A stretch of DNA of 64,000 nucleotides. It comes from Lacipirellulaceae bacterium (GTDB taxonomy: Bacteria; Planctomycetota; Planctomycetia; Pirellulales; Lacipirellulaceae). The DNA lies in the NCBI GenBank assembly GCA_040218535.1, contig JAVJRG010000010.1:124001-188000 (forward strand), in the 5' to 3' direction. The first letter of the stretch is position 1. Each line of letters begins with the position of its first letter. Below, in pieces: positions 1 to 64,000 of this stretch. The notes under the pieces were generated by a model that saw nothing but the letters and a program-made list of their open reading frames with translations, was not told the DNA's origin and did no database searches. Made by a program: the position numbers and the translations under genes.

Positions 1-1896
1 AAGGAGATGCCCGTAGGCAAACAGCGAGTCCCGCCACTCAGGGCTACTAGGGGTTAGTTCTTCACCGGTGAGATTGGTCCGCAGAAGCTCCAGCGATTCC
101 TTCGATTTGCCCAGTTGTTGATGAGCTCTGGCATTTTCAAGACGTGCCTGGTAGACGACGGCGTCGCGGGGGTACATTTCCAAGCACTCGTTGAACGCCT
201 CGATTGCTTCTTCAGGATCACGCAACGCGAGGTAGGATTGCCCCATCCTCAAGAGTGCTACGCTATTTCTGCGACGCACCTCGTGATGCAAATACTTCTT
301 TAGGGTACGTGCCGTATTGGAATAACTCTGCCCACGGAAGTAACAGTCCGCTGCATCCCACAAGTCGTCAGGATAGTGGCGTGTGGCATAACGAATACGA
401 GCCAAGTCTTCGTAGGCTCGTCCCGCAGCACGGAGCCGTCGACGGCCTTGTTTGCGAGTAAGGCGTGCATGCCAGCGGTCGTCGAGCAGTGATTTTTTTA
501 GCAGTGATTCTCCCCATGCCTCCTCAGTTTTCGCGCGAAGCTCAACCAATTCTCCCTGACCGAAGACGGGATCAAACTGATCAATCAAAGAGACGGCTTC
601 CTCAAACCGCTCAAGGTCTACGAACTCTTGGTAGGCGGCGAGCAGTCTTTTGCGGACATCCTGCAATGAGAGCAACTCGTTCACGTAGGTCGAAGGATTG
701 CCGACGGACTCAAGGGCAGTTCGGTAGCCGCCTAGAGCCAGGTCGTAGCGACCGGCAGAGCGAAGCAAGTCGGCCTCGGCAAGTGTTGCGGCGATGCCCA
801 CCTCGGTATCACCGTACTGTTTGCTAACACGGTCGAACTGATTTGTTGCTGCGCTTTTCCTGCCACTCTCCTGGAGCGCAACTGCAATCTCATACATGGC
901 TCGACGCGATTCGCGACTAGATCGGGTATCGTTCTTCTGAGCCTCGCGTAGCAAATCGATCGCGTTGTTCAACAACGCCTTGCGTTCGCTGTCCGTCTCC
1001 GCCATTCGCTGCGCAGTGGCGATTGCAAGACGTCCTTCGAGCACCAACTGGGCCGACGGCTTTTTGAGCTCGGGACTTGGGATACGCTGAATGACTACGC
1101 TCGCCTCTGCGATTTGCCCCAAGCGAAGCAAGATATCTGCTTGAGCCCGCAGCGCCTCAATCAGCTCTGCTTGCGATTCAGCTGTCGACGAACTCTCCGC
1201 TTTACTCACAGCAAAACCAGCATGTCGCAGCGCCTTGCGCAATCGTGGGTTTGGGCTGTCGAGATAGGCTTGGGTTAGCAACGCATGGCGTTCCGCTGCT
1301 TGGGGTGAAATACTGCCGTCTTGCGAAGCATCGAATTCCTCGCCCAAGTCTTCAAAGACTTTGATTCCTTCTTGTGGCCGGTTCCCCAGAATAAGGCTGC
1401 GACCGAGTTGATACTTTGCAGAGGCTTCTCTCTCAGGAGGCAAGCCGATCACGAGTGCTTTCTGCAGATAGCGGCTGGCTACCAGGTGCATTGCACGACT
1501 CCGACTCGCCGAGTACTCCTCGTCTGCTTTCATTGACTTGACGACACCTAATACAAATAGCGCACCGCCAAAGGAAAGCGTCTCTTCGGTCTCATTCTGA
1601 AGCTTGCCAACAATGCTGCGTGCCTGTTCGTAGCGTCCGTTGTCTAGAGCCTCATAAGCCGCTTTTAGCGTGATTCGGTCGTCGTGATCGACTGCCAGGT
1701 GAGCCAGGTAGCTCCAGATTGCAAACACCGTTCCCAACACAAAGAGGGAGCCGAATCCTACGAGCAAGGTGCGTAAGCGACTGGTCCGCATCCAGCCGAT
1801 GAGCCGCTTGGGAATCGCCTTGAACTTTTCGGCCAGGGACAGACCGGTAGCGCCGTCGGTCGATTCCTTATCCGTGTTGGCAGGTTCGTCAGCCAT
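1..1896 (-). CDS. TPR-repeat membrane-anchored protein (C-terminus outside window)
   Basis: The frame is open from an ATG at 1896 down to base 1, giving 632 codons, so the C-terminus is not in the window. After an N-terminal cytoplasmic stretch of about 40 residues there is one hydrophobic segment at about residues 43-66 (LLVGFGSLFVLGTVFAIWSY). The rest is helical and shows tetratricopeptide character, for example a stretch near bases 170-270 with ALLRMGQSYLALRDPEEAIE. TPR arrays bind other proteins; the large downstream part is probably periplasmic, scaffolding an envelope complex or secretion function. The substrate cannot be told. The downstream neighbour lies beyond the edge. The start is supported by the transmembrane segment lying close behind it. 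Confidence 0.8.
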   Translation of the reverse strand, partial: MADEPANTDKESTDGATGLSLAEKFKAIPKRLIGWMRTSRLRTLLVGFGSLFVLGTVFAIWSYLAHLAVDHDDRITLKAAYEALDNGRYEQARSIVGKLQNETEETLSFGGALFVLGVVKSMKADEEYSASRSRAMHLVASRYLQKALVIGLPPEREASAKYQLGRSLILGNRPQEGIKVFEDLGEEFDASQDGSISPQAAERHALLTQAYLDSPNPRLRKALRHAGFAVSKAESSSTAESQAELIEALRAQADILLRLGQIAEASVVIQRIPSPELKKPSAQLVLEGRLAIATAQRMAETDSERKALLNNAIDLLREAQKNDTRSSRESRRAMYEIAVALQESGRKSAATNQFDRVSKQYGDTEVGIAATLAEADLLRSAGRYDLALGGYRTALESVGNPSTYVNELLSLQDVRKRLLAAYQEFVDLERFEEAVSLIDQFDPVFGQGELVELRAKTEEAWGESLLKKSLLDDRWHARLTRKQGRRRLRAAGRAYEDLARIRYATRHYPDDLWDAADCYFRGQSYSNTARTLKKYLHHEVRRRNSVALLRMGQSYLALRDPEEAIEAFNECLEMYPRDAVVYQARLENARAHQQLGKSKESLELLRTNLTGEELTPSSPEWRDSLFAYGHLL

Positions 1897-2139
1897 TCAA
1901 CTTCGCATTTGTAAAACTAAGCATCAGTAAGCCTCAGGACCCCGGCAAAAGGAGCCGAGAACTTGAGACAAAAGCGCGATGCTTGTACAGAAATTACAAA
2001 GAACGTGTCAATCGACGTTCAAAGAGATTGCTAGCGAACCGCGCAGCGTGGCATTCAGGCAACCGATGCGGAATGAACGCGAGCTAGCTTGCATCGCGCC
2101 TGAGCACTCTTGTCGAGAATGGCAAGCGGCGCTACGCGA

Positions 2140-2922
2140 TCAAACGCTTTGAGGGACAGCACTCGAAGAGCTGGAACACACGAAATTCATGATCCAAGCG
2201 TTGATTTCTTCGAGCATTGGCGTGCGGAGCTCATCGCCCGCAGGAAAGTGCCGCACGTCGAGCTTCATCCCCGCGGTCCGCAGTAAGCGAACATCGCGAT
2301 AGACGCTATCGACGTCGTAATGTTCGCTCTCGAGACCGTTACCCAGCATGACGGGCAGACGACGAGCCGCTTTGAAGCGACCCAAGGGAGAAAAGCCTGT
2401 TGGCATCGGCCCATTTAACGAGGCAACCCCGGCAAACCACTCGGGATGTCGCAAAGCGATCCGCAGGGCCATGGTACCGCCTGAACCGTACCCGACAACA
2501 AAGACTCGGTCCGGGTGAATGTTCTTTACCTGTTGGGCACGAGCGATGGCATCTTCGACTCGCTTAGCGGCCAGATCAATGTGTGTGGGATTCTGCCGCC
2601 AAGTGTAGAGACCGTCCTCTCCGTACATTCGATCGGTGCCACGCGGTGCGATGGCGACGTGATTTTGCAAGCTGAGACTCGCCATCACGCCGGTTAGTTC
2701 TCGCTCGCTACTACCGTGGCTATGCATCCAAACGATTAGCGGATAACGATATCCGGCCTCGTAACCCACGGGCGAAAACAGGTGATCGGTTGGCTCTTGG
2801 GCAATCCGACGCGATGGCTCAACGGTCTCGTCAGTCGTCCAAGTTGTCGGGCCTCCGTGAAATGAGGCGGCGGGAAGTTTTGAGGGAAGAGAAGCGAGAG
2901 CTGAAGACAGCATTCGATTCAT
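2140..2922 (-). CDS. Esterase-like alpha/beta hydrolase with a degenerate triad
   Basis: About 260 residues with the layout of the phospholipase/carboxylesterase (LypA-like) alpha/beta hydrolases: an oxyanion-loop motif WMHSHGSS, a nucleophile elbow GYGSGG near residue 147, and a C-terminal helix ending in EEINAWIM. The position just before that helix, where active members carry GHE or GHH with the catalytic histidine, reads AGDELRTPM, so the histidine looks replaced by aspartate. No signal peptide is clear. ATG at 2922 is preferred to an upstream in-frame GTG at 2931 because GGTGAT sits at a good distance in front of it. Ester hydrolysis is plausible from the fold but doubtful from the residues. 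It is separated from mdh by a palindromic repeat. Confidence 0.8.
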   Translation of the reverse strand: MNRMLSSALASLPSKLPAASFHGGPTTWTTDETVEPSRRIAQEPTDHLFSPVGYEAGYRYPLIVWMHSHGSSERELTGVMASLSLQNHVAIAPRGTDRMYGEDGLYTWRQNPTHIDLAAKRVEDAIARAQQVKNIHPDRVFVVGYGSGGTMALRIALRHPEWFAGVASLNGPMPTGFSPLGRFKAARRLPVMLGNGLESEHYDVDSVYRDVRLLRTAGMKLDVRHFPAGDELRTPMLEEINAWIMNFVCSSSSSAVPQSV

Positions 2923-3102
2923 ATTTATCACCGGGGAGGGTCAAAGTCGGGTTATCTGTCGTCGAAGCACACAACAGGCCATCGATAATCAATCCGCGAA
3001 AGCAAGATTATTAGGCGAGGCGAGAACGGGTGTCAACGCCATTGGAGGAAGGAACACGATCAAAGATTCTTGCAAGGGCAATTTTGTCCGCGTACAACAG
3101 AT

Positions 3103-3172
3103 TCGTAACCCGAAGCGTCAGCGAGGGGACACGCCAGCACGCATTGTCCCTCGCTTACGCTTCGGGTTACGA
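3103..3172. repeat. Palindromic element, family A
   Basis: Inverted repeat with arms of about 27 bases: TCGTAACCCGAAGCG... on the left and the near-complement ending CTTCGGGTTACGA on the right. Two related copies lie at 30539-30606 and 49034-49100. It sits directly after the mdh stop codon and may act as its terminator, although no long T tract follows. Confidence 0.85.
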
Positions 3173-3181
3173 AATTCGCTT

Positions 3182-4180
<999 letters not shown>

Positions 4181-4260
4181 TCACGCTGAAAAGTATCGCG
4201 CTAGCAAGAGAGTGATGCAAGGGCCCTGATTCTGTAGACAGAGTGGCGAGAAAGACTTAC

Positions 4261-4327
4261 GAACCACGACGACACGATAGGCAGCACGCAACCACAAAAC
4301 GTTGTGCTCGTCGTGTCGTCGTGGTTC
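4261..4327. repeat. Inverted repeat between mdh and thioredoxin-like gene
   Basis: Perfect 17-base arms GAACCACGACGACACGA and TCGTGTCGTCGTGGTTC, with a second shorter pairing inside (GCAGCACGCAAC with GTTGTGC). It lies immediately after the stop of the minus-strand thioredoxin-like gene and could form a terminator hairpin. I see no other copy in the window. Confidence 0.8.
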
Positions 4328-4334
4328 AAATGGC

Positions 4335-4841
4335 CTAGTGCAGTTCGCTAGTTGGCTCACCAAGCCAAGCAAAACGCTCCAGCGCGGCATTCATCCCCTG
4401 TTGCAACTGCTGAGCCGATTGACGGCCTTTGAGACGTTGCAAAGGTTGCCCGTCGGGCGAAAAGAGCTGGATCGTCGGAAAACCGGAAACACCAAACTTC
4501 CGGCAGACCTTAGGCTCCGCATCGGCGTCAATCGTGATGCAGGTGAAGCGAGAGGCGAGTGCTTGCACGGCGGCGTTTCGGAAAGCGTCGTCCTCCATCT
4601 GGTGGCAGAAGGTACACCACTCGGCAGTGAAAAACATCAGGATTGGCCGACCGGTAGATTCAGCGACCTTCAGGCCGTCTTCTAGTCCGACGACGAAATC
4701 GATTCCGCCCTTGGTGACTGTCTGTGCCTGGACCTGCTGTGCTACTTGCTCCGCTTGATCAGCATTAAGCGATGCCTCCTGACATCCTAGGTTGCTGGAA
4801 GTTGAAACAATCAGAGCCAGTAGGAGAAGGAAGCGACGCAT
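4335..4841 (-). CDS. Thioredoxin-fold lipoprotein
   Basis: 168 residues. The N-terminus MRRFLLLLALIV with NLGC at residue 20 is a lipoprotein signal, so the mature protein is probably lipid-anchored outside the cytoplasm. The thioredoxin domain spans about residues 45-155, with the redox pair in AEWCTFCHQM (C76, C79) and the cis-proline loop in GFPTIQL. This arrangement is typical of thioredoxin-7/SoxW-like periplasmic reductases that keep thiols reduced; the partner protein is not visible. The gene stands alone, ending against a hairpin and running divergently from the flagellar block. Confidence 0.88.
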   Translation of the reverse strand: MRRFLLLLALIVSTSSNLGCQEASLNADQAEQVAQQVQAQTVTKGGIDFVVGLEDGLKVAESTGRPILMFFTAEWCTFCHQMEDDAFRNAAVQALASRFTCITIDADAEPKVCRKFGVSGFPTIQLFSPDGQPLQRLKGRQSAQQLQQGMNAALERFAWLGEPTSELH

Positions 4842-5069
4842 GGCGGTGAAGTGCTAGCAGAATTTGTGATGGTTTTGGGCGCAGTGTATTTGTCGTATCG
4901 CCAGTGTGGGCCTCTCGCTTCACCATTTTGCATAGGTCTTTTCGCGCACTCGCCCTAGACGCCGGTCGCTTGCATTTCTACGATCCGCGACCCACCACGA
5001 TGGATTTGCTTCGTGATGGATTTCAGCGTTTGGGGGAACGCAAAGTGGTTTTGCTTTCCGGAGTAAGCG

Positions 5070-7163
5070 TTGGCCTCAAACGCGCTGACAAATTCGACGA
5101 CAACTAGTGCGGGTTGGATAGCACGTGCGCAGGATCTCATCCTGCCGGTGGCCATTATTACCAGCGTGCTGGTGATTCTCGTGCCGCTGCCGACTCCGTT
5201 GATGGACGTGTTACTGGCGGCGAACATCACCGTGTCGGTGATCATTCTGCTGACGACGATTTACGTTGCCACTCCGCTTGAGTTTAGCATCTTCCCTACG
5301 TTGCTCCTGGCAACAACGCTTGCGCGGCTCGTACTCAATGTTGCTACGACTCGGCTGATCCTGACGCGAGCAGCCATTGATGGCGAGGGAGCCGCGGGCG
5401 GTGTCATCACGCAGTTCGCTCAGTTCGTTGCCGGCGATCAAATCGTCGTCGGGCTGATCATCTTCATCATCATTGTGCTGATCCAGTTCGTGGTGATCAC
5501 CAAAGGTGCCACACGAATTAGTGAAGTAGCTGCACGTTTTGCACTCGATGGGATGCCGGGCAAACAGATGGCGATCGACGCTGATCTCAACGCGGGCATC
5601 ATCGACGAGAAGGAAGCCCAAGCACGTCGGGAGGAAATCACCCAACAAGCCGACTTTTACGGGGCGATGGATGGTGCCAGTAAGTTTGTCCGAGGCGACG
5701 CAATCGCCGGCATCATGATCACGGTCATCAACGTGGTCGGCGGGCTCATTATCGGCATGGTGAGCTACGGCATGTCGATGAGCGAAGCGGCAACGCTCTT
5801 TACGCAACTTACGATTGGCGACGGCCTGGTCAGCCAGGTTCCGGCGTTTCTCGTTTCGCTGGCCGCTGGTTTGCTGGTCACACGTAGCACACAGAAAAGT
5901 AACCTCCCGCAAGAGTTCCTCGGGCAACTCTTTTCGCGACCGCAGGCCTTGGCCGTTACTGGGGCGTTTCTCGCCGTCCTCGTGACAACCGATTTGCCGC
6001 GAACTCCACTGCTGATGCTTGGCGGTGCGTGTATCGGCATGTCACGATTGCTGACCAAGAAGGAAAGCCTGGCCGAGGCGCAAGCTGAGAGCGAAGCGAA
6101 CGCACCCGATGAGCCCGCCGAAGAACGGATCGAAGACTACCTCACGGTCGATCCGATGGAAGTCGAAGTCGGCGTCGGCTTGATCCGCTTGGCCGATCCG
6201 AAACGAGGCGGCGATCTGCTGGACCGGATTCAACGGGTCAGGCAAAGCGTCGCTAGCGAAATTGGCATCATCATGCCAAAGGTCCGCATCCGCGATAACA
6301 TGCGGCTGGACCCGAACGAGTACCTCATCAAGATTGCCGATCTGGCGGTCGCCCAAGATCGCGTCGAACCGGGGCAGCTTTTGGCGATTGACTCGGGCGT
6401 CACCACAGGGCAGGTTGACGGTATCCCCACCAAAGAGCCCGCTTTTGGCGCCGACGCGAAGTGGATTCACCCCTCGCTGCAAGACGAAGCGGAAATGCAC
6501 GGTCACACGGTGGTTGAGCCGAGCGCGGTGATCGCCACGCACCTCACCGAAGTTTGCCGTAAGTATGCCGACGAGATTCTCACACGTGACGCCACCAAGC
6601 ATCTGGTTGATGAGCTCAAACAAACGCAGCCGGCAGTCGTTGAGGAATTAATCCCCAACGTCATGTCACTTGCTGAAGTGCAGAGCGTCTTGCATTCGCT
6701 GCTGAAGGAACAAGTCTCCGTCCGTCAACTCGGCATCATCCTAGAGACTCTCGGTGACTGGGCTCCACGCACGAAGGACCCCGTGCTGCTGAACGAATAC
6801 GTCCGCCATCGTCTGGCCCGCCAGATTTGCACGCGTTACCGCGATGCCGATGGTCAGCTACACGTGATCGCCATCGACCCAGCGATGGAAGATCGCATCC
6901 GCGCCGGGTTCGAGCACAACGACCGCGGGCTGTTCATCCGGATGTCACCTCAAGCCGTCGAGGCCACCTGCACGGCAATCAACACGCAACTCAACAAACT
7001 CACTGAGTTAGGCCACACGCAGATCATCTTGGTTAGCCCGCAAATCCGAGCGGCGATGAAGCGGATCGTCGAAAACCACTTACCGCAGCTTGTCGTGCTG
7101 AGCTTTAACGAAGTCACCAGGGACACCAAAATTGTCACGCTCGGATTAGCAAGCGATACGTAA
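5070..7163 (+). CDS. flhA: Flagellar export apparatus protein FlhA
   Basis: 697 residues, the normal length. The N-terminal half has about eight transmembrane segments (residues 25 to about 330). The family signature SEVAARFALDGMPGKQM lies at about residue 151, and the long cytoplasmic C-terminal domain (about 350-697) is the docking site for export substrates and chaperones. FlhA is the main transmembrane subunit of the flagellar type III export gate. The start is a TTG at 5070, supported by GGAG six bases ahead. It heads the cluster flhA-flhF-flhG-like-fliA; flhB is not next to it. The 228 bases upstream hold no gene and should contain the promoter. Confidence 0.97.
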   Translation: MASNALTNSTTTSAGWIARAQDLILPVAIITSVLVILVPLPTPLMDVLLAANITVSVIILLTTIYVATPLEFSIFPTLLLATTLARLVLNVATTRLILTRAAIDGEGAAGGVITQFAQFVAGDQIVVGLIIFIIIVLIQFVVITKGATRISEVAARFALDGMPGKQMAIDADLNAGIIDEKEAQARREEITQQADFYGAMDGASKFVRGDAIAGIMITVINVVGGLIIGMVSYGMSMSEAATLFTQLTIGDGLVSQVPAFLVSLAAGLLVTRSTQKSNLPQEFLGQLFSRPQALAVTGAFLAVLVTTDLPRTPLLMLGGACIGMSRLLTKKESLAEAQAESEANAPDEPAEERIEDYLTVDPMEVEVGVGLIRLADPKRGGDLLDRIQRVRQSVASEIGIIMPKVRIRDNMRLDPNEYLIKIADLAVAQDRVEPGQLLAIDSGVTTGQVDGIPTKEPAFGADAKWIHPSLQDEAEMHGHTVVEPSAVIATHLTEVCRKYADEILTRDATKHLVDELKQTQPAVVEELIPNVMSLAEVQSVLHSLLKEQVSVRQLGIILETLGDWAPRTKDPVLLNEYVRHRLARQICTRYRDADGQLHVIAIDPAMEDRIRAGFEHNDRGLFIRMSPQAVEATCTAINTQLNKLTELGHTQIILVSPQIRAAMKRIVENHLPQLVVLSFNEVTRDTKIVTLGLASDT

Positions 7164-7173
7164 GAAACACGAT

Positions 7174-8388
7174 ATGGAAATCAAAACCTTCAAAGCAAAA
7201 ACAATGCAGCAGGCGCTCGATCTCGTGCGTACTGAACTGGGCCCCGAGGCCAAGGTGCTGCATACGCGGGAACTGAACGCAGGACTCGTGAAGCGAATGC
7301 TACTGGGTCGGCAGTATGAGATTGCTGCCAGTCCAGCAGTACGAGCTAATATTCAAACAGAAGTGGTAGGAGTGAGAACTGGGGGCTCGCAGGGCTCGTC
7401 CCCAGCCATCCAGTTGGGAGAGTTACCTTCTGAAACTCCTGTGGAAGAATTCACTGCCGACTACCGTGAGATTTATCGCGAAAACCTCCGACAGGCAGAC
7501 CAACGCGTCGCGGAATTACAGGCAACCATTGATCGACTTGAAGCAGAACGCGACGCGGCGACCACCGAGCACGTGGCCCAAGCGGAGTTGCCAGCTCAGT
7601 TGTTCGAAGTCTATTCGCAGCTCGTTGAAGCCGATCTTGATCCGGCCGTTGCCCGTAATTTGATCGAACAGGTTCGTGATGACCGAAGTGTTGATTTGCG
7701 ATCGACGCTCGCCGTACGGGCACGAATCGCACGTACGATCGAAGAAGAACTCACGGTCACCGGGCCGATCGCACCAGGGAACTCTCGTCCCAAGATCGTC
7801 GCTTTGGTAGGGCCAACCGGAGTCGGCAAGACGACGACGATCGCCAAACTTGCCGCAGAGTACCGCTTGAAGAGAAACCTTCGCGTCGGCCTGATCACGG
7901 TAGACACTTACCGGATTGCTGCCGTCGACCAGTTGAGTACCTACGCGGAGATCATCGACCTGCCCATGGAGATCGTCTCCACTCCGCTTGAAATGAGAGC
8001 CGCAGTTGAGAATTTGGTGGACTGCGATCTGATTCTTCTCGACACCGCTGGGCGTTCGCCGCGCGACGAAACGAAAATCCCCGAGCTACAAACCGTTCTC
8101 ACGGAAGCCAGCCCCGACGAAGTGCAACTAGTGCTCAGCGCTGTGAGTAGTGGTCCCAGCCTCATCGCCACGGTCGAGCGTTTTGCCCCGGTGGGGATCA
8201 CTTCGCTAACGATAACCAAGCTCGACGAGGCTCACACTCTGGGTAACGTTCACACGCTAGCGCAAGCTTCGGGACTGCCGCTGAGTTACGTCACCAATGG
8301 ACAAAACGTTCCCGATGACATTCGCGTTGCCGAACCGCGTGAACTCGCGATGGCAATTCTAGGTATGCATGCGGAGTTTGCTGCGTAA
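7174..8388 (+). CDS. flhF: Flagellar SRP-type GTPase FlhF
   Basis: 404 residues. FlhF is a GTPase of the SRP/FtsY group that sets where, and in part how many, flagella are built. An N-terminal basic region (1-60) and a variable linker (about 61-135) precede the N domain and the G domain. The P-loop GPTGVGKT is at 213-220, and DTYR, DTAGRS (290-295) and TKLDEA follow. The gene starts 10 bases after flhA, so the two are probably co-transcribed. Residues 68-80 of the linker are encoded by a copy of an intergenic palindrome (7375-7413). Confidence 0.96.
   Translation: MEIKTFKAKTMQQALDLVRTELGPEAKVLHTRELNAGLVKRMLLGRQYEIAASPAVRANIQTEVVGVRTGGSQGSSPAIQLGELPSETPVEEFTADYREIYRENLRQADQRVAELQATIDRLEAERDAATTEHVAQAELPAQLFEVYSQLVEADLDPAVARNLIEQVRDDRSVDLRSTLAVRARIARTIEEELTVTGPIAPGNSRPKIVALVGPTGVGKTTTIAKLAAEYRLKRNLRVGLITVDTYRIAAVDQLSTYAEIIDLPMEIVSTPLEMRAAVENLVDCDLILLDTAGRSPRDETKIPELQTVLTEASPDEVQLVLSAVSSGPSLIATVERFAPVGITSLTITKLDEAHTLGNVHTLAQASGLPLSYVTNGQNVPDDIRVAEPRELAMAILGMHAEFAA
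7375..7413. repeat. Palindromic element inside the flhF coding region
   Basis: 39 bases matching 33168-33206 at 33 of 39 positions by eye. Both contain AGAACTGGGGGCTCGC and CTCGTCCCCAGCCA and can fold through CTGGGG/CCCCAG. The copy at 33168-33206 is intergenic, so this one looks like an in-frame insertion that now encodes R68 to Q80 of FlhF. Confidence 0.75.
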
Positions 8389-8486
8389 AGCTTTTCTCGG
8401 GCGTTCCGTGCGAGACGTAGCTCGCGGGCTAGCTCAGCAGTGGTGCCTAAATCTTACTTCATAGATCTTGCTTCTTCCTTTATTAA

Positions 8487-9215
8487 ATGCCTGACCAAGC
8501 GACACAACTTCGCCGACTGATTCGCGATGTGAAAGCGAATGCCTCGCCTCGTGTAGCGCTGCCTCCGCTCGTCGCTGTGGCGTCGGCTCAGGAGAAAGTC
8601 GATACCGCGGAAATCGCTTTTGAGTTAGCGGCTGCCCTTGCTGCGATGCACCGTCGCGTTCTGCTGGTTGGTGCAGATGCCTCCTACTGCCGCCCGAATG
8701 TCAACGCATTCCTTTCCATTGCTGCGGTCAGCGAGACAAAAAATCTTCTTCAATTGCATGAAGCGGGGCATCTGCCTGTAAGTGAAAACACGGAGATGAT
8801 ACTCGTCGACGCAGAAGACTTAGCGGAGGCTCATTGGATCAGGCACGCCCGTCAAATCGTGATAGCCATACCGCCGTCCTCCAGAGCGGTTGTCGAAAGC
8901 TATACCTGCGTGAAGAAGCTCTCCAACGCGGGAGTCGTGAACCACGAGAAGATTCGGCCCGTGCTATCCGATTATGTCCCCAGAACGGTTGCTAGCAAAC
9001 TCTTGAAACAGTTTGACAGCACTTGCAAACAGTTTCTGAACTTGAGAGTCGCTGACGGGTTTGTCCTCGCAGGCGTCGATCGGCAACAGACTTTGCAAGC
9101 CTCGGCTGCATTAGCTCACGAGCTAGCTATCGAGTGTTTAGCCACCAATGTGTCATTCCGACAGGTGTCTCAGCACCGGAGGAATCCGGCTTGCAGAAGA
9201 GTTGGCTCAACCTGA
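8487..9215 (+). CDS. FlhG/YlxH-like MinD-family protein without a P-loop
   Basis: 242 residues, directly downstream of flhF, where flhG (fleN, ylxH) normally lies. The N-terminus MPDQATQLRRL carries the DQAxxLR motif through which FlhG stimulates FlhF GTPase. The region after strand one should read GKGGVGKT but reads AQEKVDTA (about residues 34-41), and the Walker A' stretch reads VGADAS in place of VDADxG. ATP binding is therefore probably lost. From V222 on, the last 21 residues are encoded by a palindromic element, so the original C-terminus, which in FlhG holds the membrane-targeting helix, seems replaced. Assignment rests on position, motif and MinD-like pattern. Confidence 0.7.
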   Translation: MPDQATQLRRLIRDVKANASPRVALPPLVAVASAQEKVDTAEIAFELAAALAAMHRRVLLVGADASYCRPNVNAFLSIAAVSETKNLLQLHEAGHLPVSENTEMILVDAEDLAEAHWIRHARQIVIAIPPSSRAVVESYTCVKKLSNAGVVNHEKIRPVLSDYVPRTVASKLLKQFDSTCKQFLNLRVADGFVLAGVDRQQTLQASAALAHELAIECLATNVSFRQVSQHRRNPACRRVGST

Positions 9216-9262
9216 GATCAAACCAGATTCCTCGGTCGCTGGAAGCTCGGTCGGAATGACAC
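9150..9262. repeat. Palindromic element overlapping the end of the FlhG-like gene
   Basis: Terminal arms GTGTCATTCCGAC (9150-9162) and GTCGGAATGACAC (9250-9262) are perfect complements, with inner partial pairing (GAGGAATC with GATTCCTC). The left part encodes the final 21 residues of the upstream gene. Confidence 0.8.
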
Positions 9263-9467
9263 ATAACGTGAAAAACGAATAATCCAAAAAAATTCACAAA
9301 TCGATTCAACCCCATCCCACTTGAATGACGAAGGAGAATAGTAGTCGACCCGGCGTGGACGTCACTGTTAATCTGCGACGACTACAGCAAGTTTAACGAA
9401 GCTTTGAATTGAGCTCATTCGTTAGCTGCGAAAACGCCGGGCAACACCGCCTGAGGAAGCTGCTCCA

Positions 9468-9713
9468 GTGGCCACCAAGTACGGAACTGTATTGGCACTG
9501 ACAGCGTTGGCCGTGGTCCTGATTCGCTCGCTGAGAGGCGCGGCGAGTTTCGACACGGCAATCACGACGGCGGCATGCTGGATGGCACTGTTGGGTGCCG
9601 TCGGCGTGGTCGTGGGCATCATCGCCCAGGCCACGATCGACGAATCCGTCCGACTGCAGATGGAAAAGCAGTTGGCGGAACTGTCGAAAGACACCAGCAC
9701 GCAAAGCAACTAA
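9468..9713 (+). CDS. Small two-helix membrane protein, unknown function
   Basis: 81 residues from a GTG at 9468, with GAGGAAG about eight bases ahead. Two hydrophobic segments lie at about residues 5-23 (GTVLALTALAVVLIRSL) and 31-55 (ITTAACWMALLGAVGVVVGIIA), followed by a charged tail. I do not recognise a family. It lies in the flagellar block between the FlhG-like gene and fliA, on the same strand, which suggests but does not prove a flagellar role. Confidence 0.6.
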   Translation: MATKYGTVLALTALAVVLIRSLRGAASFDTAITTAACWMALLGAVGVVVGIIAQATIDESVRLQMEKQLAELSKDTSTQSN

Positions 9714-9814
9714 TCTCAAAACAATAAAACATACGGCGAGAAGGATTCTCGCTAGCCAATCCGACTCGCACGCTATTCTGCCTCTGCGAGTTTGGAAAGA
9801 TCACGGAGGATTGC

Positions 9815-10615
9815 ATGGCACTTGTGGCTGCACGACAAAAGATGGCCCCCCAGGAAGAGATCGACCTGGTTTGGGACGAATACAAGCGAGATCCCAGCAG
9901 CCGCGAGTTGCGCAATCGATTGGTGGAGAATTACCTCCCGCTAGTAAAATACAATGGCGAACGCATCTGGTCGCGTTTGCCTGATGGCGTCGAACTCGAC
10001 GATCTGATCTCCGCCGGTGTGTTCGGCCTGATGGATGCGATCAAAGCCTTTGATCGCTCCCGCGGCGTCAAGTTCGAGACCTACTGCGTTCCGCGTATCC
10101 GCGGGGCGATGCTCGACGAGCTCCGTAGCATGGACTGGGTGCCTCGTCTGGTTCGCTCCAAGGCGAGCAAGCTGGCAGCCGCCGTGAAGAAGCTGGAAAC
10201 CGAACATGGCCGCAGCCCCACGATCCATGAACTGGCCGCCCATATGGAAATGAGCGTGCCTGACCTTGAGAAGATGGTCCAAGAGGCAAACGCTGTCGGC
10301 CTAATCAGCCTCAACAAAAAGTGGTACGAAACGGACAGCTACAAGGATGTCCGCGAGATCGACATTCTCGAAGACAAGAAGGGCGAAGACCCGACCCGCC
10401 GGATCCAAAAGTCCGACCTCATGCGGCTTGTCACCAAGGGCCTGAATCGCAACGAACGGCTCATCATCATTCTCTACTACTACGAAGAAATGACGATGAA
10501 GGAAATCGGCGCGACGCTCGACCTGAGCGAAAGCCGCGTGAGCCAAATGCACTCAGCGATCGTGAGCCGCCTGCAGGGCCAACTGGGCCGCCGCCGGCCT
10601 GAGTTCGGGACCTGA
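9815..10615 (+). CDS. fliA: Flagellar sigma factor (FliA/WhiG family)
   Basis: 266 residues, typical length for sigma-28. Region 2 contains DLISAGVFGLMDAIKAFD and the core KFETYCVPRIRGAMLDELRS. Region 3 follows (GRSPTIHELAAHMEMS), and the region 4 helix-turn-helix reads MTMKEIGATLDLSESRVSQ. It directs RNA polymerase to late flagellar and chemotaxis promoters. ATG at 9815 has GGAGGA at the right distance. It closes the flagellar block and is followed by an intrinsic terminator. No anti-sigma flgM gene is seen nearby. Confidence 0.96.
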   Translation: MALVAARQKMAPQEEIDLVWDEYKRDPSSRELRNRLVENYLPLVKYNGERIWSRLPDGVELDDLISAGVFGLMDAIKAFDRSRGVKFETYCVPRIRGAMLDELRSMDWVPRLVRSKASKLAAAVKKLETEHGRSPTIHELAAHMEMSVPDLEKMVQEANAVGLISLNKKWYETDSYKDVREIDILEDKKGEDPTRRIQKSDLMRLVTKGLNRNERLIIILYYYEEMTMKEIGATLDLSESRVSQMHSAIVSRLQGQLGRRRPEFGT

Positions 10616-10644
10616 GTGTCGAGCTAAGCAAAAATTAATCGAAC

Positions 10645-10680
10645 AAGCTGCGGTGCGTTCTTCGCCCCGCAGCTTTTTTT
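10645..10680 (+). terminator. Rho-independent terminator after fliA
   Basis: Stem AAGCTGCGG (10645-10653) with CCGCAGCTT (10667-10675), followed by a run of seven T. It lies 29 bases after the fliA stop codon. Confidence 0.93.
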
Positions 10681-10692
10681 GTTGCGTCAAGA

Positions 10693-10767
10693 AGTGGGCA
10701 GGGGCAGTCGACAGTCTCGTTTGTTAAACCAACGAAACTGCCTACTGCCCCCTGCCGACTGCCCACT
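10693..10767. repeat. Palindromic element between fliA and the pseudopilin gene
   Basis: Imperfect inverted repeat: AGTGGGCAGGGGCAGTCG on the left and CTGCCGACTGCCCACT on the right, with an inner CTCGTTTG/CAACGA pairing. Most of 10616-10912 is accounted for by this and the terminator; the rest is the presumed promoter of the next gene. Confidence 0.75.
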
Positions 10768-10912
10768 ATCTCCACTTCTTCCTTGACTTCTGTGCCGCTG
10801 CACGGTGCAATAGTAGTAGAGAAACCGTACGAATTCAGGGGCTCGCACGGTTTCGCCCCCCTGCAAGGGGCTCAGCTAGGAACAGAGCGGGGTGCCTCCC
10901 TGCCAGGCTCAC

Positions 10913-12652
10913 ATGAAGCGTACTTCTCAATACAGTTTCTCAGTTCAACGCCGCGCGCTGACTCTGGTGGAAATGCTCGTTGGCATGGCCATCACGCTGA
11001 TCATGATGGCCGCTGTGGTGAATTTGTTCGCCAACGTCTCCGGCGGTGTCAGTAATCGCCGTGCCGCGATCGAAATGAATGGCACCCTCCGTCAAGCCCG
11101 CGGCCTGCTGCAGCGCGACCTCGCAGGGGCGACTTGCCCAGGTGTCCCATGGCAGAATCCCGAATCAGGTAACGGGTACATCGAGATCATCGAAGGACGT
11201 TACTCGGATCGCAATCCCAGCTCTTTGGTCGATGGCAACGCTGGAAATGGCGAACTCGATTACGCCACTTCGATCATTCCCGGCACTCAGGTGGGCAATG
11301 GCCTGGCGGATGCGGTCACTGACGGAGGCGGACTAGGCGACCATGACGACATTCTTGCCTTGACGGTGCGAAGTGATAACGAGCCGTTCGTTGGACAAGT
11401 GAACGGGGTCACGGTTGAATCAAATCTTGCCGAGGTGATTTGGTACTCTGTCGAGAATCCGACCAATGGTTCGCTCGGCGAGCCGGGACTGCGCACCGTG
11501 TATCGCCGCGTGTTATTGATCGCACCTTGGGTGGGTCCACTCCAGCTTTCATCAACTGCCCCGATCATCACGCGAAATCCCGTCGACTTTTTCCAGAGGA
11601 ACGATATCTCGGCTCGATTCGATACAACTACCGACACCTGGATACCCAATACGCTGAGCGATCTTACTAAGCGTGAGAATCGAGCAATGCGTGCCGAGGC
11701 TTCCTTGTTTCCTCACGTATTCGTTTCCGAAGGAAGGGGATACGCAGGCGCGCCTACGATCAGCCTTTCACGCAACGACTTCGGTACCATCACGAATCCC
11801 CAAGACGCAGCTGCACAAGCCAACTATTATTCACTGAACGGGAATCCAGTTTTTGTGAGCGGATACAACGTCAGTGTCGGCGGGCGCTATGCTTCTCCTC
11901 CGATTGTTGCAGTCTCTCCAGGCTCCGGCACTTTGGCCGAAGCGGCAACTGCCCGACCCGTTATGCGGGCGATCGAGCAAGGAGCGGGGGCAAACTCCGA
12001 TGTGCTTACTCTTGCATCGCTAACTCATGGTCCCGCACCCTACTATGGGGATCGCGAGGGGGAAGATGTCGTTCTGAGCGATATCCTGGCGTGGGATTTG
12101 CGAGTCTTTGATCCAGGCGCACCGCTCGTCACGACAGCCGGAGTGGTTTTAGAACCGTCCGATCTTGGCTGGTATGTTCCGACCGCACTGAACGATGTCG
12201 TTGGATTTGGTGCGTATGTTGACCTCGGTTGGGGTGACTTGGACAAGAGCAGTAATATCACCACCGCTGAGAACTATCAGCCCCCAAGCAACTTGCCCCG
12301 ACCACTCTTTCGACTCCCCCGCAACGCACGGCAGTTTACTGGGTACCCATGTGTTTACGATACTTGGTCCACTCACTATGAGTCAGATGGACTCGATCAA
12401 GACAATAGAGACGGGGACTTAGACCTACAAGCGGTTAACGCTAACGGAATTCCGTTAGGGTATTTCACGGGTGAAGACGAAGGCACCGATGGTTTTGACA
12501 ACGACAATGCGAATGGTGTTGACGATGCCCTCGAACGAGAAACCTCTCCCCCGTACGACGTCAAGCTTCCCGCCGTGAAAGTCATCATGCGAGCCTACGA
12601 GCGCGACTCACGGCAAATTCGTGAGACCTCGGTGACGCAGTCTTTCCAATAG
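10913..12652 (+). CDS. Large prepilin-type pseudopilin (PulJ-like N-terminus)
   Basis: About 579 residues, much longer than usual minor pseudopilins. The N-terminus MKRTSQYSFSVQRRA precedes LTLVEMLVGMAITLIMMA, which has the class III prepilin form: basic leader, a cut before the hydrophobic helix, and glutamate at mature position 5. Position -1 is alanine in place of the usual glycine. The rest is a large extracellular domain rich in Asn, Asp, Gly and Thr. ATG at 10913 is preferred to an in-frame GTG at 10892 because it gives a normal leader length. The likely processing enzyme is encoded at 55770-57116. Other pseudopilin genes are not adjacent. Confidence 0.82.
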   Translation: MKRTSQYSFSVQRRALTLVEMLVGMAITLIMMAAVVNLFANVSGGVSNRRAAIEMNGTLRQARGLLQRDLAGATCPGVPWQNPESGNGYIEIIEGRYSDRNPSSLVDGNAGNGELDYATSIIPGTQVGNGLADAVTDGGGLGDHDDILALTVRSDNEPFVGQVNGVTVESNLAEVIWYSVENPTNGSLGEPGLRTVYRRVLLIAPWVGPLQLSSTAPIITRNPVDFFQRNDISARFDTTTDTWIPNTLSDLTKRENRAMRAEASLFPHVFVSEGRGYAGAPTISLSRNDFGTITNPQDAAAQANYYSLNGNPVFVSGYNVSVGGRYASPPIVAVSPGSGTLAEAATARPVMRAIEQGAGANSDVLTLASLTHGPAPYYGDREGEDVVLSDILAWDLRVFDPGAPLVTTAGVVLEPSDLGWYVPTALNDVVGFGAYVDLGWGDLDKSSNITTAENYQPPSNLPRPLFRLPRNARQFTGYPCVYDTWSTHYESDGLDQDNRDGDLDLQAVNANGIPLGYFTGEDEGTDGFDNDNANGVDDALERETSPPYDVKLPAVKVIMRAYERDSRQIRETSVTQSFQ

Positions 12653-12689
12653 CCCAGTGAGATTCGCCCGCGATCTACGCATCGCGGAA

Positions 12690-13028
12690 ATGATGGACCA
12701 ATTCCTCGCTCACTCTTTCCGACTACGCCACCCTTGGGAATGCGAGCAAAAAGACGCATCGACTTGCTGGTCGCGCGGGTTTCACAAACCGACCGGGCTG
12801 GAACCGAGTGATCGGCTTTGGCTGGTTGTCTCCGGTTTGCCCATGGGTTGCTCTGTCAGCTTGAATGGCCAAGAACTTCCAGCGCCTGACGCGGACAAGC
12901 CAGGGCAGTATGAGGTGACGGAATTTCTCGGCGATTCCAACCGCGTTGAGATTCTCGTCCCGGGCATGACGGACCAAGAGGTGAAGTTTCCCTACGACGT
13001 GCGACTGGGCATCATGGGCTACGAATGA
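12690..13028 (+). CDS. Hypothetical protein, possibly a small beta-sandwich
   Basis: 112 residues from ATG at 12690 (an in-frame GTG at 12657 would add 11). Not recognised. The middle reads GLPMGCSVSLNGQELP followed by YEVTEFLGDSNRVEILV, a pattern like the sugar-binding jelly-roll domains of glycosidases, in which a loop names a small ligand-like substituent and strands follow. No signal peptide. It starts 37 bases after the pseudopilin stop, so co-transcription is likely. Function unknown. Confidence 0.6.
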   Translation: MMDQFLAHSFRLRHPWECEQKDASTCWSRGFHKPTGLEPSDRLWLVVSGLPMGCSVSLNGQELPAPDADKPGQYEVTEFLGDSNRVEILVPGMTDQEVKFPYDVRLGIMGYE

Positions 13029-13031
13029 ATA

Positions 13032-13160
13032 GGACGCGGAAAAACGCGGATTGAGCAGATCACGGCGGATTATAGTGAGCGGGTTCAAGCCAACCGCATG
13101 CCTTACTCTTTTCTGTTAGAATCTGCGTTGAGCCGCCCAATCGGCTTTTATCCGCGTTCC
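13032..13160. repeat. Composite palindromic element
   Basis: Left part GGACGCGGAAAAACGCGGATT and right part ATCGGCTTTTATCCGCGTTCC are near-complements around a longer loop. Related left arms start at 14439 and 48982. It fills most of the gap before the DUF1080 gene. Confidence 0.65.
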
Positions 13161-13182
13161 ATTCCTCACCTTAAAGATCGTC

Positions 13183-14439
13183 ATGCTCTCACACCGCACG
13201 TACTCTATTTGTTGTTTGCTACTTTTGACTTGCTCACTTGCTTACTCGAAAGAGACGCAACTCGACGACAACCAACTCACCGCGGAACAAATCGCCCAAG
13301 GCTGGCTCTCCCTCTTCGACGGTGAAACCCTCTTCGGCTGGAAGCACACAAGCGATGCCAACTGGCGTGTCGAGAACGGCGTCATCAAAGTCGACTCGGG
13401 GAAGCAAGGCTGGCTGATGACGACCAGCCAATTCGCGGACTTTGAACTCATTCTCGAGTATCGCTGCCCGAAAGAAACCAACAGCGGGGTCTTTCTGCGT
13501 TCAACTCTGAACCCTAAAGACCCCGAGAAGGATTGTCTGGAAGTCAACATTGCTCCGCCGAGCAATAAGTTTCCTACCAGCTATCTAGTCGCACGCCGTT
13601 CCCTTTACGACAAAGAACTGCCGCGTACGGAAGAACTGAAAGATGGCCGTACCGTGCAGCTCGATCCCTGGGATGGCCAGTGGCATGAATTGAAGATGAA
13701 AATCATGCGGATGCCCAATCAGAAGACCTCTCGAGCGCTCCTCGCGACGCTGCTCGATGGCGTTCCGCAAGGGCTGGCGACGGTCAACGAGCCAACCCAC
13801 GGGCATATCGGGTTACAGTTTCGCGAGGGTAGCATCGAATTCCGCAACATTCGTTTACGTCCGCTTCAACTAGAAGCGATTTTCGATGGACAATCACTTG
13901 CCGGCTGGAACAAGGATAAGGCCGAGGCAAGCCGGTTTGAGATTACTGACGACGGCGAGCTCCGCGTCCTCGATGGCCGCGGCCAGTTGGAGAGCAAAAA
14001 ATCCTACGGCGATTTTCTACTCCAGCTCGATTGCCGCGTCGATGGCGACGGCCTGAACTCAGGCGTCTTCTTCCGCTGCATTCCAGGCGACTTCATGATG
14101 GGCTACGAATGTCAGATCAGTAACGCGATGAAAGACGGCGACCCCACCCAACCCGCCGACTGCGGCACCGGCGGCATCTTCCGCCGCCAGAATGCCCGCC
14201 GTATCGTGGCGAAAGACCGCGAGTGGTTCACGATGACGCTGCTTGCCAACGGACCCCATATGGCCTCGTGGACAAACGGCTACCAAGTGAGTGATTGGAC
14301 CGACACTCGCGAGCCGCACGAGAACCCACGAAAGGGCCTCCGCTTAGAGCCCGGTACGCTGGCCATTCAAGGGCACGATCCAACAACAGATATTCGGTTT
14401 AAGAACATCAGGATTGTTGAGTTTCCAGAGAAGAAATAG
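13183..14439 (+). CDS. Secreted protein with two DUF1080 (3-keto-disaccharide hydrolase-like) domains
   Basis: 418 residues. A signal peptide (MLSHRTYSICCLLLLTCSLAYS) is followed by two similar lectin-like halves. The first begins GWLSLFDGETLFGWKHT (about 39) and the second IFDGQSLAGWNKD (about 232). Each has the NSGVFLR / NSGVFFR strand typical of DUF1080. Members of this family act on 3-keto-glycosides or bind sugars and are greatly expanded in planctomycetes. The protein is probably periplasmic and takes part in carbohydrate turnover, but no catalytic residues can be assigned by eye. The stop TAG abuts a GGACGCGGAAGAACGCGG repeat. Confidence 0.88.
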   Translation: MLSHRTYSICCLLLLTCSLAYSKETQLDDNQLTAEQIAQGWLSLFDGETLFGWKHTSDANWRVENGVIKVDSGKQGWLMTTSQFADFELILEYRCPKETNSGVFLRSTLNPKDPEKDCLEVNIAPPSNKFPTSYLVARRSLYDKELPRTEELKDGRTVQLDPWDGQWHELKMKIMRMPNQKTSRALLATLLDGVPQGLATVNEPTHGHIGLQFREGSIEFRNIRLRPLQLEAIFDGQSLAGWNKDKAEASRFEITDDGELRVLDGRGQLESKKSYGDFLLQLDCRVDGDGLNSGVFFRCIPGDFMMGYECQISNAMKDGDPTQPADCGTGGIFRRQNARRIVAKDREWFTMTLLANGPHMASWTNGYQVSDWTDTREPHENPRKGLRLEPGTLAIQGHDPTTDIRFKNIRIVEFPEKK

Positions 14440-14492
14440 GACGCGGAAGAACGCGGATTGGGCGGATACGAAATCGTCCCGGAGGGACGGAA

Positions 14493-14530
14493 CGTTAATA
14501 GCCCCGGGATAAATCCCGGGGCTATTAACG
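14493..14530. repeat. Perfect hairpin after the DUF1080 gene
   Basis: CGTTAATAGCCCCGGGA (14493-14509) is the exact complement of TCCCGGGGCTATTAACG (14514-14530) with a four-base loop. It could terminate the DUF1080 transcript, although no T tract follows on the plus strand. Confidence 0.85.
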
Positions 14531-14634
14531 CGTGCCGCTTGCCACTCGATTGACTCCGAACCAAAATACTGAATTCACGCTCTCTCAGATAATCACACCC
14601 CCCACCTACGCTCACACACAGAAAGATCGTTTCG

Positions 14635-15849
<1,215 letters not shown>

Positions 15850-15859
15850 TCGCAACAAA

Positions 15860-15998
15860 GTCTCGCGCAGAGTCGCAGAGACGCAGAGCTTCAACTTCAA
15901 TTCTTAGTAGCAATAGAACCTCTCGAATGCGGTGCAAAGACGAATTCCCTCACGGCTTGACCAACTGACCACTGCGCCTCCGCGTCTCTGCGCGAGAC
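15860..15998. repeat. Inverted repeat between argG and the ABC permease
   Basis: Left part GTCTCGCGCAGAGTCGCAGA (15860 on) and right part TCCGCGTCTCTGCGCGAGAC ending at 15998 are near-complements flanking about 90 bases of unassigned sequence. The right arm ends four bases before the next start codon. Confidence 0.72.
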
Positions 15999-16002
15999 AA
16001 TC

Positions 16003-17649
16003 ATGTATCTCTTAGAGAATCCCGTCCTCCAACGTGAGCTCGTCTCGAACCTCCGCATGACACGGAGCTTCGTCTTGCTGGCGGCTTATGTCGGGCTTTT
16101 GGGTCTTCTGGTTTACGCCGCATGGCCGGGCGAGCAGAAGCTCGACCTTGCGCGGCCGGAGAAGGCGCAGGAGTTGGTCAATCTGTTCTTCTTCGGGCAG
16201 TACCTTCTCGTCTCCTTGATGACGCCCAGCTTTGCGGCCGGGGCAATTACCGGCGAGAAGGAACGCGAGAGCTTTGAGATGCTGATGGCCTCTCCCATCA
16301 AGCCGGGAGCAATCGTCCTGGGCAAACTGGCGGCGTCGCTCACACATTTGGCCATCCTGATGGTGTGCTCACTGCCGATCGTGATGCTCTGCTTGCCGTT
16401 GGGTGGTGTTTCGCTCTATGAGGTTTTCGCTGCGTACTTTGCGATGGTTACCTCGGTGGCGCTCTTTGGCATGATCTGCCTCTGGTGCAGCAGCTTCTTC
16501 GGTAGGACGAGTGCCGCCCTCGTGGTGAGTTATTTAATCATTCTGCCCTTAGTTATGGTTGGAGTATTGATTTGGCAAGCCTTTCAACAGAACGCTTCCT
16601 TGCGACTGCTGATATTCACCACTGTAGCGCCTATCGCATGCGGTTCGGTCGCAGTTCTACTGTGGTACGACATTACACGACGCCTCCTAAGTGCCCAAGA
16701 CTTGGGAACCGAGGGAAAACAAACGATCGACCTGGAGACTGAAGCCAAGGAAGCCGTCGGGCTCTACATCAATCGCGAAGATTGGCCCGATCGGATGTTT
16801 GCTCCACCAAAGCGGACGACTTTTCTGGAAGAGAAGGCCAATCCGATCTACGACAAGGAGATCCGCAGCGAAATATTCAGTCAAGGAACACTCATGCTGC
16901 GACTGGTGATCCAGATCAGCATGTTTCTGGCGTTGTTCGTCATGGCGGTCTGCTTGTATCTCTATCCGCAGCATGCGGCTTGGTACATCGCTTACGTCTT
17001 GATGTTTAACCTGCTCGTCGGCCCCGTCTTCTCCGCTGGCAGCATTACCAGCGAACGCGAACGACAAACGCTCGACCTCTTGCTGACAACGCTGATCACC
17101 CCTTGGCAGATGCTTTGGGGAAAGTTGTTCTCGGGGTTGCGAGTCTCCTCCGTGCTGACAGGTTTTCTGCTCTGGCCGGTCGTTCTCGCGTGTATTCTGC
17201 CGAGTGACTACTGGTCGAACCTGCCCACGATGGGCGGGTACCTACTGATTGTCGCGGCGTGTGCGATCACGACGGCAATGGTTGCTCTGTTCTGTTCGAC
17301 ACTGTTCCGCAAGTCGGCAACCGCCCTGATGGCTTCCTACTTGATTCTGGCGACGCTGTTCCTAGCCCCCTCGGCTGCGAATGTGTTCACGGACACTTTT
17401 TTGCAGGATAGCGATGCCGACAGGATCGCTGAACTCACCCAGATCACCAGCCCCTTCGCGGCAAGCTTCAACCTACCGCTGAACGTTACCACCAAAGATC
17501 GAAGTGGCAAAGAGACGGCAGTCAGCAATGTCGACCGCATCGATGTGCGGATCTTCTGGGGTTACCTCGGGTTTAGTTTGCTGCTCAACGGAGGTTTGCT
17601 GCTTGCAATGAGCTGGCTATTTAACGTGCGCTGGCGTGTCTCCGAGTGA
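16003..17649 (+). CDS. ABC-2 type transporter permease
   Basis: 548 residues with about twelve hydrophobic segments arranged as two related halves (about 18-225 and 305-540), joined by a polar linker (about 226-300). Each half has the same motif after its second helix: AGAITGEKERESFEMLM and AGSITSERERQTLDLLL, typical of ABC-2 and Gld/NatB-like permeases. It presumably forms the membrane part of an exporter, but the ATPase is not adjacent. The partial gene at the right edge of the window belongs to the same broad group. Substrate unknown. Confidence 0.88.
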   Translation: MYLLENPVLQRELVSNLRMTRSFVLLAAYVGLLGLLVYAAWPGEQKLDLARPEKAQELVNLFFFGQYLLVSLMTPSFAAGAITGEKERESFEMLMASPIKPGAIVLGKLAASLTHLAILMVCSLPIVMLCLPLGGVSLYEVFAAYFAMVTSVALFGMICLWCSSFFGRTSAALVVSYLIILPLVMVGVLIWQAFQQNASLRLLIFTTVAPIACGSVAVLLWYDITRRLLSAQDLGTEGKQTIDLETEAKEAVGLYINREDWPDRMFAPPKRTTFLEEKANPIYDKEIRSEIFSQGTLMLRLVIQISMFLALFVMAVCLYLYPQHAAWYIAYVLMFNLLVGPVFSAGSITSERERQTLDLLLTTLITPWQMLWGKLFSGLRVSSVLTGFLLWPVVLACILPSDYWSNLPTMGGYLLIVAACAITTAMVALFCSTLFRKSATALMASYLILATLFLAPSAANVFTDTFLQDSDADRIAELTQITSPFAASFNLPLNVTTKDRSGKETAVSNVDRIDVRIFWGYLGFSLLLNGGLLLAMSWLFNVRWRVSE

Positions 17650-17656
17650 GTTCACA

Positions 17657-17727
17657 GTTACGCCTTGAGGCGGCCCAACGTTTGCCCAATCCCTCACGCT
17701 CTATCAAAGCCGCCTGAAGGCGGAACT
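17657..17727. repeat. Inverted repeat upstream of yaaA
   Basis: AGTTACGCCTTGAGGCGGC at 17657 on and GCCGCCTGAAGGCGGAACT ending at 17727 can pair, and each arm is itself a small hairpin (CGCCTTGAGGCG, CCGCCTGAAGGCGG). It fills the gap between the permease and yaaA. Confidence 0.7.
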
Positions 17728-17737
17728 ACAGGCAATC

Positions 17738-18514
17738 ATGATCATCCTACTATCCCCTGCAAAGACACTCGATTTTGAGAATACGGCATCGACCGACGAA
17801 TCGACGAAACCACATTTCCACTCACAGGCAAATCGCCTGGCGGAAGAAGTCGGTAAGTGTTCGATAGCTGAGCTTTGCAAGCTGATGAGTGTCAGCGAGA
17901 ACCTTGGAAATCAAGTCCACGGCTTTTTTTCTGAGTGGTCGAACCGATACAACGTGAAGCGAGCCAAGCAAGCAATCTATGCTTTCAGGGGTGATGTCTA
18001 TCGGGGTTTCGAGGTCGATACCGCCGACGAGGAGACGATCGAGTTCGCTCAACAACACCTGAGGATTCTTTCCGGCCTCTACGGTTTGCTCCGCCCGCTA
18101 GATCTCATGCAACCCTACCGCTTAGAGATGGGAACTGATCTCAAGGGAGAACACGGCAAGAACCTCTACGAACATTGGAGGGACTCAATAGCGAAGCTCA
18201 TTGACGAAACCTTGGATGATCATGGCAATCCATTGCTCATCAATCTCGCTTCGCAAGAGTACTTCACGGCTGCTAAAGCAGGAACGTTCGACTGCGAGTT
18301 GGTTACTCCCGTCTTCAAGGAATTCCACAAGGGCAAGTACAAAGTGATGAGCTTTCTCGCTAAAGTTGCCCGTGGCTCGATGGCGCGGTGGATATGCGAA
18401 AAGCGTGTTGACACTGTCGCTGGCTTGAGACGTTTCCGAAAAGATGGATATGAGTACAACGCTGACATGTCGAGCGACACGGAACTGGTATTCAGTCGCG
18501 AGAAGCGTCCGTAA
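17738..18514 (+). CDS. yaaA: YaaA family peroxide-stress protein (UPF0246)
   Basis: 258 residues, the family's usual length. The hallmark start IILLSPAKTLDF, then GDVYRGF (about residue 88), LRILSGLYGLLRPLD (about 108) and MSFLAKVARGSMARW (about 205) all match. In E. coli YaaA limits free iron and damage under hydrogen peroxide and binds DNA; the same role is likely but not shown here. It is cytoplasmic. The gene is single, between a palindrome and the aspartate carbamoyltransferase gene on the same strand. Confidence 0.95.
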   Translation: MIILLSPAKTLDFENTASTDESTKPHFHSQANRLAEEVGKCSIAELCKLMSVSENLGNQVHGFFSEWSNRYNVKRAKQAIYAFRGDVYRGFEVDTADEETIEFAQQHLRILSGLYGLLRPLDLMQPYRLEMGTDLKGEHGKNLYEHWRDSIAKLIDETLDDHGNPLLINLASQEYFTAAKAGTFDCELVTPVFKEFHKGKYKVMSFLAKVARGSMARWICEKRVDTVAGLRRFRKDGYEYNADMSSDTELVFSREKRP

Positions 18515-18617
18515 CGCACATTGCGGTTTTAGCGTATGCTCTCTCGCTTGACGTTGGTAGCAGTACTGTGCGATGATCGAAGCTCTAGCGAGTCTTCCGT
18601 CCTTCTGAGAGCTAATC

Positions 18618-19895
18618 ATGTCTCAACCGCCGACTGACCCGAAACAGCCGACGCGAGACGAGCTTGACCTATTGCTCTATCAGTCCCGCATCGATCGCCC
18701 GGTGCGGATGAAAATCCCCGAGCTCAACCGCGAGGATCGCCCTCGCCATGTGATTTTCGGGCGGCAGTTTAGCGTGGACATGCTGGAGAGCCTCGCTTGC
18801 ACCGCGGACGAGATTCGGCAAATCTCCAAGAGCCGTGATGGGCAAGATTTCCTCATCAATTTGCTCCACCACAAGCGAGCGATGCTGTACTTCACGCAGC
18901 CCTCGACGCGGACGTTCCTCTCCTTCATGTCGGCCTGCCAAATTCTTGGTATTACTTGCAACGAAGTTCGCAATCCGGAGACCTCTTCAGAAACCAAAGG
19001 CGAAACACGCTTTGACTCGCTGCGGATGTTCAGTAGTTACTTCGACTTGATCATTATGCGGAGCCCAGTGGCGCGGCTGGCTGAGTCGTGTGCTTACCTG
19101 ATGAATGACCTGGAACAATCTGGCAACCGCAGTGTCCCGATTATTAACGCTGGTTCGGGAGCTGATCAGCACCCGACGCAGGCGTTGCTCGACATCTACA
19201 CCTTGCAACGCACGTTTCAATTCATCGACCCGCGTGATTCGCCAGTCGCCAATCGCTTCGATCAGTTGAGCCGTGATTATCCCGATTTGACGAAGGGTCT
19301 CTCAAATAAGGTCTACGCCTTCTGCGGTGACATTGGTCGGGGGCGAACTGTTCGATCGCTGGCAACGCTGCTGGCTCACTATGAGAATGTCACGCTCGTG
19401 TTTGTGGCTCCCGACCATCCGACCTTGGTACTGCGGGATGATCTGCGACAGCAACTGCTCAGACAGAACGTCAAAACAATTGAGGTCGACTCGTTTGAAT
19501 CTCCAATCGATGGCAAGCCGCTGATCGAACAGCTTGATGCTCTCTATATGACGCGGATTCAGAGCGAGCACAATAACCCAAAAGATGAAGAAGCGTTCGC
19601 AAAGATCAACTTTGATCGCTACAAGCTCACGCCTGATCTCGTGGCACGGATGAAACGCTTTGCCCCAATCCTCCATCCGTTCCCTCGAGACCAACACTTC
19701 GGCGAGATTCCGACCGAAATTGACGACGACCCACGGGCGATGTACTTTCGTCAGGCGCGTAACGGGATGTGGTCACGGGCATCTCTTCTGGCACACGTTT
19801 TTGGTGTCGAGCATCAGATCACCCGCTTCTTCCGTGATCAGTACAGCGATTGGCACGGGACTGCTGGAGCCGCCGAGGCCAATGTCATTCGATGA
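18618..19895 (+). CDS. pyrB: Aspartate carbamoyltransferase, extended form
   Basis: 425 residues, against about 310 for E. coli PyrB. It catalyses carbamoyl phosphate plus aspartate to carbamoyl aspartate in pyrimidine synthesis. Ligand motifs are recognisable: PSTRTFLSF (carbamoyl-phosphate loop, usual second arginine replaced by Phe), TKGET, IMRSP, GADQHPTQ, GRTVRSL, YMTRIQSE and HPFPR. The extra length is an N-terminal extension of about 50 residues and an insertion near residues 196-222 (FQFIDPRDSPVANRFDQLSR). The regulatory chain gene pyrI is not adjacent. An ornithine-type enzyme is less likely given the QHPTQ and MTRIQ motifs. Confidence 0.88.
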   Translation: MSQPPTDPKQPTRDELDLLLYQSRIDRPVRMKIPELNREDRPRHVIFGRQFSVDMLESLACTADEIRQISKSRDGQDFLINLLHHKRAMLYFTQPSTRTFLSFMSACQILGITCNEVRNPETSSETKGETRFDSLRMFSSYFDLIIMRSPVARLAESCAYLMNDLEQSGNRSVPIINAGSGADQHPTQALLDIYTLQRTFQFIDPRDSPVANRFDQLSRDYPDLTKGLSNKVYAFCGDIGRGRTVRSLATLLAHYENVTLVFVAPDHPTLVLRDDLRQQLLRQNVKTIEVDSFESPIDGKPLIEQLDALYMTRIQSEHNNPKDEEAFAKINFDRYKLTPDLVARMKRFAPILHPFPRDQHFGEIPTEIDDDPRAMYFRQARNGMWSRASLLAHVFGVEHQITRFFRDQYSDWHGTAGAAEANVIR

Positions 19896-19939
19896 CAATC
19901 TGATTCGATGACAGAACGCATTGCCCCAAGAAACGCGTC

Positions 19940-20554
19940 ATGCCCCTGATTATCGACGGCTACAATCTACTCCACCAAGCGGGTATTTTTGGGCGCGGGC
20001 GGGGCGGGAGCAGCCTGCAACGATCGCGGGAAGCATTATTACGGTTTCTAGCCGCGTCGATTGAACCGGCTGAGCTGCTCCGAACGACCATCGTCTTCGA
20101 CGCCGCCGAAGCGCCGCCAGGTCTGCCACGCACGCTCACGCACGAGGGGATGACCGTGCGTTACGCCTCTGAGTATGAAGATGCCGACGCACTGATCGAA
20201 GAGCTGATCGCAGCGCATCATTCCCCCCGATCACTAACAGTCGTCTCTAGCGATCACCGATTGCAGCGAGCCGCCCGAAGACGACGGGCCAACTTCATCG
20301 ATAGCGATCACTGGTATGCCGGGCTCGTACGCGACCGACAACAGGCTCGTGAGAAGAGCCTCAAGCCGACGGTTTCTAAGCCCACAGGCAAGTTATCTGC
20401 AGCAGAGGTGCAGTACTGGCTCGACCTGTTTCTCGTTGAGGAGTTTGATTCTCCAGAGGAAGAGGCGACCAAAGAAGAAGAACGGCCATTGGAGAACCCC
20501 TTTCCGCCAGGGTACGCCGACGACTTGTTTGATGATGAATACGACGATGGTTAG
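19940..20554 (+). CDS. NYN-domain (YacP-like) predicted ribonuclease
   Basis: 204 residues. The N-terminal PIN-like NYN domain (about 1-125) begins LIIDGYNLLHQ, with further acidic positions in VFDAAEA, YEDADALIEELI and VVSSDHRLQRAA. This is the pattern of YacP/Rae1-type endoribonucleases. The C-terminal part is charged and acidic with no clear fold. Cytoplasmic; the RNA target is unknown. Its TAG stop lies inside the palindrome 20551-20578, which it shares with the converging kinase gene. Confidence 0.87.
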   Translation: MPLIIDGYNLLHQAGIFGRGRGGSSLQRSREALLRFLAASIEPAELLRTTIVFDAAEAPPGLPRTLTHEGMTVRYASEYEDADALIEELIAAHHSPRSLTVVSSDHRLQRAARRRRANFIDSDHWYAGLVRDRQQAREKSLKPTVSKPTGKLSAAEVQYWLDLFLVEEFDSPEEEATKEEERPLENPFPPGYADDLFDDEYDDG

Positions 20555-20578
20555 CCGCCGAGCTTGCTCGGCGGCTAA
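20551..20578. repeat. Family B palindrome carrying both stop codons
   Basis: Perfect 28-base palindrome TTAGCCGCCGAGC...GCTCGGCGGCTAA. The left TAG ends the NYN-domain gene (plus) and the right one, read on the minus strand, ends the kinase gene. Probably a two-way terminator. Two related copies are at 29071-29094 and 29117-29140. Confidence 0.9.
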
Positions 20579-21288
20579 CTCTTTGGATTATCGGGAAGCC
20601 TGACGGTAAAGCTCGTTCCTCCTCCGATCTCGGGCGACTCGACTTCCACCGTTCCACCATGTTCGGTGACGATTCGCCAGCACTTCGACAAACCGAAACC
20701 GAGTCCTCGCCCTGCTTCGCGGCCTGAATAGAAAGGCTCGAATAGGTGCTTCCGCACATCAGCGGGGATCCCTGGTCCGTCGTCAGTTACTGTGATTCGT
20801 GCCGATCCATCCGCCTGCTCCGCTGACACGGTAACGTTGCCGTCAGTACCAATCGCTTCAATGGCGTTACGAACCAGGGCACTAATTGCCACGGTCAGTT
20901 GAGAACGATCCGCGTTTAGAGCAAACGGCTCAGCAATATCTTTGATGGTAATCTCGATTCCCCGCTCTCCACAGACTTCTTGGGACTCCGCATAAGCCCC
21001 CTCAAGCATTTCGCTAACATCGAACACTTCATAAACGAGTGCAGGAGGCCGGGCGAAGAGCATCAAGTCAGAAATCATCTCATGCGCACGCAACGCTTGC
21101 TGATTGATTGCTTCCAAGGTGCGGCGTTTATCAGGATCGGTTTCATCGCGAAGTAATGCCTGCGCACGTGCTGAGATGTTGGCCAACGGATTGTTGATTT
21201 CGTGGCTCGCCCCGTAAGCGAGTTCCTTCATCGCGTCGAGCTTCGCTTGCTCGAGCTGCCTCTCAAACTCTTTTTCATCAGCGTTCAT
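20575..21288 (-). CDS. Sensor-less histidine kinase
   Basis: 237 residues containing only a kinase core. The dimerisation helix has the phospho-accepting histidine in GASHEINNPLANI (H29). The ATPase domain shows VRNAIEAI (N box), TDDGPGIP (G1), EPFYSGREAGRGLGFGLS (F and G2) and the final GGTSFTVRLP. There is no transmembrane or input domain, so the signal must come from a partner. It follows the HTH-receiver regulator on the same strand with 84 bases between, so the two probably form a pair. Confidence 0.9.
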   Translation of the reverse strand: MNADEKEFERQLEQAKLDAMKELAYGASHEINNPLANISARAQALLRDETDPDKRRTLEAINQQALRAHEMISDLMLFARPPALVYEVFDVSEMLEGAYAESQEVCGERGIEITIKDIAEPFALNADRSQLTVAISALVRNAIEAIGTDGNVTVSAEQADGSARITVTDDGPGIPADVRKHLFEPFYSGREAGRGLGFGLSKCWRIVTEHGGTVEVESPEIGGGTSFTVRLPDNPKS

Positions 21289-21319
21289 GAGGTCACTGGG
21301 ATCAGCAGCGCATAAAGAA

Positions 21320-21339
21320 CCCCTAGCTTGCGCTAGGGG
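21320..21339. repeat. Short hairpin between regulator and kinase genes
   Basis: CCCCTAG (21320-21326) and CTAGGGG (21333-21339) around CTTGCG. It may lower read-through from the regulator gene into the kinase gene. Confidence 0.6.
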
Positions 21340-21372
21340 CTAGGTGTCTCAGCCTAAGTCGTCTTATCACTC

Positions 21373-21954
21373 TTAATTTGCGTTCGCCGCTTCGATTTCC
21401 AAAAGCTGGCAGACTCTCGCGATTAGTGCATCCACGTCGAATGGCTTCTTCATGAAGTCATTCGCCCCGGCGTCACGGAGCTCTTGGATCTTATCCGCTT
21501 CGACCATGCCAGAGATACAGATCACCTTCACTTCGTCCATGCTCTTTTGGCTGCGAACCAAGCGGCAGACCTCTTTGCCGTTGATGTCGGGAAGCATCAC
21601 ATCAAGGACAATCAGGTCCGGAGTGAACTCCTTGATCTGCATCCCCGCGCCGAAGCCGTTGTTGACGCTGCGAACCTCAAAACGGCCATCACGCTCCAGA
21701 GCGTCGACGATCAGCTCGACGAGATCTTCGTCGTCGTCGACCACGAGTACCTTGCGTTTGCCGCTATCGAGCGCGTCGGTCGGGATGCCGTTATCACGCA
21801 TGAACGCATAGAGCTGCTCACGTGGAATGCGGCGGAAGCGGCTGCCAGGGACTCGAAATCCCTTGAGCTGCCCCGAGTCGAAGCAGCGGATGATCGTCTG
21901 CTGGCTCACCTTGCAGATTTTCGCTGCTTCGCCAGTAGTAAAAACGGTTTTCAT
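21373..21954 (-). CDS. Response regulator with N-terminal excisionase/BldC-type HTH
   Basis: 193 residues. Residues 1-52 form a MerR/excisionase-like winged helix (FTTGEAAKICKVSQQTIIRC, then GFRVPGSRFRRIPREQL). Residues 67-188 form a receiver domain with acidic pocket DDD (73-75), phospho-acceptor D118 in LIVLDVMLPD, serine S148 and lysine K170 in KKPF. DNA binding before receiver is the reverse of the OmpR/NarL order. It likely binds DNA and is controlled by the downstream sensor-less kinase. Target genes cannot be told. Confidence 0.9.
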   Translation of the reverse strand: MKTVFTTGEAAKICKVSQQTIIRCFDSGQLKGFRVPGSRFRRIPREQLYAFMRDNGIPTDALDSGKRKVLVVDDDEDLVELIVDALERDGRFEVRSVNNGFGAGMQIKEFTPDLIVLDVMLPDINGKEVCRLVRSQKSMDEVKVICISGMVEADKIQELRDAGANDFMKKPFDVDALIARVCQLLEIEAANAN

Positions 21955-22302
21955 GACGAAACCACCTCTCTCCTTAGTCGATGGTTGGGGGCTGTTATCT
22001 GGATGCCGCCAGTGAGTCGTGGGTTTGGTCGCTAGTTACGGTTGTTCGCGAAGGGCTTACAAGAACCCCAGGCATGCGTAAATCCTCAATCTTTCCGGTG
22101 TCAACTCAAAGTGGCGAAGCTGTTTAGACGGTAATTTTCACCGGAATCGCCAAAAGCCCCTGAATTGCCAATTGCGGAATTATAACGGGCTGAGAAGCTG
22201 CGTCAACATTGGTTCATTTAACCTAAACGAAAGCCAAATATACACTTGTGTCGAATTGATAGCTCAAACCGCGATTTTCTTGATTTCGTCGGCGTCGCTA
22301 GC
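21955..22302. other. Gene-free stretch upstream of the HTH-receiver regulator
   Basis: 348 bases with no convincing coding frame. It holds the presumed promoter of the minus-strand regulator gene and the 3' flank of mnmG. Several A/T-rich blocks occur (for example around 22200-22250), but I cannot assign a specific site. Confidence 0.5.
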
Positions 22303-24120
22303 CTAGCGATCTAAGTAGACCATCAACAAGGCAATATCCGCAGGCGTCACGCCACTGATACGGCTGGCCTGCGAGAGATCTGCCGGCTGAATGCGGCTTA
22401 GTTTTTCTTTCGCTTCCGCCCGAAGTTGCGGGAGCTTTTGATAGTCGAAGCTGCCAGGGATTCGCTTTTCTGATAGCCTTGCCTGGCGGTCGATCTCGAC
22501 CTGCTGGCGGGCGATGTAGCCCGCGTATTTGACGTCGTGCAAGACTTGCGTGCTGACTTGCTGGGAGAGCGAACCAAGCTCCGGCAACAGTGCTACGATT
22601 TCCTTCCAATCGACGTCCGGACGGCGGAGGTACTTCGCTAGCGGCGCGCCGTCGTGACGGGTGGATTCGAGCAACGCGGTCGCGTGCTGGATTTCTGCTA
22701 CCTTTTCCTCGAGCTGTTGGTTTCGTTCGCTACTCACGAGCCCCAACTCAGCAGCCAAGGGCGTCAGCCGGCGGTCGGCATTATCTTGACGCAAGAGCAA
22801 ACGATACTCAGCCCGGCTGGTAAACATCCGGTAAGGTTCATCCACGCCGCAGGTGACGAGGTCATCAATGAGGACGCCGATGTAGGATTGGTCGCGCGTG
22901 AGAACCAAGGGATCGCGACCGGCGAGTTTCAGCGCGGCGTTGGCCCCTGCAATGAGGCCTTGTGCGCCGGCCTCCTCGTAGCCGGTCGTGCCGTTGATTT
23001 GTCCGGCGAGGAAAAGCCCCTCAGCCAGCTTGGATTCGAGCGTGTTCTTCAACTGGTCGGGAGGAGCGTAGTCGTACTCGACAGCATAGCCGTACCGCAT
23101 GATCTCCGCCTGTTCGAGCCCAGGAATCAGCCGGAAGATCGCATCCTGGACATCGCGTGGCAAGCTGGTGGAGACACCGTTAACGTAAACTTCGCGGGTG
23201 TTTCTTCCCTCGGGTTCTAGGAAGAGCTGGTGCTGCGACTTATCCGCAAAGCGGACAATCTTGTCTTCGATCGAAGGACAATAACGCGGCCCACTGCTGT
23301 CAATCTGTCCCGAATACATCGGGGCGCGGGAGAGATTATCGCGGATGATCTGGTGGACTTGCTCGTTCGTATAAGTGATATGGCAAGGAATCTGTTCGAC
23401 GTTCAATCGCTCATTCAAAAACGAAAACGGCTGAGGATCGTCGTCGCCCGGTTGCAGTTCGGTTTTCGAGTAGTCGATCGTGCGACCATTGAGCCGCGGC
23501 GGCGTGCCGGTCTTGAAACGTTCGAGCCGCATGCCCAGACGATGCAGCGCACCGCTGATTCCGCTGCTCGTTCCTTCCCCAGCACGCCCGCCTGCCGTTT
23601 TTTCCTCGCCGGTATGCATCAGTGCTTGAAGGAACGTCCCCGTTGTGAGGATCACCGCTTGCGCTTGATACACGGCATCACCACGAACTTTAACGCCAGT
23701 GATTCGCTTTTGCCCCTCGACTTTTTCGAAGACCAAGTCCTCGACAGCCTCCTGCCGGAGCGTCAGGTTTTCTTGTTCTTCAACGAGGCGTTTGATCTCG
23801 GTCTGGTAAAGCTTCTTATCCGCCTGCGCCCGCGGGCTGTGCATCGCCGGCCCCTTGCGGCGGTTGAGCATGCGGAATTGGATCCCCGTGGCATCGATTG
23901 CCTGCCCCATCACTCCGCCGAGCGCGTCGATTTCGCGAACGATCTGCCCCTTGCCGACGCCGCCGATGGCCGGGTTACAACTCATCTGGCCAACGGTGTC
24001 GCAGTTGGTGGTCAATAACGCGGTCCGGGCTCCCAGGCGCGCTGCTGCCAATGCAGCCTCGGTCCCGGCGTGGCCGGCTCCGATCACGATGAGGTCGTAT
24101 TGGTAAGGATCTACAGGCAT
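22303..24120 (-). CDS. mnmG: tRNA uridine-5-carboxymethylaminomethyl modification enzyme MnmG
   Basis: 605 residues, close to the family's 620-630. With MnmE it modifies the wobble uridine of certain tRNAs, using FAD. The FAD-binding motif [12 protein letters not shown] is at the N-terminus, followed by [22 protein letters not shown] and the HSPRAQADK region. GTGTFL and [13 protein letters not shown] lie further on, and the C-terminal helical domain ends with [18 protein letters not shown] at 24120 is preferred over an in-frame GTG at 24150. mnmE is not in the window. Confidence 0.96.
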
Positions 24121-24294
24121 AGTACCAGCGTAACCGCCAGATTCGCTCACTCCAAGGCAAGCAGAGGGTTTCGCTCGAACTTGGCGATTGGTCGATGCGT
24201 AATCACGCTGGGCTCTGGGGCGTGGCTCAGCTAAGATAACTAAAAGAGCTATCCTGAAGAGTTTGCTGCGTTCGTAGGAGGAGAAGTCCGAATC

Positions 24295-25278
24295 ATGACT
24301 AACCTAGCAACATTTCTGCTTATTGCGATTACGACTTCAGCTGGCTGCGCTACGGTACCAGCACACGCACAAGGTCGGCTGTTCGGCATCGGCAGCCGCA
24401 CGATGGGTGGCCGTTTCACCTGGTCGGACGAAGTGATCTACAACGACTGGCGGATTCAGAAGAGTGCTATCGTTGGCCACTACCGACTGATTGATCCGAA
24501 GGATCGTCGAGTAACATTCGGCTCGTTCGAGACATGCGAGAACAAGTTCTACGAGATCCTTCGCGACGGAGATATTCCCGAACTTCCCAAGCATGTGGTC
24601 ATCGTCCTGCACGGCCTTGGAGCAGGTCGCCAGTATATGCAGGGATTGGCCGATCACCTGACCGAGCAAGGCAACTTTGCCACCGTGAACTTCGGCTACC
24701 CGTCAACGATGGGCAAGATTGAAGAGCACAGCGACTCGCTGGCAAGTGTTATCCGCCACCTCAACGGCGTCGAGTCAATCGACTTTGTTGCCCACAGCAT
24801 GGGAAACATCGTCGTCAGACACTACCTACACGACATCGCCCAGTTGCCGGAAGAACAGCGACCGAAGGTGAAGTTTCGCCGCATGGTGATGATCTCGCCA
24901 CCCAACCACGGTGCAGGAATGGCGACGAGTTGGGCCGATAGCAAACTTGCACAAATGGCAGCGGGAGAACCCCTTGATCAGCTCGCTCCCGATCGCGGCT
25001 GGCCCGATCTAGAGAAACAACTGGCGACACCTGGCTTCGAGTTTGGCATTATCGCCGGGGGCACGGGGAACGATGAAGGCTATTTGAGCTCAATCCCTGG
25101 CGACGATGACGCGTTATTGAGTCTAGAAACGACCAAGCTTTCTGGTGCCGCTGACTTTGTGCAGGTGAAAGGCCTGCACCAGTTGATGTCTCGCTACAAA
25201 TCAGTCCGAGGTTTTACTCTTTCGTTCTTACAGAACGGTTACTTCGATACGCTAGAGACCGTCGAACCGATCGACTGA
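24295..25278 (+). CDS. Secreted lipase-like alpha/beta hydrolase
   Basis: 327 residues. The hydrophobic N-terminus contains TTSAGC, a poor lipobox, so either signal-peptide cleavage near AHA or lipidation is possible. The hydrolase core has [19 protein letters not shown] (oxyanion region, about 105), the nucleophile in AHSMGNIVV (S168), and a likely late histidine in [10 protein letters not shown]. The pattern resembles triacylglycerol lipases and PGAP1-like esterases. An AGGAGG lies about twelve bases before the ATG. The last 40 bases overlap the end of the converging gene at 25239. Confidence 0.82.
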
Positions 25279-26417
25279 TCAGCAAGTTCCAACAGCGGAC
25301 CAGCTCCTGATTCGGCCTCTTCGCACGTGTCATATTCGTGAGTTGCGGCATCGGGCAGAGTTGATTGTGATTGGCAAGCGGCTTGCTCGCACTGCGGGAA
25401 GGCGATGCAGCACATCAGGTTCACCAGTCGCGAGCTCTTCATGTGCGGCTCGATGTAGTGGCTCTTGCCTACGTCACGCGTCATGGTGATTTGGCAAAGC
25501 TTGTTGTAGTGCTCGCCCAGCAAATTCGCGTTGATGCCCGTTACGCCGACCGCCTTCCGGCAACGGCTAGAAACGTCAGGCCAGTTCTTAAGCGTCTTGT
25601 CCAAGCAGTTACGGGTATTCATCACCTTCTCCGCTGCGACGAATGATTGGCCGTACCGCATCCCTGGGATCATCGCATCGTTGTCATACGCCCCGGAGAC
25701 TATCGCAAGCCGAAGGTTAGGCCGCTGGACGGGTGCCGACCCTTCCAGCGTTAGGCAGCGGAGGCTTCCGCCGCCGAGATAGTGAGCCGCAACGCTGGCG
25801 ATGATACCTCCGTAACTGTGGCCACCGAGGGTGACTCGAGAGGAAGTCTGCATCGGCTGAACGAACTTCGCCATGTAGTAGCCCTGGTACTCTGCGTAGA
25901 CGTATTTGATTTTTAAATTCTTTGAGATGACCTCGCGCGGCCGTAGGATTGGCCGCTTGTAAACGACTTGTGCAGGCCAAGACCAGAAGACGAGCCGCTT
26001 CTTACCGGGACAACACTTAAACTTGCACTGCAGCAAGTTCATTTGCTCAAGGGCACCCTTATGCTTCAGCGTATTTCCATGGGCGAAAAATAAGGTTGGC
26101 ATCGGATTGGCTGCTTCATGGGCGAGGAACGACTCGTGCGTTTCTTCGACCCAGCAGCAGGTCTCCGTGTCGTAACGCTTGATCGAGATCCGCTCGAACC
26201 CGCAATCGAGTCCACGGCACTTCGGAAGGCAGCGCGTGTTCACCAGCCACAGCTCCGGCTTGTCGTGGCAGCATTCGATTTTCGTGTAGCAAAGGTCGCA
26301 AATATCGCATTGGTCCGGCGTGCAGTAACATCCGGCTTGAGCAATAGGGGCGAAGACCGAGAGAGCAACGGCGAGAGCCAACGTCAACGCAGCGATCGGG
26401 AGGTGGCGCGATAACAT
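25239..26417 (-). CDS. Secreted cysteine-rich alpha/beta hydrolase-like protein
   Basis: 392 residues. A signal peptide ends at about AQA (28). A cysteine-rich segment (30-88) follows, with CYCTPDQCDICDLC and paired CC at 49-50 and 87-88; by count the protein has 24 cysteines. The hydrolase core begins PTLFFAHGNTL (about 108), and the nucleophile elbow is LGGHSYGGI (S201). A late histidine candidate is H320 (GKSHYIEPH). The many cysteines suggest disulfide bonds or metal binding outside the cytoplasm. Substrate unknown. AAGGAAG precedes the ATG. Its 3' end overlaps that of the lipase-like gene. Confidence 0.78.
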   Translation of the reverse strand: MLSRHLPIAALTLALAVALSVFAPIAQAGCYCTPDQCDICDLCYTKIECCHDKPELWLVNTRCLPKCRGLDCGFERISIKRYDTETCCWVEETHESFLAHEAANPMPTLFFAHGNTLKHKGALEQMNLLQCKFKCCPGKKRLVFWSWPAQVVYKRPILRPREVISKNLKIKYVYAEYQGYYMAKFVQPMQTSSRVTLGGHSYGGIIASVAAHYLGGGSLRCLTLEGSAPVQRPNLRLAIVSGAYDNDAMIPGMRYGQSFVAAEKVMNTRNCLDKTLKNWPDVSSRCRKAVGVTGINANLLGEHYNKLCQITMTRDVGKSHYIEPHMKSSRLVNLMCCIAFPQCEQAACQSQSTLPDAATHEYDTCEEAESGAGPLLELADQSIGSTVSSVSK

Positions 26418-26818
26418 AACGAACTTCCTTATTCTTTTGCCAGCAGGAGGGAGAGCTGGAGGGAGGGATCCTGTCCGCGCACGATCTTCGTGGAATTATG
26501 CAACGGCACTCAAAGCTATCACGCTCGTGGAAGGTATGCCGGGAAGAATCTCAGCTTCCGAGAAGATTTCCAGCGCTGGGAATTGCCAACTTCGTTGTGT
26601 TGCAAACCTTCTGATCGTTCGCGGATTCGCTAAAGACTAACGCGGCAACGGTCGCAATAGGTTGGAGATAGGCAGCCGTGTGAAACTGTGCGGTTTGGAA
26701 CGCTCATGCTACCGCTTCCGCATGTTGACTGCCGATCCAACCGATAACGCCTCCCTAAGCCTTAATTCAGCAAGACTCAAACATCGCCGCGCGTTGCCCG
26801 CGAAGCAGGATGCTCCAA
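26418..26818. other. Divergent promoter region without a gene
   Basis: About 400 bases between the divergent cysteine-rich hydrolase and BBP7 genes. Short open frames here lack ribosome-binding sites and recognisable sequence. I see no strong palindrome. It presumably holds both promoters. Confidence 0.5.
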
Positions 26819-27991
26819 ATGGCCATTCGTTTGCTATCACTCTGCCTGCTTGTCGTCTTGTTGCCGCTCAAGGAAGCAAGCTCGCAGGAAGTTGAGTATC
26901 CGTCAGAGTCCGTCGCGGGCCAGCCACTCTCCAGCGACAGCTTTCAGCCCTACGGAAGCTACGAGACAGTGCTGCGAGGTGAGGGGCTGGGAGGAGAGTC
27001 GGCCTGCGGTACATGTTCTGGCAACGGATCGGGATGTGGCCGCTGTGGCTGCAACCCGCAGTACTTCCATTGGATTAAAGGCCCCGGCAACTGCGATCAG
27101 TGGTGCGTGGGTCCCCACTGGGAAGTCGAAGCCAGCGGGCTCATGCTCTATCGCGACGATGCCGACTGGGGACGTGTGACTGCCGACGTGGGGATCGCCC
27201 CCGAATTTGTGACTCAGTTCGATCATAGTCCTGGTGGTCGCGTGTTTGTGACCGGCTACAACGAGTCAGGCTACGGAATGCAGATCGGGTACGAGGGCGT
27301 GAATGCCTGGAACGCGCGGGCTGAGTTCGACTTGGGCGGTGCGACTCGCTCGTTCGACTACCAAACCTCGTTAAACTCGATCGAGATCAACTTCCTGACG
27401 CAGCGTCCCTCGACTTGGAAATTCTTCGCAGGGTTTCGCTATGTCGAACTCGACGAAGACTTTCGTGACTTCACGGCCAACAACATCGCCATCCCCGCCC
27501 CAGCCGACCCACCCGCGGCACCGTTCGCCACGATCGATAACGGACAAGACTTCATTCTTGAGAACCGCCTCATCGGTTTTCAACTTGGCGGACTGCGAGA
27601 CACATGGCAAGTCAGCAGGCGCTTCTCGATCGAACCGTTCGCAAATGCCGGGATCTATTGCAACAAATTCAAACGAGCAGACGTGGCACGAACGGTGACC
27701 ATTGTCACCGCGGGAGACGACCTGGCCACGCCCGGCGTGAACGAGTTCTCACAAACAAGCAGCGAAAATCGCTCGACCACACGTCGCGACTTCACCGAAG
27801 CGGCCTTCCTGGGCGAGGCGGGCGTTAGTGCCAGTTGGCGGATCAACAACTGCGTGGCACTCACCAGCGGTTACCAGATTCTTGTGCTCGACGGTGTCGG
27901 GGAAGCGCTAGCTTCTTCATTCACCCCAGGATTCGCCGGCACAACGCAGGTTTATCATGGATTGCAATTTGGCCTAGAGTATCGCCGCTAG
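26819..27991 (+). CDS. BBP7-family outer membrane beta-barrel protein
   Basis: About 390 residues. A signal peptide (AIRLLSLCLLVVLLPLKEASS) is followed by a cysteine/glycine cluster (CGTCSGNGSGCGRCGC, about 70-85). Alternating strands typical of a barrel then run to the end (ARAEFDLGGATRSFDYQT; FFAGFRYVELDEDFRDF; QVYHGLQFGLEYRR, with a closing aromatic/arginine strand). This matches the planctomycete-specific BBP7 (formerly DUF1551) family. It is likely in the outer membrane; role unknown. ATG at 26819 is preferred because AGGA lies eight bases ahead; ATG at 26810 is possible. The last 18 bases overlap the end of hisC. Confidence 0.85.
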   Translation: MAIRLLSLCLLVVLLPLKEASSQEVEYPSESVAGQPLSSDSFQPYGSYETVLRGEGLGGESACGTCSGNGSGCGRCGCNPQYFHWIKGPGNCDQWCVGPHWEVEASGLMLYRDDADWGRVTADVGIAPEFVTQFDHSPGGRVFVTGYNESGYGMQIGYEGVNAWNARAEFDLGGATRSFDYQTSLNSIEINFLTQRPSTWKFFAGFRYVELDEDFRDFTANNIAIPAPADPPAAPFATIDNGQDFILENRLIGFQLGGLRDTWQVSRRFSIEPFANAGIYCNKFKRADVARTVTIVTAGDDLATPGVNEFSQTSSENRSTTRRDFTEAAFLGEAGVSASWRINNCVALTSGYQILVLDGVGEALASSFTPGFAGTTQVYHGLQFGLEYRR

Positions 27992-29032
27992 TTTCTCTAG
28001 CAGCGCATCAACTTGCGCATCATTGCCTACCGTGATGCGGATTCCCTTACCCCAGTCAGGGTACTGCATGTAGCGGACGAGGATTTTCTCCGCCTTGAGC
28101 TGCTCATATAAATCGCTTGCCGTCTTCGCCGGGTGATTACACCAAATGAAGTTCGCTTGCGAGTCCACGCACTCAAAGCCAAGCTCTTTTAATGCAGCGA
28201 GCATACGCTTCCGAGTAGTAAGGACCGTCGAACGCATCTCGTCGAACCAGCCTCGATCACTCATCGCGGCAGTCGCCCCGGCAATGGAGAGTGCGTCACA
28301 GTTATAGGAATCTTTCACTTTGGCCAGCTGCTCGATGACGCTTGGCTGAGCGACCGCGTAGCCGAAGCGCAGCCCGGCGAGCGAATACGACTTGCTCATT
28401 GTGCGAGTGACGATAATGTTCTCATTCTCCGCGGGGAGGCCCAAGCAATTCGTATCGGCGAAATCGACGTAAGCTTCGTCAACGACCAAAGGGCAGGGCA
28501 GGGCGGTAGCGATTTCCAGGACTTCTTCGAGGGGAAGCATCGTTCCTGAAGGGCTGTTGGGATTGGCAAGGAACGCAAGCTTCAGGCCTTCACGGGCTGC
28601 AGTAAAGCTCTCTGGCATACTCCAATCCGGGTTGAACTTCACGCGATCACAAACCGCACCCTGGATCTCAGCCAACGTGTCGTAGAGAACGTAGCTAGGC
28701 AGCGGAAAGCGGACCGTGTCGCCAGGATCAACATAAGCGCGGGTGATGATCGTCAGCAGATCGTCGCTCCCGTTGCCGCAGAGAATCCAATCGGGCGTAA
28801 TCGCCGGGCACTCGGCCTGTAGAATCTCAGCCGCTTGCTTGCGAAAATCCCTTGCCGTAGGCTCGGGATACTTTTGTAGCCCCATTTGGCAAACCCGCCC
28901 GATGGCCGCCTTCACTTTAGGCGAACACTGATACGGGTTTTCGTTCGTATTGAGCTTAATAAACTCGTCCTCTTGGGGTTGCTCCCCCGGGACGTAGCCT
29001 TGCATCGCAGCGATGTTGGGTTTGACCGGCAT
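27974..29032 (-). CDS. hisC: Histidinol-phosphate aminotransferase
   Basis: 352 residues. A PLP enzyme that converts imidazole-acetol phosphate and glutamate to histidinol phosphate. The N-terminal LNTNENPY motif, GNGSDD (cofactor phosphate), NPNSPSG, VDEAYVDF and the PLP lysine in TRTMSKSYSLAGLRFGY are all present. It lies downstream of hisD on the same strand with a family B repeat pair between them. The 3' end overlaps that of the BBP7 gene by 18 bases. Confidence 0.96.
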   Translation of the reverse strand: MPVKPNIAAMQGYVPGEQPQEDEFIKLNTNENPYQCSPKVKAAIGRVCQMGLQKYPEPTARDFRKQAAEILQAECPAITPDWILCGNGSDDLLTIITRAYVDPGDTVRFPLPSYVLYDTLAEIQGAVCDRVKFNPDWSMPESFTAAREGLKLAFLANPNSPSGTMLPLEEVLEIATALPCPLVVDEAYVDFADTNCLGLPAENENIIVTRTMSKSYSLAGLRFGYAVAQPSVIEQLAKVKDSYNCDALSIAGATAAMSDRGWFDEMRSTVLTTRKRMLAALKELGFECVDSQANFIWCNHPAKTASDLYEQLKAEKILVRYMQYPDWGKGIRITVGNDAQVDALLEKLAAIL

Positions 29033-29070
29033 GTTTTATTTATCGGCTATGGGCTAATGGCTGTTGGCTG

Positions 29071-29140
29071 TTTAGCCGCCGAGCTTGCTCGGCGCTTGTT
29101 GGCAGCGAAAGTCTAGCGCCGAGCAAGCTCGGCGGCTAAA
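29071..29140. repeat. Pair of family B palindromes between hisD and hisC
   Basis: TTTAGCCGCCGAGC...CGGCG (29071-29094) and its complement (29117-29140) face each other across a 22-base spacer. The TAG stop codon of hisD (29136-29138) lies in the right-hand copy, as in the 20551-20578 palindrome. Confidence 0.88.
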
Positions 29141-30497
29141 CTTTTTTCTCGGAACGCAAACGTACTGCCACACTCTCAGCGTGAGCGGTGAGTCCTTCCT
29201 TAGCGGCAAGAGTTTGAACGTCCTTCGCCACTCCAGAGAGGCTCTCCTTCTGAAAATGAATCACGCTATTAGTGCGGAGGAAATCGTTGCTCGACAGCCC
29301 GCTGGCAAACCGTGCAGTGGCCCCGGTCGGTAACACGTGGGAAGGCCCAGCGGCGTAATCACCGACGGCCACGGGTGAGTAGGGCCCGACGAAGACGGCC
29401 CCGGCATAGCGAATCTCGGCGAGCAAGTCTTCCGCGTCGTCGCACTGCACGTGCAAGTGCTCGGTCGCCAGTTCGTTGGCTAGCTCGACCGCTTCAGCAC
29501 GGTCTTGGACGGTGATCAGGGCACCGAACGACTCCAGCGCCTGCTGGGCCAACTCGCCTCGCTCTAAAGTTTGACGCTGGCGATTGAGTTCGGTCATGGC
29601 TTCGTCCACCAATGGCGCATGCCATGTGATCAAGACACTGGAACCGGGCGAGTGTTCCGCCTGAGCCAACAGATCGGCAGCGACAAAATCAGCGCGTGCC
29701 GTCTCATCAGCAATCACGATCACCTCGCTGGGACCGGCGATTGAATCGATATCGACCTCGCCGAACACATGCTTCTTTGCCAAGGCGACGAACAGATTTC
29801 CCGGTCCGACAATTTTATCGACGGCTGGGACACCCTCGACGCCGTAAGCAAGCGCGGCGACCGCCTGGGCTCCGCCCATGCGGTAGACTTCCGTGATGCC
29901 TAGCTCGTGACAGGTCGCCAGCAAATCCTCGTTGTAGGAGCCGAACTCCGTTGGCGGGGCCACGACGGCGATTTCTTCAACCCCGGCTGCCTGAGCTGGC
30001 AAGGCCGTCATCAACACGGTCGAAGGATACGCAGCAGCACCCCCAGGGACACAGATACCAATCCGTTTCAGCGGCTGATAGCGTTGCGTGAGATACCCGC
30101 CGCCGGCGACGTTGATCGTGACGTCGGTGTGAAGGATCGCTTCTTGGAACTCAAGCACGCGTTCGCTGATTCGCTTCACCGCGGCCAGAAGTTCAGGATC
30201 TGCCGCCCGGTGGGCCGCTTCGAGCGCTTCGCTGGGAACTCGCAACTGGTCGGCGGACAGTTCTTTGCCATCAAGCTTTTGGGAGTACTCCAAGACGGCC
30301 TCAATCCCGTGGTTGCGCACGTCGCCGCAGATACGCTCCACGACCTGAACGGGCGAGAGTGGCTCGCCGAACACGTCGATCGTCTTTTGCCTTCCCGCCT
30401 CGCTGACAACGTTGCCCTCAGGCGCGAGTTTCGCCCGCAGTTCCGCAATCTGCCCTCGGGCAGTCGGCTCGCTGGTGTCGATCCGTTCGATGTTCAT
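29136..30497 (-). CDS. hisD: Histidinol dehydrogenase
   Basis: 453 residues. It oxidises histidinol to histidine in two NAD-dependent steps, using zinc. The N-terminal helical region leads to CVPGGAAAYPSTVLM (about 175), VDKIVGPGNLFVALAKK, IDSIAGPSEVIVIAD and LLAQAEHSPGSS with metal-ligand residues, and TEHLHVQCDD and GPYSPVAVGDYAAGPSHVLPT near the end. It heads a hisD-hisC pair; hisH and hisA are about 28 kb away on the other strand. No histidine-rich leader is visible upstream; a family A palindrome is there instead. Confidence 0.97.
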   Translation of the reverse strand: MNIERIDTSEPTARGQIAELRAKLAPEGNVVSEAGRQKTIDVFGEPLSPVQVVERICGDVRNHGIEAVLEYSQKLDGKELSADQLRVPSEALEAAHRAADPELLAAVKRISERVLEFQEAILHTDVTINVAGGGYLTQRYQPLKRIGICVPGGAAAYPSTVLMTALPAQAAGVEEIAVVAPPTEFGSYNEDLLATCHELGITEVYRMGGAQAVAALAYGVEGVPAVDKIVGPGNLFVALAKKHVFGEVDIDSIAGPSEVIVIADETARADFVAADLLAQAEHSPGSSVLITWHAPLVDEAMTELNRQRQTLERGELAQQALESFGALITVQDRAEAVELANELATEHLHVQCDDAEDLLAEIRYAGAVFVGPYSPVAVGDYAAGPSHVLPTGATARFASGLSSNDFLRTNSVIHFQKESLSGVAKDVQTLAAKEGLTAHAESVAVRLRSEKKV

Positions 30498-30538
30498 AGG
30501 TTGCTTTTAGCTAGAAGCCGTTCAACAGACCTCTTTAT

Positions 30539-30606
30539 CGTAGCCCGAAGCGTAAGCGAGGGGCCACGCCAAAAGGATTTTCCCCTCGCTCACGCTTCGG
30601 GTTACG
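30539..30606. repeat. Palindromic element, family A
   Basis: CGTAGCCCGAAGCGTAAGCG on the left and CGCTCACGCTTCGGGTTACG on the right, with GGGG/CCCC extending the stem. Second copy of the element at 3103-3172. It lies between the divergent hisD and ltaE starts, so here it cannot be a simple terminator. Confidence 0.87.
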
Positions 30607-30720
30607 ATTTAGTAGTACCACTTCTAGGCAGATAGAGTAATTGCACTAAGTTACCAGTAACCTACTTGGATTCGACAGGAATCTCTAGCCTCTCGCCCCT
30701 AACCCCTCGCCCCTAAGTCC

Positions 30721-31758
30721 ATGATTGATCTTCGCAGCGATACCGTCACCAAACCGACCGCAGCCATGCGAGCTGCCATCACCGCTGCTGAGGTGGGGGA
30801 CGACATGTTTGGCGAGGATCCGACCGTCGAGAAGCTCGAGCAAACGATCGCCCAGCGGCTCGGTAAAGAAAGAGCCCTGTTCGTGCCCTCAGGTTCGATG
30901 GGAAACCTACTGGGGATCCGCACGCACTGCGGCCCCGGCGATGAGTTCCTCTGCGAGCAGACCTGCCACATCATCAAGTATGAACAAGCCTCGTATGCCC
31001 AGCTTTGGGGAGTGGCCGCCCACACAATTACTGGTGAGCGGGGCGTCCTGCATCTGGATCAAGTGCAGGACCGGATCCGGCACGTTGACATGCATTGCCC
31101 CCAAACCAAATTGATCTGCTTGGAGAACACCCACAACTACGGCGGCGGTTCAATCCAACCGCTTGAGGTCGTTGGACAACTCTGCAACTGGGCCGCGGAA
31201 CACGGACTAAAGCGGCATCTCGACGGGGCTCGCCTGTTCAATGCGGTGGTCGTGACCGGAATCCCAGCGAGCGATTGGGCCCAGCACTTCGACACAGTCA
31301 GCGTCTGCTTTAGTAAAGGGCTAGGAGCACCGGTCGGCTCGGCCCTCTGCGGCACGGCCGAACAGATCAAACGTGCTCGCTGGCACCGCAAAGCGCTCGG
31401 CGGGGCAATGCGACAGGCGGGCGTTCTGGCTGCGGCGGCGTTGTACGCTTTGGAGAACCATGTTGATCGACTGGCTGAGGACCACGCGAATGCACAGACG
31501 CTTGCACGAGCCATCGAAGAGATTGACGGGCTATCACTCGCGGGGCCTGTGGAGACGAATCTCGTTTACTTCAATGTAGAAGAACGAATCGGCACCGCCG
31601 AGCAATTTAGCAAACGCCTTGCTGAAAATGGCGTCGCGATGTTTGACGTGGCTCCGCAGAAGCTGCGAGCGGTTACGCATCTTGATGTCAACTCAGAGCA
31701 AATCGATAGTGTCCGCGAGACGCTTCACCGAATTTCTGGCCACGGATCGCACGGATGA
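30721..31758 (+). CDS. ltaE: Low-specificity L-threonine aldolase
   Basis: 345 residues. A PLP enzyme that splits threonine to glycine and acetaldehyde. It starts MIDLRSDTVTKPT, with GDDMFGEDPTV, FVPSGSMGN (cofactor binding), HLDGARLFNAVV and the PLP lysine in VCFSKGLGAPVGS. Length fits the family. The final codons, GHGSHG and the TGA stop, lie inside a palindromic element (31738-31802), so the natural C-terminus may have been changed slightly. ATG at 30721 is preceded by a tandem CTCGCCCCTAA-like stretch. Confidence 0.95.
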   Translation: MIDLRSDTVTKPTAAMRAAITAAEVGDDMFGEDPTVEKLEQTIAQRLGKERALFVPSGSMGNLLGIRTHCGPGDEFLCEQTCHIIKYEQASYAQLWGVAAHTITGERGVLHLDQVQDRIRHVDMHCPQTKLICLENTHNYGGGSIQPLEVVGQLCNWAAEHGLKRHLDGARLFNAVVVTGIPASDWAQHFDTVSVCFSKGLGAPVGSALCGTAEQIKRARWHRKALGGAMRQAGVLAAAALYALENHVDRLAEDHANAQTLARAIEEIDGLSLAGPVETNLVYFNVEERIGTAEQFSKRLAENGVAMFDVAPQKLRAVTHLDVNSEQIDSVRETLHRISGHGSHG

Positions 31759-31802
31759 CACGGATCAAAAATCAATCCGTGAAATCCGTGTCATCCGTGG
31801 CC
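31738..31802. repeat. Palindromic element, family C, overlapping the ltaE end
   Basis: GGCCACGGATCGCACGGATG on the left and CATCCGTGGCC at the right end, with inner ACACGGAT/ATCCGTGT. A longer relative is at 54949-55094. It provides the last six codons and the stop of ltaE and probably terminates both converging transcripts. Confidence 0.88.
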
Positions 31803-31825
31803 TAATACTCAACGCTGCGTCTGTT

Positions 31826-33061
31826 TCAAGTCACCCCACCCAGCGTCTCCGCCTTCGCCACGCGTTGAATACCTAGCATGAAGGCTGCCGTCCGGAGGCT
31901 CACTTTGTGCTGGCTGGCGAGGTCCCAGGTGCTTTCGAACGCTTGGGAGAGGACGCGGTCGAGCTCGCCTCGCACTCGGTCCAGAGACCAAGTGTAATAC
32001 TGGCGGTTCTGCACCCATTCGAAGTAACTGGCTGTCACACCGCCGGCGTTGGCAAGGATGTCGGGCAGGACGTGGACTTCTCGTTCATCGAGAATCTTGT
32101 CGGCGGCTGGTGTCACCGGAGCGTTGGCTGCTTCAATGATGATCGGTGCTTTAATGTTGGCGGCGTTGTCTTCGTCGATCACTCCGCCCAAAGCGGCGGG
32201 GATGAGGACGTCGACATTTAGCTCTAGCAATTCTTCATTCGTGATTTTTTCCGCACCCTCGTAGCCGGCAAGAGAGCGTTCGTGCAAATTCGAGTAGCGA
32301 ATCGCGTGGAGAATGTCGACGCCGTCCTCGCAGTAGTAAGCACCGCTGACGTCGCTGATGGCGACGACCTTCGCGTCCGCTTCGCTTAAGAACTTGGCGG
32401 CATGCAAGCCGACGTTACCGAAACCTTGAATGGCAATCGTACTGCCTACGGGACTACGACCGAGACGCTTGAGTAGTTTGAGCGTGAGGATGCCAACGCC
32501 GCGTCCTGTGGCTTCTTCACGACCGCGCACTCCGTAAAGCTCAACAGGCTTGCCGGTGACCACCCCCGGATTGAAGCCGTGGTACTTTCCGTACTGGTTC
32601 ATGATCCAGGCCATGGTTTCCGCGTTGCTGCCCATGTCGGGGGCAGGGATGTCCGTGTCAGGACCGATCACGTCGTGGATTGCGTCGATGAATTTTCGCG
32701 TGACGCGTTCCAGCTCAACGTTGCTGAACTCACGCGGCTTAATCGCGATGCCACCTTTCGCACCGCCGTAAGGAATGTCTACAACGGCTGTCTTCCACGT
32801 CATCAGAGAAGCCAGAGCGCGGACTTCATCGAGATCGACTTCGTGATGGTAACGCAAACCGCCCTTCATCGGCCCGCGGGCGTCGTTGTGCTGGACGCGG
32901 AAGCCGATGAACGTATCAACCATCCCGTTGTCGCGCTCGACGGTCACCTGGACGCGGACTTCTCGATTGGGCGTTAGCAGCACGGTCCGCATGCTTTCAG
33001 CCATGTCGAGTTGATCGGCTGCTTTGTTGAAATACTGCTGAACGGCGTCGGAGGCTTGCAT
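31826..33061 (-). CDS. gdhA: Glutamate dehydrogenase
   Basis: 411 residues, the size of hexameric GDH. It interconverts glutamate with 2-oxoglutarate and ammonia. Substrate-binding KGGLRYH (about 67), [18 protein letters not shown] with the catalytic lysine, [14 protein letters not shown], the Rossmann motif GFGNVG (about 214) and the C-terminal [16 protein letters not shown] are present. Cofactor preference cannot be set by eye. The gene is single, with an inverted-repeat element upstream. Confidence 0.96.
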
Positions 33062-33098
33062 GGGTGGCTCTCTACGGACAATGCCTAGAATGAGTAGC

Positions 33099-33206
33099 GG
33101 GTGGCTGGGAACAGCTTGAGGCTGCCCCCAGCGGCCTGTTGTTCGGTATTAGAACTGGGTAAGAGACAGAACTGGGGGCTCGCTCAACTCGTCCCCAGCC
33201 ACCCAA
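33099..33206. repeat. Inverted repeat upstream of gdhA
   Basis: GGGTGGCTGGGAACAGCTTG at 33099 on is the near-complement of the right arm AACTCGTCCCCAGCCACCC ending near 33203. The right-hand half (33168-33206) matches the segment inside flhF. It lies between the divergent gdhA gene and the next plus-strand gene. Confidence 0.8.
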
Positions 33207-33303
33207 TAACATTCTATGACTGCTGCTAGTGGGAATTCTGAATGCGTGGATAATAGAGTTTCACGGCAATGGCGACAAGCAAGGTGTTCTGTTGAGGCGT
33301 GTA

Positions 33304-34977
33304 ATGGCTGAAGGTGAGATTAAGATCGAAGTGAGCGACTCGCCGCGTGGTCGCCGCGGAAAAAAACGGAAGCCGCCGAAGGTTGCGCTTGAAATTGTGT
33401 CGGGGTTGGTGCTGCTGGTCTCGATTGCGACGATCTTTCTTATTTCTGGTTCGAGCGATGATGAAGACGCTGGGGGAGAGAAGCCTGCGAAAGAGGTTGC
33501 TCAGGAGCTCGTGCCTGTAGCGGCGAAGACGCAAGCGAATGGCGAGCTTGGAAATAAGGAAAAGGCTCCTCGCGAAACTCTGATTGAAGACGACGGCGCG
33601 ACGCTCTGGGCGTCGCCGACAGCAGGGGAAGCGATCTCGCTAGAGTATATTCCGGCGGGCACACCGCTACTCTTGCACCTGCGGCCCGCCGAATTAGTTT
33701 CGCATCCCGAAGGTCAGAAAGTGATCGCCGCGTTTGGGCCCTGGGGGCAGGCTGCAGTCGATGGGCTTGAACAAGCAATCGGCTGCGAACTGGCGGAAGT
33801 TGAGAGCGTGCTGCTCGGCGTGCTAACGCTTAGCAACAACCAATTGGCGACAACGGCACGGATCGAACTTGCCGGAGCGATAAACTTCGCGGACCTCAAA
33901 CAGCGACTCCCGAGCGGTCGGGTTGAGAGGATCGCGGGCCAAGAAACGTGGCGTGTGGGTGAGGTTTCTTATTTCGTTTCCAACGAATCCAAGCTCCTGG
34001 TGATGTGTCCCGCGGAGTTTACTGGCGATGCGCTTTCGGCAGGAGAAGTTGCTCCTTCGCTGGTGCGCGATCTGCTACGACTCATACCGCATACTGATTC
34101 GGATCGCATGGCGACGCTCTTGCTTTCGCCACGGTTTCTCGACGCGAGCGGAAGTCGATTGCTCATCGATGCAGGGGAACGTTTGCGCGATGGCCTCGAT
34201 TGGCTGATGGATCGCGAGGCGACGGCGATACTCATCAGTCTGCACTGGGATGAAAACTTTTTTGCCGAGCTACGCACCACGCCGCAGCTACAAGCGCAGC
34301 CGCGCCGTTACAGCCAGCAACTCGCGGAGCGACTCCGGGAAGCAGCAAACCTTGTCGAAGATCGCATCATCGCGAGCAACTGGCCTCTCTACGGCCGCAA
34401 GGTGCTGGCACGCTTTCCAGCGATGCTGCGGAAGTTCTCTGGCTACACACGCGTTGGCGTCGAGGATCGCCACGTGGTGCTACGAACCTACTTACCGCTG
34501 GTCGCCGGTCACAATCTGCTGACTGCTTCGGAGCTGCTGATAACACAGTCGCCAGCAAGCAGTACAAGCGGGACTGCGACAACTGTCGTCCCAGCCAGCG
34601 AGGCAACGGTGGAAGATCGGCTCGCCAAAGTGACTTCGCTCTCCTTCCCAAAAGATACGCTGGAACAAGCACTGAACCTGCTATCCGAGGATATTGGCGT
34701 ACCGATCACCATCTTGGGGCGTGACCTACAATTAGAGGGGATCACTAAGAATCAGTCTTTCGGGATCGATTTACGCGACAAGCCCGCCAGAGAAATACTG
34801 CTGGAGATCTTGCTGCTGGCAAACCCCGACCGCACTGCCACGGGGCCAGACGACGTGAAACAGAAGTTGCTTTACGTGATGCGCGAGAATCCCGCAAGAA
34901 TCGAAGTGACGACACGGACTGCTGCAGAAAAACGGGGCGATCAATTGCCTGACGTTTTCGTGGGCACGAGCGACTGA
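33304..34977 (+). CDS. Single-pass membrane protein with secretin-N-like C-terminal region
   Basis: About 557 residues from ATG at 33304 (GAGG six bases ahead; an upstream in-frame GTG at 33229 is less likely). A basic N-terminus (RGRRGKKRKPPK) precedes one transmembrane segment (about 26-46, EIVSGLVLLVSIATIFLI). The large part is predicted outside the cytoplasm. Near the C-terminus, FPKDTLEQALNLLSEDIGVP followed by IDLRDKPAREILLEILLLAN resembles STN or secretin-N domains. Not recognised as a named family. It is followed 27 bases later by a gene with a similar architecture, so the two are probably an operon and may be distant paralogues. Confidence 0.75.
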   Translation: MAEGEIKIEVSDSPRGRRGKKRKPPKVALEIVSGLVLLVSIATIFLISGSSDDEDAGGEKPAKEVAQELVPVAAKTQANGELGNKEKAPRETLIEDDGATLWASPTAGEAISLEYIPAGTPLLLHLRPAELVSHPEGQKVIAAFGPWGQAAVDGLEQAIGCELAEVESVLLGVLTLSNNQLATTARIELAGAINFADLKQRLPSGRVERIAGQETWRVGEVSYFVSNESKLLVMCPAEFTGDALSAGEVAPSLVRDLLRLIPHTDSDRMATLLLSPRFLDASGSRLLIDAGERLRDGLDWLMDREATAILISLHWDENFFAELRTTPQLQAQPRRYSQQLAERLREAANLVEDRIIASNWPLYGRKVLARFPAMLRKFSGYTRVGVEDRHVVLRTYLPLVAGHNLLTASELLITQSPASSTSGTATTVVPASEATVEDRLAKVTSLSFPKDTLEQALNLLSEDIGVPITILGRDLQLEGITKNQSFGIDLRDKPAREILLEILLLANPDRTATGPDDVKQKLLYVMRENPARIEVTTRTAAEKRGDQLPDVFVGTSD

Positions 34978-35004
34978 GCGGCTATAGTATTAAGTACGGA
35001 ACCA

Positions 35005-37047
35005 ATGTCTGACGTTCTCTTCAAAATCACCTGCGTGACTTGCACTGCTCGGCTGAGCGTGCGCAATGAGGCGGTGATTGGTCAGATCCTCGCTTGCCCC
35101 AAGTGTGGCAGCATGGTGCAGGTGACTCCGCCGACTCCGACCGAACAAGCGGCGAAACCGACAAGCGTCGCGGAAGAAGTTTCGACAGGTGAAAGTTCCG
35201 TGGCAGATTCAGCAGAATCGGTTTCAACTGAGAGCGTTCCCCCAGACTTTTCAATGGAATCGCTTGAAGCTCAACCGGCGGCCACGCCTGAGGAAATCAA
35301 TACTGAGCATGATGATGTTGTCGCGCTCGAAACGCCAGCGACTGAGCCACAGGCGTCGGGCTACTCTTTGATCGCTTGGGCTACGGCTGGAGTTGTGGCG
35401 TTGGTGGCGGGAGTAGGAACCTTCTTGTATGTCACTTCAGGGGACAGCAACGACGAAGTGGCAAGTACAGCAACGAACACGAATGTTGCCGAGGAGGTCA
35501 CCGCGTCACCAGCTAAAGAGCCAGAAGATACCGCACCGCCTGTTGAGAGTTCGATCGAGACCTTTGAGCAATCTTCAACTAATGAGGTAGTCGCCTCGGA
35601 CATTCAACCGGAGGCTTCCGAGCCGAAGGTGGAACCTGACGTGCCTCCGAGTGCTCCTATTCCACATGTTACCCCGTCGACTGAGCCGCCATCAGACTTC
35701 ACTGAGCCAATCACTGAATTGGCCAACGAAGAACCAGCCGAAGAATCAAAGCGAACGCTACTGATCGACCCGCTTGATCTCGACCCGGAGGGGCTCGATC
35801 TATCAACCTTCGCAAGTGCTTCCGCGGTCGAACCCGTCTCCGAAGCCTCGGACGATTCTCCAGCGGAAGTTGAGCAACCGTTCGAACTTCTAGACCAGCC
35901 GAAAGAGTTGCCGCGGGTTCAGCTTGACGATTCGCAACCGTTGCCGCAGATCGACACGAACGAGGTTCTCGGGACGCAGATCCCTTCCTTTGAAGCCAAG
36001 GCAATTCCACTTTGCGAATTCCTTAACTTCGTCACGCGCATGTCGGCTTTGCCGGTCAGTGCCGAGCCTGAGCAACTCCGTTTAGCGGGCGTTTCCTCGA
36101 CGAAGGGGGTTTCCGTCTCCGTCGAGGACACGACCGTTGAAGGACTACTCACCGAAGCACTCAAGCCGTTGCGGCTGACTCCGGTAGTGGCCAACGATCA
36201 AGTCGTATTGGGTCGCGTTGGGCTGGATAATCTCCGCAAGATCGATTACCCGGTTGGGGACTTACTCGACTCTTCGACCACAGCCAAGTCGTTGGCCGAT
36301 CGGGCGCATGAGTTCATTGCCCCGGAGAGTTGGAACGACGATTCGGAAGCTTCGATTGATCCCGACACGCCACACATCAAGGTCAAGGACGACAAGCTGA
36401 TGGTCACGCAGCAGGAGCGACGGCAATATGAGATCCTCCGATTGCTCGAAACTTTGCGTGTCGCACGAGGTTTGAGCCCGCGTAGCAAATACCCGATCGA
36501 GCTTCTGCAAGCAAACTCGCCCTACGTGCAACTCTCAGAGCGAATGAGTGCACCGGCGACATTTACGTTCTCGAAATTTACCCCAGCTCAAGAAATCTTC
36601 CGACACTGGCAGAACGAACTCGGGCTGGCGCTGTTGGTCGATTGGCCGTCACTGGCGAAGCTCGATCTTTATCCGCAAACTCGTATTCGCTGCAGCTCGA
36701 CCGACGAGCCATGGACCAAGGCTCTCGACGAGGTTCTCACACCTTTAGGTCTCGCCTGGCAAGCGGTTGACGGCCGCACGCTCCAAATCACAACCGTCGA
36801 GGCAACCCGTGAGCGAACGGAACTTGCCTTCTACCCGCTGGAAGAATCGCGGCACGACAGGCTCGTTGCCGTGGAACAATTCCTCGCGCGGCTGACGGCT
36901 GAGGGCGAGTCAGCCTCTTCCGCGAAACTCTTTCACGACCGCAGTTCAAGTACGATGCTGGTACTTGCCAGCCCGATGGTTCAACGCAAACTAGCGGATT
37001 GGTTGATCAAGCAGGGCTGGGGGAAGAATACAAGCACGCAGCGCTAG
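35005..37047 (+). CDS. Zinc-ribbon, single-pass membrane protein with secretin-N-like region
   Basis: 680 residues. A zinc ribbon (C10-x2-C13 and C31-x2-C34, CVTCTARL and CPKCGSM) is followed by an acidic, Ser/Thr/Pro-rich stretch, one transmembrane segment (about 119-143, LIAWATAGVVALVAGVGTFLYV), and a second long acidic disordered stretch (about 145-320). Then comes a folded region beginning FEAKAIPLCEFLNFVTRMSALPV with VEDTTVEGLLTEALKPLRL, which looks like an STN domain; a second such unit follows (KFTPAQEIFRHWQNELGLAL). Function unknown; the pairing with the previous gene suggests a shared envelope complex. Confidence 0.78.
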   Translation: MSDVLFKITCVTCTARLSVRNEAVIGQILACPKCGSMVQVTPPTPTEQAAKPTSVAEEVSTGESSVADSAESVSTESVPPDFSMESLEAQPAATPEEINTEHDDVVALETPATEPQASGYSLIAWATAGVVALVAGVGTFLYVTSGDSNDEVASTATNTNVAEEVTASPAKEPEDTAPPVESSIETFEQSSTNEVVASDIQPEASEPKVEPDVPPSAPIPHVTPSTEPPSDFTEPITELANEEPAEESKRTLLIDPLDLDPEGLDLSTFASASAVEPVSEASDDSPAEVEQPFELLDQPKELPRVQLDDSQPLPQIDTNEVLGTQIPSFEAKAIPLCEFLNFVTRMSALPVSAEPEQLRLAGVSSTKGVSVSVEDTTVEGLLTEALKPLRLTPVVANDQVVLGRVGLDNLRKIDYPVGDLLDSSTTAKSLADRAHEFIAPESWNDDSEASIDPDTPHIKVKDDKLMVTQQERRQYEILRLLETLRVARGLSPRSKYPIELLQANSPYVQLSERMSAPATFTFSKFTPAQEIFRHWQNELGLALLVDWPSLAKLDLYPQTRIRCSSTDEPWTKALDEVLTPLGLAWQAVDGRTLQITTVEATRERTELAFYPLEESRHDRLVAVEQFLARLTAEGESASSAKLFHDRSSSTMLVLASPMVQRKLADWLIKQGWGKNTSTQR

Positions 37048-37116
37048 CAATTGAATTAGGCTTAGACCGCAGTATTCACTCGCTTGCGCTTCGTGTTTGT
37101 ATCTGGTACTAAAAAA

Positions 37117-38142
37117 CTAAGCTATTGCTCCCAGCGTCCGATCCATCGCGGTGGCGATCTTCTGACAACCGGTCATCGTTTCTGCGAATTGATCGAAGTT
37201 GAGCGACTGATAGCCATCACTCAGCGCTTTATCGGGATTCGGATGGACCTCGATGATCAGTCCGTCGGCACCCGCGGCGATCGAAGCCCTGGCCATCGCC
37301 GGCACCAGGCTGGAATGGCCCGTGCCGTGGCTCGGGTCCATCACGATCGGCAAATGGGTGCGCTCTTGCACGTAGGGAGCACTGGCCAGTGGCAGGGTGA
37401 AGCGGGTGTGCGACTCGAACGTCCGAATGCCACGCTCGCAAAGCATCACGTTGGGGTTCCCTGCGTCGAGGATGTACTCCGCAGCAAGTAACCATTCATC
37501 AATCGTCGCACTCGGTCCACGCTTGAGAAGCACCGCTCGCGGCGACTTACCGGCTGCTTCCAGTAATCGATAGTTCTGCATGTTCCGGGCGCCAATCTGG
37601 AGGACGTCGGCGTATTCAGAAACTAATTCGACATCATCGGGCGAAACGACTTCGGTAACGATCGCCAGCCCCGTTTGGTCGCGGGCTGTGGCGAGGAGTT
37701 TCAAGCCGTCTTCCTTCATTCCTTGGAAGCTGTACGGTGACGTCCGAGGTTTGAAAGCGCCGCCACGAAGCGCCGATGCGCCTGCCTTTTTTACGGCAAA
37801 CGCACTGGCGACGATCTGTTCTTCGCTTTCTACCGAACAAGGTCCAGCGATCACCCCGATGTGCGGGCCACCCACGGTCAGGCTGCCCGCGGTGATCACC
37901 GAGGGCTCTGGCTTGAGTTCTGAACTTGCCAGTTTGTACGGGGCAACAATCGGCATCACTTCGTCAACGCCGGGCGCGCTTTCGAGTGACTCCATTCCCG
38001 CGCCGCGTTCTTCACCCACGGCAGCAATCACCGTGCGTTCGGATCCTTCAATCACGGTCGGTTTGAGTCCTAGCGATTCTACGCGGGCTACGGTGTCCTT
38101 GATATTCTCTTTGGTCGCGGTACTTTTCATCACAACAATCAT
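37117..38142 (-). CDS. aroF: DAHP synthase with N-terminal regulatory domain
   Basis: 341 residues. It condenses phosphoenolpyruvate and erythrose 4-phosphate to DAHP, the first step to Phe, Tyr and Trp. Residues 1-70 form the ferredoxin-like regulatory domain ([20 protein letters not shown]) found in class I-beta enzymes such as that of Thermotoga. The barrel follows with [57 protein letters not shown] and [14 protein letters not shown] lies eight bases before the ATG. Upstream lies an aromatic-rich leader frame plus a terminator, so expression is probably controlled by attenuation in addition to allosteric control of the enzyme. Confidence 0.96.
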
Positions 38143-38220
38143 CTCGATCTGCTCCTATTTTGTAGGGCGTTAAGTTGCGGCTCCGCCGTCGCGCCCAGGT
38201 GAATAGCCTTGTCTGGAAAA

Positions 38221-38258
38221 GAAAAAGCCCCGGGCGTCGTTGGCGTCGCCCGGGGCTT
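38221..38258 (-). terminator. Attenuator terminator upstream of DAHP synthase
   Basis: Read on the minus strand: AAGCCCCGGGCG, a ten-base loop, CGCCCGGGGCTT, then TTTC and TTTTCC. The stem is twelve perfect base pairs. It lies 29 bases after the leader stop codon and about 80 bases before the DAHP synthase start, inside the transcribed leader. Confidence 0.9.
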
Positions 38259-38286
38259 GGTTGGTTCTGTGATTGGCAAACTCTCG

Positions 38287-38388
38287 CTATGCACAGCCTC
38301 CCTCACGCCCGGGCTTCGTAAAATAGAAGTCCCAGGACCAGGTAAAGCTAAAAAAGCCGCATCGCGATGTCATGTAGTCGCTTGCCAT
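38287..38388 (-). CDS. Aromatic-rich leader peptide of the DAHP synthase gene
   Basis: A 33-codon frame from ATG at 38388 to TAG at 38287-38289. Codons 12-23 read FFSFTWSWDFYF: five Phe, two Trp and two Tyr in total, nine aromatic of twelve, plus an earlier Tyr5. A second in-frame ATG at 38373 would give a 28-residue peptide. Codons 24-28 overlap a segment (38305-38316, AAGCCCGGGCGT on the minus strand) that can pair with either arm of the downstream terminator. This is the organisation of amino-acid attenuators such as trpL and pheL. No good Shine-Dalgarno is seen. I infer that it is translated and regulatory; the peptide itself probably has no other role. Confidence 0.85.
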   Translation of the reverse strand: MASDYMTSRCGFFSFTWSWDFYFTKPGREGGCA

Positions 38389-38394
38389 AACATT

Positions 38395-38423
38395 AGTATG
38401 CGCTCGCATTACCCGGTTAGCAA
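38395..38423 (-). promoter_or_regulatory. Candidate promoter of the leader and DAHP synthase gene
   Basis: On the minus strand TTGCTA (38418-38423) and CATACT (38395-38400) are 17 bases apart, each matching four of six bases of the sigma-70 consensus. Transcription would begin close to the leader ATG, giving a nearly leaderless transcript. Confidence 0.35.
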
Positions 38424-38628
38424 GCGTTTATTTCGGTGAGGTTAGTCGATACGAAACTTGAGAGATCGCTGTTAGCTGCGAAAGTTACCATGAATTCCCA
38501 AGGAAATCTCACACTATTTTCGCAAACTTGCAGTTCAGCGATGCGATAGCAATAATGCTGAACCACGATGTGAATCACTGAATTGCAAGTGGCTTCCCTC
38601 CAACATTTCTCACCCAGGCAAAATTTTG

Positions 38629-39999
38629 ATGACTACCCCCAACGCTCCCCGTCGCGATTTTCTGAAGACTACTTTGGCAGGCGCGGCAGCGGCCGCGACG
38701 CCTTACGCGTTTACCAGCATGGCACGTGCTGATCATCACGAAGAGAAGAAAGCGGACAAGCAGCTCATCGGTGTCATTGGCTGCGGCGGCATGGCTCAAG
38801 GCAACATCAACACTGTGAAGGATCTCGTGACGGTGGCAGCAGCTTGCGATGTGGATTCCGGGCGGGCCGAGAAGATGAGCAACCAGTGGGGCGGTGGTAA
38901 AGCGAGAATCACCGAAGACTATCGCTGGATGCTTGATAACAAGGATATCAAGCTGATCCACATCGGCACGCCCGACCACTGGCACACCAAGCCACTGATC
39001 GAAGCAATGAAAGCCGGCAAGGATGTCTACTGCGAAAAGCCGCTCACGCTGACCATCGACGAGGGCAAGCTGATTCGCAAAGTGCAAAAAGAAACCGGCT
39101 CTATTGTTCAGGTTGGAACGCAGCAACGGAGCACTTTTCACTTGTTTGTGAAAGCGATGGCGATCGTTAACGAAGGTCGCCTTGGCAAGATCAAGCGTGT
39201 CCAAGCTGCCATCGGTGGCGCACCTGCCAGCCCTGCCATCCCCGTTGCTGAGCCACCATCGAACCTCAACTGGGATCGCTGGCTCGGCCCTGCGCCGCTT
39301 GTTGATTACCGTTCGCGACCACGCGAGAATACGCGTCCCAACTCGAATTGTCACTACGAGTTCCGTTGGTGGTACCAATACTCCGGCGGCAAGCTCACCG
39401 ATTGGGGAGCCCATCACGTCGATATTGCCAACTGGGCGCTCAAGCTCAATGGGCAAACCGAAGGCCCTGAGTCGATCAGTGGCACGGCAAAACATCCCGT
39501 GGAATTCGTCAACGGCGTACCCCTGGAAAGCGATCGCTACAACACCGCCACGGCCTTCAACTTCACCGTGAAATACCCCGGCGGGACTGAGATGATCATC
39601 CGTCATGACACGGATAATGGCGTCCTCATCGAAGGGGACAAAGGTCGCATTTTCGTCAGTCGCGGTAAGCTCGCTGGTAAACCCGTTGAGGATCTCAAGG
39701 AGAACCCGTTACCCGAGGACGCCCTCAGCAAGGTCTACAAAGGGATGCCGATGGAGCAGAACGAGCGTCGCGCCCATTGGCTGAACTTCTTGCACTGCGT
39801 GAAACAGCGAAAGGACCCAATCTCCGATGTTCACACGCACATGGATGGCTTGAACCTCTGCCATCTAGCCGGCATCGCCGCCCGCTTAGGACGCGAACTG
39901 AAGTGGGATGCCGCCAATGAGCAGATCGTCGGCGATGAGCTTGCCAACAGCATGCTCGCTCGGCCGTACCGTGAGGGGTATGAAATCGAGATGAGCTGA
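38629..39999 (+). CDS. Tat-exported Gfo/Idh/MocA family oxidoreductase
   Basis: 456 residues from ATG at 38629. A twin-arginine signal (RRDFLKTTLAGAAAAATPYA) ends near ARA and suggests export folded, with its nicotinamide cofactor. The Rossmann domain begins IGVIGCGGMAQGN (about 48), with the family motif EKPLT at about residue 137. The C-terminal domain contains GGKLTDWGAHHVDIANW. Such proteins in planctomycetes are thought to act on sugars or their derivatives outside the cytoplasm; the substrate is unknown. It runs divergently from the DAHP synthase leader. Confidence 0.92.
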   Translation: MTTPNAPRRDFLKTTLAGAAAAATPYAFTSMARADHHEEKKADKQLIGVIGCGGMAQGNINTVKDLVTVAAACDVDSGRAEKMSNQWGGGKARITEDYRWMLDNKDIKLIHIGTPDHWHTKPLIEAMKAGKDVYCEKPLTLTIDEGKLIRKVQKETGSIVQVGTQQRSTFHLFVKAMAIVNEGRLGKIKRVQAAIGGAPASPAIPVAEPPSNLNWDRWLGPAPLVDYRSRPRENTRPNSNCHYEFRWWYQYSGGKLTDWGAHHVDIANWALKLNGQTEGPESISGTAKHPVEFVNGVPLESDRYNTATAFNFTVKYPGGTEMIIRHDTDNGVLIEGDKGRIFVSRGKLAGKPVEDLKENPLPEDALSKVYKGMPMEQNERRAHWLNFLHCVKQRKDPISDVHTHMDGLNLCHLAGIAARLGRELKWDAANEQIVGDELANSMLARPYREGYEIEMS

Positions 40000-40071
40000 T
40001 CATAGCCAACACCTCTACCGAAGGCGATGGTACCGCTTTATCTGCAGCCATCGCCTTCGGAGAAAAAACGG

Positions 40072-42198
40072 TTACTCGGGCATCTTCAATTGGGCCGCGG
40101 GCAACGCTTCTTTCACCCCAGCAACTCCTTCGGCACCGACGGGGACATGCAGGCTGGCTCCGTCGAAGTCGTCGCCGATTGGCTCCACGCGTCCGCCAAG
40201 ATGCTCTGCCAGAAACGCTTCGGTCACCGCATTAAAGCTCATGCGGTTCGCTTCGTCGCTGAAGCCGTGGCCTTCGTCAGGGTAGAGGACGTAGGTCACA
40301 GGAATTCCTTTCGACTGCATGGCTTCGACGATCTGGTCGGCCTCGACTTGCGTGACACGCGGATCGTTCGCGCCTTGACCGATCAAGAGTGGTCGCTTGA
40401 TCTCGTTCACTTTCATCAACGGAGAGCGTTCCAGCAGGGCTGCCCTGCCTTCTTCCGTCGTGACATCGCCAACGCGAACGGTCATCACCGGCATGAACAT
40501 GGCCCAGTAGGGGGGGATGTTCTCAAGCAGCGTCACCAAGCTCGAAGGTCCGACGATGTCGACGCCGCAGGCGAACTTCTCGGGCGTGTAGGTCAGCCCG
40601 ACGAGTGTCGCATAGCCGCCGTAACTGCCCCCCATGATGGCGACCTTGTCTTCGATGGCAATTCCTTCTGCGACTGCCCAATCAACCGCGTCGATGAGGT
40701 CATCGTGCATTTTCTTCGACCACTCACCATTGGCGGCATTCGTGAACGACTTGCCGAAGCCGGTCGAACCGCGGTAGTTGACGCTCAGCACGGCATAACC
40801 ACGGTTAGCGAGCCACTGGTGAGTCGAATTGTAACCCCAATCGTCGCGTGCCCAAGGACCGCCGTGGACGTCGAGCACCATCGGCACAGCCTTCTCGGGG
40901 CGGCCGTCACCATCCGAGTCGCTTCCCGGTGGCAAGGTGAGGTAGCTGACGAGTTTCAGTCCATCACGAGCTTCGATCACCGGGGTTTGCATCTTGACCA
41001 GGTCGTACTGATCGAGATCGTCGCGACTGCTGAACAGAAAGTGGGCCTTCTTGTTCGCGCGGTCGTAACGGTAGAACTTCAGCGGCCCATCATCCAGCAC
41101 GTAAGCAACCGTCCACTGAGTGTCATCCAAGGTTCGGCTCGTGACGATGAGTTCGCCGTCTTCAACGGTTTCCAAATATTCAAGATCGCCCTTGATGGCG
41201 TCGTCGAGGATTTCCCACTTGGTCCGCGAGTAAGTGAAGCCAACCGCTTGGATGTTCTTCTCCGTCGGATGGACAAGTACTTCACCAACGTCGGCCTTGG
41301 CGTTCTCAGAGATAAGTTTCTTCTCACCCGTCTCCAGGTTCAATGAGAAGAGTGCTCCCGTATCGCGATCACGGCTATCCTGCAGATAGAGAATCTTGTT
41401 CGTCTTGTCGAAGCCCGCGGGTCCGGTGGTCATCGCGTCCTCGGGACCGACTTCCATGAACGGTTCCCAAGCTGCTTCCCCTTCTTGCCCTTCAACATGC
41501 TTGAGCAGCAGTTGCCCTCCGGTTGGGGTGAAGCTCATCGCAAAACGGACCGAGAAATCATCATCAGTCACGTAACCAAGGACACCTTCGTTCTCTTGAA
41601 TGAGTTCGCGTTCGCCCGTTTCCAAGTTGACGCGATAGACATCGTGCAGTTGCGGATTGCGATCGTTGAGACCGACTAGAATCTCGTTCGGGAACTTTTG
41701 GCTCGTCCCTGCGATGCGAGCATGCACGCCGTCAACGGGCGTCAGGTCCTTCGTTTCGCCGGTAGAGACGTTCGTGGCATAGACGTGCCAGTTTTCATCG
41801 CCGTCTTTGTCTTGCGTGTAGAGAATGTGTTCGCCGGTGTAGGCCCAGCTGTGGCCGCGGATGTCACGCTCGGTGTCTTTGGTGATCGGCTTGGCGGAGG
41901 CGATATCGTCGACGGGGGCCACCCAGACGTTCAGGAATCCCTCAACTGGTGCGAGGTAACTAATCCACTTGCCGTTGGGGCTCAGTCGCGCGGATGCTTT
42001 TTGAGGATTGCCGAACAAGACGCTGCGAGGGATCAATTTGGCCTCCTGAGAGTTGGTGTGAGGATGAGCGGAATCAGTTTTGATCTTGGCGAATACCGTG
42101 CTGTTAGGTTGCGCTAACAGCATGAATGCCAGGGCAAGAGCCAGTTTTCCATTGATAATGCTGAAAGATTGCTTAGCTGAAGACATAGCTGATGTCAT
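40072..42198 (-). CDS. S9-family prolyl oligopeptidase-like peptidase
   Basis: 708 residues. A signal peptide (LALALAFMLLAQPNSTVFA) is followed by a beta-propeller with repeated strands (GKWISYLAP; EHILYTQDKDGDENW; about 60-430). The alpha/beta hydrolase domain comes next: DVHGGPWARDDWGYN (about 469), nucleophile in MGGSYGGYATLVG, acid in GQGANDPRV and histidine in PDEGHGF. All three triad residues are present, so it should be active, most like dipeptidyl/acylaminoacyl peptidases (S9C). Probably periplasmic, cutting short peptides. It runs divergently from comEC. Confidence 0.93.
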   Translation of the reverse strand: MTSAMSSAKQSFSIINGKLALALAFMLLAQPNSTVFAKIKTDSAHPHTNSQEAKLIPRSVLFGNPQKASARLSPNGKWISYLAPVEGFLNVWVAPVDDIASAKPITKDTERDIRGHSWAYTGEHILYTQDKDGDENWHVYATNVSTGETKDLTPVDGVHARIAGTSQKFPNEILVGLNDRNPQLHDVYRVNLETGERELIQENEGVLGYVTDDDFSVRFAMSFTPTGGQLLLKHVEGQEGEAAWEPFMEVGPEDAMTTGPAGFDKTNKILYLQDSRDRDTGALFSLNLETGEKKLISENAKADVGEVLVHPTEKNIQAVGFTYSRTKWEILDDAIKGDLEYLETVEDGELIVTSRTLDDTQWTVAYVLDDGPLKFYRYDRANKKAHFLFSSRDDLDQYDLVKMQTPVIEARDGLKLVSYLTLPPGSDSDGDGRPEKAVPMVLDVHGGPWARDDWGYNSTHQWLANRGYAVLSVNYRGSTGFGKSFTNAANGEWSKKMHDDLIDAVDWAVAEGIAIEDKVAIMGGSYGGYATLVGLTYTPEKFACGVDIVGPSSLVTLLENIPPYWAMFMPVMTVRVGDVTTEEGRAALLERSPLMKVNEIKRPLLIGQGANDPRVTQVEADQIVEAMQSKGIPVTYVLYPDEGHGFSDEANRMSFNAVTEAFLAEHLGGRVEPIGDDFDGASLHVPVGAEGVAGVKEALPAAQLKMPE

Positions 42199-42323
42199 CG
42201 TTGTCGCGCTCCGTCGAACTAGCGAGTGTGGTTGAATCGAACTCTCGTATTGTTCCCGGTACGCTGACCCTCGACAACAGGTTCTCCGTGAAGAGAACTC
42301 TGATTACAGCTATACTGACGGCC

Positions 42324-44798
42324 ATGCACGGGCCTACGCCAACGCCGCCGAGTCGCCGTTACAATCCGTTGCTAGCGGTGGCGGCTGCGTTTCTCACTGG
42401 GATTCTTGTCGATCGGTCCATTGCAACCGTTACGCTCGCGATGTGGGTCGCACTCTGCGTGTTGGCCCTGTTCCTCGCTTGGCGGTTTCGCCGTCAGCAA
42501 GCGTTCCAACGGGCAGCGAGTTTCACCTTGATTGCCACACTCTGTCTCGGCGGTGGGTGGGCTAATCTGCGGTGGAATTACTTTCCAGTAAACGACCTTG
42601 GCAGGTACGCCGGTGAACAAGCCTATCCGCTTTGCTGCGAGGCCTTGATTTCTGACCCCGTAACGCTTCGGCCATTACCGGCACACAATCCACTCAGGGC
42701 ACTCCCTGCCAGCCCCCGTTCAGAGACGACGATCTCAGTTCGTCGACTCCGCAATGGAGAAACCTGGCAGGAGGTGCGCGGGGAATGCCGGCTCCGCATT
42801 AACGGCGAAGCGACCGAATTGAGCCCGGGGCAGCGAGTGCGAATCTTCGGTCGTTTTGAGAGAACCTCACCAGCAATGAATCCCGGCTCGATCGACTGGG
42901 CGGCGAGAGATCGTGGGCGTGGGCGTCTCGCGAACTTGTATTGCAATCAAGTGGAATGTGTCACCTCGACGGTTCCTTCTCCTCAAGATTCAATTGTCGA
43001 ACGACTACGCATCGCAAGCGAACAGAACCTCAAGCAACACATCTCCCAGGACCAGGCACCCCTCGCCGCGGCATTGCTATTGGGAGCTCGCGAGCAACTC
43101 AGCGATGACGAAGTCGAAGCCTTCTTTCAAACCGGTGTGATTCATCTATTGGTCGTCTCTGGACTACATGTGGGAATGGCCGCGGCGCTACTTCTATTGC
43201 TGGCACGAATCATTCGTGTGCCTTGGAATCTGGCTTTGCTACTAACGGCAGTAGCAGTCTTGACCTACGCATTAGTCACAGGAATGCGTCCGCCGGTGAT
43301 CCGCGCCTGTTTGATGACCTCGCTTGGCTTGGCAGCACTTTACGTGGGTAGGCCGGTTGCTGTGCTGAACCTACTTGCCGCGGCGGCAATTGCGATTGGC
43401 GTTTACAATCCGAGTGAAGTATTCAACCCAGGCACTCTCTTGAGTTTTCTAAGCGTCGCAGCATTGTGCGGGCTCGGAAACTGGAGTCGACTTCGTCAGA
43501 CTTATGATCCGCTCGACGAGTTGATCCTCACGACGCGACCCTGGCATCAGAGACTGGGGACATGGTTCGGCAAGAAGGGCCTGATGCTGACCATTGCCTC
43601 CCTCGTAGCCTGGACCACGACAGCGCCGATTGTGGCTCGTGTTTTCCATCTCAGCACGCCGGGAACGGTGCTAGTAACCCCTTTGCTGTGGCCATTGATC
43701 GCTGCCGCGCTAATGAGCGGGTTGCTGGTGATTGGTTTTGGCTGGGTGCCTCCGGTAGGCTGGCTCCTCGGCAAGTTTTGCACCTTTTGTTTGAGCGCAA
43801 TTCAAGAAATCGTTAGCACCGCCCATTCGCTCGAATTCGGTTCCTTTTATTGTGTGGGTCCGCAGACGTGGTGGCTTGTTGGGTTGTACGTGGGGCTGGC
43901 GATCGTTGCTTGGCGAGGTCTGCATACGATTCCATGGCGATGGACAGCCGCCGGGTTGGTCGTTTGGTCCGCGTTCGGTTTGTTCGTCGCGGGTCTGCAG
44001 CGTAGTAACGATGAAGAATTGCATTGCACATTTCTCGCGATGGGCCACGGCACCTGTGCCGTTCTCGAGTTACCCGACGGCAAAACACTGCTCTACGACG
44101 CAGGGAGCCTGAACTCTCCCGAGAGTGCCAGTCAGACGATTGCCAACTTCCTCTGGTCGCGGGGGATCATACGAATTGATGGCATCGTCCTCTCGCACGC
44201 CGATGTCGATCATTACAATGCGGTGCCTGGGCTATTGAAGCGGTTCCCAATTGGAACGGTCTACGTCTCACCATTGATGTTCGACCCGCTCGCAACTGGC
44301 GGGCAGCTCAACGCACCTGAGTACTTGCGCGAAGTGTTGGCAGAAGAAAACATTCCGCTACGAGAAGTGTGGATGAATGATCGGCTGGCGGTTCAGGATG
44401 AACACATCAACATCGAAGTTCTTCATCCGCCGCGGACGGGGGTCGTGGGGCGGGATAACGCCAACAGCATCACGCTTCTGATTGAGTTCGGTGGCAAGCG
44501 AATCTTGCTGCCAGGGGATCTGGAGCATGCCGGGATCGAAGCGGTCATGCTAGATGCCCCTGAAAATGTGGACCTACTGCTGGCTCCTCATCATGGGAGT
44601 GCTGGCAGCGATCCTCCAGGCTTCGCCGCGTGGTGCACTCCCGACCATGTGGTGGTCAGCGGTCGTAATCGCTCACGAACCACGCTAGCAAACCGTTCGT
44701 ACAGAGCCGTGGGGGCCGAAGTTCTGCACACTTCTGACCGTGGGGCATTGCAGTTTACGCTGACCTCTGACGATCTCGAGGTGAAGTCGTTCCGCTGA
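42324..44798 (+). CDS. comEC: ComEC/Rec2 family DNA uptake channel protein
   Basis: About 824 residues. It has an N-terminal membrane part, an OB-like domain (about 90-190) and the competence domain with many helices (about 230-580: GVIHLLVVSGLHVGMAAAL, ALVTGMRPPVIRACLMTSLG). The C-terminal metallo-beta-lactamase domain contains LSHADVDHYNAVPGLL and LLAPHHGSAGSDPPG. In competent bacteria this carries single-stranded DNA across the inner membrane. ATG at 42324 is preferred because ATG at 42192 would overlap the divergent peptidase start. Other com genes are not adjacent, so natural uptake is inferred only. Confidence 0.92.
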   Translation: MHGPTPTPPSRRYNPLLAVAAAFLTGILVDRSIATVTLAMWVALCVLALFLAWRFRRQQAFQRAASFTLIATLCLGGGWANLRWNYFPVNDLGRYAGEQAYPLCCEALISDPVTLRPLPAHNPLRALPASPRSETTISVRRLRNGETWQEVRGECRLRINGEATELSPGQRVRIFGRFERTSPAMNPGSIDWAARDRGRGRLANLYCNQVECVTSTVPSPQDSIVERLRIASEQNLKQHISQDQAPLAAALLLGAREQLSDDEVEAFFQTGVIHLLVVSGLHVGMAAALLLLLARIIRVPWNLALLLTAVAVLTYALVTGMRPPVIRACLMTSLGLAALYVGRPVAVLNLLAAAAIAIGVYNPSEVFNPGTLLSFLSVAALCGLGNWSRLRQTYDPLDELILTTRPWHQRLGTWFGKKGLMLTIASLVAWTTTAPIVARVFHLSTPGTVLVTPLLWPLIAAALMSGLLVIGFGWVPPVGWLLGKFCTFCLSAIQEIVSTAHSLEFGSFYCVGPQTWWLVGLYVGLAIVAWRGLHTIPWRWTAAGLVVWSAFGLFVAGLQRSNDEELHCTFLAMGHGTCAVLELPDGKTLLYDAGSLNSPESASQTIANFLWSRGIIRIDGIVLSHADVDHYNAVPGLLKRFPIGTVYVSPLMFDPLATGGQLNAPEYLREVLAEENIPLREVWMNDRLAVQDEHINIEVLHPPRTGVVGRDNANSITLLIEFGGKRILLPGDLEHAGIEAVMLDAPENVDLLLAPHHGSAGSDPPGFAAWCTPDHVVVSGRNRSRTTLANRSYRAVGAEVLHTSDRGALQFTLTSDDLEVKSFR

Positions 44799-45096
44799 GT
44801 ACGGTACACATGCCTTGCTGACGAATTTGGCCGAATAGAGCCTGTCATCGCGGGGGAAAGCCGCAACACCCCCTCCTAAATTACCGATTCCAACCTGCCC
44901 CAACGAGCTGATCGGAAAAGTTGAGACAAGATTTCAAGTAACTCGGCTGTCGGGGTGGGCGCTTTTCGGCATTTTCACTACGATTGCACACTTAAATAGT
45001 AGGTCGATCGAAGCTTCTTCGGCCTGATTTCTGAGTTGAACAACAAAACAAGTCAAGGCAGCTACCGCCTGAATTACCACGCGAGGAAAACTCCCT

Positions 45097-46110
45097 GTGT
45101 CTACTGTCGTGCCAAATCGCGATACGCGTAAAGAGAAGAGCAACACCTCTCCTGAATCGGCAAACGATTCGATCATGGAAGTCGCCAACGAAGACGGCTA
45201 CGCCGCTGCGGTCAGCACCGCCTGCCGCAAGGCAAAGGACGCTTTCAGTGAACTAGGCTTCAACTGGCCGATTGTCATTTGGATCGCACTTGTTCACGTG
45301 CTTGCGATCGGGGCACCGTTCTTCTTCACATGGCCCGCCCTGATTACTTGCATCGTGCTGGCGTTCGCTACCGGCAGCTTTGGCGTGTGCATGGGCTATC
45401 ACCGCTTACTAACGCACAAGAGCTTTCAAACGTATCGCCCCGTGAAATGGCTGCTCGCTTTCCTTGGCGGTCTGTCCGGTGAAGGTTCGGCACTTACTTG
45501 GGTGGCTCAGCATCGCAAGCATCACGCTTTCAGCGATCACGAAGGCGATCCCCACTCGCCACGCGACGGCAACTGGTGGAGCCACATGCTGTGGTTCATG
45601 CCAAACTTCGGCAAGAAGTGGCACAAGGAACTGCTCCAGCGTTATGCACCAGACATCATGAAGGACAAGGTGATGGTCGCTTTGCACTACCTGTTCCTAC
45701 CGGCCCATTTCGCTAGTGCCGCAGCGCTGTTTGCCTTCGGTTACTTCGGCCCGGAAAGTTGGGGCCTTGGCAACGCTTGGGCCGGCTGGGGCATGATCGT
45801 TTGGGGCTTAGGCGTGCGGATGGTTTATGTGCTGCACATCACGTGGTTCGTTAACTCGGCAACGCACCTCTGGGGCTATCGCAACTACGAAACTTCCGAC
45901 GACAGCCGTAACCTGTGGTGGGTCGGCATCTTGGCGTGGGGCGAAGGCTGGCACAACAACCACCACGCCTACCAACGCGTCGCCCGCCAGGGCCACCGCT
46001 GGTGGGAATTCGACATGACCTACTGCTCAATCTGGCTGATGGAAAAGGTCGGCCTGGCTTGGGATGTGGTGCGATTGAAGGATATCCCAAAGGGAACAGC
46101 GCCGCAGTAG
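45097..46110 (+). CDS. Acyl-CoA (delta-9 type) fatty-acid desaturase
   Basis: 337 residues from a GTG at 45097, with GAGGAAA ahead of it. It introduces a double bond into membrane acyl chains using a di-iron centre. The three histidine boxes are HRLLTHKSF, HRKHHAFSDHEGDPHSP and HNNHHAYQRVARQGHRWWE, interspersed with four hydrophobic segments. ATG at 45175 is a possible later start. The electron donor gene is not nearby. The 298 bases upstream contain no gene or clear element. Confidence 0.94.
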   Translation: MSTVVPNRDTRKEKSNTSPESANDSIMEVANEDGYAAAVSTACRKAKDAFSELGFNWPIVIWIALVHVLAIGAPFFFTWPALITCIVLAFATGSFGVCMGYHRLLTHKSFQTYRPVKWLLAFLGGLSGEGSALTWVAQHRKHHAFSDHEGDPHSPRDGNWWSHMLWFMPNFGKKWHKELLQRYAPDIMKDKVMVALHYLFLPAHFASAAALFAFGYFGPESWGLGNAWAGWGMIVWGLGVRMVYVLHITWFVNSATHLWGYRNYETSDDSRNLWWVGILAWGEGWHNNHHAYQRVARQGHRWWEFDMTYCSIWLMEKVGLAWDVVRLKDIPKGTAPQ

Positions 46111-46290
46111 CTTTGTCTGCCGAGGCCAATTAGGTCGTTGGTTTCAAGAATGGTCTGCGATTGCAGTCAAATGACCCACTTTTTGGCTCCGCCAAACCTA
46201 CCCCCTTTCCAAAGCGGCCCTTTTCCCGCTAGACTTTCCTAATTCGGAAGTCCTGTCAGAGCCCACACTTACATAGTTGTTGAAAAAGAA

Positions 46291-46560
46291 ATGTCGGTAA
46301 CGAAAGAACGCAAGCAAGAGTTGATCAGCGAGTACGGTCGCGAAAAGGGTGATTCTGGATCGCCAGAGGTGCAGATTTCCATTCTAACCTCGCGGATCGC
46401 GGAGCTGAATGGTCATCAACAGACCCACAAAAAGGACTATGCGGCCCAACGAGGTTTGCGTCGCATGGTAAGCCGTCGCCGCAGACTTCTGGATTATGTG
46501 AAGCGCAAAAATCCGCAGCTCTATCTCGATCTGCTACGTCGCCTCGACATTCGTAAGTAA
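46291..46560 (+). CDS. rpsO: 30S ribosomal protein S15
   Basis: 89 residues, exactly the usual length. MSVTKERKQELISEYGREKGDSGSPEVQ and the basic 16S-binding helices (HKKDYAAQRGLRRMVSRRRRLLDYVK) are diagnostic. S15 binds the central domain of 16S rRNA early in 30S assembly. As in many bacteria it lies directly upstream of pnp. Confidence 0.98.
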   Translation: MSVTKERKQELISEYGREKGDSGSPEVQISILTSRIAELNGHQQTHKKDYAAQRGLRRMVSRRRRLLDYVKRKNPQLYLDLLRRLDIRK

Positions 46561-46578
46561 CGCTCAAGCGTGCCCATC

Positions 46579-46612
46579 CAACCGACCGGTGAAAGCTGGT
46601 CGGTTGTTCTCT
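46579..46612 (+). terminator. Terminator-like hairpin after rpsO
   Basis: CAACCGACC (46579-46587) pairs with GGTCGGTTG (46598-46606), followed by TTCTCTT. The T tract is short, so read-through into pnp is likely. Confidence 0.7.
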
Positions 46613-46625
46613 TATAGGGCTCGTC

Positions 46626-46699
46626 CCGCTTGCGGCTTAGCCGCGAAGAAATTGAGAACCCGGCACGAGGTTGTCCGCCGCTGGCTAAGCCGCAAGCGG
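46626..46699. repeat. Inverted repeat in the rpsO-pnp spacer
   Basis: Perfect 17-base arms CCGCTTGCGGCTTAGCC and GGCTAAGCCGCAAGCGG. In the transcript it would form a long hairpin 89 bases before the pnp start, in the place where E. coli has an RNase III-processed control hairpin. Confidence 0.82.
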
Positions 46700-46787
46700 C
46701 GACGCTTAGAATCAGAGAAGTTTGAATCAAAGAAAGTTATTGAAAACTGTTTATAGGAAAAGTCGTTTAAGAAAGTTGGAAACGAAA

Positions 46788-48902
46788 ATGGAAAGAACAA
46801 AAGTAGAAACACAAATCGGTGACAAAACCTTTAGCCTCGAAACCGGTGCGCTGGGCAAGCAAGCTGCTGGTACGGTATTGGTTCAATACGGTGAGACCGT
46901 TGTTCTCAGTGCCGCTGCTACTGGAGCACCACGACCAGGGATCGATTTTTTCCCGCTCACCTGTGATTACCGCGAACGTCAGGCTGCTGCAGGAAAGTTC
47001 CCTGGCGGCTTCTTGAAGCGCGAAGGGCGTCCAACCACCAAGGAAATCTTGACCGCTCGACTGATCGATCGTCCGATCCGCCCGATGTTCACTGAAGGTT
47101 TCAACGACGAAGTTCAGATTCAAAACTTTGTCATGGCCAGCGATCGCCAGACGGATGGTGATATCCTGGCGATGAACGGTGCCTGTGCGGCACTGGGCAT
47201 CTCCGAACTGCCTTTCAACGGACCTCTTGCTTCAATCCGTCTGGGCATGATTGGCGATGAGTTCATCCCACTCCCCTCACAGGAAGACCTGGAGAGCAGC
47301 TCGCTCGACCTCATCGTCAGCGGCACGAAAGACGCCGTGTTGATGATCGAAGGCTTCGGTCGTGAGCTGCCTGAGGACACGATGGCCGACGCCATCATGA
47401 AAGCACACGAGTACATTAAGCAACTCTGCGATCTTCAACAGCAGTTGATCGACAAGGTGGGCAAGCCAAAGATGGACTTCCAGACGCCCCCATCGGATGG
47501 CCTGCTGGAGAAGCTCGAAGAAAAGTATTACGACGAGCTCAAGGCGGCGAAACAAACCGTCGGAAAGCAAGATCGTGCCGAGAAGTGCAGCGAGCTGAAG
47601 CAACGAGCACTCGCTGAAATGATCCCCGACGAAGAAGCCGAAGGCGCTTACACAGTCGCTTCCTTCAAGAAGCAATGGCACGATCTCGAAGCGAAAGTCA
47701 TCCGGGCCTCGATCCTCGAGGGCAACCGCCCCGACGGCCGCGACGGCAAAACGCTCCGTCCGCTCCACTGTGAGGTGGACCTACTGCCTCGCGTCCACGG
47801 CTCTGCCTTGTTCCAGCGCGGTGAAACGCAATCACTCGTGACTGTCACCCTCGGGACAGGACGTGACGAGCAACGGGTGGACGGCCTATTCGAGGAATAC
47901 TCGAAGCGGTTCATGCTCGACTACAACTTCCCCTCATTCTCCGTAGGTGAATGTCGTCCGATCCGTGGCCCTGGTCGTCGCGAGATCGGCCACGGTGCTC
48001 TCGCCGAACGCAGCGTGAATCCGGTCCTGCCGGCCCATGATGACTTCCCGTACACGATCCGAGTGATTTCAGACATTCTGGAATCGAACGGATCAAGTTC
48101 GATGGCCTCGGTCTGTGCAGCAACGCTTGGTCTTATGAGCGCCGGTGTGAAAATCACCAATCCTGTGGCAGGTATTTCGGTCGGCCTCGTCCAAGAAGGC
48201 GATCAGTGGGCGCTGCTTACTGACATCTTGGGTGATGAAGATCACTTCGGCGATATGGACTTCAAGATTGCCGGCACGCAAAACGGCATCACAGGCATTC
48301 AGCTTGACTTGAAGATCATGGGTATCTCAGAAGAGATCATACGTGCTACCCTCGCGCAATCGCGTGAAGCCCGGATCGAAATCCTACGATCGATGCTCAG
48401 CGCGATCGCTCGTCCACGGGAAGAAGTCGCCTCCAGCGCACCACGATTGTATCGAACTTCGATCCACCCCGAGAAGATTGGCCTGCTGATCGGACCGGGC
48501 GGTAAGACCATTCGTGCGATCCAAGAAGACTGCGGCGTGACAATCGACGTCGAGGAAGATGGCACCGTCACCATTGCCGGCGCGGACGAAGCGACTGCCA
48601 AGGCAGGCCTTGCCAAGGTCGACGCCCTGACGGCTAGCGTTAAGGTTGGCAAGATCTACGACGGCACGGTCACCAGCGTAAAGGACTTCGGTGCCTTCGT
48701 CGAAATCCTCCCGGGACGCGACGGACTCTGCCACATCAGCGAGCTCTCCAACGAGTACGTCTCAAGCGTTAACGACATCTGCAAAGTTGGCGATGAAATG
48801 AAGGTCAAGGTCATCGCTGTTGATGAGCAGGATCGCGTGAAGCTGAGCCGCAAGGCGGCAATGGCCGAACTCGAAGGCGAACCCGCCACCGCGGATGCCT
48901 AA
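46788..48902 (+). CDS. pnp: Polyribonucleotide nucleotidyltransferase (PNPase)
   Basis: About 704 residues, the family length. It degrades RNA 3' to 5' with phosphate and also polymerises NDPs. Two RNase PH-like domains are joined by a helical linker: FFPLTCDYRERQAAAGKFPGG (about 60) and DLLPRVHGSALFQRGETQSL with FPSFSVGECRPIRGPGRREIGHG. A KH domain (KIGLLIGPGGKTIRAIQEDCG) and an S1 domain (GKIYDGTVTSVKDFGAFVEI) close the protein. ATG at 46788 has GGAAA ahead of it; an in-frame ATG at 46722 would add an unlikely basic stretch. Confidence 0.98.
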   Translation: MERTKVETQIGDKTFSLETGALGKQAAGTVLVQYGETVVLSAAATGAPRPGIDFFPLTCDYRERQAAAGKFPGGFLKREGRPTTKEILTARLIDRPIRPMFTEGFNDEVQIQNFVMASDRQTDGDILAMNGACAALGISELPFNGPLASIRLGMIGDEFIPLPSQEDLESSSLDLIVSGTKDAVLMIEGFGRELPEDTMADAIMKAHEYIKQLCDLQQQLIDKVGKPKMDFQTPPSDGLLEKLEEKYYDELKAAKQTVGKQDRAEKCSELKQRALAEMIPDEEAEGAYTVASFKKQWHDLEAKVIRASILEGNRPDGRDGKTLRPLHCEVDLLPRVHGSALFQRGETQSLVTVTLGTGRDEQRVDGLFEEYSKRFMLDYNFPSFSVGECRPIRGPGRREIGHGALAERSVNPVLPAHDDFPYTIRVISDILESNGSSSMASVCAATLGLMSAGVKITNPVAGISVGLVQEGDQWALLTDILGDEDHFGDMDFKIAGTQNGITGIQLDLKIMGISEEIIRATLAQSREARIEILRSMLSAIARPREEVASSAPRLYRTSIHPEKIGLLIGPGGKTIRAIQEDCGVTIDVEEDGTVTIAGADEATAKAGLAKVDALTASVKVGKIYDGTVTSVKDFGAFVEILPGRDGLCHISELSNEYVSSVNDICKVGDEMKVKVIAVDEQDRVKLSRKAAMAELEGEPATADA

Positions 48903-48932
48903 CGGCTACCGTGGTATTTGAAAGACTCAACG

Positions 48933-48961
48933 CGGGGAGCCCATTTTGGGTTCCCCGTTTT
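48933..48961 (+). terminator. Rho-independent terminator after pnp
   Basis: CGGGGAGCCCA pairs with TGGGTTCCCCG (one G-U) around a short TTT loop, followed by TTTT. It lies 30 bases after the pnp stop. Confidence 0.88.
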
Positions 48962-48981
48962 GTATCCCTAGCCAGAAAACT

Positions 48982-49152
48982 GGGGACGCGAAAGAACGCG
49001 GATTTGGGCGGGTATTTGCGGATTGTGCCGCTTCGTAAGTGCGAAGCGTTAGCGAGGGAGAATCTTGGTTGGCGTGGCCCCTCGCTTACGCTTCGGGGTA
49101 GAATAAGCGATAATCTGTGTTCCTCTGCTCAAGCCGCGTTCTTCCGCGTCCC
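48982..49152. repeat. Composite element: family A palindrome nested in another inverted repeat
   Basis: Outer arms GGGGACGCGAAAGAACGCGG (48982 on) and GCCGCGTTCTTCCGCGTCCC (49133-49152) pair. Inside them, 49034-49100 is a third, more diverged family A copy (GCGAAGCGTTAGCGAGGG with CCCCTCGCTTACGCTTCG). It fills the gap between pnp and the kinase gene. Confidence 0.78.
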
Positions 49153-49177
49153 ATTCTTCTCCAAGAGATTCTCAAAC

Positions 49178-49906
49178 TTGTCGACAGCCCCCACCACCAA
49201 AGAGCTGCATCAGAAGCTGATCGATCAGTACACCGAGATTGCGCAGTTGGCCGGGGCACTCGCTCACGAGATCAAGAACCCGCTCTCGACGATTCGCCTC
49301 AACATGCAGCTTCTGGCAGAAGACATTGATGCGGAGGCTTCCCCTGAGCAACGACGGGCCGCCAAGCGAATCGACGTGATGCAACGTGAGTGCCAGCGTC
49401 TGCAAGACCTGCTTGACGACTTCCTCCAGTTCGCCAGGGCGCGTCAGTTGAACCTGAAACCCACAAACTTGAACGTTGAGATTGAAGAGGCACTGGAGTT
49501 TTTTGAACCGCAAGCCGCCGCCGATGGAATCGAACTCATCCAATATCTCGACGCAGAGCTACCGCACGTCTTGCTCGACAGTGAAGCGTTTCGCGGAGCC
49601 TTGCTGAACCTGCTGCTCAACGCCAAACAAGCGATGCCTGAGGGGGGAGAGCTTGTCGTCCGCACCACGACTGCCCCGGGCAACGTGATCGTCCACCTCA
49701 TCGACACCGGCATCGGCATGGACGACAACACGGCCGCCCACATGTTTGAAGCGTTCTTCTCAACGACACCGGGTGGTTCGGGCTTGGGTCTTCCCACGAC
49801 GGCTAAAATCATCGAAGCGCACGGCGGGCGAATTCAGGTCGAAAGCGAAGTAGGACGGGGTACGCAGTTTACAATTGAGCTGCCCGTGCCTGCGCGGCTG
49901 ACCTAG
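49178..49906 (+). CDS. NtrB-like histidine kinase without an input domain
   Basis: 243 residues from a TTG at 49178; AAGAGA lies about ten bases ahead. A longer frame to 48911 exists, but its first 89 codons run through repeat DNA and are unlikely to be real. After a short helix come the H box [15 protein letters not shown] (H30), the N box [20 protein letters not shown], and [19 protein letters not shown]. No sensor or membrane segment. It is followed 65 bases later by an NtrC-type regulator, its probable partner. Confidence 0.88.
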
Positions 49907-49971
49907 CTTCTTTCGGAACCTCCAACGCCGCGGCCCTTCCGACAGTTTTTCCTCGCCGATACGATATCTCT

Positions 49972-51366
49972 ATGGCCAAGAGTACTACCGCCAAAGCCGG
50001 TCCACCGATTAAGGTGTTGATCGTTGATGATGAGGAAGCGCACGCGGATACCGTGGCGGACAGTCTTGCGCGGGTTGGCTACGATTGCACGATCGCGACT
50101 TCCGGCGCGGATGGGGCGGCGATGCTGGAGCGTGATGCTTTTGAGGTAATCGTTACCGATCTGCGGATGAAGGACACGAACGGCCTGGAGTTGCTGGCGA
50201 AAGCGAACGAAGCGCTGCCCGATGCCGAGGTGATACTCGTCACCGGTCACGGCACCGTACAGTCCGCAGTCGAGGCGATGCAGCAGGGGGCATTTAACTA
50301 CTTGCTCAAGCCGTTGGACCTCCAGCAGCTTCGCGCCGTGGTCGATAACGCGGCACGCAACCAACACCTGCGTCGCGCCAATGCTGAACTCACCCGGCGG
50401 CTGGACGAGAAGTTTGGCTTTGAGGGCGTTATCGGCAACAGCCCGGCGATGCACGACGTGATCGTAAAACTGCAACGGATCGCTCCTACCGACGCAACAG
50501 TTCTTGTTCAAGGCGATACGGGGACGGGAAAGGAACTCGTTGCCCAAGCGATTCACCAGAACAGTCCTCGCAAGAGCCGACCGTTTGTAGGATTGAATTG
50601 CGCCGCGTTGAGTGAGAACATTCTCGAGAGTGAGCTCTTCGGCCACATCAAAGGGGCGTTTACCGACGCGAGTGCCGACCGCGTTGGCAAGTTCGAGTAC
50701 GCCAACGGTGGCACGTTGTTTCTGGACGAAGTTGGTGATATGCCGTTGCCGACGCAGATCAAACTGTTGCGTGTGCTGGAAAGTGGGGAGATTACGCGAG
50801 TCGGCTCCAACGAGCCGGTGAAAGTCAATGTGCGGATCCTTTCGGCCACCAATCGTGACTTAGAAGAAGCGATCGCCGACGGCACGTTTCGCGAAGATCT
50901 CTACCATCGGCTGAAAGTCGTTACCATCCGCCTGCCAAGTCTCGCGGAGCGAACGCAAGACATTCCGCTTCTAATCGATCACTTTATCAAAGCGCAAAGC
51001 GGGAAGCACAACAAAGAAATTAAGAGCATCTCGACTGCCGCCCGGCGGCGTCTAATGGCATTCCATTGGCCGGGCAATGTCCGCCAGCTTAAGAACACCG
51101 TCGAAAGTATGATCGTGGTCGACTACGACGGCGTGCTTGATCTCGACGACTTGCCTGAAGAGTTTCACTCCGACGACCCGCAAGTGCTGGCCTCCGGCGG
51201 CGCAGGACTCGCCGAACTGGTTGGCAAGCCGCTCTCGGAGATCGAAGGCATCTTCATTGGCGAAACACTGAAAGTCACCGGCGGTAATCGCGAAGAGGCG
51301 GCCGGGCTGCTGGGTATCGGGGAGCGAACGCTTTATCGGAAAATTAAAGAGTACGGACTGAACTAA
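49972..51366 (+). CDS. NtrC-type sigma-54-dependent response regulator
   Basis: 464 residues. The receiver domain (about 14-125) has acidic pocket DDEE and phospho-acceptor D63 in VTDLRMKD. The AAA+ domain (about 152-385) has Walker A GDTGTGKE (181-188), Walker B GGTLFLDE and arginine finger region FREDLYHRL. The sigma-54 contact loop reads GAFTDA (228-233) where GAFTGA is usual. The C-terminal Fis-type helix-turn-helix reads [20 protein letters not shown]. It activates transcription from sigma-54 promoters on signal from the kinase just upstream; target genes are unknown. Confidence 0.94.
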
Positions 51367-51434
51367 GGCGGAAGGGGGAGGGCGGAAGGCGGATAAACCT
51401 TAGCCTTCCACCTTCCCCCTTCCCCTCTCCGCCT
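51364..51434. repeat. Inverted repeat joining the NtrC-like gene and mutL
   Basis: TAAGGCGGAAGGGGGAGGGC on the left and CCTTCCCCTCTCCGCCTTA on the right. The left end is the TAA stop of the regulator gene and the right end abuts the ATG of mutL, so the element fills the gap exactly. Confidence 0.8.
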
Positions 51435-51435
51435 T

Positions 51436-53295
51436 ATGAAAGAAATTCGCCAACTATCGACGAGCGTTATCAACAAGATCGCTGCTGGCGAAGTGATCGA
51501 GCGGCCGGCGAGCGTCGTCAAGGAACTCGTCGAGAACTCGCTGGATGCTGGTGCAACGCGGATTGATGTGACTGTTGAAAAAGGTGGCTCGGAGCTGATT
51601 CGGGTCACTGACAACGGACATGGAGTCCCCGTCAATCAGATTCCGTTGGCGGTCGCCAGCCATGCGACCAGTAAAATCCGCGACGCGGACGACCTGTTTC
51701 GGGTCGGTACGCTCGGTTTTCGTGGAGAAGCACTCGCTTCGATTGCAGAGGTGAGCCGACTGGTGTTTCGTAGCCGTCCCGCTGATGCCGAAGCGGCCGC
51801 GGAACTGGAAATCGTTGGCGGGCGGCACGAGCCGATTCGCCCCGTCGGTGCGCCGCAAGGGACGATGGTCGAAGTCCGGCAACTCTTCTTCAACACGCCG
51901 GTCCGCCATAAGTTTCTGCGGACCACGCAAACCGAGATGGGTCACCTGACCGAAGCAATCACACGCCTCGCCCTCGCCCATCCCGAAGTCCACTTCACCA
52001 TCACCCACGGCGGGCGGCAAACACACGACTTACCTCCGACCGACGATCTGACCGAGCGTGTGGCAATGCTGTTCGGAGAAGAATTGGCTACTCGCTTGAT
52101 CCCTGTTGAGGCGATTGATGAAGACGTTTCGCTCTCCGGCTACGTTGCCAACCCGACGCACAGCCGTGGCAACAATCGGATGCAGTACCTCTTTCTCAAC
52201 GGGCGATTTATTCGTGATCGATCGCTGCAACATGCCCTCGGGGAAGCGTACCGCGGGTTGTTGCTCACAGGGCGTTATCCGATTTGTTTTCTGCATTTGA
52301 AGCTCGACCCCGCGGCAGTCGATGTGAATGTGCATCCGACCAAGTTGGAAGTTCGCTTTGCTGAAGGCGGGCGAATCTATAGTCATCTCCTGGGGACACT
52401 ACGAACGAAGTTTCTCTCGACCGACCTGGTTGCACGCGCGAATCTTCCGAAAGACAAGCAGCCGACCGACGAGGATGAAGTCCAACACGCGACACCCGAG
52501 CGGAGTGAACTGTTTGATTGGGCGAAACGGCAACTCGGGACTTCAGCTTCGGATGAGACGCCACCGTTTCGACCGTTTCCTGCCGAGAGTGGCGAGCGCA
52601 AGCCATTGGAGTTACATAAAGTTGATTTGGCTGGACTGGGCAGTCAGCCAAAAACACCGCACAACCCGACGGCTGACGCCGACGGCTCAGGAGAAATCAC
52701 ACAAACTCATCGTCTCGATGCACCTCATACAACGGCACTTCAAATTCATAATCGCTACCTCGTAACAGAAACCGAAGAAGGCCTAGAGGTCATCGATCAG
52801 CATGCACTTCACGAGCGTATCCTTTACGAGGCTCTGCGAGAGAAAGTCCTCAGTGGGGCTCTCGAATCGCAGAAGCTACTCGTGCCGGAGCCCGTCGATG
52901 TGGCAGCGAACGAGGCAGCCGTGGTGATGGAGCAGAAAGAGCTGCTGTCGCAACTCGGCATCGAAGTCGAACCATTTGGAGGCGAGACCTTACTCGTTTC
53001 TTCTTACCCGGCGATGCTCGCTAATTTGGCACCCGCCGAGGTCCTGCGCGAGTTGATTGAGAAACTGCTCGCTGGCGGCAAGCTCCCCGACTCACGAGAT
53101 TTACTGGATGAACTCCTTCACATGATGTCATGCAAGGCAGCCGTGAAATACGGCGACAGCCTCACGCCCGACGAGGTGACTGCCCTTCTGGAGCAACGCC
53201 ACCTCGCCCAAGATCACCACCACTGCCCCCACGGTCGCCCCACGGCGCTGGTCTTCACGCGAGAACAACTTGATCGGCAGTTTAAACGCATCTAG
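51436..53295 (+). CDS. mutL: DNA mismatch repair protein MutL
   Basis: 619 residues. The N-terminal GHKL ATPase has ASVVKELVENSLDAGATRI, DNGHG, ATSKI and GFRGEALASI. After a variable linker (about 340-430), the C-terminal domain carries the endonuclease motif DQHALHERILYE (DQHAxxExxxxE), with SCKAAVKYGD and CPHGRP. This marks the nicking type of MutL, used by bacteria without MutH. mutS is not in the window. The ATG directly follows a palindromic element, so the ribosome-binding site must lie within it. Confidence 0.96.
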   Translation: MKEIRQLSTSVINKIAAGEVIERPASVVKELVENSLDAGATRIDVTVEKGGSELIRVTDNGHGVPVNQIPLAVASHATSKIRDADDLFRVGTLGFRGEALASIAEVSRLVFRSRPADAEAAAELEIVGGRHEPIRPVGAPQGTMVEVRQLFFNTPVRHKFLRTTQTEMGHLTEAITRLALAHPEVHFTITHGGRQTHDLPPTDDLTERVAMLFGEELATRLIPVEAIDEDVSLSGYVANPTHSRGNNRMQYLFLNGRFIRDRSLQHALGEAYRGLLLTGRYPICFLHLKLDPAAVDVNVHPTKLEVRFAEGGRIYSHLLGTLRTKFLSTDLVARANLPKDKQPTDEDEVQHATPERSELFDWAKRQLGTSASDETPPFRPFPAESGERKPLELHKVDLAGLGSQPKTPHNPTADADGSGEITQTHRLDAPHTTALQIHNRYLVTETEEGLEVIDQHALHERILYEALREKVLSGALESQKLLVPEPVDVAANEAAVVMEQKELLSQLGIEVEPFGGETLLVSSYPAMLANLAPAEVLRELIEKLLAGGKLPDSRDLLDELLHMMSCKAAVKYGDSLTPDEVTALLEQRHLAQDHHHCPHGRPTALVFTREQLDRQFKRI

Positions 53296-53412
53296 CAGTT
53301 CATATTAAACCGCCTCTGATTTAGCGTTTGCCACTTCGCTCCGCTTCGATCAAAATGGTGGTTCTCATAGATTCGCCTCATCCCAGGCATCATCGATCCC
53401 AGGCAACTCATC

Positions 53413-54927
53413 GTGAACGACCAACCTAGAATCTGCGTGGCGATTGGCCGCAGTCGGCATAAACACATGATGGCCGAGCATCGGCACATGGCGGAACAGG
53501 GTGCCCGCATGGTTGAATTGCGGCTCGACTACGTTGCCGGTCGCGTGAATATGGCCCGCCTGCTGGCCGAACGCCCCGCCAACTGCGAGGTGATTATCAC
53601 CTGTCGCCGCAAGGAGGATGGCGGTCGTTGGGGCGGCACCGAGGAAGCGCGGATTCTGCTGCTTCGTGAGGCGATTGCCGAAGGCGTCGACTACGTCGAC
53701 ATCGAAGATGACATCGCGGGGCAGATTCCCCGCTTTGGCGCGACAAAGCGAATTGTCAGCTATCACAACTTCCGCAAAACGCCTGAGGACTTGCGTGAGA
53801 AGCACGACGAAATGGCGAAGCTCGACCCGGACGTCGTAAAGATCGCCACGATGGCCAACTCTCCGCACGACAATCTGCGGATGCTGGAGATGATGCAGGA
53901 GAGCTCCGTGCCAACCATTGGTATGTGCATGGGCGACATTGGGACGCCCTCGCGTATTCTCGCGGCAAAGTTCGGAGCGCCTTTCACCTACGCGACGTTT
54001 AACCACGAACGCTCGTTAGCACCTGGGCAATTAAGCTTCAAGCAGATGACCCAGATCTATCGCTACAACCGCATCGGCCCTGACACTGCTGTCTATGGTG
54101 TGATCGCTGATCCCGTGGGCCATAGCCTAAGCCCCAACGTGCACAACGCTTGCTTTGAAGATAGCGGACTCGATGCCGTCTACGTACCATTCCGGGTCCC
54201 GGCGGACAATCTCGACCAGTTTGTCGGCGATGCGACACGGTTGGGCATCAAAGGTTTGAGCGTGACCATTCCGCACAAGGAAGCGATCGCCCGCCACCTC
54301 ACCAAAGTCGATCCGGCGGTGAAGAGCATTGCCGCAGTGAACACGGTCGCTTTCGATGGCTCCGAACGTGTCGGCTACAACACCGACTACAACGCCGCAA
54401 TGGATTGCCTGGAACACAACATGGGTGAGATCGGTACGAAGCCGAGCCCACTCAACGGCAAACGGGTACTCATCCTCGGTGCGGGCGGCGTGGCTCGCCC
54501 GATTGCCTTCGGCTTGGTGAAACGCGGCGCAAAAGTGACGGTCGCTTCGAGGACCATGAAACGAGCCGAACGCCTCGCGAAGTCGTTCGAAATCAAGCCT
54601 GTCGAGTGGGAGAACCGCCACAAGGGTCCTCAGGAAGTGATCATCAATTGCACGCCTGTTGGGATGCACCCTAACGTTGACGAAACACCGCTAAGCAAGA
54701 CCTTCCTCAAACCTTCGATGGTCGTCTTCGACACAGTCTACAACCCGGAGACGACGCTCCTGATCAAAGAAGCCCGCGAGCGGAACTGCATCACGATCAC
54801 CGGTGTCGAGATGTTCACGCGTCAGGCGCAATTGCAATATTATTTGTTTACCAAGCAGGAAACCTCCGCCGACTTGATTCGCAAAGTGATTAAGGATGCG
54901 ATCGGGCCAATTGGGCGCGGTGGATAA
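53413..54927 (+). CDS. aroDE: Fused 3-dehydroquinate dehydratase (type I) and shikimate dehydrogenase
   Basis: 504 residues. The first half (about 5-215) is a type I dehydroquinase, with RICVAIGR, MVELRLDY, the Schiff-base lysine in DVVKIATM and histidine in VSYHNF. The second half (about 220-500) is shikimate dehydrogenase, with GVIADPVGHSLSPNVHN, VTIPHKEAIA, NTDYNAA and the cofactor site ILGAGGVARPIAFG. It performs steps three and four of the shikimate pathway in one chain. The start is a GTG at 53413. aroK follows. Such fusions are also known in plants and chlamydiae. Confidence 0.95.
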   Translation: MNDQPRICVAIGRSRHKHMMAEHRHMAEQGARMVELRLDYVAGRVNMARLLAERPANCEVIITCRRKEDGGRWGGTEEARILLLREAIAEGVDYVDIEDDIAGQIPRFGATKRIVSYHNFRKTPEDLREKHDEMAKLDPDVVKIATMANSPHDNLRMLEMMQESSVPTIGMCMGDIGTPSRILAAKFGAPFTYATFNHERSLAPGQLSFKQMTQIYRYNRIGPDTAVYGVIADPVGHSLSPNVHNACFEDSGLDAVYVPFRVPADNLDQFVGDATRLGIKGLSVTIPHKEAIARHLTKVDPAVKSIAAVNTVAFDGSERVGYNTDYNAAMDCLEHNMGEIGTKPSPLNGKRVLILGAGGVARPIAFGLVKRGAKVTVASRTMKRAERLAKSFEIKPVEWENRHKGPQEVIINCTPVGMHPNVDETPLSKTFLKPSMVVFDTVYNPETTLLIKEARERNCITITGVEMFTRQAQLQYYLFTKQETSADLIRKVIKDAIGPIGRGG

Positions 54928-54948
54928 AGAGAATCGTTGCGTTGGCGT

Positions 54949-55094
54949 GGCCACGGATTGCTCGGACGACGCGGATTAGTTTTTTGAACGGGAGACGGCA
55001 AAGAAAACAGAGGATTTGTTTCTTCTTGTTGACCTCCGTTCTCTCTGTTTCCTCCTGTTCAAAAACATCTGTGCGATCCGTGTCATCCGTGGTC
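54949..55094. repeat. Long palindromic element, family C, between aroDE and aroK
   Basis: Outer arms GGCCACGGATTGCTCGGACG (54949 on) and CGTGTCATCCGTGGTC (to 55094). Inner arms TTTTTTGAACGGGAG and CTCCTGTTCAAAAAC also pair. A shorter relative is at 31738-31802. Confidence 0.78.
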
Positions 55095-55126
55095 AAAAAA
55101 ATGGGTCGTCTTACTGAGAGAGTCTT

Positions 55127-55657
55127 GTGTCGTCGAGTTGTCTAGCACTGATCGGTTATCGTGGCACCGGTAAGACTACAGTGGCGCAGCAGTTAGCGCG
55201 AATGCTTGGGTGGGACTGGGTCGACGCAGACGTTGAGATCGAACTAGCGGCAGGCAAGTCAATTGCAGCGATCTTTGCGGATGAGGGTGAGCAAGCGTTT
55301 CGCGACCGTGAGGTCGAAGTCGTTGCGGCTCTTCTCGAACGTGAGAAAACGATTTTGTCTTGCGGTGGAGGGGCGATCCTGCGGGAAGCGACCCGCGAAC
55401 GACTCAAGTCTTGCCGCGGTGTCGTTTGGCTGAAGGCATCCGTGGAGACGATCCACAGTCGTGTCTCCGACGATCAAACAACCGCCGACAGGCGTCCTAA
55501 CCTGACTAATGCGGGCGGTCGGACCGAGATCGAGGAGGTTCTGGCAGCCAGAACGCCTCTTTACGCGGAGTGTGCTACCCTTGAGGTCGATACCGAAGAT
55601 AAGGCCCCTGCGGAAATCGCCGAAGAGATTCTCGGCAAGTTGGGGCTGGTATCTTGA
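55127..55657 (+). CDS. aroK: Shikimate kinase
   Basis: 176 residues. It phosphorylates shikimate with ATP, the fifth step of the pathway. The Walker A motif GYRGTGKTT lies near residue 10, with the shikimate-binding DADVEIE and FRDREVEV, SCGGGAIL and the lid arginine in DRRPNL. The GTG at 55127 has GAGAGAG ahead of it. Its place after aroDE suggests co-expression in spite of the repeat between them. Confidence 0.94.
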   Translation: MSSSCLALIGYRGTGKTTVAQQLARMLGWDWVDADVEIELAAGKSIAAIFADEGEQAFRDREVEVVAALLEREKTILSCGGGAILREATRERLKSCRGVVWLKASVETIHSRVSDDQTTADRRPNLTNAGGRTEIEEVLAARTPLYAECATLEVDTEDKAPAEIAEEILGKLGLVS

Positions 55658-55769
55658 ATCACCAACTGCACCAAGACTTGAGACCGGACAACGAGATACG
55701 CAGGATTGACAGGATTTCTTCTCGTAAATCCCGCCGATCCTGTTATCCGGTCTTCAATCCCCTCCTGCC

Positions 55770-57116
55770 ATGCCGCCCACTCTCGCCTTACTGCTTGTGT
55801 TCGCCTTAGGGCTCGCGCTGGGTGGGCTCGTGAATTGGGCGACCTACACGTTGGCTTGGAACCCACGGCCTATTTCTCCTTGGTCGGAACCGCCTGAGAA
55901 GGTCCCGCCTCGAACTTGGCTGGATCGGGTTCCTGTTTACGGGTGGATGCGGCTAAGCCGCGAAGCGGGGGTTCATGGGCGTGTGTTTTGGGTGCGGCCT
56001 CTTATTGTTGAAATGGCGATGGCCGTGGTGTTGGCTTGGCTTTATTGGTGGGAAGTGGATCAGCAAGGGCTTGTCCGCACACAATTCGCCTGGCTATTTC
56101 CTGGGGAGCGTCTGGCTAACTTGCCGAAAGTTCCGACGTGGACGACCTACTGCACATTCTTCTCGCACACGATTCTGATCACCCTGATGGCCGCCGCGAG
56201 CTTGATTGATATTGATGAGAAGATCATCCCCGATGAAATCACCGTCATAGGAACCCTCGTTGGCTTGCTGCTTGCCGCGGCACTACCGATGGCGCTACTG
56301 CCGCAAGTGGCAGCGCGAGAAGTACCAGCACCGACCGCCGTTGAAATTGAATTGCCGGCGGGCCTAAGACATCCCCCGACAGGTGACGCCTATTTGGAGC
56401 CAACGACTTGGTACGGACCAAACTCATCACGTACCCTCAATAAGTTCGTAAGCTCATGGCAAGGATTAGTGACCGGCCTCGCCTGCTGGTCGCTTTGGCT
56501 GGTCGCACTAACCCCCAGAATCTGGCGTGGCAAGCGCGGCTTCAGCCGGACGGTGGCCATCATCGCAGCACGAGTGCTACGCGAACTCTGTCGGGGTCCC
56601 CTCGCTTGGATCGGTTCAATCGGAACGGCGGCCATCATCGGCGTCTGGCTCTTGGGCGGCGATCATTGGAACGGCCTGCTTTCCGCCCTGGTGGGCATGA
56701 TTGGCGGCGGAGCGATGGTCTGGGCGACCCGCATCGTTGGTTCGCTCGCCATGCAGCGCGAAGCGATGGGCTTTGGCGACGTGACGCTGATGATGATGGT
56801 CGGCGCGTTCCTCGGTTGGCAAGCAGGCGTGGTGATTTTCTTCGTCGCACCGTTTGCTGGCCTGGTGGCTGGCATCTTCCAGCTTCTCTTCTTCCGAGAG
56901 AACGAGATTCCCTACGGGCCATACCTCTGCCTGGGCACGCTGGTGGTGATGGTTCGCTGGGCGGATGTTTGGAATCCCAAACCGCTGGGACTGCAAGAAC
57001 TCTTCGGCGCAGGCTGGTTCATCCCAGCGGCTCTAGGAGTTGTAACTCTCTTGCTGGGAATCTTGCTCTGGGTGATACATATCGTCAAGCGTGAGGCCAC
57101 AAGGAAACAAGCTTAG
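55770..57116 (+). CDS. Prepilin peptidase (A24 family)
   Basis: 448 residues, longer than the usual 250-290. About eight to nine hydrophobic segments. The catalytic aspartates lie in SLIDIDEKIIPDE (D147) and MGFGDVTLMM. The paired zinc cysteines of the N-terminal methylase region are absent; the corresponding stretch reads WLDRVPVYGWMRLSREAGVHGR. An insertion of roughly 90 residues (about 175-265) separates the two catalytic regions. It would cut the leaders of type IV pilin-like proteins such as the one encoded at 10913-12652. N-methylation ability is uncertain. Confidence 0.88.
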   Translation: MPPTLALLLVFALGLALGGLVNWATYTLAWNPRPISPWSEPPEKVPPRTWLDRVPVYGWMRLSREAGVHGRVFWVRPLIVEMAMAVVLAWLYWWEVDQQGLVRTQFAWLFPGERLANLPKVPTWTTYCTFFSHTILITLMAAASLIDIDEKIIPDEITVIGTLVGLLLAAALPMALLPQVAAREVPAPTAVEIELPAGLRHPPTGDAYLEPTTWYGPNSSRTLNKFVSSWQGLVTGLACWSLWLVALTPRIWRGKRGFSRTVAIIAARVLRELCRGPLAWIGSIGTAAIIGVWLLGGDHWNGLLSALVGMIGGGAMVWATRIVGSLAMQREAMGFGDVTLMMMVGAFLGWQAGVVIFFVAPFAGLVAGIFQLLFFRENEIPYGPYLCLGTLVVMVRWADVWNPKPLGLQELFGAGWFIPAALGVVTLLLGILLWVIHIVKREATRKQA

Positions 57117-57137
57117 GCATAAGCCTGCGAAAAAATC

Positions 57138-57593
57138 ATGCTGACAACAGTGAGCAATCTAGAACTCAATCGTGAGCTATTGCGGCGAAAACGCTATGGC
57201 GTGATTCTCGCGCGCGATGGGAAGTTGGAAAGCATCACGCTACGCCCCTGGCCCAAGCTGATTTCCTGGCCGGAGATTTGGCCCGTCGGCTCACGCTATC
57301 ACGCACGCGGACAAGGCGACGCTTGTTGGCTGTACTACAACCAACCGTTGCGGTTCTCTAATTTTCTGGCGGTGAAGTACATGGCATCAACTCGTGGTGC
57401 GAGCATTGCCACCTGCCAAGCGGCGATCCGAACGCTTGAAGCCATCGCAGAGATCAAACGAACCGACGCGATGCTCTGCGACGTTGCGAATAGCAGGCTG
57501 AGCGACCGACTGCTAGCAAGGTTCGGCTGGGAGGCGCATCGACCGCAGCGATGGCATCGCAATTTCATCAAGAGATTTTATGGGAGCTACTGA
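57138..57593 (+). CDS. Hypothetical protein
   Basis: 151 residues starting MLTTVSNLELNRELLRRKRYGVILARDG, 21 bases after the prepilin peptidase stop, so probably in one operon. Rich in Arg, Trp and Leu, without signal peptide or membrane segment. The end (RFGWEAHRPQRWHRNFIKRF) recalls the last strands of GNAT acyltransferases, but no acetyl-CoA loop is evident. Not recognised; function unknown. Confidence 0.65.
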   Translation: MLTTVSNLELNRELLRRKRYGVILARDGKLESITLRPWPKLISWPEIWPVGSRYHARGQGDACWLYYNQPLRFSNFLAVKYMASTRGASIATCQAAIRTLEAIAEIKRTDAMLCDVANSRLSDRLLARFGWEAHRPQRWHRNFIKRFYGSY

Positions 57594-57729
57594 AAGGCTT
57601 TTAGCTATCGGCTGTCGGCTATCAGCTTTTTGCTAGCACTTCTTTGCCTGATCTTGCCGGCTTGAGTGGCGACTGTTACCGTTCGCACGCACTTTCTGAG
57701 AAGACGATCTTGCCAGAGAACTTTGTGAC

Positions 57730-58554
57730 GTGTTTGCTCGACATTATCTCATCCTGTTTTGCCTTGCCCTGCTTTCCAGCGGCTGCGGGCGGCTTGTGTT
57801 TAAGCCGGACCAGCCGAACAACGCGGTTGTGCAGCAACAGATGCAGACCCTCGCGCAACAGAATCAGGAATACCAAAGTCGCGCGCAACAGTTAGACACG
57901 GACAACCAAGAACTCGAATCACTGCTCGCCCAATCGCGACAGCAGATTCAACTGCTCAATGACGAAGTCGTTGCGACACGCCAGCAACTCAAGACGACCA
58001 CCGATCAGCTCGTCGCGATGCAGTCAGACAATCGCGAATTGAGGACGAAGACGTCCGCGCTGGTTGCATCAACGCAAAAACGTGTCGGTGCGGAAATCCG
58101 CGCCAACAACAGTTTGCTGAAGAATCTCACCGTTGGTGATATGCCAGGCGTAAGCGTTCGACAAGATGGGGATGTCGTCCGTGTTGAGATCGAAGGGGAC
58201 CGCGTCTTTATGCCCGGCAGCCCTTACTTACAGAACGGGGCCGACGCCATTCTCGTAAGCGTTGCTCAGGACCTCCGCCGCAACTTCCCGGATCACATCA
58301 TCGGCGTGGAAGGCCACACTGACGACCGCGAGACACACTCGCAGCAGTTCCCCACCAACCATCACCTCTCTGCCGCCCAGTCTTTAGCGGCTTATAATCT
58401 GCTGGTTGAACGCCGCACGATGCCGGCGACACAGCTCTTCGTGATTGGCCACGGACCGAACCACCCGATCGTGTCTAACGCGAGCGACGAGGGCCGTCGG
58501 AGGAATCGCCGACTGGAGATGGTTGTCTATCCCGAGCGGATGGCCCGTCGCTAG
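57730..58554 (+). CDS. OmpA-domain lipoprotein with coiled coil
   Basis: 274 residues from a GTG at 57730. The signal MFARHYLILFCLALLSSGC has a lipobox-like end, so C19 is probably lipidated. A glutamine-rich coiled coil (about 34-105; QQMQTLAQQNQEYQSRAQQL) is followed by an OmpA-like peptidoglycan-binding domain: DRVFMPGSPYL, VEGHTDDR, LSAAQSLAAYNLL and DEGRRRNRRLEMVV. It likely ties the membrane to peptidoglycan. It resembles MotB in its last domain but lacks a membrane helix of the motor type. Confidence 0.88.
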   Translation: MFARHYLILFCLALLSSGCGRLVFKPDQPNNAVVQQQMQTLAQQNQEYQSRAQQLDTDNQELESLLAQSRQQIQLLNDEVVATRQQLKTTTDQLVAMQSDNRELRTKTSALVASTQKRVGAEIRANNSLLKNLTVGDMPGVSVRQDGDVVRVEIEGDRVFMPGSPYLQNGADAILVSVAQDLRRNFPDHIIGVEGHTDDRETHSQQFPTNHHLSAAQSLAAYNLLVERRTMPATQLFVIGHGPNHPIVSNASDEGRRRNRRLEMVVYPERMARR

Positions 58555-58699
58555 AGATGCCTAGCAAAATTCTCTTAGGCTCACTCTGGCCGACTTCGGA
58601 TTTGGCTCGTAGGAAGCCTGGCTGATTGTCGCTAAAATGCGAACTTCCGTAGGTTGGGACGACTCCTATCTGCGGCATCGCAACCCGAGAAGCGGCTTA

Positions 58700-59314
58700 A
58701 TGATTGCAATTGTTGACTATCAGATGGGCAACCTCCGTAGCGTTCAAAAGGGTTTTGAACGTATGGGGCACGCTGCCGAAATCACCGGCGATCCGGTGAC
58801 GCTCAGCAAAGCAGAGAAGCTCGTTCTCCCGGGAGTAGGTGCCTTCTCAGACGCCATCGCTGAGCTTCACCGGCGCGAGCTGGTCACCCCCATCAAGGAC
58901 GCGATTACCGCGGGGAAACCGATGCTCGGCATCTGCTTGGGCCTGCAAATGCTCTTCGAGGTTGGTCACGAAGATGGCCAACACGAGGGGCTGGGCATTC
59001 TCAAGGGAGAGGTCGTCCGCTTCGACATTCCCCATGGCTACAAAGTGCCGCACATGGGTTGGAACCAAGTCCATTACCAAAACCAACCGCCGATCTTCGC
59101 AGGCATACCGGACGAGAGCCACTTCTACTTTGTCCACTCCTACCACGTGAAACCCAGCAACGAAGCCGTTGTTGCGGGAACGGCTTCTTATCCAGATCCC
59201 TTCTGTGCGATGGTCTGGCAAGAAAACCTTTTTGCCACACAATTTCACCCCGAGAAGAGCCAGGAGATGGGGCTGCGGATCCTGAAGAATTTTGCCGAGT
59301 ATGAACGTGCATAG
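58700..59314 (+). CDS. hisH: Imidazole glycerol phosphate synthase, glutaminase subunit
   Basis: 204 residues from ATG at 58700 (an upstream frame to 58637 adds an unconserved stretch). It releases ammonia from glutamine for HisF. MGNLRSVQKGF, the nucleophile cysteine in GICLGLQMLFE, GWNQV, YFVHSYHV and the His-Glu pair in TQFHPEKSQ are present. hisA follows 41 bases later; hisF is not in the window. Confidence 0.96.
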   Translation: MIAIVDYQMGNLRSVQKGFERMGHAAEITGDPVTLSKAEKLVLPGVGAFSDAIAELHRRELVTPIKDAITAGKPMLGICLGLQMLFEVGHEDGQHEGLGILKGEVVRFDIPHGYKVPHMGWNQVHYQNQPPIFAGIPDESHFYFVHSYHVKPSNEAVVAGTASYPDPFCAMVWQENLFATQFHPEKSQEMGLRILKNFAEYERA

Positions 59315-59355
59315 CGGCACACTGTTTCCGCTCATTTTCCCTTAAGAATAGTACC

Positions 59356-60069
59356 ATGGAAATCTGGCCAGCCATTGATCTCATCAACGGACGTTGCGTC
59401 CGTCTGCAACAAGGCGACTACGAGCGAGAGACCGTCTTCTCCGACGACCCAGCAGCGATGGCTCGCAGCTTTGAAGAAGAGGGCGCAAAGCACCTCCACT
59501 TGGTCGATCTCGATGGTGCGAAGGCGGGCAAGCCCTGCAACACGGAAGTGATTCGCAAGATCGTCGAAAGCGTCGACATGCAGTGCGAAGTGGGAGGCGG
59601 AGTTCGCGATGAGGACGCTATCATCACACTGCTCGATGCGGGCCTGTCTCGCGTCGTTCTTGGGACCGCTGCGCTGAAGCAGCCCGAATGGTTTCGCGAG
59701 ATGTGTGCGAAGTATCCCCAGAGACTCGCCCTGGGAATCGACGCGCGTGATGGTTTCGTTGCCACCGAAGGCTGGCTCGAAACAAGCGAAACAAATGCCA
59801 TCGAGATGGCGGGGCAGTTCGCGGGGATTCCGTTAGCGGCAATCATCTACACGGACATCGCGACCGATGGGATGATGCAAGGCCCAAACACCGCGGCAAT
59901 GGCTGAGATGCAACGCGCTGTGGACGTGCCGGTCGTTGCCTCGGGCGGCGTCACAACGGTCGATGACGTCGCGGCACTGGCGCAGGCTGGTTTGGCAGCT
60001 GCGATCATCGGGCGCGCACTTTATGAAGAGACGATCTTGTTGCCGGACGCTCTCGCAGCGGCAAACTGA
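59356..60069 (+). CDS. hisA: Phosphoribosylformimino-AICAR phosphate isomerase
   Basis: 237 residues. A TIM-barrel isomerase of histidine synthesis. The first catalytic aspartate lies in PAIDLINGRCVRL, with HLVDLDGAKAG, EVGGGVRDE, the second aspartate in YTDIATDGMMQGPN, and phosphate-binding ASGGV and GRALYE. It forms a pair with hisH and ends against a strong palindrome. Confidence 0.96.
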   Translation: MEIWPAIDLINGRCVRLQQGDYERETVFSDDPAAMARSFEEEGAKHLHLVDLDGAKAGKPCNTEVIRKIVESVDMQCEVGGGVRDEDAIITLLDAGLSRVVLGTAALKQPEWFREMCAKYPQRLALGIDARDGFVATEGWLETSETNAIEMAGQFAGIPLAAIIYTDIATDGMMQGPNTAAMAEMQRAVDVPVVASGGVTTVDDVAALAQAGLAAAIIGRALYEETILLPDALAAAN

Positions 60070-60074
60070 CTCAC

Positions 60075-60145
60075 TGTAGGGAACGCCCTCCGTGGCGTTC
60101 CGTGACCAAGGCGCAGACGGAACGCCACGGAGGGCGTTCCCTACA
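60075..60145. repeat. Perfect long palindrome after hisA
   Basis: TGTAGGGAACGCCCTCCGTG...TTCCGT (60075-60103) is the exact complement of the arm at 60117-60145 around a 13-base loop. The stem of 29 pairs should terminate or protect the hisA transcript. The other part of the 291-base gap (60146-60360) should hold the promoter of the next gene. Confidence 0.9.
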
Positions 60146-60360
60146 GGTGTTTCGCCTCCCCGTTTTCTCGGCAAAAACCAAAATCTTTGCGTCTGAGAGC
60201 CTCGGCAGAAGATAATGAAGATTCATTAAAGCAACCCTCAACAATGGAGTTTCTGCAAACGTCATTCGCTCTCTGACACGACAACTTGTTCTTCACGCCT
60301 GATGCGTCTCCCACTTTTCTGTTCTGCAAAGAACGTCTTTTCTTGATGAAGGAGTACCCC

Positions 60361-62466
60361 ATGGTTAGAAATGTCGCCGATCTTCGCAATGTCGCCGTCT
60401 GCGGTCACGGCAGTTCCGGGAAAACCTCGCTGGTCGACACTTTGCTCGTCCGCAGCGGGGCGGTAAAAGGGAATCCCAGTGTTGATGCCGGCACCAGCAT
60501 TTGCGACTTTGACGAAGAAGAGAAGCATCACCATCATTCGGTCGAAGCCACCCTCGCCCACTTCGACCACGCAGGCAAACACATCAACGTTATCGACACG
60601 CCGGGCTATCCGGAACTCGTCGGGCAAATGATCGGCTCACTGCGAGCTGTCGAAACCGCCCTGATCGTCGTCGACGCCCACGCAGGCGTCAAAGTCAACA
60701 CGCGTCGCGCCTGGTATGAAGCAGAACAAGCAGGCTGCGGACGCATTCTCGTTCTCACGAAACTCGATGCTGACAATATCAACTTCGAGGAATTGGTCGC
60801 CAACCTGCGCGAAGTCTTCGGACCCACCTGCATTCCATTGAATGTGCCAGTGGGCGTCAGCAGCGATCTCAAAGGCGTCGTCAGCACGCTCGCACCTCCG
60901 GATGATACCTCGGGGGCTCTCCTCGAAGTTCAACCGATCCACGAATCATTGGTCGAGTCGATCATCGAAGTCGACGAGGCCGCGATGGAGCGCTACTTCG
61001 AGGGGATCGCTCCCACGAAGGAAGAATTGCAAAGCCTCCTGGTCAAGGATGTGGCAGAGAGGACCCTCACACCCATCTTCTGCGTTTCCACGAAGCAAGA
61101 TGTGGGCGTGACCGAACTCATGGACGCCTTGGCCTCCTTTGCACCGTCGCCCGACCTCTTCCCGCGTCACGGTCATCGCGGGGAAGAAGATATCACGCTG
61201 CTGGCCGACCCAGACGCACCGCTGGCAGCCCAAGTTTTTAAGACGCGCATCGACCCTTTTGTGCAAAAGCTGAGCTTTGTCCGCATCTATTCGGGCACGC
61301 TCAGAAAGGACATGACCACCGAGGACCTCACCTCGCACAAGAAGCTCAAGGTCGCTCAGTTGCTTGATGTCCAGGCGAGCGAGACGCATCCCATTGAAGG
61401 GAATGGCTCCCAAGAAGTCGGCCCCGGAGAGATTGTCGCCCTCGCCAAGTGCGAGGACTTACACACCGGTGACTCGATCGGCGAAGTTGAACTCCCTGAT
61501 CTGAAGTTCCCCGAACCGATGATCGGCTTGGCCGTTGCTCCCAAGAGCCGCGGCGACGAGGCGAAGCTCTCCGGTGCGCTGCATAAGATCACCGAAGAGG
61601 ATTCGACGATCCATCTCGAACACGATCCCGAAACCCACGAGATGGTCCTCACCGGAATGAGCGAGTTGCACCTGACGCTCATTCAAGAACGATTGCACCG
61701 GCGCGATCACGTGGATATCGAAACGCACGAGCCGAAGATCCCCTACCGCGAGACGATCCAGGCGAACGCTGAAGGGAGCTACCGCCACAAGAAGCAGTCC
61801 GGCGGGGCAGGGCAGTTTGCGGAAGTGCATATTCGCATGTTCCCGTTACCCGAGGGCGCGGAGGTCGAGGAGTTCGCCACCAAAGAGCGGTTCCCGCATC
61901 TCAAGAATACGCACTACGACGAACAGAACCACTTCCTCTGGATTGATTCGGTCGTGGGAGGCTCAATCCCCGGCAACTTTATGCCGGCCATCGAGAAGGG
62001 TTTTCACGAACGAATGAAGCAAGGCGTGGTGGCTGGATTTCCCATCCAAAACGTCTGCGTCGAAGTCCATTACGGCAAAGACCATCCGGTCGACAGCAAC
62101 GAGACCGCTTTCAAAACGGCAGCGAGCAAAGTGTTCGCCCAAGTCTTTAAGGAAGCCCGTCCAGCGATGCTCGAGCCGGTCGTTAATCTGCATGTCACTG
62201 TGCCCGAAGACAATGTGGGGGATGTCTCAAGCGATCTCTCGGGGCGCCGTGGGCAAATGGTGGGCATGGAGCAAAACGGCGGCGGCATGACCACCGTTGA
62301 GGCGAAAGCTCCGCTCGCCGAAGTGGCGACTTACGCCCGCACGCTCTCCTCCATGACAGGCGGCCAAGGAAGCTACACGATGGAGTTCTCGCACTATGAA
62401 GTCGTGCCGGGGAACGTTCAGCAGGAGATCCTCAAACGCGCCAACGGGAGCGACGAAGAAGAGTAG
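60361..62466 (+). CDS. EF-G-like translation GTPase
   Basis: About 701 residues from ATG at 60361, preceded by GGAG. Domain order follows EF-G: G domain with GHGSSGKTSLVD, DTPGYPE and TKLD, a beta domain (about 305-390) and C-terminal domains (TGMSELHLTLIQERL, GGAGQFAEVHI, SLSSMTGGQGSYTMEFSHYE). The G2 switch has DTPGY in place of DTPGH, and the guanine motif reads TKLD in place of NKxD. Both mark the EF-G-like (EF-G2) subgroup rather than the main FusA. It acts on the ribosome; its precise job is not settled. A hairpin (62483-62500) follows. Confidence 0.92.
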   Translation: MVRNVADLRNVAVCGHGSSGKTSLVDTLLVRSGAVKGNPSVDAGTSICDFDEEEKHHHHSVEATLAHFDHAGKHINVIDTPGYPELVGQMIGSLRAVETALIVVDAHAGVKVNTRRAWYEAEQAGCGRILVLTKLDADNINFEELVANLREVFGPTCIPLNVPVGVSSDLKGVVSTLAPPDDTSGALLEVQPIHESLVESIIEVDEAAMERYFEGIAPTKEELQSLLVKDVAERTLTPIFCVSTKQDVGVTELMDALASFAPSPDLFPRHGHRGEEDITLLADPDAPLAAQVFKTRIDPFVQKLSFVRIYSGTLRKDMTTEDLTSHKKLKVAQLLDVQASETHPIEGNGSQEVGPGEIVALAKCEDLHTGDSIGEVELPDLKFPEPMIGLAVAPKSRGDEAKLSGALHKITEEDSTIHLEHDPETHEMVLTGMSELHLTLIQERLHRRDHVDIETHEPKIPYRETIQANAEGSYRHKKQSGGAGQFAEVHIRMFPLPEGAEVEEFATKERFPHLKNTHYDEQNHFLWIDSVVGGSIPGNFMPAIEKGFHERMKQGVVAGFPIQNVCVEVHYGKDHPVDSNETAFKTAASKVFAQVFKEARPAMLEPVVNLHVTVPEDNVGDVSSDLSGRRGQMVGMEQNGGGMTTVEAKAPLAEVATYARTLSSMTGGQGSYTMEFSHYEVVPGNVQQEILKRANGSDEEE

Positions 62467-62482
62467 CACCTAGCACGTTACT

Positions 62483-62500
62483 CCCGCCGCTTGCGGCGGG
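62483..62500. terminator. Hairpin after the EF-G-like gene
   Basis: CCCGCCGC and GCGGCGGG, with a TT loop, in an 18-base near-perfect palindrome. It lies 17 bases after the stop; the following CTTATCTCTT is only partly T-rich. Confidence 0.65.
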
Positions 62501-62557
62501 CTTATCTCTTGGCGTGAGGGCTGTGTTAGCACAGTAAGAAACCGTCTGAATTGAGCT

Positions 62558-62589
62558 GGCGTGTTGGGCTGCAAAACGCCCAACACGCC
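62558..62589. terminator. Hairpin at the 3' side of the ABC permease gene
   Basis: GGCGTGTTGGGC (62558-62569) is the exact complement of GCCCAACACGCC (62578-62589). It is placed to end the minus-strand permease transcript. Confidence 0.72.
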
Positions 62590-62609
62590 CCTATTGCACC
62601 TCGATCAGC

Positions 62610-64000
62610 TCAACGTCTTCCAATCGTGAGGTCAGCTCCATCATGGGCTCCGACCTTAGGTCTCCCATGGGTACGCCCAGCTATGCGTTCGAACTGCTCG
62701 ACGATCGAACGCCACAGGACAAAGCTGGCGATGCCGTAACCGATAGTTCCCAGCATGTAAGAAATCACGAAGCGAAAAAATTGGTCACCCCCGGTGCCAA
62801 CTTCATTCCACCATAACCCGAAGCTACTTGGGAAACCTAGAAGATATGGCATGCAAGGGGCGAGTGCGATGGTCATGAGCTGCTCGCCACCTTGGCCACC
62901 TGTGACTCCAATGACGCCACAGCAGCAGAGCATGTAGCCGCCACCGACAACGATGAGCGTGGCAATCGTTGACGCCGACGCCTGGAGGGTCGTTTTCGAT
63001 CGGAGGGAGAAGTAGAGGCCGAGCATTGCTGCAAAGCTAGCACAGGCAATCGCCGTGAGCATGAAAGGGATCGCGGCTGCGAAATATCCTGGATTGAGGA
63101 AAGCAGCCAAAAGCCAAGCGAACGCCAGTGGCACGATGCCCCATCTCATGGCGTAGAAGCTCCCCAAGACTTTCCCAGCGAGTATCTCACTTCCGGTAAG
63201 TGGTGTCGCCAGCAGTGAGAGCCAGCAATCACTCTCTTTCTCCTGCGTGATTGAACCTGCAGCCCGCGAAGAGAGTGAGATCAATAATAATGACCCGACT
63301 GCGCCCACCAACCCAGCCATGAATCCAAAGTAATCTCTCTTCGACGAATAGCTTCGTTGATAGCCTAGCGATTCGACGAATGCATAAACCGTTAGTCCGA
63401 AAATCGTCAGCACGATCAACGTGCCTGTAATGAGCCCGAGCCAGCCAAACCGTGTTTTCGCCGTGCCCGCGAAGGCCTCTTTCCAAATCATCGGGCGGTC
63501 ACCTAAAGCGGGCCGCCAACCACGGCTTATCGTCTGAAAGAGGCTCAAACCGTCGCTCTGATCAGACTTTTCGCCCTTACTCGAAGCGCCCAGATGAACA
63601 CGCCGGACCGCCCAGGTCGCTAGCGTGATACAGGTAAGCGAAATCGCCAAGTGCCAACCGGCCATCTCTAAGAGGGGACTAAAATCGAACGTTGCCCCCG
63701 CGGCAAAGCGATTGCCCATGGCTTCCCCAAGCACATAGATTGGGTTGAGCGAGATCACTGCCTCTAAACTATCCTGAACGAAGTTGAGCCAAGGGGAACC
63801 GGCGACGTTGCGAAGCGCTCCCTGCGTAAAGACCAATAGAATCAAGGGGAGTAGAAAGAGTACTGCCATCAACAGATAAACCCGAATCATGGCATCGCGT
63901 GATTTGGGAGACCACACGGAAACCGCCACACTGATTGCGGTCACTAGCAACACGGTACTTCCACCAATGAGGAAGGATCCTGCAAGCAGATCCGCCGGGA
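62610..64000 (-). CDS. ABC-2 type permease (N-terminus outside window)
   Basis: The frame stays open to the right edge, so the true start is outside; a GTG at 63953 is internal rather than the likely start. The 463 residues seen contain about nine hydrophobic segments and the ABC-2 motif AGSITQEKESDCWLSLLATPL, very like the AGSITSERERQTLDLLL of the permease at 16003. It is probably the membrane part of an exporter; no ATPase gene is visible. The last 20 residues are polar and basic. Confidence 0.85.
   Translation of the reverse strand, partial: PADLLAGSFLIGGSTVLLVTAISVAVSVWSPKSRDAMIRVYLLMAVLFLLPLILLVFTQGALRNVAGSPWLNFVQDSLEAVISLNPIYVLGEAMGNRFAAGATFDFSPLLEMAGWHLAISLTCITLATWAVRRVHLGASSKGEKSDQSDGLSLFQTISRGWRPALGDRPMIWKEAFAGTAKTRFGWLGLITGTLIVLTIFGLTVYAFVESLGYQRSYSSKRDYFGFMAGLVGAVGSLLLISLSSRAAGSITQEKESDCWLSLLATPLTGSEILAGKVLGSFYAMRWGIVPLAFAWLLAAFLNPGYFAAAIPFMLTAIACASFAAMLGLYFSLRSKTTLQASASTIATLIVVGGGYMLCCCGVIGVTGGQGGEQLMTIALAPCMPYLLGFPSSFGLWWNEVGTGGDQFFRFVISYMLGTIGYGIASFVLWRSIVEQFERIAGRTHGRPKVGAHDGADLTIGRR

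Follow-up and report, generated by a model that had tools for sequence, protein, structure and literature searches.

A predicted leader-peptide attenuator with a Phe, Trp and Tyr codon run upstream of a DAHP synthase gene in Planctomycetota

What does a short reading frame packed with aromatic codons do in front of a DAHP synthase gene, the entry step of the aromatic pathway, and which amino acids would it report on? The question is raised by a stretch of 64,000 nucleotides from a Lacipirellulaceae bacterium (GCA_040218535.1, contig JAVJRG010000010.1, positions 124,001 to 188,000), referred to here as the window. We put a probability of about 90% on the element being a classical ribosome-mediated transcription attenuator of the DAHP synthase gene, as predicted from sequence and modelling. 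The enzyme would very probably be turned up when aromatic amino acids are short.

The regulated gene, at 38142-37117 on the minus strand, was identified as DAHP synthase by its matches to NCBIfam PRK08673 (480.8 bits, cut-off 335) and TIGR01361 (379.9 bits, cut-off 267.75). The gene upstream of the leader is divergent and starts at 38626 on the plus strand. The minus-strand frame from 38388 to 38287 runs from ATG to TAG (33 codons plus the stop) and reads MASDYMTSRCGFFSFTWSWDFYFTKPGREGGCA. Here the sequence agrees with the initial annotation, which had described a short frame with a Phe, Trp and Tyr run upstream of DAHP synthase, the segment AAGCCCGGGCGT at 38316-38305, and a perfect 12-bp terminator hairpin with a T tract between leader and gene. 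Its count of nine aromatic codons in twelve needs correcting, as a recount of the run FFSFTWSWDFYF gives eight (five Phe, two Trp, one Tyr). The hairpin begins 28 bases past the leader stop. Its arms, AAGCCCCGGGCG (38258-38247) and CGCCCGGGGCTT (38236-38225), form 12 perfect pairs and are followed by the T tract TTTCTTTT, hairpin and tract together spanning 38258-38217; the ATG of the DAHP synthase gene (38142) lies 82 bases downstream of the terminator end. The features are as follows.

38418-38423, minus strand: -35-like element TTGCTA; TTGC or TTGA recurs about 35 bases upstream of the leader ATG in relatives.
38395-38400, minus strand: -10-like element CATACT, with a 17-base spacer, ending 6 bases upstream of the leader ATG.
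38287-38388, minus strand: leader peptide frame MASDYMTSRCGFFSFTWSWDFYFTKPGREGGCA, 33 codons plus stop; comparable leaders occur in relatives.
38320-38355, minus strand: control codons FFSFTWSWDFYF, 8 of 12 aromatic; Phe, Trp and Tyr occur together in 60 of 66 leaders.
38308-38336, minus strand: possible protector (pre-emptor) hairpin, strands 38336-38326 and 38317-38308, from a single-sequence fold that is weak here (z -1.05).
38296-38316, minus strand: putative antiterminator strand AAGCCCGGGCGTGAGGGAGGC, which encodes the codons past the run; based on pairing energy, shuffles and family covariation.
38247-38258, minus strand: terminator 5' arm AAGCCCCGGGCG; covariation of the terminator helix.
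38217-38236, minus strand: terminator 3' arm CGCCCGGGGCTT and T tract TTTCTTTT; sequence and covariation.
37117-38142, minus strand: regulated gene, DAHP synthase, 341 aa; matches to PRK08673 and TIGR01361.

The locus thus has a run of end-product codons in a short frame and a predicted intrinsic terminator between that frame and the gene. Both window strands were scanned for frames of at most 150 codons that are rich in any of eleven amino-acid groups and have a terminator-like hairpin behind them, and this leader and hairpin were the sole entry. The 186-nt leader folds with a z score of -5.58, and 0 of 200 shuffles were equally good. A simple terminator scan of the window, with a loop limit of 8 bases, omitted the leader hairpin, the loop of which is 10 bases.

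To place the element in a wider context, we collected 97 genomes, namely the window's own genome and relatives from its genus, family, and order, 96 of which had a DAHP synthase match. Twelve genomes were excluded for lack of an orthologue whose start region was intact, which left 85 orthologues including the window's own. Our strict rule required, within 700 bases upstream, a frame with a start codon and at least six aromatic residues in 12, together with a hairpin and T run located -10 to 90 bases from the leader stop. By this rule 66 of the 85 have a leader and 71 a terminator, and 60 have the two in place together; a looser rule found both in 70. Among 25 DAHP synthase paralogues (~50% identity), the strict rule found one leader, three terminators and no case of both, and on the reverse strands of the 85 it found one leader, 22 terminators and again no case of both. 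The looser rule likewise gave 0/25 and 0/85 in these controls. The paralogue control is imperfect in that the own-genome paralogue lies ~370 bases past a PDT gene, where the upstream stretch is partly coding. Leader and terminator are conserved, and so is their order. This alignment of the regions upstream of related DAHP synthase genes, which the initial annotation had proposed as a check, strongly favours a leader-peptide attenuator (60 to 70 of 85). The same annotation had named homologues that keep the gene and lose the run or terminator as evidence against it: most orthologues keep both, and a minority, 9 of 85, have no leader recognisable by eye (L021, L130, L134, L151, L153, L156, L160, L161, L162). 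These nine are scattered over several families, some of which have members that bear the element, which suggests that the leader was lost.

Covariation was evaluated in an alignment of 58 of the 60 paired leader-terminator sequences, with two that have long tails (L003 and L006) left out. In the terminator helix, 93.3% of cells are paired and 7 of 11 pairs have changed on both sides, with a covariation score of 0.372 compared to 0.151 in shuffles and at most 0.109 in slid versions. The antiterminator, formed by the tail of the leader frame and the terminator 5' arm, has 78.1% of cells paired (slid versions at most 55.5%) and a score of 0.162, compared to 0.121 in shuffles (sd 0.010) and at most 0.116 when slid. 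Six antiterminator pairs have changed on both sides, a number also reached by 63 of 500 shuffles and two slid versions, and 23 cells have a two-sided change, with up to 33 in slid versions. On this evidence the antiterminator is moderately supported by covariation and the terminator strongly. An alignment-free comparison shows that the leader tail and the terminator arm have co-evolved: tails pair with their own arm at a mean of -20.87 kcal/mol and with foreign arms at -17.94. None of 20,000 permutations equalled this own-arm preference, whether in all 60 leaders, in the 26 outside the window's own family, in the 34 inside it, or in 16 taken one per family. Compared with 100 shuffles of itself, the tail ranked in the best 5% in 39 of 60 leaders. 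The window's own tail beats all 100 of its shuffles and pairs with the terminator 5' arm at -22.6 kcal/mol and with the 3' arm at -21.9, so that the earlier proposal of pairing with either arm holds for the window's sequence. It does not hold as a general rule, since the tail pairs more strongly with the 5' arm in 52 of 60 species, which makes a classical antiterminator the better model. In the leader-frame tail, which has the consensus GGGGCCGGAGG, the end GGAGG is conserved in many members and resembles a Shine-Dalgarno sequence lying within a coding frame; it may lengthen the antiterminator or make the ribosome pass more slowly.

We modelled the effect of ribosome position by folding the RNA between the ribosome's leading edge, set 14 bases past the A site, and the end of the terminator loop, and recording how often the 5' arm pairs with upstream RNA. 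Across the 60 leaders, the modelled pairing probability averaged 0.66 for a ribosome on aromatic codons and 0.16 for one that had reached the stop; in 59 of 60 the run gave the higher value. When the ribosome was placed four codons short of the final aromatic codon, cognate leaders gave 0.71, swapped arms 0.61 and shuffled leaders 0.52. By sequence and folding, then, the antiterminator strand is predicted to be exposed by a ribosome on the run and covered by one at the stop. In the window's leader, the probability was 0.75 from the first Phe of the run through the Phe preceding Tyr, both Trp codons included. It then fell to 0.49 at Tyr and to 0.20 at the final Phe, reaching 0.01 at the stop codon (footprint 14); a footprint of 11 or 17 moved this drop by one codon. 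The last Tyr-Phe codons would therefore report poorly and the earlier ones well, and the model bears out the initial annotation's expectation that stalling on the last two covers the segment and stalling earlier frees it. With no ribosome in the model, mean 5' arm pairing was 0.56 (0.22 in the window's own leader), and stalling on the run exceeded the ribosome-free value in only 27 of 60 leaders, so that untranslated leaders are not in general predicted to terminate. At equilibrium the complete RNA of the window's leader still favours terminator formation when a ribosome sits on the run, which means that the switch must be kinetic, with the choice made during transcription.

In the mechanism that we propose, transcription would start at the leader ATG or within a few bases of it, and the leading ribosome would translate the short frame dense in Phe, Trp and Tyr codons. 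When a charged tRNA is scarce, the ribosome would wait on the run and leave 38316-38296 open to pair with the newly made 5' arm of the terminator, and the polymerase would continue into the DAHP synthase gene. When the tRNAs are charged, the ribosome would reach the stop codon and cover 38316-38296, allowing the terminator to form and ending the transcript ~80 bases upstream of the gene. We infer the transcription start, translation, stalling, termination, and the set of amino acids that count.

The expected start site follows from a promoter-like pattern that recurs upstream of the leaders. Among 65 leaders with an ATG, TTGC or TTGA was observed 48 times at 34 to 36 bases upstream of the ATG and 13 times at 38 or 39, typically with a 17-base spacer to a -10-like element that ends 6 to 10 bases upstream of the ATG. 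The ATG nearest to the run was treated as the leader start, except in the window's own leader, for which the next one upstream was chosen by hand. The promoter scoring gave a bonus for TTG, which biases its figure of 62 of 65 with TTG, and the unscored positions were relied on instead; base-shuffled upstream regions matched the score of their real counterparts in an average of 5.65 of 65 cases. In the window, the -10 element is ambiguous, with CATACT (17-base spacer) tied with the overlapping ACTAAT (20-base spacer), and CATACT is preferred because relatives, such as the compared genome L002 of the same genus, show this geometry. A stricter promoter scan of the window listed none at the leader. 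Inspection by eye of stretches upstream of the leaders found no evidently conserved Shine-Dalgarno pattern. With the promoter-like pattern ~35 bases upstream of the ATG, transcription is expected to start at the ATG or a few bases from it, which suggests a leader mRNA that is leaderless or nearly so.

A further RNA structure, a protector hairpin that would let untranslated leaders terminate, was also considered. The fold of this region has a z score of -1.05 in the window and -3.47 in L002, and it is better than 95% of shuffles in only 12 of 60 leaders. For the inner protector hairpin, 20 of 500 shuffles and one slid version had a higher covariation score, so that covariation does not support it. 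Such a hairpin is plausible in some lineages, for example that of L002, and overall weakly supported. Another candidate from single-sequence folds, a protector helix pairing the Phe-Trp codons with the CCGGA of the tail, was set aside when shuffles matched its covariation (194 of 500 reached its paired percentage and 234 its score).

All three aromatic amino acids occur together in 60 of 66 leaders, with five lacking Trp and one lacking Tyr. Shuffling the aromatic residues among leaders gave an expected 43.6 with all three (sd 3.1, maximum 54 in 5000), and outside the window's own family 28 of 31 leaders had all three compared to 20.9 when shuffled (sd 2.1; 0/5000 as high), both comparisons being inflated by shared ancestry. 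Trp itself is not in excess, at 82 of 480 aromatic codons in leaders against 225 of 1216 in the window's long frames; an apparent enrichment relative to DAHP synthase genes (20 Trp among 417 aromatic codons) was discarded on that comparison. Phe is the commonest class (262/480), and TTT encodes it in 188 of 262 leader cases. The corresponding figures are 21 of 181 for a set of 30 DAHP synthase genes and 214 of 565 for the long frames within the window. Strong codon bias has been described in attenuation leaders, and rare codons are not presented as the whole explanation (PMC1183508, in the part available). The TTT preference could reflect sensor sensitivity or, equally, RNA structure. Residue order is partly kept (Trp at -3 in 29/60, Phe at -2 in 42/60, Phe at 0 in 52/60), and most run positions interchange Phe, Tyr and Trp across leaders. 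Judged by codon content, it is likely that all three amino acids are sensed.

These same figures bear on the possibility that the attenuator senses Phe only, or Phe and Tyr, with the Trp codons riding along. That reading, which we hold to be possible and on the doubtful side, draws on the prevalence of Phe, the strong preference for TTT and a Trp share equal to background, as well as on the aroR attenuator, reported as responsive to Phe and unresponsive to Tyr (PMC11802643, in the text available). Against it stand the joint occurrence of all three amino acids above the shuffled expectation, overall and outside the window's own family, a count that ancestry inflates, and the model, in which a ribosome waiting at a Trp codon does as well as one at a Phe codon.

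A leader peptide could instead arrest the ribosome in the manner of TnaC, stalling it on a free aromatic amino acid or another ligand and not through tRNA charging. The partly conserved residue order goes beyond what codon counting needs and would fit such an arrest, but Phe, Tyr and Trp replace one another at most run positions, as expected of codon-based sensing, and RNA pairing accounts for the conserved Gly/Ala tail; we consider this very improbable. We attach next to no weight to an ordinary terminator or structural hairpin unrelated to DAHP synthase control, with an aromatic run there by coincidence. GC-rich hairpins are common, and terminator-like hairpins alone turned up on 22 of 85 reverse strands, but the divergent upstream neighbour leaves no gene for the hairpin to end, and leader plus terminator are present in 60 to 70 of 85 orthologues versus none of the reverse strands. 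Codon-based attenuation of the DAHP synthase gene is the reading that we carry forward.

To estimate how widely the element is distributed, we examined the best 29 loci, other than the window's own, from a phylum sample of 147 genomes. Two had cut loci with a misplaced gene start (L205, L206) and two repeated others (L196 and L197, repeats of L137 and L154), leaving 25 usable. Leader and terminator were found in 14 of these 25 best-matching loci: seven of seven from another order of the same class, five of six from one family at a greater distance, and one each from two others. Among 80 loci from named genomes, which overlap in part with the 85 orthologues and the phylum loci and are not additive to them, 41 carried both, including that of Botrimarina colliarenosi (L103). 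We lean slightly towards the element being a three-amino-acid OR gate on a leaderless mRNA, responding to shortage of Phe, Tyr or Trp, that was already present early in Planctomycetota, has been kept in several families and orders and has been lost in a few.

Titles from outside Planctomycetota are borne by 13 of the 80 named-genome loci. Two Chloroflexota loci (L101, L109) have dense Phe/Tyr runs and a terminator 417 and 560 bases upstream of the DAHP synthase gene. Loci from Oscillochloris (L098) and Acidipila (L099) have a Phe/Tyr run upstream of DAHP synthase, with no terminator detected. Trp is absent from all four runs, which could have either an independent origin or descend from an older, Trp-less form. 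Within the window's own genome, no comparable leader was found in ~450 bases upstream of one PDT gene, two trpE/pabB-type genes and pheS, nor at a third, weak chorismate-binding match, which was scanned once. The genome also has a second DAHP synthase, ~51% identical, which follows a same-strand prephenate dehydratase gene at a distance of ~370 bases (G000:C5, ~1233839-1236322), and no similar leader was found within 700 bases upstream of it.

Gene regulation in Planctomycetota has, to our knowledge, been little explored. A conserved case there would place translation-coupled attenuation in a phylum known for the unusual organisation of its cells. How one attenuator integrates three amino acids could be tested naturally on such a run, and the probable leaderless start would allow the same for attenuation when ribosomes load onto a bare 5' end. 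Most documented leader-peptide attenuation comes from Proteobacteria and Actinobacteria, with some cases in Firmicutes; the available part of a 2010 article states that, before its Firmicutes case, leader peptide systems had been shown only in the first two groups (PMC2965389). Short leader genes in Planctomycetes have been counted by distance, with no aro case named in the available part of that source (PMC4833913). No Rfam leader family (Trp_leader, Phe_leader, His_leader and others) matched at or above its gathering threshold in the whole window. A permissive search of 37900-38700 gave one match, to His_leader on the plus strand, that was taken as chance (22.9 bits against 49, E 0.25). The open-access literature, to which our search was confined, yielded no such element in planctomycetes and no Phe-Trp-Tyr leader.

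The enterobacterial trpL, pheL and pheM systems combine a leader peptide, control codons, an antiterminator and a terminator. They differ from the planctomycete element in sensing one amino acid each and in controlling trp, pheA or pheST. The ilvGMEDA leader (Ile, Val, Leu) is multivalent and reports several end products of a branched pathway; it resembles the present element in this respect and differs in serving the branched-chain, not the aromatic, pathway. With this leader and the Phe-Tyr-Phe of aroR, the earlier statement that known attenuators sense a single amino acid goes too far. The accessible parts of the literature outline leader attenuators of the trpL/pheL type (PMC11802643, PMC2659441), give a Tyr-sensing aroF attenuator for E. 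coli/Shewanella (PMC2659441), and record the ilvGMEDA attenuator (PMC1183508).

Comparable cases are described on DAHP synthase genes themselves. In Acholeplasma, uORFC-13-1 upstream of aroF is likewise a predicted frame with Phe codons followed by an intrinsic terminator; it differs in lineage and in having 24 representatives with at least one Phe, and a three-amino-acid run is not mentioned in the available part of that source (PMC8632094). Another is aroR, the leader of aroF in C. glutamicum, as described in the available parts of PMC11802643 and PMC4046766: a short aromatic leader peptide and a terminator precede DAHP synthase, readthrough occurs on stalling, and the response is to Phe and not to Tyr, despite a Tyr codon. 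The aroR peptide, from Actinobacteria, has Phe-Tyr-Phe and no Trp, whereas the planctomycete run is longer and includes Trp; the likeness is one of kind and does not imply descent. Leader attenuators on DAHP synthase are known already, and what appears to be new, as judged from our search of the open-access literature, is the three-amino-acid run and the presence of such an element in Planctomycetota.
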